Under the pieces are notes generated by a model. That model was not told the DNA's origin. It ran no database searches and saw only the letters and a list, made by a program, of their open reading frames with translations. From Candidatus Didemnitutus sp. (lineage in GTDB: Bacteria > Verrucomicrobiota > Verrucomicrobiia > Opitutales > Opitutaceae), in the NCBI GenBank assembly GCA_023701285.1, contig JAMPXH010000028.1:1-39429 (forward strand): a DNA stretch of 39,429 nucleotides. The letters are read 5' to 3'. A program made the position numbers and the translations under genes. Each line of letters starts with the position of its first letter. Position 1 is the stretch's first letter. Shown here in pieces: positions 1-39,429 of this stretch.

Positions 1-347
1 GCACCGCCGTGAAGGAGTTCCCGAACTTCAAGGTCGCCGCCACCACGCTCCGCCGCGTCATCACCGCGACGAAGAACGACTGGTCCGCGATCCTCTGGCA
101 CGACGGCAAGTTCTACGAGAGCCGCAAGTATCCCGAGCTCGAGATCCTCGACCGCGTTGGCGGCGGCGACTCCTTCGCCTCGGGCCTGCAGTTCGGCTTC
201 ATGCAGTTCAACGACCCGCAGAAGGCCGTCGAATACGGCGCCGCCCACGGCGCGCTCGCCTCGACGACCCCCGGCGACACCTCCATGGCCACCCGCAAGG
301 AAGTGGAAAAGACCATGGGCGGCGGCGGCGCCCGCGTCGTGCGGTAA
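1..347 (+). CDS. PfkB-family sugar kinase, C-terminal part (probable 2-keto-3-deoxygluconate kinase)
   Basis: The reading frame is open from the window edge (codons in phase from base 3) to TAA at 345-347, so only the last 114 or so residues are present. It carries the second PfkB/ribokinase signature, DRVGGGDSFASGL, in which the Asp of GGGD is the family's catalytic base and the glycines form the anion hole for phosphate transfer. The sequence around it (the KYPELEILDRVGGGD approach and the TPGD segment near the end) resembles KdgK-type kinases, which phosphorylate 2-keto-3-deoxygluconate in pectin and uronate breakdown. A pectate lyase and a secreted esterase in the same window fit that reading. 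Substrate specificity cannot be settled from the C-terminus. A terminator hairpin follows at 401-439. Confidence 0.8.
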   Translation, partial: TAVKEFPNFKVAATTLRRVITATKNDWSAILWHDGKFYESRKYPELEILDRVGGGDSFASGLQFGFMQFNDPQKAVEYGAAHGALASTTPGDTSMATRKEVEKTMGGGGARVVR

Positions 348-363
348 ACCGTCTCCCAGTAGC

Positions 364-380
364 GCCGGTCGTCGACCGGC
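364..380. repeat. Short perfect hairpin GCCGGTC-gtc-GACCGGC
   Basis: A 7-base perfect inverted repeat with a 3-base loop lies 17 bases after the kinase stop and before the T-tracted terminator. It may be part of the 3' end structure of the kinase mRNA or a small REP-type hairpin. No second copy was noticed in the window. Confidence 0.4.
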
Positions 381-400
381 GGCTCGACCGCTCTCTCCCC

Positions 401-439
401 GCGGCGCGCGCCCTTCCGGCCCGCGCCGCTTTTTCTTTT
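401..439 (+). terminator. Intrinsic terminator after the sugar kinase gene
   Basis: GCGGCGCG (401-408) pairs with CGCGCCGC (422-429), with a GC-rich loop that can extend the stem. A T-rich tract, TTTTTCTTTT (430-439), follows immediately. It sits 54 bases after the kinase stop and before the DUF4337 gene. Confidence 0.75.
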
Positions 440-585
440 CCGCCCAGCGAGCAGCCGGAAACGTGCGCGCCCGCGCTCCGCCTTCAGGTCCGGGCCTTCC
501 CTTTTCGCGCCACCTTCGACTGATCGACCGCGCATTCCGGCCTTTCGGCTCGCGCCATTTTCCATTTCCAGCGAAAACCTCCGCT

Positions 586-1506
586 ATGAAAGCCGAGATT
601 CCCGCGGACATCAAAGCCACCCTCCCCGAAGGCAAATGGGGCAAGATCCTCGGCATGACCCCGGTCATCATGACCGTGGTCGCCACGCTTCTCGCCGGCC
701 TCTCCACCAGTGAGATGACCAAGGCCCAATACGTCCGCGCCCTCGCCGCCCAGCAGCAATCGAAGGCCGGCGATCAGTGGGCGTTCTTCCAAGCCAAGCG
801 CCTGCGCGGCGCCATCCAAGCCGGCGCGCTCGACACCGCGCAACTCACCGTCGGCGACATCGCGCCCGACGCCGCGCGCCTCCGCGCCTTCGCCGCCACA
901 CTGCCTGACTCCGCCCCGCTGCTCGGCGCCCTCGACACGCTCCTCTCCGGCGAACTCCCGCCGCAAGCCGCCGCGCCCGCGCTCGCCCCGGAAATCCGCA
1001 CCGCGCTCGACACCATCGAGCGCGGCGCGCCCGACACCGAAGTCGCCGCCGCCGTGCGCGCCATCGCATCCGCGGCGCTGGCCGATGCGCTCCGCGCCGC
1101 CCAGGACCACGCCCGCGCCTTTGACGAGACGCTCCGTCCGATCGTCACGCAAGGCGACCGCCTCGGCGAGGCGATCGACGCCTCCGACGCCGCGAAGAAA
1201 ACGCTCGGCCGCGACTTCGCCGTCCTGCGGCTTTCCTATTCCTCGATGCGCTACGACGCCGAGGCGAAGCTCAACCAATCCATCGCCCGCCTCTACGACG
1301 TGCAAGTGCACCAGACCAACCTCACCGCCGAGCGCCACCAACGTCGCAGCACGCGCTTCTTCTACGGCATGCTCGGGGCGCAGGCCGCCGTGCTCGTCTC
1401 GACCTTCGCGATCGCCGCCCGCCGCCGCAGCCTGCTCTGGTCGCTCGCCGCCTCCGCCGGCCTCGTCGCCGTGAGTTTCGCCGCCTATGTCTACGTTTTT
1501 CTCTGA
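586..1506 (+). CDS. DUF4337-type membrane protein
   Basis: A 306-residue protein starting at ATG 586; the frame stays open further upstream but has no plausible start there. The N-terminus has one hydrophobic segment (about residues 24-40). It is followed by a Q-x-x-A-x-D-Q-W-A-F-F-Q-A-K-R motif (about 55-75), which I recognise as the hallmark of the DUF4337 family. The middle (about 80-240) is Ala-rich and helical. Two hydrophobic segments close the C-terminus, separated by a short ARRRS basic turn. The function of DUF4337 is unknown. The protein is longer than the roughly 200-residue members I recall because of the Ala-rich central insertion. The next gene begins three bases after its stop, so the two are probably co-transcribed. 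Confidence 0.7.
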   Translation: MKAEIPADIKATLPEGKWGKILGMTPVIMTVVATLLAGLSTSEMTKAQYVRALAAQQQSKAGDQWAFFQAKRLRGAIQAGALDTAQLTVGDIAPDAARLRAFAATLPDSAPLLGALDTLLSGELPPQAAAPALAPEIRTALDTIERGAPDTEVAAAVRAIASAALADALRAAQDHARAFDETLRPIVTQGDRLGEAIDASDAAKKTLGRDFAVLRLSYSSMRYDAEAKLNQSIARLYDVQVHQTNLTAERHQRRSTRFFYGMLGAQAAVLVSTFAIAARRRSLLWSLAASAGLVAVSFAAYVYVFL

Positions 1507-1509
1507 CCC

Positions 1510-2412
1510 ATGCGCTTCACGCTCCCCGTTGCCCTTCTCCTCTTGATCTCACCGCTCCTGGCTCTGGCGGAACCGACCGTGATTCCGCTCTGGCCCGAGG
1601 GGGTGCCCGACGCGCAGCCGAACGGCGGCCAGGAATACGTCGAGAACGACCGCGTGTTCAACGTGCAGCAACCCTCGCTCACCCTCCACGCGCCTCCGGC
1701 CGGCCAGGCGAACGGCACCGCGGTGATCCTTTGCCCGGGCGGCGGCTACGGCCGGCTCGCCGTCTCCGTCGAAGGCACGCCCACCTCCGCCTGGCTGACC
1801 GCGCAGGGCGTCACCTGTTTCATCCTCAAATACCGGCTCAAGGAATACGGTCATCCCGCGCCGTTGCGCGATGTGCTGCGGGCCGTGCGACTCGTGCGCG
1901 CGCGCGCCGCGGAGTTCGGCGTCGATCCCGCGCGCATCGGCGTCTATGGCTCGTCCGCCGGCGGACACCTCGCCTCGTGCGCCGCCACGCTCTTCGACCA
2001 CCCCGCGGGCCGGACCGGCCATCCGCTCGACGCCGTCAGTGCACGCCCGGATTTTGCGATCCTGCAATACCCCGTGATCCTCCTCGAAGGCCCGCACGCC
2101 CACCGCGGTTCGGTGCAGAATCTCCTCGGCGCGCAACCCTCCGCAGAATTGCTGACGCTGTTGTCCACCGATCGCCAGGTCTCGGCGCAGACGCCTCCGG
2201 TGTTTCTCGTGCACACGGCGCAGGACACTTCCGTGCCGCTCGAGAACTCGCTGGCCTTCTACACGGCGTTGCGCCGGGCCGGCGTGCCGGCCGAACTCCA
2301 TCTCTACGAAAAAGGCCCGCACGGCTTCGGCATGCGCGCGGATCTCGGTCCCACGTCCACGTGGCCGCGTCGCTGCGAGGAGTGGATGCGCAGCCACGGC
2401 TGGCTGCCTTGA
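1510..2412 (+). CDS. Secreted alpha/beta hydrolase (acetyl-xylan/pectin acetylesterase-like)
   Basis: A 300-residue protein with an N-terminal signal peptide (hydrophobic core at residues 5-19, probable cut after ALA at 18-20). The fold signature is clear. An oxyanion segment CPGGGY lies at 75-80. The nucleophile elbow GSSAGG has Ser149. The acid is probably Asp239 (AQDTSVP) and the His is 271 (GPHGFG). This matches the BD-FAE/acetyl-esterase branch of alpha/beta hydrolases, whose known members deacetylate xylan or pectin oligosaccharides in the periplasm. The substrate is inferred from family and from the pectate lyase elsewhere in the window. It starts three bases after the DUF4337 stop. 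Its own stop lies seven bases from the stop of the convergent Gre-family gene. Confidence 0.8.
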   Translation: MRFTLPVALLLLISPLLALAEPTVIPLWPEGVPDAQPNGGQEYVENDRVFNVQQPSLTLHAPPAGQANGTAVILCPGGGYGRLAVSVEGTPTSAWLTAQGVTCFILKYRLKEYGHPAPLRDVLRAVRLVRARAAEFGVDPARIGVYGSSAGGHLASCAATLFDHPAGRTGHPLDAVSARPDFAILQYPVILLEGPHAHRGSVQNLLGAQPSAELLTLLSTDRQVSAQTPPVFLVHTAQDTSVPLENSLAFYTALRRAGVPAELHLYEKGPHGFGMRADLGPTSTWPRRCEEWMRSHGWLP

Positions 2413-2419
2413 GCGCCGC

Positions 2420-2941
2420 CTATTCGTAACGGATACCCGTGATCTCGAGCGTCGTCTGACCGCTCGGAAATTTGAACGGCACCTGCTGGCCTAATCGCGC
2501 GCCCAACAAGGCCCGCGCGAGCGGCGAGGTCCAGTTCACCTCATCCCGGCCAAAATCCGCCTCATCGGCCCCGACGATCCGGTAGACGCTTGCCGCGCCC
2601 TGCCGATCGCGCACTTCCACGGTCGCGCCAAAACGCACCACATCGTGCGGAGGCGGCGGCGCCGCCGTGATCTCCGCTTGAGCGAGACTCTGTTGCAGGT
2701 AGGCGATGCGCAGCTCAGCACGCTGCAGCTCTTCCTTGGCGTCTGCGCCCCGCCCGCCCGCCGCGGCCGATTCGGCGATGAGACGCGGGCGCTCCTGCTC
2801 GGACAAACGCTGCAACTCCTCCCGCAACCGCGCCGCGCCGGAGGCCGTCAGGTAGTTGCGTGCCCCCGGCGGCAAGACCGATACCGGACGCGGGAGCGTG
2901 ACGTCCCTCGCATCTTCTTCCCGTGTAAAGGCCCGGCTCAT
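2420..2941 (-). CDS. GreA/GreB-family transcription factor
   Basis: 173 residues. The N-terminus (MSRAFTREED, then RPVSVLPPGARNYLT) matches the extension typical of the GreB-like subgroup. Residues about 32-95 form the antiparallel coiled coil that reaches into the RNA polymerase secondary channel. The C-terminal FKBP-like domain is well conserved, with VRFGATVEV, YRIVGADEADFG, SPLARALLGARLG and a final ITGIRY. Gre factors rescue backtracked polymerase by promoting transcript cleavage. The coiled-coil tip reads GRGADAKEEL where classical GreA has GDLKENAEY, so the Mg-binding acidic pair is shifted or missing and cleavage activity is uncertain. The gene is monocistronic or followed by the convergent esterase. 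Confidence 0.85.
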   Translation of the reverse strand: MSRAFTREEDARDVTLPRPVSVLPPGARNYLTASGAARLREELQRLSEQERPRLIAESAAAGGRGADAKEELQRAELRIAYLQQSLAQAEITAAPPPPHDVVRFGATVEVRDRQGAASVYRIVGADEADFGRDEVNWTSPLARALLGARLGQQVPFKFPSGQTTLEITGIRYE

Positions 2942-2985
2942 GGCGAGAGCTTAGCCGTCGCAGCGTGCCGCGCAAGCCGCCGCGG

Positions 2986-3393
2986 TCACAGCCCCAGCGC
3001 CGTCAATCCCGCCCGCGCGATGCGCCACCCGAGCAAATAGTCCAACGCCAGCAATTGGTGCAGCAGCACCGTCGACCAGAACACCAGTTGGAAAGAGACC
3101 TTGGCCGTTTTGTGCCGGAACAGATGCTGCGCCGCATAAGCCCCGGGCCAGCCGCCCAGCATGGAGAGCAGATGCAGCGTGCCCTCCCCGATGCGCCAGT
3201 CGCCCTGCTTGGCCCGGCCTTTGTCCGCCGCATAGACGAGCGCGGTGAACACCGAAATTCCCACCGCCACGATCCAAGCCCATTTGCCCTGCCCGCCGAG
3301 CGCACGCGCCCCCGCCACTCCCGGCACGACCAAGAGTGCGAGCAAAGCAATCATCCAGTCCCACCGTCGCTCCGGCTGTGATTTTTCGGCCAT
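2986..3393 (-). CDS. DUF1294 small membrane protein
   Basis: 135 residues from ATG 3393 (MAEKSQPERR). The frame is open further upstream to 3642, but that stretch runs into the structured repeat and is not protein-like, so the internal start is preferred. Two hydrophobic segments near the N-terminus are followed by the DUF1294 core: YAADKGRAKQGDWRIGE, then LLSMLGGWPGAYAAQ, HKTAKVSF and a last membrane segment. DUF1294 proteins are small inner-membrane proteins of unknown function, often attached to a cold-shock domain, which is absent here. It lies 44 bases upstream of the Gre-family gene on the same strand and may be co-transcribed with it. Confidence 0.85.
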   Translation of the reverse strand: MAEKSQPERRWDWMIALLALLVVPGVAGARALGGQGKWAWIVAVGISVFTALVYAADKGRAKQGDWRIGEGTLHLLSMLGGWPGAYAAQHLFRHKTAKVSFQLVFWSTVLLHQLLALDYLLGWRIARAGLTALGL

Positions 3394-3557
3394 GGGCCAA
3401 GATGAGAGGCGCCTCGCCTGACCCGACGCGAAACAAAACCTCGCCTGATCCGCCCCCAAAATCCTGGTCGCAGCGGAAAAACGCACCGCCCGCCTCAAGC
3501 GCAACCCGACGCAGCAAAGCGCTGCGCATGCCCCGATGAGCCGCTTGGCTGCATGAA

Positions 3558-3573
3558 ATCCCCCAGCCGGGAT
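3558..3573. repeat. Hairpin ATCCC...GGGAT at the edge of repeat copy A
   Basis: A 5-base inverted repeat, ATCCC (3558-3562) with GGGAT (3569-3573), abuts repeat copy A. The second copy has the same arms at 30518-30522 and 30530-30534 with a different loop. The element may therefore extend to include this hairpin. Confidence 0.5.
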
Positions 3574-3697
3574 TATGCAGGAGGTGGGGGTCGGTGTCCC
3601 TACCGACGCCTGTCGCCGCTGGGACAGCGGCGACCACCCCATTGGATGGCGCTCATCAGTCGGGAGTGGCGTCCAACTGCATGAGTCCGGCTCAGGC
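3569..3697 (+). repeat. Structured REP-like repeat, copy A
   Basis: This 129-base segment matches the reverse complement of 30395-30523 without gaps, with about nine mismatches by eye. It contains two tandem hairpins: GTCGGT-gtccct-ACCGAC (3590-3607) and GTCGCCGCT-gggac-AGCGGCGAC (3612-3634). The 45 bases holding both hairpins are identical between the copies. The loops GTCCC and GGGAC are exact complements. Outer arms ATGCAG (3575-3580) and CTGCAT (3677-3682) are inverted repeats of each other. No protein is encoded. The pattern fits a non-autonomous REP-type element moved in trans. Confidence 0.85.
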
Positions 3698-4016
3698 CGC
3701 GATTGCCCACGCCATAAAGACCAATGTCACACGCCGAATGGACCTAGCGGCGCCAAAGCGAGCACCTCGTCGCCTTCTATGACCGAGAAAAGATCGCACT
3801 CTGACTCCTCGCCCTGCCGAGCCCAAGGCGTCGACAATCCGCTTCAGCCTAATGACGCACAAGCCGCACGTCTCTGGTGGATTGCATAGTCAGCGCCACC
3901 CATCGGACTATCAATTTGAGGTTTCAGGCCTATTTCGTGCGCGCACTTTATTTGCAATTGTTGGCTTGGCTCCGGACGAAACACCCGCCAACTTACTGGC
4001 GAACCTAAGCCCACCC

Positions 4017-4919
4017 ATGCATCGACTAAACCTGTTTCGATTCCTCTTCTGCGCTTTTGCCGCATTCGCCGTCGCCTTGTCGGCCTCGGCTCAAACCCAA
4101 GCCGGCGCGGTCAAGGCCGCTCGCGTGACGGGCGAAGTCTTGAAGCTGTCCAAGGACGGCACCACCGCCTCGGTCAAGGACGGCAGCCTCCTCACGGAGA
4201 CGGACACCGTCATCACCCGCGGCAGCGCCACCGTGGTGCTCGTTTTCGCCAACGGCTCCAGCATCTCCCTCGCGGAGAACAGCCGCTTGGCCATCGAGGA
4301 ATTCAAAATGGATCCGCTCGCGGGTGACATCAACGTCGCCAAGCTGAGCAACGAGCCCTCCGTTTCCAAGACCCGCCTCAATCTCGCCTACGGCGAAATG
4401 GTCGGCAACGTGAAGAAGCTGAACGCCGCCTCGTCCTACGACGTCACCACGCCCGTCGGCGCGGCCGGCATCCGTGGCACGACCTTCCGCATCGTCCTCC
4501 GTTTCGATGCCCAAGGTAAGGCCAGCTTCAGCCTCGCGACCTCCGAGGGCTTGGTGAACTTCACCGCCAGCGGCACGGTCCAAGTGACCAGCGGCACGGG
4601 CGAAGCCGCCGTCCCCGCGGGCACCGAAGTCACCGCCACGGTCACGGTCGATCCCACGTCGGGCGCCATCACCAACATTGCGGTGAGCACGCCGAGCACG
4701 ATCTCGTCCACCGCCGCTGCCGCGATCACCAGCGCCGTCACCACCGCGGTGGAGGCCACCGCGACGGTCACGATCACGCAGACCGAGCAAAACAATCCGC
4801 AGCAGCAGCAACAGCAGCAGAATCAGCAAAACCAGCAGAATCAGCAGAACCAACAAAATCAGCAGAATCAGAATCAAGAGACGATTGGTAAGGATACCAG
4901 CGTCATCAGCCCGGGCTGA
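4017..4919 (+). CDS. Secreted FecR-domain protein with Gln/Asn-rich tail
   Basis: 300 residues from ATG 4017. A signal peptide (hydrophobic 8-22, cut near ASA-Q at 23-26) sends it out of the cytoplasm. Residues about 30-190 form a FecR-type beta domain: GEVLKL, then DTVITRGSATVVLVFANGSS, SRLAIEEF and the diagnostic TPVGAAGIRGTTFRI at 145-159. There is no anti-sigma N-terminal region and no transmembrane helix after the signal, so this is not a FecR sigma regulator. It looks like one of the secreted stand-alone FecR-domain proteins whose role is unclear. Residues about 190-257 are Thr/Ala/Val-rich. Residues 258-287 are an almost pure Gln/Asn repeat. A strong terminator follows, so the gene is probably monocistronic. 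Confidence 0.85.
   Translation: MHRLNLFRFLFCAFAAFAVALSASAQTQAGAVKAARVTGEVLKLSKDGTTASVKDGSLLTETDTVITRGSATVVLVFANGSSISLAENSRLAIEEFKMDPLAGDINVAKLSNEPSVSKTRLNLAYGEMVGNVKKLNAASSYDVTTPVGAAGIRGTTFRIVLRFDAQGKASFSLATSEGLVNFTASGTVQVTSGTGEAAVPAGTEVTATVTVDPTSGAITNIAVSTPSTISSTAAAAITSAVTTAVEATATVTITQTEQNNPQQQQQQQNQQNQQNQQNQQNQQNQNQETIGKDTSVISPG
4788..4877 (+). repeat. In-frame Gln/Asn codon repeat in the fecR-like gene
   Basis: The DNA alternates CAG/CAA and AAT/AAC codons, giving a run of Gln followed by repeated QQN units. Synonymous codons vary between units, so the amino-acid pattern is more regular than the DNA. Such tracts are prone to slippage and can form flexible or aggregation-prone tails. Confidence 0.85.
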
Positions 4920-4944
4920 TTCACTGCGCGACTGCACATTTTCC

Positions 4945-4976
4945 AACGCCGGGCTTGAACGCCCGGCGTTTTTTTT
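4945..4976 (+). terminator. Strong intrinsic terminator after the fecR-like gene
   Basis: AACGCCGGGC (4945-4954) pairs perfectly with GCCCGGCGTT (4961-4970) around the loop TTGAAC and runs into eight T residues (4969-4976). It starts 26 bases after the stop codon. Confidence 0.95.
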
Positions 4977-5162
4977 GCCCAGACTCGGCCTGCAACTCAA
5001 CGCCTTGAGGGTCACCTCTGGGCGCAACCCGTCGACGGCGGACCGGGCAGATCCGGAAACTAAACCGCTCGGTAGTGCCGACTTGGCCTGCCGGTGGTGC
5101 ATCCGGTTCCCGCGTTCCCGCAATGCGTGTCGCAACGCCGTTCCCGAGCGATCGAAGCAGGA

Positions 5163-5177
5163 GCGAGGGCGCCTCGC
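5163..5177. repeat. Hairpin GCGAGG-gcg-CCTCGC just after purM
   Basis: A 6-base perfect inverted repeat with a 3-base loop lies eight bases beyond the purM stop. No T-tract follows on the purM strand, so it is at best a processing or stability hairpin. Confidence 0.4.
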
Positions 5178-5185
5178 ATCCCTAC

Positions 5186-6292
5186 TCAGCGCACCTGCAG
5201 CGTGCTGGAATCGAATTCGAGGCCGAGCGAAGGCACGATGACCGCCTTACGATTACCTTCCTTGCGCACGCGCCCGGCTTCCCACGCCTCATAGCCGCCG
5301 GCCCGCGCCGCTTCGAGCACTGCGGGCGCCAGCGCAGGGGCCACGTAGGCCGCGAACCCCACGCCCTGATTGAAGGTGGCATACATCTCCCGCTCGGTAA
5401 TCGGACCGGCCTGCTGGAGGAACTGGAACAACGGCAACGGAGCCCGCGGCGCGGTGATCTCGTAGACGAACGGCTCGTCGAGACGCATCAATTTGCGCCA
5501 GCCGTGGCCGGTCACGTGGGCCACGTAGTTGAGCTTCAGCCCGCGCCGCTGGCACTCGCGCACGAAGGCCACGTAAATGACCGACGGCGCCAGCAGCGCC
5601 TCGCCGTAGGTGCGCGGATCGCCGTGCCCGATCGGTGTCTGGTAGCCCTGCGGCAGGCGCTCGGCGATGAGCCGGCAAAGGGAAAGTCCGTTCGTCTGCA
5701 CGCCCGAGCTGGCGAGAAAAATGATCGCATCGCCGTCCTGCACGTCGCCCTGGATGCGCAGGGACTTGGGCGCGATCCGGCCGATGGCGGAGCCGGCGAG
5801 CACGATGGCATCCTTTTCGACGATGCCGCGGAGGGTCGGCGTCTCGCCGCCGCCCCAGACGGCGCCGGCCTGGCGGCAACCCTCGGCCCAGCCGTCGACC
5901 AGCGCCTGCATGCGCTCCGCGTCGCCGAACCACGCCGACTCGCCCACGGCCGCGTGCATCGCCACGGAAATCGGCAGGGCGCCGCACGTCGCGAGGTCGT
6001 TCACGATGGTCGCGACCGTATCGATCGCGATTTCGCGGTAGAAATTCTTCCCGGTCTGCGCGTAGACCGCATCAGCGACGAGGTTCTTGGTGCCGAGACC
6101 TTCCTCGACATGCGCGAGAAAATGATCCTCCGCTTCAATCAGGTAGGCGCTCTCGCCGCGCGTGCTCGCCGGCTCGGCGTAGCCGTGCGCCGCGAGTTCG
6201 CCGGACGTCGTGCGCGCGGCCCGCTGGCAAGCGCGCTTGAAGGCATCGAGCTGGTCGTAGTTTACGCCGGAGGATTCGTAGGAAAGGGACAT
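5186..6292 (-). CDS. purM: Phosphoribosylformylglycinamidine cyclo-ligase
   Basis: 368 residues from ATG 6292 (MSLSYESSGVNYDQL). It converts FGAM plus ATP to AIR in de novo purine synthesis. Diagnostic AIR-synthase features are the GVNYDQLDAF start, ATIVNDLATCGA in the dimer core, WGGGETPTLRG, the substrate segment SSGVQTNGLSLCR and HVTGHGWRKLM, where the usual form is HITGGG. The C-terminal half has FNQGVGFAAYV. The protein differs from the roughly 345-residue E. coli enzyme in its N-terminal region and resembles the extended form I associate with Bacteroidetes-type bacteria. It lies 83 bases downstream of purF on the same strand and is probably co-transcribed with it. Confidence 0.92.
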   Translation of the reverse strand: MSLSYESSGVNYDQLDAFKRACQRAARTTSGELAAHGYAEPASTRGESAYLIEAEDHFLAHVEEGLGTKNLVADAVYAQTGKNFYREIAIDTVATIVNDLATCGALPISVAMHAAVGESAWFGDAERMQALVDGWAEGCRQAGAVWGGGETPTLRGIVEKDAIVLAGSAIGRIAPKSLRIQGDVQDGDAIIFLASSGVQTNGLSLCRLIAERLPQGYQTPIGHGDPRTYGEALLAPSVIYVAFVRECQRRGLKLNYVAHVTGHGWRKLMRLDEPFVYEITAPRAPLPLFQFLQQAGPITEREMYATFNQGVGFAAYVAPALAPAVLEAARAGGYEAWEAGRVRKEGNRKAVIVPSLGLEFDSSTLQVR

Positions 6293-6375
6293 GGAATTGG
6301 GACGGGAGGAGGCGGAGGAAACGAAGACCCCGGCAGCGCAGCTTCTCGGTTGCCTCAGTTGCCTCCCATGAGAAA

Positions 6376-8289
6376 TCAGTAAGCCCGGCCTTCGGACTTG
6401 TGGAAATAATTCACGAAGGCCTGGTTCACCACGCGATAACCGCCGGGCGTGGGATATTTGCCGCTGAAATACCAGTCGCCGGTGTGGTTCGGCAGCGCGC
6501 GGTGCAGGCTCTCGAGCGACTGGAAGATGATCTCCACCTCGCCGCGCCACTCGGCGTTGCGCGGAGTCACGAGTTCCGTGATGCGCCGCGAAACTTCTTC
6601 CGCCGTGAATGGCTCGTAGATGCGCCGCACGTGATTCACCGGCTCCTTCGAATGGCTGTCCACGTAGCTGCGGCAGGCTTGGTAAACTTCCTCCAGCACC
6701 GAGTTCTGGCCGCGCTCCTTCAGCAGGGAGACGGCGGCCTCGAAAGCGATGAATTTGCCGAGCTCGGACATGTCGATGCCGTAGCAGTCGGGGTAGCGGA
6801 TCTGCGGTGCGGTCGAGGCGATGACGATCTTCTTCGGGTTGAGCCGGCTGAGGATGCGCAGGATCGAGCGACGCAGCGTGGTGCCGCGCACGATGGAGTC
6901 GTCGACGCACACGAGGTTGTCCTTCGGCGTCACGATGCCGTAGGTGACGTCGTAGACGTGCGAGGCGAGCGTGTTGCGCCATTTCTCCTGGCCGATAAAG
7001 GTGCGGAGCTTGGCGTCCTTGCTCACGATCTTCTCGCCGCGCGGCCAGTTGATGAGGATGAGCTCGTCCACCAGCGCGTCGGTGAGTTCGCCCGCCTTGG
7101 CGGCGTCGAGCAGCGCCTGTTTCACCTCGGCGCGGCGGCGGTAGCGCAGCTCGCTCATCAGGCCGAGATAGGCGACCTCGGCGGTGTTGGGGATGAAGCT
7201 GAAAATGCTGTGCTCGAGGTCGCGTCCGATGGCGCGCAGGATGGGCTCGGCAAGCTGGGCGCCGAGGGCCTTGCGCTCGCGGTAGATGTCGGCGTCGTTG
7301 CCGCGCGAAAAATAGATGCGCTCGAACGTGCATTGCGAACGCGGCAGCGGTTCCTTCACACGCTCGACGCGCACGACGCCGTTCTTCTTCACCACGACGA
7401 CATGGCCGGGGTCGAGCTCCTGCACCTGATCGGGCGTGCGCTGGAACACCGTGCAGAGCGGCGCGCGCTCGGAAGCGAAGGCCACCACCTCGTCGTCCTC
7501 GAACCAGTGGCAGGGACGGATGCCGGCGGGGTCGCGCGTGACGAAGGCATCGCCGTTGCCGAGCGCGCCGATCAGCGTGTAGCCGCCGTCCCAGTCCGCC
7601 GCGACTTCGCGCAACACATAGGCGGGGTCCATGCCTTCGTTGATGCGGTGCGTGATCTCGGTGCCGGGCAGACCCTGGGCCTTGAACCCGCGGTAAAGGT
7701 CCTCGTGGTGCTTGTCCAGGCCGTGGCCGAGCATCTCGAGCAGCGCCTGCGTGTCCGTGGCGAAGATCGGGTGCTGGCCGGTGGCGGTGAGCACGGCGTT
7801 CAACTCCGCCGTGTTGGTCATGTTGAAATTGCCCGCCAGCACCAGATTGCGGGTCGGCCACGAGCTGCGGCGAAAATACGGGTGGCAGGCGCTGAGGTTG
7901 TAGCCTCCGGAGGTGCCGTAGCGCAGGTGGCCCAGATAGAGTTCACCGCAGAAATCGAAGTGCTGCTTCACCGTGTCCGGGAACTCCGGATGCACCGTGC
8001 CCTCACCGAGGAGCTGGTTGAACCGGGCGATCATCGGCTGGAAAATCTTGTCCAGCGGGTTCGACTCCGTCGTGCGCTCGCGGAACATGTAGGGCTCGCC
8101 CGCCGGCATGTCGAACTTGATGCAGGCGATGCCCGCGCCGTCCTGTCCGCGGTTGTGCTGCTTCTCCATCAGGAGGAACAACTGGTAAAGCCCCCACAAC
8201 GGCGTCCCATACTTCTCCTGATAATACGCGAGCGGCCGCTTCAGCCGGACCAACGCGATGCCGCATTCGTGGGAGAGAAATTCGCTCAT
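6376..8289 (-). CDS. purF: Amidophosphoribosyltransferase (extended form)
   Basis: 637 residues from ATG 8289 (MSEFLSHECGIALVRL). PurF makes phosphoribosylamine from PRPP and glutamine, the committed step of purine synthesis. The Ntn nucleophile is Cys9, after an eight-residue propeptide that must be removed. The glutaminase domain shows NRGQDGAGI, GHLRYGTSGG and DPAGIRPC. The PRPP-binding loop is VCVDDSIVRGTT at about 459-471. The enzyme is 120-150 residues longer than E. coli PurF, with the extra length mainly after the PRPP loop (a C-terminal segment ending YRVVNQAFVNYFHKSEGRAY). It is transcribed away from purL across a shared regulatory region and leads into purM. Confidence 0.93.
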   Translation of the reverse strand: MSEFLSHECGIALVRLKRPLAYYQEKYGTPLWGLYQLFLLMEKQHNRGQDGAGIACIKFDMPAGEPYMFRERTTESNPLDKIFQPMIARFNQLLGEGTVHPEFPDTVKQHFDFCGELYLGHLRYGTSGGYNLSACHPYFRRSSWPTRNLVLAGNFNMTNTAELNAVLTATGQHPIFATDTQALLEMLGHGLDKHHEDLYRGFKAQGLPGTEITHRINEGMDPAYVLREVAADWDGGYTLIGALGNGDAFVTRDPAGIRPCHWFEDDEVVAFASERAPLCTVFQRTPDQVQELDPGHVVVVKKNGVVRVERVKEPLPRSQCTFERIYFSRGNDADIYRERKALGAQLAEPILRAIGRDLEHSIFSFIPNTAEVAYLGLMSELRYRRRAEVKQALLDAAKAGELTDALVDELILINWPRGEKIVSKDAKLRTFIGQEKWRNTLASHVYDVTYGIVTPKDNLVCVDDSIVRGTTLRRSILRILSRLNPKKIVIASTAPQIRYPDCYGIDMSELGKFIAFEAAVSLLKERGQNSVLEEVYQACRSYVDSHSKEPVNHVRRIYEPFTAEEVSRRITELVTPRNAEWRGEVEIIFQSLESLHRALPNHTGDWYFSGKYPTPGGYRVVNQAFVNYFHKSEGRAY

Positions 8290-8385
8290 GCAGGGAAAGT
8301 CTAGGTTTGGACGCCGCGCGCATTGGTCAACGGCTTTCTCCATCCGCCGCCGCCTCGCCCCGCAAAAGCCGTGTCATCGCCCATG

Positions 8386-8424
8386 ACCGGCACAGTTCCG
8401 GCCCGGGAACTGTGCTGTGCCGGT
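8386..8424. promoter_or_regulatory. Nested inverted repeats in the purF-purL divergent region
   Basis: The 183 bases between purF and purL contain a perfect 10-base inverted repeat, GCACAGTTCC (8390-8399) with GGAACTGTGC (8406-8415). Overlapping it is a second perfect 10-base pair, ACCGGCACAG (8386-8395) with CTGTGCCGGT (8415-8424). The two pairings share bases and cannot both form. No T-tract follows, so it is not a terminator. An operator or alternative-fold leader serving both purine transcripts is plausible, but no binding protein is known. Confidence 0.6.
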
Positions 8425-8472
8425 TCCATCGCTTGACGCCGCTCCCTTCCCGACGAAGCCTCGATCCCGACC

Positions 8473-11400
8473 ATGCTGACGCTCCGTGGCTCACCGGCCC
8501 TTTCTCCCTTCCGCCTCCAGAAGCTGCTGCAGGACCTCACTGCCGCCGGCCTGCCTGTGCAGGCGATCCATGCCGATTTCGTCCACGTGATCGAAGTCGC
8601 CGGCGCGTTGGAACCCGCCGAGCGCGACGTGCTCGAGAAACTGCTCACCTACGGCCCAAGCCGCACCGCCAGCGCCGCCGCAGGACTCGTCCAGATCGTC
8701 ACCCCTCGCCCGGGCACCATTTCACCTTGGTCATCCAAGGCCACCGACATCGCCCACATTTGCGGCCTGAACCGGATCACCCGCATCGAGCGTGTCATCG
8801 CCTACACGCTCACGCTCGACTCCGGCGCGACCGAGCCATCCTCCCTGCCCTCCGCGCAACTGCGGCAGCTCCGCGCCCGGCTGCACGATCGCATGACGCA
8901 GACGGTATTCGACACGCTCGAAGCCTGCGCCGCGCTCTTCACGCAGGAGTCGCCGCGTCCGCTCACGAGCGTTCCCGTCCTTTCCGAAGGTCGCCCTGCC
9001 CTCGTCGCGGCCAACGCCGCGCTCGGCCTCGCACTCGCTGACGACGAGATCGATTACCTCCTGCAGGCGTTCCGCACGCTCGGCCGCGATCCGCACGACA
9101 TCGAGCTCATGATGTTCGCGCAGGCCAACTCCGAGCACTGCCGCCACAAGATCTTCAACGCCACTTGGGAGATCGACGGCGTCGCACAGGACAAGTCGCT
9201 CTTCCAGATGATCAAGAATACCTACCAGCTCCACTCGGACGGTATTCTTTCCGCCTACAAGGACAACGCCGCCGTCCTCGCCGGCTCACGCGGCGGCCGC
9301 TTCTTTGTCGACCCGCGCACCGGCGAATACGCCGCGCACGAGGAGGACATCCACCTCCTCTGCAAGGTCGAGACGCACAACCACCCGACCGCCATCGCCC
9401 CCTTCCCCGGCGCCGCCACCGGCTCCGGCGGCGAGATCCGCGACGAAGGCGCCACTGGTCGCGGCGGCAAGCCCAAGGCTGGCCTCGTCGGCTTCACGGT
9501 CTCGAACCTGCGCCTGCCCGGCGCCGTGCAACCTTGGGAGCAGGACCACGGCAAACCCGGCCGCATCGTCTCCGCCCTCGACATCATGCTCGACGGCCCG
9601 CTCGGCGGCGCCGCCTTCAACAACGAGTTCGGCCGCCCCGCCATCAACGGCTATTTCCGCACCTATGAGGCGGCCGTGCCGGCCGCAGGTCAGGGATCCG
9701 CGGTCAAAGGTCATGGGGTCGCCCCCCATCACCCCTCACCCACCACCTCTCACCTGGCCACCAGCGCCATCGAACTCCGCGGCTACCACAAGCCTATCAT
9801 GCTTGCAGGCGGCCTCGGCAACATCCGCGCCGAGCACGTGCAGAAGGGCGCGATCCGCCCCGGTGACAAACTCGTCGTGCTCGGCGGCCCCGCCATGCTC
9901 ATCGGCCTCGGCGGCGGCGCGGCCAGCTCCATCGCCAGCGGCGCCGGCAGCGAGGACCTCGATTTCGCCTCCGTGCAGCGCGACAATGCCGAGATGGAGC
10001 GCCGCTGCCAGGAAGTCATCGACCGCTGCTGGGCCATGGGCGCGGACAACCCCATTGCCTTCATCCACGACGTCGGCGCCGGCGGCGTCTCCAACGCCCT
10101 GCCCGAACTCGTCAATGACGGCGGGCGCGGCGGCAAATTCGACCTGCGCAAGCTTCCCTGCGACGAGCCGGGCATGAGCCCGCTCGAGCTCTGGTGCAAC
10201 GAGTCGCAGGAACGCTACGTCCTCTCCATCCCGGCCGACCGCATCGACACCTTCGCCGCCCTCTGCACGCGCGAACGCGCGCCCTTCGCCATCGTCGGCG
10301 AAGCCACGGAGGAGAAACGCCTCACCGTCGAGGATCCACATTTCCAAAACCGCCCCATCGACCTCCCGCTCGACGTCCTGCTCGGCAAGCCGCCGCGCAT
10401 GCACCGCAAGGAGCGCAGCCGCCGGCGCCCGCTCGCGCCGCTCGCCCTCGCTGACGTCGAACTCCGCGAAGCCGCGCACCGCGTGCTCGCCCACCCGGCC
10501 GTGGCCGACAAGACCTTCCTCATCTCCATCGGCGATCGCTCCGTCGGCGGCCTCGTCGTCCGCGATCAGATGGTCGGTCCCTGGCAGGTGCCCGTGGCCG
10601 ATTGCGGCGTCACGGCGGCCTCCTTCGACGTGTTCGCCGGCGAGGCCCTCGCGATGGGCGAGCGCACACCCGTGGCGGTGAACAGCGCCGCCGCGTCCGC
10701 CCGCCTCGCCGTGGGCGAAGCGCTCACCAACCTCGCCGCCGCCCAGATCGGCGACCTCGGCAAAGTGAATCTTTCCGCCAACTGGATGGCCGCCCCCGCC
10801 GTGCCGGGCGATGCCGCCGATCTCTACGCCGCCGTGCGCGCCGTCGGCATGGAACTCTGTCCCGCCCTCGGCATCACCATCCCCGTCGGCAAGGATTCCA
10901 TGAGCATGAGCACCGTCTGGCAGGACGGCACGGAACAGAAGCGTATGACCGCGCCCGTCTCGCTCATCGTCTCTGCCTTCGCGCCGGTCACGGATGTGCG
11001 ACTCTCGCTCACGCCCCAGCTCCAGCGCGTCGAAGATTCCGTGCTCCTGCTCATCGATCTCGGCCGCGGCCAGAATCGACTCGGCGGCTCCATCCTCGCG
11101 CAAGTTTTCAACCAGACGGGCAGCACGCCGCCCGACGTCGACGACCCGGGCGACCTCAAGGCCTTCTGGAGCGCCATCCAGCAACTCGGCCGCGAAGGCA
11201 GGCTGCTCGCCTACCACGACCGCTCCGACGGCGGCCTCTTCGCCACCATCGCCGAGATGGCTTTCGCCGGACACACCGGCGTCGACCTCGACCTGCCCGC
11301 CGCCGCCATCAAGCTCAGCGAGCGCAGCCCCAGCCTCTTCGGCCAGCTCTTCAGCGAGGAGTTGGGCGCGGTCATCCAAGTCCGCGAATCCGACCTCGAC

Positions 11401-12477
11401 GCCGTCTCCGCCGTCCTCCGCCACCACGGTTTCAAGACCTGCACGACCCGCCTCGGCACGCTCAACGCCACGCAACGCCTCGTCGTGCGGCAGGCCGGAC
11501 GCGTCATGCTCGACGAAGACCTGTTCGCCCTGCGCGATATCTGGTCGGGCGTCACGCGCCGCATGCAGGGCCTGCGCGACAACCCCGCCTGTGCCGAGCA
11601 GGAACACACGCTCCGCCTGCAGAAGGATAATCCCGGCATCACGCCGAAGCTGACCTTCAGCATCCAGCCTTCCGCGTTCGGCATCCAGCCGGGCAAGGCA
11701 CGTCCCAAGGTCGCAATTCTCCGCGAACAGGGCGTCAACAGCCAGCTCGAGATGGCGGCCGCCTTCACGCGCGCGGGATTTTCCGCCATCGACGTGCACA
11801 TGACGGACATCCTCAGCGGACGCATCTCGCTGCGCGATTTCCGCGGCCTGGCCGCCTGCGGCGGCTTCAGCTACGGCGACGTGCTGGGCGCCGGCGAGGG
11901 CTGGGCCAAGAGCATCCTCTTCAACCCGCGCGCCCGCGCGGAATTCGCCGCCTTCTTCGCCCGCGAGGACACCTTCGCCCTCGGCGTGTGCAACGGCTGC
12001 CAGATGATGAGCAACCTCCACTCGCTCATCCCCGGCTCCGACCACTGGCCGCGCTTCGTGCAGAACAAGTCCGAGCGCTTCGAAGCCCGCTTCGCCTCCC
12101 TGCGCATCGAGCGCAGCCCCAGCATCCTCTTCCGCGGCATGGAAGGCTCCGTGCTTCCGATCGTCGTCTCGCACGGCGAAGGGTTCACCGAGTTCAAGGA
12201 CAGCGCCGCCGCCGCCCGCTGCAACGACTCCGGGCTCGTCGCCGCCCGCTACGTCGACAATTTCCACCAGCCCACGGAGCACTACCCGCTCAACCCGAAC
12301 GGCTCGCCCTTCGGTCTCACCGCGCTCACGACCACCACGGGCCGCGTCACGATCATGATGCCGCACCCGGAGCGTTCGCACCGCAACGTCAACCTGAGCT
12401 GGCGCCCGCCCGAGTGGACCGGCGACGAATCGCCGTGGATGCAGCTCTTCCACAACGCGCGCTCCTGGATCGGCTGA
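8473..12477 (+). CDS. purL: Phosphoribosylformylglycinamidine synthase, single-chain large form
   Basis: 1334 residues. This is the large PurL, in which a PurS-like N-terminal region, the synthetase core and the glutaminase are fused. It makes FGAM from FGAR, ATP and glutamine. Visible motifs include [52 protein letters not shown] and [16 protein letters not shown]. The glutaminase begins near 1077 ([12 protein letters not shown]), with nucleophile Cys1173 in GVCNGCQMM and His1298/Glu1300 in PHPERSHRN. Two unusual linkers stand out: a low-complexity stretch at about 400-433, and [11 protein letters not shown] just before the glutaminase. ATG 8473 lacks a ribosome-binding site, as do most genes here. 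The response regulator starts 15 bases after its stop. Confidence 0.96.
9673..9762 (+). other. Low-complexity in-frame insertion within purL
   Basis: Between the conserved segments ending FRTYE (residue 399) and starting RGYHKP (residue 436), purL encodes 36 residues rich in Gly, Pro, His, Ser and Thr. The DNA, with repeated TCACC/CACC units around 9727-9755, looks unlike the flanking coding sequence. It may be an acquired in-frame spacer. The remembered E. coli linker is about a dozen residues. Confidence 0.55.
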
Positions 12478-12491
12478 GCTTCCGTCCGCGC

Positions 12492-12893
12492 ATGCCCGCC
12501 ATCATCCTCGTCGTCGACGACGCCAAACCCGTGCGCGATCTCGCCAAACGGGCCTTCGCGCCTTTCGACGTCGTTGTGACCGAAGCCACCAACGGCTTCA
12601 ACGCCCTCTTCGCGATGGAGCAGGCCATGCCGGACCTCATCCTGCTCGATGTCAGCATGCCGATCATGGACGGCGTCGAGCTGCTGACGCTGATGCGCTC
12701 CAAGCCCGAGCTGCAACGCATCCCCGTCGTGATGCTCACCTCGCCCGCCGATCATCGTCTCCGGCCGACCTTGGACGCGCTCGGCATCGCCGCCGTCCTC
12801 ATCAAGCCGATCAAACCGGCCGACCTGCTCGCGGCCGTCCAACAGACTCTTCAACTCCAGTCGGCAAAACCATCAGCCGGTCCGGCAGCTTGA
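12492..12893 (+). CDS. Single-domain response regulator (CheY-like)
   Basis: 133 residues from ATG 12492. A complete receiver domain is present: acidic pair Asp9/Asp10 (ILVVDDAK), phospho-acceptor Asp53 (ILLDVSMPIMDG), Thr83 (VMLTSPAD) and Lys105 (LIKPIKP). No output domain follows; the protein ends in a short Ala/Pro/Ser tail. It should act by protein-protein contact after phosphorylation by an unidentified histidine kinase, since no kinase gene lies in the window. It starts 15 bases after purL and 124 bases before the MATE gene, so it may be read through from purL. Confidence 0.92.
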   Translation: MPAIILVVDDAKPVRDLAKRAFAPFDVVVTEATNGFNALFAMEQAMPDLILLDVSMPIMDGVELLTLMRSKPELQRIPVVMLTSPADHRLRPTLDALGIAAVLIKPIKPADLLAAVQQTLQLQSAKPSAGPAA

Positions 12894-13017
12894 CCCTTTC
12901 CGCTCCGCCCGGCGCAATCGGTTCCCCATTTTCGGCCCGCCTGTGCCCGCTGAGGCGAGATTGGGGCGTCGATTTCGCCGAACTCCTCGCCCAGTCTGCT
13001 GAACAAGGCCTCCACGC

Positions 13018-14436
13018 ATGACCGCATCCGCGCAACCTTCCGCCACACCGGCGCCGCCCTTCTGGCGCAGCGTCTGGCAGGCCATCAAGGGCACGCACAG
13101 CGACTTCACGACCCTGCCGCTCAAGCAGGCCATCCTCCTGCTGTCCGTGCCGATGGTGCTCGAGATGTCGATGGAATCGCTCTTCGCCGTCGTCGACGTC
13201 TTCTGGGTCTCGCGCCTCGGCGCCGAGGCGGTGGCCGTCATCGGCCTGACCGAGTCGGTCATGTCCCTCATCTACGCCGTCGCCATCGGCATCTCGTTCG
13301 CGGCGACCGCCATGGTGGCCCGGCGCATCGGGGAAAAGAACCCCGCGCAGGCCGCCCACGCTGCCGGCCAGATCATCCTGCTCGGTGCGGGCGTGTCCGC
13401 GCTGCTCGGCCTCGGCTTCGGCTGGTTCGCCGCGGACATCCTGCGCCTCATGGGCGCCGACGACCGCATCGTGACTCTCGGGACGGGTTACGCCCGGATC
13501 ATGCTCGGCGGGAACATCACGGTCTTCCTGATTTTTCTCATCAACGCCGTCTTTCGCGGCGCCGGCGACGCCACCATCGCCATGCGCACGCTCTGGCTGG
13601 CGAACGGCCTGAACATCGTCCTCGATCCCTGCTTCATCTTCGGCTGGGGTCCCTTCCCCGAACTCGGCGTCACCGGCGCCGCCGTGGCGACCAACATCGG
13701 ACGCGGTATCGGCGTCTGTTACCAACTCTGGCATCTCACCGGTCGTCCCGGCCAGATCCGCCTGCATTGGCGCGATCTGCTGCCGCAGCCGGGCGTCATG
13801 GGCACGATTTTGAAGACCTCGGGCAACGGCATCGCGCAGTTGCTCATCGCGACCACGAGTTGGGTCGGCCTGTTCAAGATCATGGCGCCCTTCGGCAGCT
13901 CCGTGCTGGCCGGCTACACCATCGCCATCCGCGTCGTCATCTTCGCCCTCATGCCCGCGTGGGGCCTGGCCAACGCCGGTGCCACCCTCGTCGGGCAAAA
14001 TCTCGGCGCCGGACGGCCCGACCGCGCGGAGGAAGCCATCCGTCTCGCCGTGCGCTACAACATGATCTTTCTCGGCGTCATCGGCCTGATCTTCATCGCG
14101 CTCTCCCGCCTCATCGTCGGCGTCTTCACGACCGACCCTGCGGTGTTCCCCGAGGCCGTGCGCGCGCTCTGGATCATCAGCCTCGCCTTCCCGCTCTATG
14201 CCGCGGGCATGTGCTACGAGGCGACCTTCAACGGCTCCGGCGACACCTGGACGCCGACGCGCCTCAACTTCTTCTGCTTCTGGCTCGGCCAGGTGCCGCT
14301 GGCCTGGACGCTGGCCCAACCCGTCGGGCTCGGTCCGCTAGGCGTCTATCTCGCCGTGCCCGTGTCGTTCTCCGTGCTGACACTCTGGAGCGCCGCGCTG
14401 TTCAAGCGCGGCACATGGAAGACGCAGAAAATCTGA
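13018..14436 (+). CDS. MATE-family multidrug/Na+ antiporter
   Basis: 472 residues with about 12 hydrophobic segments after a 35-residue cytoplasmic lead. MATE-type features are the LLSVPMVLEMSMESLF first helix, FWVSRLGAEAVAVIGLTES, AVFRGAGDATIAM, the repeat-related LVGQNLGAGRPDRAEEA in the second half and TFNGSGDTWTPT. Members export cationic drugs or metabolites in exchange for Na+ or H+ across the inner membrane. The substrate cannot be predicted. It is preceded by 124 bases of non-coding DNA and is convergent with the ParB-like gene 21 bases beyond its stop. Confidence 0.93.
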   Translation: MTASAQPSATPAPPFWRSVWQAIKGTHSDFTTLPLKQAILLLSVPMVLEMSMESLFAVVDVFWVSRLGAEAVAVIGLTESVMSLIYAVAIGISFAATAMVARRIGEKNPAQAAHAAGQIILLGAGVSALLGLGFGWFAADILRLMGADDRIVTLGTGYARIMLGGNITVFLIFLINAVFRGAGDATIAMRTLWLANGLNIVLDPCFIFGWGPFPELGVTGAAVATNIGRGIGVCYQLWHLTGRPGQIRLHWRDLLPQPGVMGTILKTSGNGIAQLLIATTSWVGLFKIMAPFGSSVLAGYTIAIRVVIFALMPAWGLANAGATLVGQNLGAGRPDRAEEAIRLAVRYNMIFLGVIGLIFIALSRLIVGVFTTDPAVFPEAVRALWIISLAFPLYAAGMCYEATFNGSGDTWTPTRLNFFCFWLGQVPLAWTLAQPVGLGPLGVYLAVPVSFSVLTLWSAALFKRGTWKTQKI

Positions 14437-14457
14437 ACGCTCCGCGCTTCACCGCGG

Positions 14458-15315
14458 TCAGCCAGCCGACGCAGCCGCGGCTGCCGGCGCATTTTCCCCG
14501 CGCAGCTCGCGGTCGATCCAGTCGCGGATCTTCACCAAGCCCTCGCGTCGCTGCGGGTGGTCGCGGCGCATGGTCTCGAGCAACTTCACCGTGGTCACGG
14601 CGTAGTCGAGCGGCGTGGCGCTGGACATTTTCGCCAACTCGAAGGGATTGATCTCGCCGTTGCGGATCATCTGCCGCGCCTCCTGCTCGAGTTCGCTCGT
14701 CGAGCCGCCAAGCGCACCGGCGTCGCCTTTGCCCTTGGAGAAGCCTCCGCCGCCCCCGCCACCGCCCTTCTCGCTCGAAGCCTCCTCGGTCTTACCGCGC
14801 GGCTGACGCTCGACCGCGCCGGGATAGTTTTTCCCGTCGCGCCCGGTGACCGTGATCACCTCGGGGATGCGGCCGGCTTTCTGCATCTGCTGGCGACAGC
14901 CACGGACGAGTTCGACCGACACCTTGCAAATCTCGGCCAGCACGGTGTTGGCCAACTCGGGCCATTCCTCAAGGGCGATCTCGACCGCGTGGCGCTTGTC
15001 GCCGTTCGTGCGGTAGATGCCGTTGGTCGCGTTGGCCCCGAGCGCGTGACGGAGCGCCTCGGTGCGCCCGCCGGGCTGGACCTCGGCCGCGATCACAGGC
15101 GTGCCATTGCGCTTGGTCGCGAGGTAGCGGTGGAAACCGTCGGCGAGCCAGTAAGTGGAACCGTCGAAGTAGAGCGAAATCGGCGGGAAAACCGTGCCGC
15201 GCGCCATCTCCTCCGCGTAGCTTTCGACCGCGTCGTCGTTCGTCTTCACGCGCGTCTGCGTGCCGCCGAAGAGGTTGATCTTATCGAGTGGGATTTCCTG
15301 GGTCTGGCTGGTCAT
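14458..15315 (-). CDS. ParB/Srx-fold DNA-binding protein with helix-turn-helix
   Basis: 285 residues from ATG 15315 (MTSQTQEIPLDKI). The frame is open a little further upstream but lacks similarity there. Residues 8-80 form the ParB-like domain, with DGFHRYLATKRNG at 59-71 in place of the ParB GERR box. The segment ALGANATNGIYRTNGDKRHA (91-110) precedes a helix-turn-helix at about 121-145. A VTGRDGKNYPG segment follows at 156-166. This order is typical of stand-alone ParB-like regulators found on plasmids and phages, not of chromosomal Spo0J. Residues 184-191 are eight consecutive glycines leading to a helical C-terminal domain. No parA partner is nearby. It is divergent from the pectate lyase across 113 bases. 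Confidence 0.78.
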   Translation of the reverse strand: MTSQTQEIPLDKINLFGGTQTRVKTNDDAVESYAEEMARGTVFPPISLYFDGSTYWLADGFHRYLATKRNGTPVIAAEVQPGGRTEALRHALGANATNGIYRTNGDKRHAVEIALEEWPELANTVLAEICKVSVELVRGCRQQMQKAGRIPEVITVTGRDGKNYPGAVERQPRGKTEEASSEKGGGGGGGGFSKGKGDAGALGGSTSELEQEARQMIRNGEINPFELAKMSSATPLDYAVTTVKLLETMRRDHPQRREGLVKIRDWIDRELRGENAPAAAAASAG

Positions 15316-15428
15316 GAAAAAAGGGCCGCGTTTTTGCCGGCAACACCGGCGCCCGCACAAGACGAAACCGGCCGCAAACCCCACTCGCGGCTTCCGTCGC
15401 CCGGCGGGATGAGTAACGTGACGGTGTC

Positions 15429-16544
15429 ATGCGCTGTTCTCTCTGGCTCGCCCTCACCGCCGCGGCAGTCTCCGCCTGCGCCGCACCGCCGCTGCCGCTC
15501 GACGCCTTCGCGGACTGCATCCACCACTGGCAGAACTCGCACCACACGACCGATTATCCGCGCCTCGCCGAGGACGACGTGCGCGGCATCGCGGACAACA
15601 TTCTCCTCTTCCAGCGCGCCAACGGCGGCTGGCGCGAGAACGAGGACCCGCTGCGCATCTTGTCCGATGACGAGCAGCAACAGCTCCTCGCCGCGCGCGC
15701 GAAAACCGACACGAGCCTCGACAACCGCAACACCTGGCCGCAAATCGCCTACCTGGCCGGAGCCTTCGCTCTCACGGACGACGCCCGCTACTGTGACGGC
15801 GCGTTGCGCGGCCTCGATTTCCTCTTGGCCGCCCAGCATCCGAGCGGCGGGTTTCCTCATTCATATCCGAGCACCGAGGGCTACCGTCCGCACCTGACCT
15901 TCGCCGACGACGTGCTGCCCGACGTGCTGCGCTTCCTGCATCAGGTGGCCGAGGCGCGCCCGCCGTTCGCCTTCGTCGATGCTGCGCGCCGCGCACGCGC
16001 CGCCGCGGCGGTCGAGCGCGGCAACGCCTGCATCCTTCGCCTGCAAGTCCGCCAAGGTGGCCGGCGCACGATCTGGGCCGGGCAATACCACCACGCCACG
16101 CTCGAACCGGTCGGCGCCCGCAGTTTCGAGCTGCCGGGCCTCGTCTGCCGCGAGAGCGTCGCGGTCGTGCGCTACCTCATGAGTCTCGACACGCCGTCGC
16201 CGGAAGTCGTCGACGCGGTCGAATCCGCCGTCGCGTGGTTCCGGGGCGCGGCAATCCGCGGCCTGCGTTACGAGACCTTCGACGCCGAACCGGTGAAATA
16301 CCAGTGGCACACGAGCACGACCGACCGGCGCACAGTGCCCGATCCGGCCGCGCCACCGCTGTGGGCGCGGTTCTACGATCTCGAGACCAGCCAGCCCTTC
16401 CTCGCCAACCGCAGCGGCCAGCGCGTCCCCCAGCTCACCGACGTCGAACGCGAACGGCGCACCGGCTACGAGTGGTATGGCAGGTGGCCGGTCGCGTTGC
16501 TGGAGCGCGACTACCCGGCGTGGCGCGCGCGGGTCGGTCGCTGA
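15429..16544 (+). CDS. Secreted pectate lyase, PL10 type
   Basis: 371 residues with an N-terminal signal peptide (hydrophobic core at 4-17; Cys17 in SACA could alternatively be a lipobox). The body matches the PelA/Pel10 family. Evidence is ANGGWRENEDP near the start, KTDTSLDNRNTWPQIAYLAGAF, QHPSGGFPHSYPSTEGY, LTFADDVLPDVLRFL, the SRE-like segment LVCRESVAVVRYLM, WARFYDLETSQPFLANR, and ERRTGYEWYGRWP at the end. These enzymes cleave polygalacturonate by beta-elimination with Ca2+, yielding unsaturated oligogalacturonates that feed the KDG pathway, where the sugar kinase at the start of the window would act. It is convergent with the next gene over a GC-rich hairpin. Confidence 0.85.
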   Translation: MRCSLWLALTAAAVSACAAPPLPLDAFADCIHHWQNSHHTTDYPRLAEDDVRGIADNILLFQRANGGWRENEDPLRILSDDEQQQLLAARAKTDTSLDNRNTWPQIAYLAGAFALTDDARYCDGALRGLDFLLAAQHPSGGFPHSYPSTEGYRPHLTFADDVLPDVLRFLHQVAEARPPFAFVDAARRARAAAAVERGNACILRLQVRQGGRRTIWAGQYHHATLEPVGARSFELPGLVCRESVAVVRYLMSLDTPSPEVVDAVESAVAWFRGAAIRGLRYETFDAEPVKYQWHTSTTDRRTVPDPAAPPLWARFYDLETSQPFLANRSGQRVPQLTDVERERRTGYEWYGRWPVALLERDYPAWRARVGR

Positions 16545-16549
16545 ACTAT

Positions 16550-16577
16550 GCGGCGCGCGCGGGCCTCACCCGCCGCG
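16550..16577. terminator. GC-rich hairpin between convergent genes
   Basis: GGCGCGCGCGGG and CCCGCCGCGCC, separated by CCTCA, form an imperfect stem in the 35 bases between two convergent stops. There is no T-tract on either side, so this is a weak candidate bidirectional terminator. Confidence 0.4.
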
Positions 16578-16579
16578 CC

Positions 16580-17233
16580 TCACGCGAGGTTGAATCTCAC
16601 GATCTGGTCGCGCTCGCGGTGGTTGGTCCAGAAATCCACGCCGTCGAAGGCGAGCGCGCGGGCCGGGAAGCCGATGCGGGCCAGCCGCTCCGTCTTGCCC
16701 GTTGCAGGATCGAGCCGTTCGAGATGGTAGTTGTTCGACTCCTCGTCGTCGGTCGTCGCGAGATGGAACGCGCCGTGCGCGAAGCAGTGGCCGACGATTT
16801 GCGTGGGCGCCTTCAGCACGCGGCCAGGTTGGCCGTCGTCACCGATCGAGATGAGCTTCTGCGGATACCATTGGCTGAGCACGAGCGTGTGGCCGTCGTG
16901 CGAAAGGTGGGAGCCCATGCCGTCGGGGCACGCGACCCGGTAGCTCGCGTCGAAACCCTGACCCGGCACATAGCGGCGGATCGTGCGGGCATCGACGTCG
17001 GGTGCATCCTCTCCGCACACGACATAGAGAGCGCCGCCGACCTTGGTGACGCCCCAGACCGTCTGACCGTCGGTGGTCTCGGTCTCCCACGTGATGTGCC
17101 GCGTCGCACGATCCAAGGCGTAGAGCTTCTGCGTGGCGCGGGAGCTGACCCACAGCGTGGTCGCGTCGGCAAACAGCGCCTGCGGGCGCGGGAACGGGGA
17201 CGAAAAACGATCCAATTCGACGATGGCTTTCAT
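16580..17233 (-). CDS. Beta-propeller-like protein of unknown function
   Basis: 217 residues from ATG 17233 (MKAIVELDRF). No signal peptide is visible, so it is probably cytoplasmic. The sequence shows repeated four-stranded units of the kind seen in small propellers: PQALFADATTLWVSSRATQKLYALD, GVTKVGGALYVVCG, LSHDGHTLVLSQW, HGAFHLATTDDEESNNYHLERLD and ALAFDGVDFWTNHRERDQIVRF. These resemble SMP-30/NHL-type or quinoprotein-like propellers, but no catalytic or metal site can be assigned. It is transcribed in the same direction as the downstream half of the gene run at 17.3-25.6 kb, 94 bases after the DUF1428 gene. Confidence 0.6.
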   Translation of the reverse strand: MKAIVELDRFSSPFPRPQALFADATTLWVSSRATQKLYALDRATRHITWETETTDGQTVWGVTKVGGALYVVCGEDAPDVDARTIRRYVPGQGFDASYRVACPDGMGSHLSHDGHTLVLSQWYPQKLISIGDDGQPGRVLKAPTQIVGHCFAHGAFHLATTDDEESNNYHLERLDPATGKTERLARIGFPARALAFDGVDFWTNHRERDQIVRFNLA

Positions 17234-17327
17234 CGGCCAAGGGTTAACCGGCCGCACGCCAGACGGGAAGCGCCAACCGACTGTGGCGCCCGCCGGGCGA
17301 CGGCAGTGTGCACAAAGCGCGCGGGGA

Positions 17328-17690
17328 TCAGCGGCCCACCATCACGCTGAAGCCGCCGTAGAGCATGCGCTTCGTGTCGAACGGCGCATTGTGCTCGTCG
17401 CACATCTCCGCGATCCGCGGATCCTGCATGACTTTGGCGTTCACCTTGTCCCGATGCGCGCGTGAGCGGTAGACGATCCAGGAGAAGATGACCGTCTCAT
17501 TCGGTTTGAGCTTCATCGCCTTGGGATAGCCTTGCCCGAACGGCACCTTCAGGTCGTCGCCGAGGCACTCGAAATACTGCAAAGCACCGTGTTCCATCCA
17601 GATCTTGCCCGCGGCTTGGGCCATCTTGAGGTAGGCGGCGCGATTCTTCTTCGGCAGCGGGATCACGAATCCATCGACGTATTTGGGCAT
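17328..17690 (-). CDS. DUF1428 (YbaA-like) small protein
   Basis: 120 residues that match E. coli YbaA throughout: the MPKYVDGFVIPLPKKN start, HGALQYFECLGDDL, PNETVIFSWIVYRS, KVMQDPRI and DTKRMLYGGFSVMV. The family has a dimeric alpha/beta-barrel fold related to the Dabb/ABM group. Its biological role is unknown. It lies 151 bases downstream of the gamma-glutamyltransferase-family gene on the same strand, probably as a separate transcript. Confidence 0.9.
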   Translation of the reverse strand: MPKYVDGFVIPLPKKNRAAYLKMAQAAGKIWMEHGALQYFECLGDDLKVPFGQGYPKAMKLKPNETVIFSWIVYRSRAHRDKVNAKVMQDPRIAEMCDEHNAPFDTKRMLYGGFSVMVGR

Positions 17691-17841
17691 GGGAGGTCAG
17701 GGTTGAGTTGGCGCGGGCCAACCGGGCCCGCAGGGAACGACAGACCAGCGTGGAAGCTCGGCCCGATGCACCGGAGCCAAACGGGAAACGGACGCCCGCG
17801 CAAGCCCGCCGCCACACAGCCACGCGGTCACACGGTCGCGT

Positions 17842-19740
17842 TCACCACGCGATGCCGTAATCCTCGCCGTAATCCGAAGCGGCGCCCTGGAATGCGCCGC
17901 GTGCCTGATCGATGAAGATCGCCGTCGTCGGTGCATAGACCCGCGGGAGCACCTCGACCTTGTAGCCCATCGCGGTCAGCTCGGCGCGCACCCACTCGGG
18001 CACGTCCTGCCGCACCTGCAGCCGGCCCGGCTCGGAGCGGTGGTCGCCGAACGAGGATTGCATCTGGAAGCTCTGGATGTTCGCCGCCTCCGCCGCGACC
18101 TGCACGTTCATGCCGAACTCGACCACGTTGAGGAAAAATTGGAGCAGGTTCTGATCCTGCGAATCGCCGCCTTGCACCGAGAACGCGAGGAACGGCTTGC
18201 CGTCCTTCAACGCGAGCGACGGCGTCAGCGTTACGCGCGGCCGCTTGCCGGGCTCGAGCACGTTGAACGGGTTCATCGCCGGCTCGAAGACGAAGCTCTG
18301 CATGCGCTGCGAGAGCCCGATGCCCGTGCGCCCGGCGATGAACGCCGGGATCCAGCCGCCGCTCGGCGTCACCGAGACGACCCACCCGCTCGCGTCCGCC
18401 GCCTGGATCGACGTCGTGCCGGCGCGGAAAGCCTCGTCGGGCGGGAGCGTGTTCGGCATCGGCGCGGCGGCAACCTGGAAGCCCGCAGGGCGCTCCTGCG
18501 CGCTCGGCGGCGTGGGCGTCCAGCGCTCGAGAAATTCGCCGTAGGGATTCACACCGCCTTGGAACGGATACGGATCGCCCGGCTTCGCGCCGGCATCGTT
18601 CTTCGTCCAGAGAATCGAATCGTAGCGCTGCTTCGCATACGCCTTCGACAACAGGCCGCGCACCGGCTCCTCCGGCGGGAAATCCGGGTCGCCGTAGTAG
18701 AAATCGCGGTCGGCGAACGCGAGGTTCATCGCCTGGTAGACCGTGTGGATGTAGCGCGTGCTGTTGTAGCCCATCGCGCGGAGGTCGGCATGTTCGAGGA
18801 TGTTCAACGCCTGCAGCATCGCCGGCCCCTGAGTCCAGGTGGTGAGCTTGTAGACGTCGACGCCGCGGTAATTCGTCGCGACCGGCTCCTCCAGCTTCAC
18901 CCGCCAGGCGGCGAGGTCCTGCGCCGTGATCAGCCCGCCCTGTTCGCGCGTGGCGCGGGCGAGCTCCTCGGCGATGTCGCCGCGATAGAAGCGCTCGTAA
19001 GCCGCCAGGATCGCCTCGCGGCGGCCCTGGCCGGCGGCGAGCGCGATCTGCTCGGCCTCGACGAGCCGGCGCAGCGTCGCGGCGAGTTCGGGCTGGCGGA
19101 AGATGTCGCCCGCCTGCGGCGCGGCGCGCTTGGCCGGGTTCGCCGGATCGAGGTGCGGCAGGAACACGCGCGTCGAGTCGGGCCATTTTTCGATTTCCTT
19201 CCGCTGCCGCTCCATCGCGTCGGCAGCCTGCGCCTCGATCGGGTAGCCGTCGGCCATCTCGATCGCCGGCGCCAGCACCTCGGCGAGGGACAGCGTGCCG
19301 AACTCCGCGAGCATGACCATCAACCCGCCGGGCGTGCCGGGCGTCACGGCCGCGAGCGGCCCGTATTCAGGCGGAAAATTCAAGCCGCGCTCGCGGAAGA
19401 AGGCCACCGTGGCCCCGGAGGGCGCGACGCCGAGGGCGTTCAGGCCGATCACCTGCCGCGTGTGCGGATTGTAGATCAGGGCCTGCGTCTCGCCGCCCCA
19501 ACCGAGCGTGTCCCACATCGTGCAGGTCGCGGCGAGCATCGCACAGGCCGCGTCGATGGCGTTGCCTCCGCGATGAAACATCCGCGCGCCCGCGGTGGCC
19601 GCGAGCGGCTTGCCCGTGACAGCAACCCAGTGCTTGCCGTGCAGGAGCGGCTTGTTGGTGCGTTGCGCGGAGAGCGGCAGCGTCAGGCCGGCCAGGGCCA
19701 GCGTGCAGGCGAGAACAGACAAACGGCGGAGCGGGCGCAT
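17842..19740 (-). CDS. Secreted gamma-glutamyltransferase-family Ntn hydrolase
   Basis: 632 residues with a signal peptide (hydrophobic 8-24, cut near LSA-Q at 23-26). The Ntn-hydrolase layout is intact. GNAIDAACAML starts the large subunit, TPGTPGGL lies at 133-140, and autocleavage is expected before Thr442 in AGTTSIQAAD. The small subunit has VTPSGGW and PGKRPRVTLTPSLALKDGKPFLAF. The classical TTH after the cleavage site is TTS here, and the VSVTPSGGW form belongs to the acylase-like subgroup rather than true GGT. A periplasmic hydrolase of gamma-glutamyl or acyl amides is likely, with the exact substrate open. It is the last gene of the pyroglutamate-linked run, 102 bases after the nucleoside phosphorylase. 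Confidence 0.85.
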   Translation of the reverse strand: MRPLRRLSVLACTLALAGLTLPLSAQRTNKPLLHGKHWVAVTGKPLAATAGARMFHRGGNAIDAACAMLAATCTMWDTLGWGGETQALIYNPHTRQVIGLNALGVAPSGATVAFFRERGLNFPPEYGPLAAVTPGTPGGLMVMLAEFGTLSLAEVLAPAIEMADGYPIEAQAADAMERQRKEIEKWPDSTRVFLPHLDPANPAKRAAPQAGDIFRQPELAATLRRLVEAEQIALAAGQGRREAILAAYERFYRGDIAEELARATREQGGLITAQDLAAWRVKLEEPVATNYRGVDVYKLTTWTQGPAMLQALNILEHADLRAMGYNSTRYIHTVYQAMNLAFADRDFYYGDPDFPPEEPVRGLLSKAYAKQRYDSILWTKNDAGAKPGDPYPFQGGVNPYGEFLERWTPTPPSAQERPAGFQVAAAPMPNTLPPDEAFRAGTTSIQAADASGWVVSVTPSGGWIPAFIAGRTGIGLSQRMQSFVFEPAMNPFNVLEPGKRPRVTLTPSLALKDGKPFLAFSVQGGDSQDQNLLQFFLNVVEFGMNVQVAAEAANIQSFQMQSSFGDHRSEPGRLQVRQDVPEWVRAELTAMGYKVEVLPRVYAPTTAIFIDQARGAFQGAASDYGEDYGIAW

Positions 19741-19842
19741 GGGGAACGGGAGGGTGATGCGATGCAGCGGGGCGGCGCGAACCTGCGCGAGCCCTCCGCC
19801 GGCGTCAAATCCGCTGACGGCGCGGCGCCGGCGCGGGACCGG

Positions 19843-20676
19843 TTACAGCACCTTGACGGCGGCGATCACCAGCCGCTCGAAGGCAGCGGCGCCGCGCGCG
19901 GCGTTCTCGAGCGTGTGGGCGTGGGAAAGTTTCTCGTCCGAGAGGCCCGCGCCCATGTTCGTGATGCACGAGACGCCCACGACCTTGAGCCCGCAATGCC
20001 GCGCGATGAGGCAGTCGGGCACGCTGGACATGCCGACCGCGTCCGCGCCCCAGCCCTGCGCCATGCGGATCTCCGCCGGCGTCTCGAACGACGGCCCGCG
20101 GAACGCCACATAGACGCCCTCGTGCAGCGTGATGCCCTCGCGTTGCGCGACGGCCTTGACCTTCGCCCGCAGGTTCGCGTCCCACGCGTCGCTCACCGGC
20201 ACGAAGCGCGGCCCGAAGGCCTCGTCGTTGGGGCCGGTCAGCGGGTTGAGCCCGAGGAAATTGATGTGGTCCGTGATGAGCATCAGTTCGCTCACGCCGA
20301 TGGACGCGCGCAGGCTGCCCGCGGCGTTGGACAGGAACAGGGTCTCCACGCCCGCCGCGTGCACGGCGCGGATCATCGTCTTCAGCGGATAGGCGTCGGT
20401 CGTCTCGTAGAAATGCTTGCGTCCGTTCAGCACGATCACCGGCACGCCGTCGAGCCGGCCCACGATGAGCTGTCCCGCATGCCCGGCGACGGTGAGGATC
20501 GGAAATCCGGGCAGGTCGCGATAAGCCAGCACGACGGGCTCCTCGATGCGGGCGGCGAGACCGCCGAGCCCGGAGCCGAGGATGATCGCGATCTTGGGCG
20601 CCAGCGCCCCGCAGGCGGAGCGGATCTTCGCGGCGGAGAGGCGGACGTTTTCGAAGTGTTGTTGCGGGTCGAGCAT
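19843..20676 (-). CDS. Purine nucleoside phosphorylase (trimeric type)
   Basis: 277 residues. It cleaves purine nucleosides with phosphate to base plus ribose-1-phosphate. Motifs of the trimeric PNP class are all present: LGSGLGG at 33-39, GHAGQ at 65-69, GRKHFYE at 85-91, SNAAG, the substrate loop FETPAEIRM (197-205) with Glu202, VGMSSVPD with Met216, and Asn240 in CITNMGAG. Asn240 suggests 6-oxopurines (inosine, guanosine) as substrates. It sits 79 bases after pcp and 102 bases before the transferase gene. It is metabolically out of place among pyroglutamate genes but close to the purine synthesis genes in the window. Confidence 0.92.
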   Translation of the reverse strand: MLDPQQHFENVRLSAAKIRSACGALAPKIAIILGSGLGGLAARIEEPVVLAYRDLPGFPILTVAGHAGQLIVGRLDGVPVIVLNGRKHFYETTDAYPLKTMIRAVHAAGVETLFLSNAAGSLRASIGVSELMLITDHINFLGLNPLTGPNDEAFGPRFVPVSDAWDANLRAKVKAVAQREGITLHEGVYVAFRGPSFETPAEIRMAQGWGADAVGMSSVPDCLIARHCGLKVVGVSCITNMGAGLSDEKLSHAHTLENAARGAAAFERLVIAAVKVL

Positions 20677-20755
20677 GCGGTGCAGCTTGGCGCAGCGCGC
20701 GCGCCGGCGGAAGCACGCATTTGCGCGCCGCGAACGGCACGGCGCGAAACGCAGC

Positions 20756-21394
20756 TCAGCTCTCGCGTCCGCCCACGGCCTTGATGTCGCGCCGGTATTC
20801 GATGGCGGCGGCGATCGCGAGGCGCACCGCCTCGGTCATCGCCTCGAAGGGCAACGACGGCTGATCGCCGGTCTGCTCGGGCAGGTAGGGCACGTGGATG
20901 AATCCGCCGCGCACCTGCGGACGGTGGGACGCCAGCTCATGCATCAGGCCGTAGAAAACGTGGTTGCAGACGAAGGTGCCGGCGGTCTGCGAGAGTTCGG
21001 CCGGGATGTAGTGCTTGCGCAGCGACTGCACGATGGCCTTCACCGGCAGCGTGCTGAAGTAGGCCGCGGGTCCGTCCTTGACGATGGGCTTGTCGATGGG
21101 CTGCTGGCCGGCGTTGTCGGGGATGCGCGCGTCGTCGAGGTTGATCGCGACCCGTTCGGGCGTGATGGCGGCGCGGCCGCCGGCCTGGCCGAGGCAGATG
21201 ACGACCACGGGGTCGTGCAGCTTGATCTGGTGCTTCAGCTCCTTGATCGCGGCGCCGAAGACGCAGGGCAGGAGCGCTCCGACGACTTTGTGGCGCGCGA
21301 TGGTGGCCTCGTTGATCTCGCGCGCGATTTCCTCGGAAGGATTGAGAGCCTGGCCGTCGAAGGGTTCGAATCCCGTCAGCAGGACGTTCTTCAT
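20756..21394 (-). CDS. pcp: Pyroglutamyl-peptidase I
   Basis: 212 residues from ATG 21394 (MKNVLLTGFEPFDG). It removes N-terminal pyroglutamate from peptides in the cytoplasm. The cysteine-peptidase triad of family C15 is complete: Glu80 in PERVAINLDDARIPDN, Cys143 in GTFVCNHVFY and His167 in GFIHVPYLPEQ. The GxAGGRxxI segment at 69-77 is also conserved. Its start codon overlaps the stop of the DUF979 gene (ATGA), so translation is probably coupled. The product pyroglutamate is the substrate of PxpABC, encoded upstream in the same run. Confidence 0.95.
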   Translation of the reverse strand: MKNVLLTGFEPFDGQALNPSEEIAREINEATIARHKVVGALLPCVFGAAIKELKHQIKLHDPVVVICLGQAGGRAAITPERVAINLDDARIPDNAGQQPIDKPIVKDGPAAYFSTLPVKAIVQSLRKHYIPAELSQTAGTFVCNHVFYGLMHELASHRPQVRGGFIHVPYLPEQTGDQPSLPFEAMTEAVRLAIAAAIEYRRDIKAVGGRES

Positions 21395-22371
21395 GGGACG
21401 TTTGCCGGAAAGCGATACACGGCGAGGCACATCGCGACGACATTAAAAATCCAGATTGCGAGCGCGAAGGGCACCTGCGCGCGGATGACCGCCGTGTCGC
21501 GGCGCAACTCCAGCAGGCGCACGGGCACGAGGTTGAAATTCGCCGCCATCGGCGTGAGCAGCGTGCCGCAGTAACCGCAGAGCATGCCGATCGCCCCCAT
21601 CAGCGCCGGGTTGCCGCCGTGCGCCTGCACGATGAAGGGCAGCCCGATGCCCAGCGTCATCACCGGGAAGGCCGCGAAGGCATTGCCCATCATCACCGTG
21701 AACAGCGTCATGCCCGCGCAATAGGCGACCACCGCCACCACCGGGTGCTGCACCGGCAGCAACGCGGCGACGATGCGGGCGATCTCGTCGCCGACACCCG
21801 CCTGGGCGAAGATGCCGCCGAGCGCCGCCAGCATCTGCGGCAGGATCAGCGTCCAGCTGATGAGCTGCAGCAGACGTCCGCCCTCCTCCGCCGCCACGAC
21901 CGGCCGCGCCCGCGTCAGCGCAAAGGCGAGCGCGAGCGCCAGCAGGCCGCCGAGCGCCAGCGAGATTTGCGAAGCCTGCCCCAGCGCGGCAATGGGCACG
22001 CCGGCAAATTCGATCCGGCCCAGCATGAAGCCGCCCGCGATCGCCACCACGGGCACGAGCAGGACCGGCGCGAGCAACCGCTGCCCGAGTCGCTCCGCGC
22101 GCGCGTTCAGTTGCTCTTCGTCCCCGGTCGAAAAATCCGGCGGCGCAACCTGCCGCGTGGCCGCGAGCAGGGTCATCACAAGCACCGCGTAGCCGATGAT
22201 CTCCGCCGGCACCTGCCGGCCGGCCATGATGCTGACGCCGAGCAACAGCCAGAACAGCGCGGAGCCCCACCGTCGCGGATGCGTCGGATTGGCCGCGATG
22301 CGCGCGCCCACCACGACCAGATACGCGCCGGCGAGCACCAGGAACCCTTCCAAGGTCAGCCACGTCGTCAT
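21391..22371 (-). CDS. DUF979 membrane protein, probable permease subunit
   Basis: 326 residues, almost entirely hydrophobic with about nine or ten membrane segments. It matches the DUF979 family (WLTLEGFLVLAGAYLVVVGARIA start, LFWLLLGVSIMAG, VAYCAGMTLFTVMMGNAFAAFPVMT, GMLCGYCGTLLTPMAANFN). The last two segments resemble the re-entrant and discriminator-like motifs of secondary carriers. DUF979 is almost always next to DUF969, as here, where both junctions are ATGA overlaps (DUF969 to DUF979, and DUF979 to pcp). Function is not experimentally established as far as I know; the company of pcp and pxpABC makes a pyroglutamate or pyroglutamyl-peptide carrier the best inference. Confidence 0.85.
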   Translation of the reverse strand: MTTWLTLEGFLVLAGAYLVVVGARIAANPTHPRRWGSALFWLLLGVSIMAGRQVPAEIIGYAVLVMTLLAATRQVAPPDFSTGDEEQLNARAERLGQRLLAPVLLVPVVAIAGGFMLGRIEFAGVPIAALGQASQISLALGGLLALALAFALTRARPVVAAEEGGRLLQLISWTLILPQMLAALGGIFAQAGVGDEIARIVAALLPVQHPVVAVVAYCAGMTLFTVMMGNAFAAFPVMTLGIGLPFIVQAHGGNPALMGAIGMLCGYCGTLLTPMAANFNLVPVRLLELRRDTAVIRAQVPFALAIWIFNVVAMCLAVYRFPANVP

Positions 22372-23072
22372 CGCGGGCCTCCCTCTTCCTCGGACTCATC
22401 ACGCGCGGGCGGCTGCGGCGGGCGGCGCAGCCGAGCATCCAACACGCGGTAGCGCCACCACCCGACCGCGAGCACCCACGCCGCCGTCGGCGCGCTCCAG
22501 AGCTTCAAATCCTCCAACGACACCGGCACGCCGGCCGAATCGAACACGCCTTTGATCAACAGCAGCGCGCCGACGGCCACGAAGATGTCGTCCGAGAAGA
22601 AATTGCCGACATTCTCCGACGCCGCCGCGTGCGCGCGGATCCGCTGGCTCGCCGCGTCGTCCAGCAGCCCCTGCGTCTTCGCCGCGCTCTCCGCCATCGG
22701 CACCACCAGCGGCCGCACCATCGAGGCGTGGTTGCCGATGCTCATGCCCAGCGTGCTGGTGAGCCCGCGGATGAATTGATACAACCAGAGCACGCGCCCG
22801 GCCGTCGCCGCCTTCGCGCGCCGCATCAGGGCAGCCACATGCTGCTGCAAGCCGTGGCGCTCGAGCAGACCCACCACCGGCACGAGCACGATCACGGGCA
22901 GCACCAGCGCCCGGTTGTCCACGAAGAGCCGGCCGGACATCTCCATGATCTCGCGCCAGGAAAAACCCGCCAGCAGACCGGTGGCGATGCCCGCCAGCAC
23001 GACGACCAGCAGCGCGTTCCAACGCAGCGCGAAGCCCACCGCGATGAGGACGATGCCGAGCAACTTGATCAT
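22368..23072 (-). CDS. DUF969 membrane protein, probable permease subunit
   Basis: 234 residues from ATG 23072 (MIKLLGIVLIAVGFALRWN). This is one of the few genes here with a ribosome-binding site: GGGAGG lies 8 bases upstream of the ATG. It is a multi-spanning protein of the DUF969 family, with VPVVGLLERHGLQQ, FIRGLTSTLGMSIGNHASMVRPLVVPMAE and SENVGNFFSDDIFVAVGALLLI. It is the partner of DUF979; the two stops and starts overlap by ATGA, pointing to a stoichiometric two-part carrier. A charged C-terminal tail (RDESEEEGG) is cytoplasmic or linker. It follows pxpA by 70 bases. Confidence 0.85.
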   Translation of the reverse strand: MIKLLGIVLIAVGFALRWNALLVVVLAGIATGLLAGFSWREIMEMSGRLFVDNRALVLPVIVLVPVVGLLERHGLQQHVAALMRRAKAATAGRVLWLYQFIRGLTSTLGMSIGNHASMVRPLVVPMAESAAKTQGLLDDAASQRIRAHAAASENVGNFFSDDIFVAVGALLLIKGVFDSAGVPVSLEDLKLWSAPTAAWVLAVGWWRYRVLDARLRRPPQPPARDESEEEGGPR

Positions 23073-23090
23073 CGCATCGGCCTCCCTCGA
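23053..23090 (-). promoter_or_regulatory. Unusually clear ribosome-binding site of the DUF969 gene
   Basis: On the minus strand GAGGGAGG precedes ATG 23072 by 8 bases. Nearly all other genes in the window lack any purine-rich site, so this one stands out and supports the chosen start after the 70-base gap from pxpA. Confidence 0.6.
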
Positions 23091-23142
23091 CGGCGGCCAC
23101 AAGTCGAACCCGCGCGGATTGCCGCCGTGAAAAGGAGCGCGC

Positions 23143-23892
23143 TCATGCGTCCGTGAAACACCGCAGCTCGACGCCCGCCTGTTCGAATTCCCGGCGGATG
23201 CGCCGGGCGAACTCGACCGCATGCACCCCGTCACCGTGCAGGCAAAGCGTGTCGGCGCGCACGGGCACATCGCTCCCATCGACCGCGCGCACGCGACCCT
23301 CGACGACCATCCGACGCGCCTGAATCGCCGCCGCGCCATCGTCTGTAATGAGCGCGTGCAGTTGGGTGCGCGACGTGAGCGAGCCGTCGGCCTGATATGT
23401 GCGATCGGCGAACACCTCGTGCGCCACGCGCAGCCCGCACGCTTCCGCTTCCCGCGCGCCCACGCTGCCGGCGAGTGCGAACAGCGCCAGCTCCCGGCCG
23501 CAGGCCAACACTGCCTCGGCCACCGCGCGCGCCACCGCCGCATCGCGCGCCGCCAGGTTGTAGAGCGCGCCGTGCGGCTTCACGTGCCCCACCCGCCCGC
23601 CGCAGCGGGCGGCAATTTCCTGCAAAGCGCGCGTCTGCGCCTCCACCAAGTCGCGCACGGCCGCGGGTTCGACCGCGAGCTCGCGCCGACCGAAATGCGC
23701 GCGATCCGCAAAACCCGGATGCGCCCCGATCGCCACGCCGTGCCGCAGCGCCAGTTGGACCGTCTCGCGCATCGTCTCCGCATCGCCCGCGTGCGCGCCG
23801 CAGGCGATGTTGGCCGACGTGATCAACGGCATCAGCGCGGCGTCCTGTCCGGCGCCCTCGCCCAGATCGCAATTCAAGTCGACGCGCGGCAT
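23143..23892 (-). CDS. pxpA: 5-oxoprolinase subunit A (LamB/YcsF family)
   Basis: 249 residues, full length for the family. PxpA with PxpB and PxpC hydrolyses 5-oxoproline (pyroglutamate) to glutamate using ATP. The TIM-barrel-like signatures are DLNCDLGEG at the start, SANIACGAHAGDAETM, GAHPGFADR, GHVKPHGALYN and TLCLHGDG near the end. The start is 7 bases after the pxpC stop, so the three pxp genes form one transcription unit. Most bacteria have the order A-B-C or B-C-A; here it is B, C, A. Confidence 0.94.
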   Translation of the reverse strand: MPRVDLNCDLGEGAGQDAALMPLITSANIACGAHAGDAETMRETVQLALRHGVAIGAHPGFADRAHFGRRELAVEPAAVRDLVEAQTRALQEIAARCGGRVGHVKPHGALYNLAARDAAVARAVAEAVLACGRELALFALAGSVGAREAEACGLRVAHEVFADRTYQADGSLTSRTQLHALITDDGAAAIQARRMVVEGRVRAVDGSDVPVRADTLCLHGDGVHAVEFARRIRREFEQAGVELRCFTDA

Positions 23893-23899
23893 GCGGACA

Positions 23900-24877
23900 T
23901 CAGCCGCCCAACCGGGCCAGCCCGAGGTGCGCCCGCCGCAGATTGCGCTCCCGCGCCAGAGTGAGCGCGTGCGCCGTTTCCACGCTCACCCATTCGAATT
24001 GCACGGTCGCGCCCGGCGCCAGTTGCGCGAGGCGGCCGAAATCGACCGAGGCGACGCAAGCGATCCGCGGGTAGCCACCGACGGTCTGCCGGCTCGCGAG
24101 CAACACGATGGGTTGTCCGCCGGCCGGCACCTGAACCGCGCCTTCGGGCACGGCCTCGGAAATCATCTCGCGCTTGTCGCTGTGAGCCAGCGTCGGCCCT
24201 TCGAGGCGGGCGCCCATGCGGTCCGCATCCTTCGAGACGCGCCAGCCGGTGGCGGCGAACAGTTCCTGCGCCTCTCCGGTGAACCAGTCCCACTCCGGGC
24301 CGCGCACCGCGCGCACCTTGCCGGGCGAAGGCGCCGGCACGAACGTCTCGGGTCGCAGCGACCACGGCGACACGCGCGCCGTCGCCTGCATCCGGGCGAG
24401 GGCCCAAGCCGAGGCGGTGCCCAGCGGGATCTGGTCGCCGGCCTGCAGGCGGCGACCGTGGAATCCGCCGATGCCCGCGCGCCGGTAAGTGCTGCGGCTG
24501 CCGAGCGCCAGGGGCACGTCGATGCCGCCGGCGACCGCCAGCCAGCCGCGCAAGCCGGCGCGCGCGGGACCGAACCAGAGCGGCTCGCCTGTGCGGATCC
24601 GCACCGCCTTGTCGCGCGGCAGGTATTCGCCGCCCACGCGCGCATCGAAATCCCCACCGCACCACGCCACGAGCGTGTCGTGCGCGAAGACGAGTTCGGG
24701 GCCGAGCTGGGCGAACTCGAGCACGGCGGCGCCTTCGTCATTGCCGACGATCGTGTTGGCCACGCGCGCCGCGAAGCGATCCGCGGCCCCGCCGCAGACG
24801 ACGCCGTGGCGCTGCCAGCCGGGGCGGCCGAGATCCATGACAGAGGTGAGCAGACCGGGTTTGACGACGGTGATCAT
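23900..24877 (-). CDS. pxpC: 5-oxoprolinase subunit C (biotin-dependent carboxyltransferase-like)
   Basis: 325 residues from ATG 24877 (MITVVKPGLLTSVMDLGRPG). The protein has the AHS2/KipA domain: the VxKPGLLTSVMDLGRPGW opening, ANTIVGNDEGAAVLEF, a conserved GLRGWLAVAGGIDVPLALGSRST, RVSKDADRMGARLEG, VQVPAGGQPIVLLASRQTVGGYP at the substrate end. Its start overlaps the pxpB stop as ATGA, so the two are translationally coupled and their products form the BC complex. Confidence 0.94.
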   Translation of the reverse strand: MITVVKPGLLTSVMDLGRPGWQRHGVVCGGAADRFAARVANTIVGNDEGAAVLEFAQLGPELVFAHDTLVAWCGGDFDARVGGEYLPRDKAVRIRTGEPLWFGPARAGLRGWLAVAGGIDVPLALGSRSTYRRAGIGGFHGRRLQAGDQIPLGTASAWALARMQATARVSPWSLRPETFVPAPSPGKVRAVRGPEWDWFTGEAQELFAATGWRVSKDADRMGARLEGPTLAHSDKREMISEAVPEGAVQVPAGGQPIVLLASRQTVGGYPRIACVASVDFGRLAQLAPGATVQFEWVSVETAHALTLARERNLRRAHLGLARLGG

Positions 24878-25578
24878 GCGCCGGCCTCCAGTTGGCGGAA
24901 TTGCTCCGCGGTGATCGGCCGGAATTTCACCCGGTCGCCTGCCTGCAGCAGTGTCGGCGGCGTGTTCTCCGGCCGGAACAGCCGCAGCGGCGTGCGGCCG
25001 AGGAGATTCCACCCGCCGGGCGTGGCGAGCGGGTAGATGCCTGTCTGCTCGCCCGCGATGCCGACCGTGCCGGCCGCGACTTGCATGCGCGGCCGGATGA
25101 TGCGTGGCGTCGCCAATTCCTTCGCCAAACCGAGGAGATACGGGAAGCCCGGAGCGAAACCGATGAGCGCGACCAGATATTCGGGCTTGGCGTGGCGACG
25201 CACGACCTCCTCGACGCTCAGCTTGGCGAGCCCGGCGATGCGCCCGAGATCGGGACCGAATTCGCCGCCGTAGCAGACCGGGATCTCCACCACGCGCGCG
25301 CCGCGCACGCTGGATTTGCCGGCCTTCTTGAGCCGTTGCGCCACCTGCCCCGTGAGCCAGACGACGGCATCGTCCGCCGGCGCCCCGGTCGCGATGAGCG
25401 CGGGCAAATCATAATAGACCGTCAGGGTGGTGTAGGCCGGGACCACTTCGACGACGCCGGGCAACGGCACCGCGGTGAGCGCCTCATCGGCGGCGCGCAC
25501 GCGGGCGAGCGTGCGCTCGTCGATCGTGTCCCCCAATTCGATTCGCAGGGCTGAATCGCCCAACGGCATGACTCGCAT
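24874..25578 (-). CDS. pxpB: 5-oxoprolinase subunit B (KipI/AHS1 family)
   Basis: 234 residues from ATG 25578 (MRVMPLGDSALRIE). ATG 25569 would also fit, while the open frame up to 25635 adds residues unlike the family. AHS1-type features are the PLGDSALRIELGD start, VVEVVPAYTTLTVYYD, VEIPVCYGGEFGPDL, LVALIGFAPGFPYLLGL, TPRIIRPRMQVAAGTVGIAGEQTGIYP and PGGWNLLGRTPLRLF. It is the first gene of the pyroglutamate run and is divergent from the lipoprotein gene across 139 bases, where its promoter must lie. Confidence 0.94.
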   Translation of the reverse strand: MRVMPLGDSALRIELGDTIDERTLARVRAADEALTAVPLPGVVEVVPAYTTLTVYYDLPALIATGAPADDAVVWLTGQVAQRLKKAGKSSVRGARVVEIPVCYGGEFGPDLGRIAGLAKLSVEEVVRRHAKPEYLVALIGFAPGFPYLLGLAKELATPRIIRPRMQVAAGTVGIAGEQTGIYPLATPGGWNLLGRTPLRLFRPENTPPTLLQAGDRVKFRPITAEQFRQLEAGA

Positions 25579-25717
25579 GCACGTAGCGGTAGTCCCCGCC
25601 GGACATTTCGCAGCAACAATCGGGAGCTTGTGCATTTTTTGCCAAAAGGTGGGCCCGCTCTGCGCGCGCGGCCGGTTCGTGTTGCCCTTTGGGAGGGATG
25701 GGATTCAAAAAGCGCGC

Positions 25718-26398
25718 ATGTCCCTCCGTTTATCCACGCAAACGCTGGTCGCATCCGCCCTCCTATTCCTTGCCGCCGGGTGCAAGGATCGCGACGTCGT
25801 CGTCTATCGCACGGCCAAGGAAGGCCCCGCGCCCTCCGCCACGGCCACGGCGCAGAAAATGCCGCCGCCTTCCACCGACAAGCTCCCTGACGGCCACCCG
25901 CCGATCGATGGCTCCGCGGCCCCCGCGGCGACCGCCCCGAATGGCTCGGCCATGGGCGCCCTCCCGGGCAGCGCGGTCGCGCAGGGCAACGCCCTGAAGT
26001 GGACCGCCCCCGCCCATTGGCAGACGAAAGCCGCCGGCTCCGTCCGCAAGGGCAGCTACGCCATCCCGGGCGAGAACGGCGCCGCCGGCGACTTGAGCAT
26101 CACGGCCTTCCCCGGCGATACCGGCGGCCTCCACGCCAACATCAACCGCTGGCGCGGCCAGGTCGGACTCGCTCCAGCCAGCAACGCCGAGATCGACCAA
26201 TCCGTGGAGCATCTCGATGTGAACGGCCTGCACGTCGACCTCGTCGAGATGGTCGGTCCGAGCGGCATCCGCCTCCTCGGAGCGATCGTGCCGCACCAGC
26301 AGGAGACTTGGTTCTTCAAGCTCACCGGACCGGACGCGCTCATCGCCGGCGAAAAGGCTGCGTTCCGCGCCTTTGTCCAGACGGTGCAGGTCCGCTGA
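25718..26398 (+). CDS. Predicted lipoprotein linked to cytochrome c maturation genes
   Basis: 226 residues from ATG 25718 with a lipobox LAAGC (Cys22), so it should be lipid-anchored in the periplasm. A Pro/Ala/Ser-rich flexible linker (about 30-90) leads to a globular domain (about 93-226). That domain begins LKWTAPAHWQ and continues GSYAIPGENGAAGDLSITAF, NINRWRGQVGL and IVPHQQETWFFKLTGP. I do not recognise a characterised family. It lies 43 bases before resB and reads into resB-ccsA, suggesting a role in haem or apocytochrome handling. There is no haem-binding CxxCH. Confidence 0.75.
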   Translation: MSLRLSTQTLVASALLFLAAGCKDRDVVVYRTAKEGPAPSATATAQKMPPPSTDKLPDGHPPIDGSAAPAATAPNGSAMGALPGSAVAQGNALKWTAPAHWQTKAAGSVRKGSYAIPGENGAAGDLSITAFPGDTGGLHANINRWRGQVGLAPASNAEIDQSVEHLDVNGLHVDLVEMVGPSGIRLLGAIVPHQQETWFFKLTGPDALIAGEKAAFRAFVQTVQVR

Positions 26399-26441
26399 AC
26401 CGGGCCTTCCCACCGCCCCCCACTCCCCCGCCCCTTCGTCC

Positions 26442-27623
26442 ATGAATCCCACGCTTCGCTCCTTTCGCGATTTCTTCGTCTCGCTGCAGCTCACGGTGGT
26501 GCTGTTGATCCTGTCCCTCGTGCTGGTGTTCGTCGCCACGCTCGACCAGGTGAACCTCGGCATCTGGGCCGTGCAGGAAAAGTATTTCCGCAGCTTCGCC
26601 GTGCTCTGGCAGGTGCCCGGTTCCAACGTCGCCCTGCCGGTCTTCCCCGGCGGCTACTTCATCGGCGGCCTGCTGCTGATCAACCTGATCGCGGCGCACA
26701 TCTACCGCTTCAAGTTCACCTGGAAAAAGTCCGGCATCCAGCTCGCGCACGCGGGCATCATCATCCTGCTGCTCGGCGAGCTCTTCACCGGACTGTGGCA
26801 ACAGGAGAGCTTCATGCGCATGGATGAGCGCGAGACGAAGCAATACTCGGAGAGCTTCCAAGACAACGAGCTGGTGTTCATCGATCACAGCAACCCCGAC
26901 TACAACGAAGTCGTCTCGCTGCCCGAAGCTCTCGTCGCCGACCAGAAGTCCGTCCAGCACCCGCGCCTGCCCTTCCAGGTCAACGTCCGCACCTACTTCC
27001 CCAACTCGAATCTCCAGATGCGCAACCAGGCGCCCGCTATGGGCGGCGCGCAGGCCACCGCCGGCATCGGCGCCCAGATCGCGCTCCTGCCGTTGCCGAT
27101 GACCTACAAGCAGAACGAGCGCAACATCCCCGGCGCGCTCGTCGAGATCGTCACTCCCGAAGGCAACCTCGGCGTCTGGCTCGCCTCGCAGATGCTCACC
27201 GCCCCGCAGACCTTCACCGCCGGCGGCAAGACTTGGGAAATCGCGTTCCGCCAGAAGCGCTACTACAAGCCCTTCACCCTCACGCTCCTGAAGTTCAGCC
27301 ACGACAAGTATCCCGGCACCGAGATCCCGAAGAACTTCTCCAGCCGCGTCCGCCTGCGCAGCGACGACGGCAACGAGGACCGCGAAGTCCTCATCTTCAT
27401 GAACAACCCGCTGCGTCACGGCGGCTACACGTTCTACCAAGCCGGCTTCGACAACAACGACACCACCACGATCCTCCAGGTCGTGCGCAACCCCAGCTGG
27501 CTCCTGCCCTACATCTCCTGCGTCATGATGTTCGCCGGCCTCACCATCCAGTTCGGCATCTCCTTCGCCGGCTTCATCCGGAAGCGCAGCGCGCAACAAG
27601 CCGCGACCGCCACCCAATCCTGA
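26442..27623 (+). CDS. resB: Cytochrome c biogenesis protein ResB
   Basis: 393 residues from ATG 26442. ResB is one half of the System II cytochrome c synthase that moves haem across the membrane and attaches it to CxxCH apoproteins. The topology fits: membrane segments at about 16-35, 70-90 and 101-118, a large periplasmic domain (about 119-350) and a last membrane segment near 355-380. Conserved features are the SLQLTVVLLILSLVLVFVATLDQ first helix, FPGGYFIGGLLLINLIAAH, MNNPLRHGGYTFYQAGFD and LPYISCVMMFAGL. It precedes ccsA by 19 bases. The multihaem cytochrome elsewhere in the window is an obvious client. Confidence 0.9.
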   Translation: MNPTLRSFRDFFVSLQLTVVLLILSLVLVFVATLDQVNLGIWAVQEKYFRSFAVLWQVPGSNVALPVFPGGYFIGGLLLINLIAAHIYRFKFTWKKSGIQLAHAGIIILLLGELFTGLWQQESFMRMDERETKQYSESFQDNELVFIDHSNPDYNEVVSLPEALVADQKSVQHPRLPFQVNVRTYFPNSNLQMRNQAPAMGGAQATAGIGAQIALLPLPMTYKQNERNIPGALVEIVTPEGNLGVWLASQMLTAPQTFTAGGKTWEIAFRQKRYYKPFTLTLLKFSHDKYPGTEIPKNFSSRVRLRSDDGNEDREVLIFMNNPLRHGGYTFYQAGFDNNDTTTILQVVRNPSWLLPYISCVMMFAGLTIQFGISFAGFIRKRSAQQAATATQS

Positions 27624-27642
27624 GCGCCCGATCCCCACGCCC

Positions 27643-29502
<1,860 letters not shown>

Positions 29503-29518
29503 GCCCCATCCCTTGCTG

Positions 29519-29534
29519 CCAGCCGCAAGGCTGG
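29519..29534 (+). repeat. GCAA-tetraloop hairpin after ccsA
   Basis: CCAGCC-GCAA-GGCTGG is a perfect 6-base stem with a GNRA tetraloop, beginning 17 bases after the ccsA stop. It may protect the operon mRNA 3' end together with the hairpin that follows. Confidence 0.6.
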
Positions 29535-29555
29535 TATTAGTTAAAACCCCAATAA

Positions 29556-29588
29556 GAGGCCCGCGGGCATGTCCTGCGGGCCTCATCG
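29556..29588 (+). terminator. Probable terminator of the lipoprotein-resB-ccsA operon
   Basis: GAGGCCCGC (29556-29564) pairs with GCGGGCCTC (29576-29584). Only a short T run (ATCGTTT) follows, so the stem is strong but the tract is weak. Confidence 0.6.
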
Positions 29589-29799
29589 TTTCCGGGTGAC
29601 GAGCTCCGCATATTCCGCCCGCGCGACCGTCACGACACGAGCGGGCAAAAATAATTTCCGCCGCCTGCCAGCTTTCTTCTGCTTGGACACAAGGGATTTG
29701 TCCGCGGGTGCGCGCCATTATGACAATTCGGTCCGAAAAAAAGTCTGGTCTCGCCCCACTCGTTCCGCCTTACATGACCACGCATCAGGAAAGGATCGA

Positions 29800-29956
29800 C
29801 AGAGCAATCTGAAGATTCTGCCAACCGGGTCTAGGAGTGATCACGGTGGTTTCGAGTGACGCAAGTCACCCGGATGTGCGAGTCGCAAGGCTCGAACAAA
29901 AAACTCCTCCGACAAGCGAAAAGCCGCCTGATGCCCTCAGGCGGCTTTCGTTTTTT
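29800..29956 (+). ncRNA. Candidate structured leader RNA or attenuator
   Basis: Four structured pieces follow each other. AATC-TGAA-GATT is near 29806. GTGAC-GCAA-GTCAC is at 29856-29869. CGAGTC-GCAA-GGCTCG is at 29879-29894. The last is a terminator at 29917-29956. TTCGAG (29851-29856) can alternatively pair with CTCGAA (29891-29896), which would break both tetraloop hairpins, so two exclusive folds exist. A small gene starts 55 bases after the terminator. This is the layout of a riboswitch or attenuator, or of a free-standing small RNA. I could not match it to a known class. Confidence 0.5.
29917..29956 (+). terminator. Strong intrinsic terminator upstream of the small arm-like gene
   Basis: GCCGCCTGA (29923-29931) pairs with TCAGGCGGC (29937-29945). 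CGAAA and TTTCG flanks extend the stem, and a tract TTTCGTTTTTT follows. It lies between the leader hairpins and the ATG at 30011. Confidence 0.93.
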
Positions 29957-30010
29957 GGAAAAACCCTGATGCGCGAACGATTAACCCAACCTGCTAACCG
30001 CTCACGCATC

Positions 30011-30259
30011 ATGTCCAACGTCATCAGCCTCCCCGCCCTCCGCCTCAACCCGGAGAATCCCAACCACCACTTGTGGAACAACAACGGCACGTGGTTCCTC
30101 CACTACACCGTGTATCCCACGCCGTTCACCAAGGAGCGCATCCGCCGCTCCCTCGGCACCAAGGACGTCAACGTCGCCCGTCAGCGGCGTGATTCGTTCT
30201 TCCAGCATTTGCTCGGACAGAGCGCCCAGACCCCGGCCCGACAGACCGCCGTTGCTTAG
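30011..30259 (+). CDS. Small protein resembling the arm-DNA-binding domain of tyrosine recombinases
   Basis: 82 residues from ATG 30011 (MSNVISLPALRLNPE). The centre, HLWNNNGTWFLHYTVYP then KERIRRSLGTKDVNVARQRRD, has the three-strand-plus-helix pattern of the arm-site or N-terminal domain of phage-type integrases: a W-x-x-x-Y/H strand pair, then R-x-S-L-G-T-x-D and A-x-x-x-R-D at the helix. The core-binding and catalytic domains are absent, and no integrase remnant follows. It is bracketed by terminators at 29917-29956 and 30297-30332 and has no ribosome-binding site. It could be an orphan DNA-binding protein or a decayed recombinase start; the clean ends favour the first. Confidence 0.6.
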   Translation: MSNVISLPALRLNPENPNHHLWNNNGTWFLHYTVYPTPFTKERIRRSLGTKDVNVARQRRDSFFQHLLGQSAQTPARQTAVA

Positions 30260-30296
30260 TCTACCCCACCCCAGCGCGCTACATACCCCGATAGAC

Positions 30297-30332
30297 AACA
30301 AACCCGCGCTCCACGGCGCGGGTTTTGTTTTG
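30297..30332 (+). terminator. Intrinsic terminator after the small arm-like gene
   Basis: AACCCGCGC (30301-30309) pairs with GCGCGGGTT (30316-30324), with further A/T pairing outside and the tract TTTTGTTTT. It starts 38 bases after the stop. Confidence 0.92.
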
Positions 30333-30394
30333 GACGGGAATGCGGTGGCTGGCCCGAGGTCCGACACCGCCTCCGCGGAGGCCAGCGCACCGAG

Positions 30395-30523
30395 CCTCAG
30401 CCGGACTCATGCAGTTGGACGCGATTCCCGACTGATGAGCTCCTAACAATGGGGTGGTCGCCGCTGTCCCAGCGGCGACAGGCGTCGGTAGGGACACCGA
30501 CGCCCACCTCCTGCATGATCCCA
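30395..30523 (-). repeat. Structured REP-like repeat, copy B
   Basis: This is the inverted copy of 3569-3697, with about nine mismatches in 129 bases and no gaps. Both hairpins and their complementary loops are preserved. Its outer hairpin (ATCCC at 30518-30522, GGGAT at 30530-30534) overlaps the final codons and stop of the Sel1/LysM gene (stop at 30526-30528), so the element sits exactly at that gene's 3' end and may act as its mRNA terminus. Confidence 0.85.
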
Positions 30524-30525
30524 GC

Positions 30526-33500
30526 TCAGGGGATGCGGAGGCGCTGGCCGACGCGTAACGAGTTGGCCCCTTCGAGCACATCCCGGTTGGCGTTGAAGAT
30601 GTCCTGCCAGCGGTTCGCCGTGCCGTAGTAACGCAAGCTGAGCCGCGAGAGCGAATCGCCGTCGCTCACGATGTGATAGCGGACCTCGGCCGCCGGACGG
30701 GCCGCCGGTTCGCTCGCCGGCGAGCTCGGACCTTGGGCGGCTCCGGCCGCGATGCCGGAAGCCGGCGTGCCCAAGCGGGCCGCCGCCGCGATCTGGTCGA
30801 GCGTGCCCTGCGCCTGCGTGAGCCGCGCCGCCAAGGCGGCGTTCTCCTGCCGCAACTGCGTGACGACCGCCTGGCGGTCACGCTCCAACACGCGGTTCGC
30901 GCTGGTGAGCGACTCGTTGCTGGCCTGCAAGCGTTCCAATTCCCGGCGCAACTGGGCCAGCTGTGTGCCGGCGCCTTCGCTCGCCTGCGCTGCCGACCGC
31001 TCGGTTTCGAGCCGGCGCGCCTCGGCCGCCTGCTGGGCCGCGGCGAGACGCGTCACCTCGTCCTTGAGCTGCGCGAGCTCCGTGCGCGCGTCGTCGCGCT
31101 CGCGCGTCAGGCGGTCGCGTTCCTGCACCAGGCCGGTGGCACCCGTGGATTGTTCCGCCAGATCGCGCTCGGCATCGGCCAGCCGGATGCGCAGCGCGGC
31201 CAATTCGTCCTGCGCCTGGCGGGCGGCGCCTTGCTGCGTGGCGGCGAGTTGGGCCGCCTCGGTCTGCTGGCGGCGCAGCTGTTCGATCTGCTGCTGCGCG
31301 GCGGCCAGCTGGCCGTCGAGCGCCTGGACGCGTTCGCCCAGCGTGCGATTCTCCTGCGCGACGCGGTCGCTCGCCGCCGTGCTGGCGCGCTCCGCGGCCG
31401 CGAGACGCGTGCTGAGAGTAGCGATCTGAGTGCGCAGTTCCTCGCCCTCGCGCTCGAGTTTCTCGTTTTCCTGCGTCAGCTCGGCCACGGCGCTCGTGTG
31501 CGAGCCCTCGGCCTTCTCGGCTTCCGTCAGCTGGCCGCGCAAGGCCTCGCGCTCGGCGGCGAAACGTTCGTTCTCCGCCACGAGGGCCTCGTTCTGCCGG
31601 CGCAGTTCGTTGCCCGCCGCGGTCAGGTCACGCACGCGCGCCTGCAATTGATCGAACTCCGTGCGGTTCGGACGGTCGTCGACCTCGCGGGCCGACAGCA
31701 GCGCACGGTTGGCGTCGCCGAGCGCCTTGCTGGTCTCGCGCGCCTTCTGCAGCTGTTCCGCCAGCGTGCTGATCTCGCGGGCGGCGGCGATACGGTCGTC
31801 CTGTAACGAGGCCTCGAGCTGGTTGACGCGATCCTGCAGCGTGCGGATCTCCATCTGGAAGGCGTCGGGCCGGGCCGCGCTCACGGCCTGCGCCTGTGCG
31901 GCCAGCGCTGCCTCGGCGGTTTTCTTAGCGTTGGCAAAATCCTGTTCGAGCTGCTCGTTGGCGTGGGTGAGCTCCGCGACCTGCGCGCGGAGTTTCTCCG
32001 CGGCATCGGTCGCGCCGGCCAGCTCGGCGCGCAGACGCGCGAGCGCCTGCTCATCCTCGGGCTGCCGGGTGCGAACCGTGACGGTGCGTGCCTCCTCGAC
32101 TTCACGCTCAAGCGCGGCGATCCGCGTCTGGGCGGCGACCAGCTGCGGTTGCAGGGCCTGCGCTTCGCTCAGGGCTTTCGTCCTGACCGCGAGCGCCTGC
32201 GTGGCCTCGGCCAGCTGACGCTCCAACTCAGTGACGCGGCCCAACCGCTCGCCGGCGGCGCCGGCTTGGATACGCAGACGCTCGATCTCACGGCGCGCGG
32301 TCTCATCGGACGCGCGGAAGGTGGTGGCCTGCTGTTCGGCCGCCGCCAACCGCTGTTGCAGGGTGCCGAGTGCCTGCTTCGCCTCGGCCGCCTCCGCGGC
32401 CGCCGTTTGCAGCCGCGCGTTCTCAGTCGTGAGTTCGGCCACGCGGGCCGCGGCGCGTTGTCCGCCGGCCTGCTCGTCGCGCAATCCGGCCAGCTGGCTC
32501 TGGAGCCCGTCGGCGTCGGCGCGGAGGCCGGCGATGGTGCGTTCGTGATTCTCCTTGGCCTCGAGGGCGGCGACGAGTTCGCGCTCCAGCTTCTCGATGC
32601 GGGCGACATCGCGCGTGCTGCTCCCAGCCCGGGCACGCAAGGTGGCGAGCTCACGCTGGGCCGCGTCCGCGGTCTCGCGCTGGGTGACCACCGCCTGCTC
32701 GGCGGCGGTCAGGCGCTGCTGCAACGCGGCGACTTCCTGACGGGCAGCGGCAGATGCCTCGGCGGCCTGCTGCTCCAGCGCAGCGATGCGCGCGCGGGCG
32801 TCGGCGAGGGCGCGCGGATCGGGCGCGGACGCCTTCAGGCGGTCGTTCTCGGCGGAAAGTTCCTGCAGGCGGGCGGCGAGTGCGGGCACCTGCGCGGCCT
32901 CGCGGCGCCAGGCCGCGCCCTGCTCCTGCAACGTGGCGAGCTGCTGCTCCAAGGCGGTCTTCGCGGCGGTGAGCTGCGTGAGCGCAGCCTCGCGTTCGGT
33001 GGCGGTGCGAGTCACCTCAGTCAGCTGCCGCTCCACTTGCTGCAAGCGCTCGGTTTGCGGAGCGGATGCGGTCGCCAGGCGGCGCAGCTCCTCCATCTCG
33101 CGGCGGGCGGCGGCCGCATCGGCGCGCAGCGCGGCCGCTTCCTGCTCGGTGCCGGTCAACCGCGTCTGCAAAGCAGCGAGACTGGCCTGCGCCTCCGTCA
33201 GCTCCGTCGTGGTGCGCTGCAGCAACCGGCGGCCTTCCTCGCCGCTGGCGGCGGCGGCAACCGCGGCCGCCCGGGCCGTCTCGGTCGCAGTGAGTTTCTC
33301 CTGCAAGGTCGTGAGCGCGCCTTCGCGCAGGCCGAGCGTGGTGCGCAACTCCGCGAGCTGCTGGCGCAGGGCATCGACCTCGGAGCCGCCGCTGCGGGCC
33401 GAGTCGCGCACCTGCGCGAGTTCGGCTTCCAGGGCGGTGGCGCGCTGGCGCTCGGTCTCGAGCGAGGCGCGGACGGATTGGAATTCGCGGCGCAGTTCCA

Positions 33501-35445
33501 GCGCCTGTTCGCGGATGCTCGTGCGGTCGGCTTCGGCCGTGGCCAACTGGATCTGGAGATCCTCGGCCTGACGTCGGGCGGCGATCAAGGGGGCGTCGTT
33601 GCGCTCGGCCGCGGCGGCGAGCTTGGCGTTCTGCGCCTCCAGCTGCTTCACCTGCTCCTGCAACTGGGCCAGGGCCTGCTGGCCGGCGCTGCCGGCGGAA
33701 ACCTGCGTGCGGGCTTCGGCGAGCGCGCGTTCGAGTTCGGTCACGCGGTTGGCATCGCTCGAGGCGGAAGCACGCAGGGCATCGAGTTCCTCCTGCAACT
33801 TGGCCATCTGGCGGCGGCTCTCGGTGGCGGCCTGCTGGGCGTCCGCCAGCTGCGCGCGCGCGCTTTCGAGATCGGCGGGACTCACGCCACCGGCGCGGAG
33901 GCGCTTCAATTCGGATTCGAGGCGGTCGTTCAGCGCCCGCAGCGTGCTGGCCTCGCCCGCGGCCCGGCGCAACCGGGCCACGTCGTCCTGCAACTGGCGG
34001 ATGTCGACGGAAGCAGTCGAAGGCTCGCGGACGTTGCCTGCCTCACGTTGGAGCCGGGCGACGGTGGCGCTGCCTTGCTCGATTTGCTCGCGAGCGGCGG
34101 CCAGTTCGGCCTGCAGCTTGGCCACCTCATCGGGAGCGGAGGAAGGAGCTTGGCGCGCCGCTTCGAGCTCGCCCTGCAGGCGGGTGACGGCGGCGGTGCT
34201 TTGCGCGAGTTGCTGGCGCAGGTTGGCAAGCTCGGCCTGCTGGCGCTCCGCCTCGCCGGTCGCCGCGGTGGCGCCGGCGGCGCGCTCGGCGAGTGTTTTC
34301 TCCAAAGAGTCGATCCGGCGCTGGAGTTCGGCCTGCTCCGCCTGCCAGCGGGTGCGCTCGGTCACGAGTTCCTGATTCAGCGCCGTCAGGCGGGCGTTGG
34401 CCGCGGTGGCGCGGTCGAGTTCGGCCCGGATATTGGCGGGCACGGTCGCCGAGGCCGCAGCACCGGAGGTGGTGGCGACGTCGGGAAGCGGAGCGGGCTT
34501 CGCGGTGGCGAGGCTCGAGCCGGAAGCCATGGCGACGCCGCGCGCACGCAGGCCGTCACGCAAGCGGGCCAGATGACGGTCCGCCTCGGTGCGCTCGGCC
34601 GGAGTCAGGACACCGGCGAGGTGGTCGCGCCCGAGCGGGGAGACGCCGTTCTCCGCCGCCAGCGTGAGCCAGGCGAAAGCGAGGCTCGCGTCCTTGGGCA
34701 AACCGCCGCGACCTTCGCCATACATCAGACCCAGATTGTTCTGTGCGGCGGCGAAGCCTTGCTCGGCGGCCGCCCGATAAAGGACGGCTGCGGTGCGCTC
34801 GTCCTTGGCCGGGCCACGCCCGTCCTCAAGCAGCAAGCCGAGGTTGTATTGCGCGGGCGCGTAGCCCTGCTCGGCCGCCAGCTTATACCAGCGGGCGGCC
34901 TGCATGAGATCGGCGCGCACGCCGCGTCCGGTCTCGTAGAGGATGCCGAGATTGTGCTGGGCCTCGACGATGCCCTTCTCCCCGGCCTGTTTGAACCAGA
35001 CTTGCGCCTCGAAATCGTCCTTCGCCACACCCTTGCCGCTGGCATACATGTTGCCGACGTTGAACTGGGCCGGCCCGTGCCCTTGCTCGGCCGCGGCGAG
35101 GTAGAGACGGAAGGCCTGCCCGATGTCGGCCGGCACGCCGCGCCCGAGTTCGTAGGCGAGAGCGAGATTGAACTGGGCGGGGGCAAAACGCTTCTCGGCC
35201 GCACGCCGATACCACTCCGCGGCTTCCTCGAATTGTCCGGCGGCGGTCAGCGCGGTGCCGAGCGAATTCTGCGCCTCCGCGGCGCCGGCTTGGGCGCGCT
35301 CGCGCAACTCAGTCAGATTGGCCGCCGCGGGCTGAGCCGGGGCGGCGGGCGCCACGAGCAAGGCGCACAGGAACACCACGATGCGCCAGTGACGCGAGGA
35401 AAAGGGTCTGACTGTTCTCCAGAGGGGGCCGACGGAAGATCGCAC
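30526..35445 (-). CDS. Giant secreted Sel1-repeat / coiled-coil / LysM protein
   Basis: 1639 residues from GTG 35445, with an N-terminal signal peptide (basic lead 1-20, hydrophobic 21-33, cut near APA-Q at 35-38). Residues about 50-275 are six or so Sel1-type TPR repeats (AQFNLALAYELGRGVP, AQHNLGILYETGRGVR, AQYNLGLLLEDGRGPA). Residues about 335-1540 are continuous heptad-like helix rich in Ala, Gln, Glu, Leu and Arg. The last 52 residues (1588-1639) are a LysM domain (YHIVSDGDSLSRLSLRYYG ... LRVGQRLRIP) that should bind peptidoglycan. The helix could span more than 100 nm. A periplasmic scaffold or tether is the inference. The gene begins three bases after the ATP-grasp-like gene, so the two are coupled. 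There is no alternative ATG start near the signal. Confidence 0.88.
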   Translation of the reverse strand: MRSSVGPLWRTVRPFSSRHWRIVVFLCALLVAPAAPAQPAAANLTELRERAQAGAAEAQNSLGTALTAAGQFEEAAEWYRRAAEKRFAPAQFNLALAYELGRGVPADIGQAFRLYLAAAEQGHGPAQFNVGNMYASGKGVAKDDFEAQVWFKQAGEKGIVEAQHNLGILYETGRGVRADLMQAARWYKLAAEQGYAPAQYNLGLLLEDGRGPAKDERTAAVLYRAAAEQGFAAAQNNLGLMYGEGRGGLPKDASLAFAWLTLAAENGVSPLGRDHLAGVLTPAERTEADRHLARLRDGLRARGVAMASGSSLATAKPAPLPDVATTSGAAASATVPANIRAELDRATAANARLTALNQELVTERTRWQAEQAELQRRIDSLEKTLAERAAGATAATGEAERQQAELANLRQQLAQSTAAVTRLQGELEAARQAPSSAPDEVAKLQAELAAAREQIEQGSATVARLQREAGNVREPSTASVDIRQLQDDVARLRRAAGEASTLRALNDRLESELKRLRAGGVSPADLESARAQLADAQQAATESRRQMAKLQEELDALRASASSDANRVTELERALAEARTQVSAGSAGQQALAQLQEQVKQLEAQNAKLAAAAERNDAPLIAARRQAEDLQIQLATAEADRTSIREQALELRREFQSVRASLETERQRATALEAELAQVRDSARSGGSEVDALRQQLAELRTTLGLREGALTTLQEKLTATETARAAAVAAAASGEEGRRLLQRTTTELTEAQASLAALQTRLTGTEQEAAALRADAAAARREMEELRRLATASAPQTERLQQVERQLTEVTRTATEREAALTQLTAAKTALEQQLATLQEQGAAWRREAAQVPALAARLQELSAENDRLKASAPDPRALADARARIAALEQQAAEASAAARQEVAALQQRLTAAEQAVVTQRETADAAQRELATLRARAGSSTRDVARIEKLERELVAALEAKENHERTIAGLRADADGLQSQLAGLRDEQAGGQRAAARVAELTTENARLQTAAAEAAEAKQALGTLQQRLAAAEQQATTFRASDETARREIERLRIQAGAAGERLGRVTELERQLAEATQALAVRTKALSEAQALQPQLVAAQTRIAALEREVEEARTVTVRTRQPEDEQALARLRAELAGATDAAEKLRAQVAELTHANEQLEQDFANAKKTAEAALAAQAQAVSAARPDAFQMEIRTLQDRVNQLEASLQDDRIAAAREISTLAEQLQKARETSKALGDANRALLSAREVDDRPNRTEFDQLQARVRDLTAAGNELRRQNEALVAENERFAAEREALRGQLTEAEKAEGSHTSAVAELTQENEKLEREGEELRTQIATLSTRLAAAERASTAASDRVAQENRTLGERVQALDGQLAAAQQQIEQLRRQQTEAAQLAATQQGAARQAQDELAALRIRLADAERDLAEQSTGATGLVQERDRLTRERDDARTELAQLKDEVTRLAAAQQAAEARRLETERSAAQASEGAGTQLAQLRRELERLQASNESLTSANRVLERDRQAVVTQLRQENAALAARLTQAQGTLDQIAAAARLGTPASGIAAGAAQGPSSPASEPAARPAAEVRYHIVSDGDSLSRLSLRYYGTANRWQDIFNANRDVLEGANSLRVGQRLRIP

Positions 35446-35448
35446 GGC

Positions 35449-36870
35449 TCAAGCTAAGGTGAAAACCTTAGACGGGAGCAAGGCCGCATCCTGCATACCG
35501 TGGATGATCTTCTTGTCCGCCGGACAAAAGGTCGCCAGCGCGCCGGACAAACGGACCTCTCCTTCCACCAGGAAATAATAGGGGCAAAGGCGCAGTCGCC
35601 CGGGCTGAGCGGCCGCGACCGGGGGGCTGCCGGGTTCCGGCGACGCATAAACGGGATGCTCCAGGCGCCGGGGTTTACGGTATTCTTGAAGCACATGCAG
35701 ATTGGTCGGCGCGAGCCGGAGCGCCTGCTCCACGCCGGCCTGCCACTCCTCGCGGGAGCAATCGGAGCCGAGCACCACGCTGCGCGCGCCCCAGGCGGTC
35801 TCGTGGTAGCCGGAAATCTTGATGATGAGGTCGCGCTCCTTCTGGGAAGCGGAAGTCAGGTCGCGCCAGTCGTTCAGCATGCGCCCGGCAGCGCGGGGCC
35901 CGTCGAGCACCGCGCCCGGCGGCAGCGGCGTGGGGTCCATGATCCAGGACTGGGGAATCAGTTTGCGCAGCAACTCCAAGCTGCGGCGCCCGAGGTTTTC
36001 CTGCCAGAAATCCGCGAGCAAGTGGTGGTGGAAGAGCGCGAGCGCGAGCTTCTCCTCCTGAAAATGACGCATCGGCGGCGCGATGGCGACATGGCCGGCC
36101 GACCAGGCTTCGAGGATGTGCGGCGCCACGCGGACGTTGGCCCAGTCGAACAGCTCGAAGAAGCGGTAGATGATGTCGACCTTCTCCGGTGTGCCTTCGA
36201 TGTCGAAGAACAACTCCCCACCCAGAGGGAAGACGTCGTCGGGATGCAGGCAGAAGACGCGGCGCCCCAAGCGTTGCAGCTGCGCAGCCAGCCATTGCAT
36301 CTCGGGGCGGTAGGTCGCGGCCTCGTCGCTGACGAGGAGCACGATGAGGGGATTGCGGATCTTCGGCGCGAGCGCCGTGAGCGAAGCGTGGAAGTTTTCG
36401 ATCATCGCGTCGCGATGGCCGATGATCGCCGCATCGTCGTCGCTGCCGTAGAGACGGTTGAGGAACGCCGTCAGGCCGATGCCGCCGGGGACCGAGTCGA
36501 GCTCGGTGAGGGCAAAACCGTCCTCCGTGAGCAACAGGTCCGGCCGGAGCACGGTCGGGAAGGCGCCGCGGTTGCGCGGGTCGCGGGCATGGCGGATGAG
36601 GTCGGCCGGTTTGCCGCGATCGAGGTAATCCGCGACCCAAGGGGCGAGCAGCGGTTTGTTGCGCAGGAGGTTTTTCCCGGCGGCGGAGCGCAGGTAGAGC
36701 GTCTCGAGCGCTTGGTGAAACTCGTGGCAGGCCCGGCCGATGGCTTCGAGTTCGGCGAGCTGCCCCGGGGTGAGCGGCCATGCCTGCGGGGAAAGCCGCC
36801 AGGTCTTGTCCTCGAACAACGACTGCGCGCCCAGGGAGGCTTTGATTTGGTCGAAGGCGAGGTCGGGCAT
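35449..36870 (-). CDS. Unrecognised protein, possibly ATP-grasp-like
   Basis: 473 residues from ATG 36870 (MPDLAFDQIKASLG). The upstream open frame is a terminator region and not protein-like. No signal peptide. I cannot place it in a named family. Some segments resemble ATP-grasp ligases, especially circularly permuted ones: LTELDSVPGGIGL at 121-133, DLIIKISGYHETAWGARSVVLGSD at 347-370 (candidate Lys351 and the glycine-poor loop), LHVLQEYRKP at 391-400 (candidate Glu397) and YYFLVEGEVRLSGALATF near the end. If so, it would join an amino acid or peptide to a carboxylate with ATP. It overlaps functionally with the giant coiled-coil gene that follows after three bases. Confidence 0.45.
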   Translation of the reverse strand: MPDLAFDQIKASLGAQSLFEDKTWRLSPQAWPLTPGQLAELEAIGRACHEFHQALETLYLRSAAGKNLLRNKPLLAPWVADYLDRGKPADLIRHARDPRNRGAFPTVLRPDLLLTEDGFALTELDSVPGGIGLTAFLNRLYGSDDDAAIIGHRDAMIENFHASLTALAPKIRNPLIVLLVSDEAATYRPEMQWLAAQLQRLGRRVFCLHPDDVFPLGGELFFDIEGTPEKVDIIYRFFELFDWANVRVAPHILEAWSAGHVAIAPPMRHFQEEKLALALFHHHLLADFWQENLGRRSLELLRKLIPQSWIMDPTPLPPGAVLDGPRAAGRMLNDWRDLTSASQKERDLIIKISGYHETAWGARSVVLGSDCSREEWQAGVEQALRLAPTNLHVLQEYRKPRRLEHPVYASPEPGSPPVAAAQPGRLRLCPYYFLVEGEVRLSGALATFCPADKKIIHGMQDAALLPSKVFTLA

Positions 36871-36943
36871 GGTCGGTCGCACAGCAAAGATGACTGCACC
36901 GGTTCGGCGCAAAACACAAATTGCCGGCCCGGCACAGCACGGA

Positions 36944-36967
36944 GCCCGGTGCGGCGGCACACCGGGC
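36944..36967. repeat. Hairpin GCCCGGTG...CACCGGGC
   Basis: A perfect 8-base inverted repeat with an 8-base loop lies between the cytochrome terminator and the ATP-grasp-like gene, in what would be the leader or promoter zone of the latter. Confidence 0.45.
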
Positions 36968-36972
36968 GGGGC

Positions 36973-37001
36973 AAAAAAACAGGCCCGGCGCAAGCCGGGC
37001 C
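36973..37001 (-). terminator. Intrinsic terminator of the multihaem cytochrome gene
   Basis: Read on the minus strand, GGCCCGGC-TTGC-GCCGGGCC is followed by TG and seven T residues (36973-36979 on the plus strand are A). It begins 23 bases after the cytochrome stop, so the downstream ATP-grasp-like gene needs its own promoter. Confidence 0.92.
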
Positions 37002-37024
37002 CGGGAAAACCCACGGTCGCGAAC

Positions 37025-39205
37025 TCAGTGGAACAGGCGCGAGACCATCGCGTAGACGATCAGGACCAGCAGCACGAGCCCGGTGCCGAAGAACATGAAG
37101 CCGGCGGCCGTCGCGACCTTCTTCCGGCCCTGCCACTCGTCCTTCACCTTGAAGTCCTCGAGTTTGCCGGCCGCGACCAGGCGGTCATACCAGCGCTTGC
37201 GCTCGTGCAGCATCTCGGTGTGCGAGATGCGGCCGGAGAAGATCACCTTATCCATGGGGAACTTCTCGATGCGGAAGTGCGTGTTGAAGAAGTGGAACGT
37301 GAAGATGAAACCGGCGGCGAGCAGCGCCTCGTCCGAGTGGATGACGTGCGCGATGTTGATGATCCAGCCCGGCAGGAAGAGCGTGAAGAACTTCGGGAAC
37401 CAGAGGATCAGGCCCGAGACGCCGATCATCGCCACGCCCCAGAACACCGCGAGGTAATCGAAGCGTTCCCAATACGTCCAGCGGTCGAACTGCGGACGCG
37501 GGCCCTTGCCGAAGAACCACTTGTTGTGCGCCACGAAATCGCGCCAGTCCTGGAACGACGGCAGCATCGAGTCGGGTCCGAAGGCGGCGCTGAAGAGGCG
37601 CTTGAATTCCAAGCGGCCCGTCTCGGGATTGCGCAGGCCCTTGCGATTCCGCCAGAAGGAGGCCGCGAGTTCGCTGAGGTGCAGCGCGAAGTAGCCGAAG
37701 GTCATGATCGCACCGAAGTGGTGCAGCGTGCGCGCGACCTCGGCGCCGCCCATGAAGTGCATCATCGTCTTCGCCCAGTCCGCGTAGTAGAACTTCAGCG
37801 GCATGCCGGTGATCACGAGCAACAGGAAGCTCGTCACGACGAGCATGTGCAGGAAGCGTTCGAACGGCGTGAAGCGCGTGTATTGCACGCCGTCGCTGTC
37901 CGACTTCAGGACCGCTTCGCGGAACTGCTTCGAATCGGTGAGGTAGAGGTAGATCGAACGGACGAGCCAGAGCACCGTGTGGAGGCCGAAGAACAGGAAG
38001 GTGCCGATGAGCAACGCCGTCATGAACAGGAAGACCTTGTTCAGGATCGGATAATTTTCGCCGTCCATCGGGTTGGCGTGCGCCTGGAACTGCGTGAACT
38101 TCTCATTCACCCCGGCGTGACACTCGGAGCAGGTCTGGACGATCCTCTCCTTCGAGAGACGCGAGCGCGGATCGCTCACGGGGAACACGTCGTGGTGGCC
38201 GTGGCAATCGTAGCAGGCTGCGACGTCAGGCGCGACGTTGGGCCGGCCGAGCGCCATGGCCTTGCCGTGGTAGGTGTCGCGATAGTGTTCGAGGCGATCC
38301 TCGTGACACTTGCCGCAACTCTGGTCGCTGAGTTCCTTGAAGTGCGCGGTCTTCGGCTTCTCGATGTCGTGCGCGGTGTGACAATCGGTGCAGACCGGAC
38401 CTTGCTTGTCACCCTTGAGGAGCAGCTGGCCGTGGACGCTGGCGTTGTAGGTGTCCTCGACGCCGAGGTGGCAGTTGCCGCAGGACTTCGCGATGTTGGC
38501 GTGGTTGGTGTGCGAGTCCTTGTCGACGCTGCGCTTGATGTCGTGGACGCCATGGCAGTCGTTGCAGGACGGCGCGACGATGAGCCCCTTCTGCATCAGC
38601 GCCTGGCCGTGGATGCTGTCGTTGTAGTGCGCCGCGGCGTCCTTCTGGCCCATGCGGTAGTCCTTCGCGAGCTTGGGGTCGTCGTGGCACTTGCCGCAGG
38701 TCTTGGTGAGGTTGAGTTTGAAGACCGGGGAATCGATCTGCTTCACGGGCACCATGTCGTGCGTGCCGTGGCAGCTCGTGCACGAGGCGGCATCGGACGA
38801 GCCCATCTTGTGGCTCATGCCGTGGATGCTGGTGGCGAACTGGTTGGTCGCGTTCTCGTGGCACGAGGCGCATTGCGCCGGGGCGACCTTCGAATCGTGC
38901 GGCGCCTCCTTGATGTCGGCGTGGCAGTCGACGCAGTTGAGTTTGCCGTGGACGGATTTGGCGAAGGCCTCGGGCTTCACGCCGACCCACTCCTTCGGCT
39001 GGCCTTTCTTGCGCGCCTTGAACTCGGCCTCGTGGCAATCCATGCACTCGCTGTTCGGGACGACTTGCGGCGTATCCGCGATCGCGGAGGGAGCCGCGGC
39101 GGGCTGGGCAGGGGCGGGCTCTGCGGCGTGGACGCCGAGCGCGAACCAGATTAATCCTGCTACTGCACTCACCGGCAGCGCGAGGGAACGGGTAACGGTT
39201 TTCAT
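37025..39205 (-). CDS. Multihaem cytochrome c fused to a membrane cytochrome b (CbcL-like)
   Basis: 726 residues from ATG 39205 (MKTVTRSLALPVS), with a signal peptide cut near VHAA-E (24-29). Residues 50-365 are periplasmic and carry eleven CxxCH haem sites, starting at 54, 91, 112, 142, 170, 214, 242, 272, 297, 331 and 359, with many extra His for bis-His ligation. Residues 390-726 are a FdnI/HydC-type cytochrome b with about five membrane segments. Candidate b-haem ligands include His453, His495/496, His509, His620/623 and His638. This order matches Geobacter CbcL, an inner-membrane quinol oxidase that passes electrons to periplasmic cytochromes; CbcL has nine c-haems as I recall. The gene is probably monocistronic, with a terminator after it. 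Confidence 0.88.
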   Translation of the reverse strand: MKTVTRSLALPVSAVAGLIWFALGVHAAEPAPAQPAAAPSAIADTPQVVPNSECMDCHEAEFKARKKGQPKEWVGVKPEAFAKSVHGKLNCVDCHADIKEAPHDSKVAPAQCASCHENATNQFATSIHGMSHKMGSSDAASCTSCHGTHDMVPVKQIDSPVFKLNLTKTCGKCHDDPKLAKDYRMGQKDAAAHYNDSIHGQALMQKGLIVAPSCNDCHGVHDIKRSVDKDSHTNHANIAKSCGNCHLGVEDTYNASVHGQLLLKGDKQGPVCTDCHTAHDIEKPKTAHFKELSDQSCGKCHEDRLEHYRDTYHGKAMALGRPNVAPDVAACYDCHGHHDVFPVSDPRSRLSKERIVQTCSECHAGVNEKFTQFQAHANPMDGENYPILNKVFLFMTALLIGTFLFFGLHTVLWLVRSIYLYLTDSKQFREAVLKSDSDGVQYTRFTPFERFLHMLVVTSFLLLVITGMPLKFYYADWAKTMMHFMGGAEVARTLHHFGAIMTFGYFALHLSELAASFWRNRKGLRNPETGRLEFKRLFSAAFGPDSMLPSFQDWRDFVAHNKWFFGKGPRPQFDRWTYWERFDYLAVFWGVAMIGVSGLILWFPKFFTLFLPGWIINIAHVIHSDEALLAAGFIFTFHFFNTHFRIEKFPMDKVIFSGRISHTEMLHERKRWYDRLVAAGKLEDFKVKDEWQGRKKVATAAGFMFFGTGLVLLVLIVYAMVSRLFH

Positions 39206-39360
39206 GGCGCGGGCGCAGTATGCATATTTTGCGTTCGCGGGACTGCGCATCGATTGGCCGCGGCGGAGCGCGGATTGGGGAATATGACGCAAGGCCAAAC
39301 CATGCGGAGCGCCGGTGCGTGGGGCGCCAACCTCCTTACCGCCGGCAGGGCGTGCGCTCA

Positions 39361-39374
39361 CGTCCGGTCGGACG
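39361..39374. repeat. Perfect palindromic hairpin CGTCCG-gt-CGGACG
   Basis: A 6-base inverted repeat with a 2-base centre lies 156 bases upstream of the cytochrome start. It could be an operator half-site pair, but no partner or known motif supports this. Confidence 0.35.
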
Positions 39375-39403
39375 GAAAGGCGAGAGCGCGCTATCAACGT
39401 CGA

Positions 39404-39425
39404 GGGCCGCGGCGGACCGCGGCCC
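39404..39425. repeat. Perfect hairpin GGGCCGCGG-cgga-CCGCGGCCC at the window edge
   Basis: A 9-base perfect stem with a 4-base loop lies at the end of the window. It is probably the 3' structure of a neighbouring gene outside the window. No T-tract is visible before the sequence ends. Confidence 0.45.
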
Positions 39426-39429
39426 CCCC

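Follow-up and report, generated by a model that had tools for sequence, protein, structure and literature searches.

A composite repeat with IS1380-type ends and a REPIN core in the genome of Candidatus Didemnitutus sp.

Candidatus Didemnitutus sp. belongs to the Opitutaceae (Verrucomicrobiota). A 39,429-nt stretch of its contig JAMPXH010000028.1, referred to here as "the window", contains two copies of a short repeat, 27 kb apart and in opposite orientation. The initial annotation, made from the sequence alone, described them as a 129-base structured repeat and read the pair as a sign of either selection on structure or recent mobilization of a non-autonomous element. What kind of repeat is this, how did it spread, and what explains where its copies lie? 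Here, we describe the repeat in its own genome (assembly GCA_023701285.1, "G000"; a draft of 4,019,905 bases, i.e., 4.0 Mb, in 220 contigs) and in other genomes. The repeat is very probably a MITE that combines an IS1380-type shell with a REPIN cargo, was placed at CTNAG by an IS1380 transposase, and survives at gene ends.

Copies, ends and empty sites

A sequence search aligned the two window copies without gaps and in opposite orientation over 138 bp, with 91% identity. In an exact comparison, positions 3562-3695 and the reverse complement of 30396-30529 differ at 12 of 134 positions. The inverted, gap-free pairing first described is borne out, with its register corrected by one base (3569 pairs with 30522, not 30523). 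Nine of the 12 differences are located at or after 3569, in agreement with an earlier count of about nine by eye. The differences had been described as clustering outside an identical two-hairpin core; this is nearly so, the core having a single difference, at 3589. The codon-usage caller predicts no gene inside the repeat, as originally stated, and does not count the open frames overlapping copy 1 as coding. The element measures 124 bp, or 129 bp together with its 5-bp target, and the two copies consist of the following parts:

3562..3566, + strand: left target-site copy next to copy 1, CCCAG (CTCAG with one change)
3567..3690, + strand: composite MITE copy 1, 124 bp
3567..3580, + strand: left terminal inverted repeat of copy 1, an IS1380-type end
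3583..3638, + strand: REPIN core of copy 1, two inverted GTGG-tagged hairpin REPs
3677..3690, + strand: right terminal inverted repeat of copy 1
3691..3695, + strand: right target-site copy of copy 1 (CTCAG)
30396..30400, − strand: right target-site copy next to copy 2, minus-strand sequence CTGAG
30401..30524, − strand: composite MITE copy 2, 124 bp, absent from the same place in the relative G012
30453..30508, − strand: REPIN core of copy 2
30525..30529, − strand: left target-site copy of copy 2 (CTGAG), whose TGA is the stop codon of a Sel1/LysM frame, 30526-35445 (−)

The window pair is a small sample of a large family. With copy 1 as the query, scoring 40 of the 128 initial candidates in G000 yielded 40 full-length matches of 89–100% identity and four short, weak ones. 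When as many as three mismatches were tolerated, a pattern of 32 core bases matched 87 times (46 + 41), and its reversed control did not match at all. All 87 core matches were fetched and inspected for ends. Both shell ends are present in 80 (at most five mismatches per end; 74 of the 80 are within three), while in the other seven the left end alone is recognized, five being cut by a contig end and two having a damaged right end. The end pattern itself matched 150 times in G000, as compared to 13 times for its reverse. Among the 71 end matches with no more than one mismatch, 11 have no core nearby; on reading, two of these are not copies and nine are further copies or remnants (five cut by a contig end, two with an inner deletion, one decayed and one rearranged). 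The total is at least 96 copies or remnants. At L293 and L297, an internal deletion has removed most of one hairpin from the copy, and both ends are still recognizable. A search of the genome-contig database with the exact composite pattern gave no match, the records of this genome possibly being excluded there. The flanks of the copies are unrelated: when 154 100-base flanks were compared, a single pair was alike. A duplicated gene end was rejected as the origin on this ground. Thus, the repeat is short, has no called gene, and is present in many copies.

From left to right, the element consists of the left end CCGGGATCATGCAG, the core GGTGGGCGTCGGTGTCCCTACCGACGCCTGTCGCCGCTGGGACAGCGGCGACCACC, a 38-base spacer and the right end CTGCATGAGTCCGG. 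Copies terminate in CCGGNNTCATGCAG inverted repeats, with 14-bp ends, and the mobile unit is bounded by CCGG...CCGG. CTNAG is present on both sides of 54 of the 80 two-ended copies and missing from one or both sides of the other 26. The pairs seen most often are CTGAG/CTGAG (28 copies) and CTCAG/CTCAG (23 copies). The center base of CTNAG is the same on both sides in 51 of the 54 cases, whereas 20,000 permutations gave a mean of 26.2 and a maximum of 40. The flanking CTNAG pair is a 5-bp target duplication.

A near relative from the same genus, G012 (86% complete; flanking DNA 97% and 93% identical), reveals what such sites look like when empty. At the site of copy 2, window positions 28400-30400 match G012 up to its base 28962 and positions 30525-31600 match from its base 28958; these two matches have exactly 5 bases in common, and G012 lacks the 124 bases in between. 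The flanks of all 80 copies were compared to 40 stretches of G012, about 0.78 Mb in total. For 20 of the 80, both flanks lie near each other in G012, and the element is present at none of these 20 sites. Six sites have an exact 5-base overlap and two a 4-base overlap; at the other 12, the spacers are altered and the junction is not clean. In all six exact cases, the empty target is CTNAG. For the remaining 60 copies, 45 had no match, 14 matched on one side, and one matched on both sides, far apart. No ends were found in G012 by pattern, and no cores. A loose 17-base pattern for the left end-core junction matched 14 times in the G012 stretches (reversed pattern, five times), and an end or core adjoins none of the 14. 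Since G012 is without the element at the compared sites, and without ends or cores, the spread of the element most likely postdates the split from G012. Together, the target duplication and the empty sites bear out the mobilization of a non-autonomous element, one of the two readings first offered.

It had also been suggested that the inverted copies could drive an inversion of the segment between them. No inversion is seen over the 16.5–39.4 kb part that could be compared: window positions 16538-39427 match positions 15107-37867 of G012 contig C14 collinearly and without a change of orientation, through copy 2. To the left of 16538, including the part from 3.7 to 16.5 kb, there is no match longer than 250 bp in the 39.5 kb of C14 examined, and hence a break in order is there and not at either repeat copy. 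G012 has a near-perfect palindrome of its own, TTTGTAGTCTAATAGACTACAA, twice at each of two sites (L242 and L234), apparently another GTAG-bearing repeat family of that genome.

IS1380 elements with matching ends

With one mismatch allowed, the end pattern CTNAGCCGGNNTCATGCAG matches in 39 of 141 genomes (including G000). The same family accounts for 37 of these; many of the 39 have a single match, and several of these single-match genomes are near the background set by the reversed pattern, which matched five times in all. A longer end pattern found 23 named stretches, of which 21 are from Opitutus, Opitutaceae, Opitutae, Opitutia or Oleiharenicola, one from Verrucomicrobia and one from Akkermansiaceae.

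In G025, such ends come in pairs separated by 1.5 kb. Three elements there, each 1,500 bp long with the 5-mers counted in, have ends that read CCGGACTCATGCA(G/A) and are flanked on either side by an equal CTNAG; between the ends, each encodes a 476-aa transposase in a frame free of stops. In a profile search, this transposase was assigned to the IS1380 family (NF033539, E 5.2e-72; PF13701, E 1.1e-37). The right end of our element is identical to the G025 ends over 14 bases, and the left end differs at two positions (CCGGGATC in our element, CCGGACTC in G025). The repeat therefore has ends in common with an autonomous element, and it shares both ends and target with intact IS1380-family insertion sequences of the same bacterial family. 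The remaining two of the five IS1380 copies in G025 (at L032 and L033) are interrupted by inserts of about 1.2–1.4 kb; their lengths are 2,731 and 2,899 bp, and one of them has unequal 5-mers. The L032 insert has an open frame that, by eye, resembles an IS3-type integrase.

Pieces of IS1380 transposase adjoin such ends at G022:C175 and G033:C68; the transposase piece at G033:C20 was found to have no end next to it. G009, a member of the same genus, has an intact relative (45% identity) with similar ends and unequal 5-mers, and the relatives in G065 and G077 are broken, their ends being weak. In G004, also of the same genus, at least nine listed contigs start about 120 bases before such an end. 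Of three such contig ends that were read, L051 shares 78% identity with the G025 insertion sequence over 121 bases, and the other two match over 18–34 bases only. Other genomes have MITEs with the same ends and different interiors.

An IS1380-family transposase between such ends is found in G025 and not in G000, where there are no IS1380 transposase matches at E up to 1e-10 and no match to PF01609. Because G000 is a draft in 220 contigs, a missing transposase is weak counter-evidence. The shared ends and target suggest that the repeat was moved by an IS1380 transposase: a DDE transposase of this family would act on the 14-bp ends and would use the 5-bp palindrome CTNAG as its insertion target, which is duplicated. 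To our knowledge, CTNAG has not been described as a target of the IS1380 family, and a literature search found no report of a MITE with IS1380 ends.

Position at gene ends

Genes were positioned with a codon-usage caller trained on G000, and the same caller was applied to 18 foreign elements. The context was counted for 71 of the 80 two-ended copies, i.e., those with at least 400 bases on both sides. None of the 71 lies within a called gene. For 51 of them, a neighboring gene has its stop codon in the TGA of the duplicated CTGAG, on the left in 31 copies and on the right in 20. Copy 2 of the window supplies a stop codon in this way, and copy 1 is an ordinary intergenic insertion. Several of the genes that share their stop codon with a copy look well known by eye, e.g., one encoding a MutS C-terminus. 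In 43 of 80 copies, the left end-core junction (3580-3587 in the window) reads AGGAGGTG, a Shine-Dalgarno-like sequence a few bases past the stop codon.

How much of this placement follows from the target alone? By its letters, CTNAG always has a TAA or TGA on one strand. Free CTSAG sites (CTSAG only) were counted as a control in 438 kb, comprising the window and 20 chosen stretches: 315 are in genes, 59 are between genes, and 51 are at stop codons. Of 322 stop contexts, 52 are CTGAG, more than any other. Avoidance of genes together with the motif would therefore put 46% of copies at stop codons (51 of 110 free non-genic sites). The observed fraction is 72% (51/71; Fisher p 8e-4). Convergent gene pairs are also enriched among the copies (38/70 vs 24/108 among free sites; Fisher p 2e-5), and the excess at stop codons is seen among convergent pairs alone (31/38 vs 12/24, p 0.012).

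We favor selection as the source of this excess. Since CTNAG contains a stop codon, insertion at a gene end duplicates the stop, and the protein stays intact. Such insertions would apparently do little harm, and copies would survive at these stop sites and at convergent gene ends. Selection against harm is enough to produce most of the stop-codon excess, and the motif and selection together explain most of the stop-codon placement. An alternative is that the transposase actively finds gene ends, by something beyond CTNAG. The excess over free non-genic CTSAG sites, which persists within convergent pairs, speaks for such targeting, as does the position of the foreign two-ended elements with these ends, 9 of 18 being exactly on a stop codon, including all three intact G025 insertion sequences; the G009 and G065 elements are not on stop codons. 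However, 46% of free non-genic CTSAG sites are stop codons already, and the avoidance of promoters by selection can account for the threefold odds ratio. We consider active targeting unlikely, and placement through selection the more plausible reading.

The hairpins might instead be kept for a role at the 3' ends of mRNAs, in transcript stabilization or termination, with the position after the stop codon being the function itself. Indeed, 51 of 71 copies directly follow a stop codon, and the enrichments at stop sites and between convergent genes are as expected for such a role. The structure gives further grounds: (i) both window copies fold better than shuffled sequences on either strand (z −3.1 to −5.2); and (ii) the core varies least, diverging from the consensus by 2.4%, as compared to 5–7% for the ends and spacer and 4.8% for whole copies. 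However, copies were chosen by their similarity to the core (at most three mismatches in 32 bases), which lowers core divergence and makes the 2.4% a lower bound. Paired positions do not covary beyond chance, with a score of 0.043 for both the real and the shuffled alignments, and two-sided changes occur at two pairs, as compared to 2.2 in shuffles. There are no compensatory base changes above that level, and covariation as a sign of a selected RNA was rejected. Rfam has no match in the window at gathering scores, so the repeat does not belong to a described family there. Moreover, two copies have lost most of a hairpin, and the genes at the 20 compared sites manage without the element in G012. 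Selection on structure, the other reading first offered, is thus not upheld, and a function at mRNA ends is quite improbable; nothing observed here requires an RNA role.

The core and related systems

If the shell is of IS1380 type, what is inside it? The two halves of the core are inverted versions of each other, and both are headed by GGTGG, i.e., they form two inverted REPs with the GTRG tag. The core was found in 11 of 141 genomes (G000 included). Long matches end at base 57–61 of the 79-base query, and in relatives, the core is a unit of about 56–60 bp with clear borders. G001, a genome without the ends, has a core copy that is 98% identical over 57 bases, with flanks unlike the shell. 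In the same genome, the RAYT-like gene at C17:797565-798041 has a core copy on either side, and a homologue of that gene in G008 is adjoined by related hairpins. On the basis of the stand-alone core in relatives, the inverted GGTGG halves and the RAYT neighbors, the core is a REPIN, and the whole element is a composite. The initial annotation had pointed to REPs and RAYT genes; the idea applies to the core, beside which such genes are indeed found in G001 and G008, and does not apply to the present ends, which are of IS1380 type and have a duplicated CTNAG target.

The situation in G000 is different. There is one RAYT homologue, which has an inner TGA, and no free-standing core: all 87 cores (within three mismatches) keep at least one shell end. 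Free-standing copies alongside an intact RAYT gene were not found in this genome. Could a RAYT tyrosine transposase nevertheless have moved the REPIN, the outer repeats being incidental? The RAYT-like genes beside the REP pair in G001 and G008, and the homologue in G000, make the question reasonable, but such movement is highly improbable given the shell ends on all 87 cores, a mobile unit that ends in CCGG...CCGG with a duplicated 5-bp target, which would not be expected of a REP/RAYT unit, the inner TGA of the homologue, and the different inverted repeats of the other Y1 gene.

This other Y1 gene, in region 1400-2480 of L031 (G000:C144), is a 340-aa open frame and the only PF01797 match in G000 (E up to 0.001). 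It is bracketed by inverted repeats around GTCATGGCTTGACTCTTGAC. We rejected it as a partner because its inverted repeats differ from those of the element. Six genomes of the genus have a RAYT-like gene close to mutS, at a distance of about 0.1–0.6 kb (G012:C7:34314-35570, G001:C16, G002:C64, G003:C5, G004:C44 and G006:C2). In G000, the mutS stop codon carries a MITE copy, and no RAYT-like match was found there. The gene at L031 resembles the TIR-associated tyrosine transposases (TIRYT) as they are described in passages of PMC3733652.

The composite reading makes the gene-less shell the carrier of a repeat that belongs to another mobile system. The REPIN consists of two head-to-head GTGG-tagged REP hairpins and, in sister species, occurs alone and alongside RAYT genes. 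Capture of the REPIN by the shell, rather than the reverse, is the likely order of events. G006 has one diverged, nearly full composite with both ends, the only such copy seen elsewhere, and in G002, a left end and core are recognized and no more. In both, the end is followed by AATAG, which is also the case for the G025 insertion sequence. The interiors of other MITEs were compared among the sequences gathered here. A 301-bp MITE of G006 has a second REPIN-like cargo, and its inner pair is also present at two further G006 loci, with 73–77% identity and no end within four mismatches at either.

Several known systems resemble this element in part. In the passages of PMC3733652 concerned, most GTAG-20 REPs of Opitutus terrae carry GTGG, REP ends often supply the stop codon to flanking ORFs, and REPs or REP pairs are regularly embedded in longer inverted repeats in A. 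variabilis, T. roseum and H. neapolitanus. As described there, GTAG-20 REPs resemble the core, which is also a head-to-head pair with a GTGG tag and has RAYT neighbors in relatives. By contrast, all copies found in G000 are enclosed by a transposon shell, whose target provides the stop codon. The palindrome-embedded REPs are like the composite, although that section of PMC3733652 reports no transposase, target duplication or empty site for them. RUP (107 bp, 108 copies) has ends like those of the autonomous IS630-Spn1 (PMC2229807), and so is likewise a small element with many copies and IS-type ends; its targets contain TA, and the passages of that source that describe it include no REPIN cargo or stop-codon position. 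For ISPsp10, of the IS5 family, the insertion target also supplies a stop codon (passages of PMC4133298), but the stop serves its own transposase gene, in one insertion event and in a different family.

Literature searches on MITEs and stop codons, and on REPs of Opitutaceae, found nothing useful in the first case and nothing in the second. The MIRU of Mycobacterium tuberculosis are small repeats that, like the element here, insert at stop codons (TGA); they differ in carrying small open frames and in their ends. A literature search for MIRU insertion at stop codons found nothing.

A MITE burst is of a known kind; what is unusual here is the make of the element, with IS1380-type ends, a REPIN cargo and a stop-codon target. 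Tentatively, an IS1380 subgroup of the Opitutaceae may target the two-way stop palindrome CTNAG and, as each hit at a gene end would rebuild the stop, find a renewable safe harbor in gene ends; REPINs that lost their RAYT may persist in the MITEs of this subgroup. At least two cargoes would be of this type, namely the G000 element and the 301-bp MITE of G006. In any case, one element joins the REPINs of tyrosine transposases and the MITEs of DDE transposons, which are usually treated apart. The absence of copies from G012 provides occupied and empty alleles with which effects at mRNA ends can be tested. A duplicated target motif that contains a stop codon offers a simple possible reason for the presence of small repeats at the 3' ends of genes.
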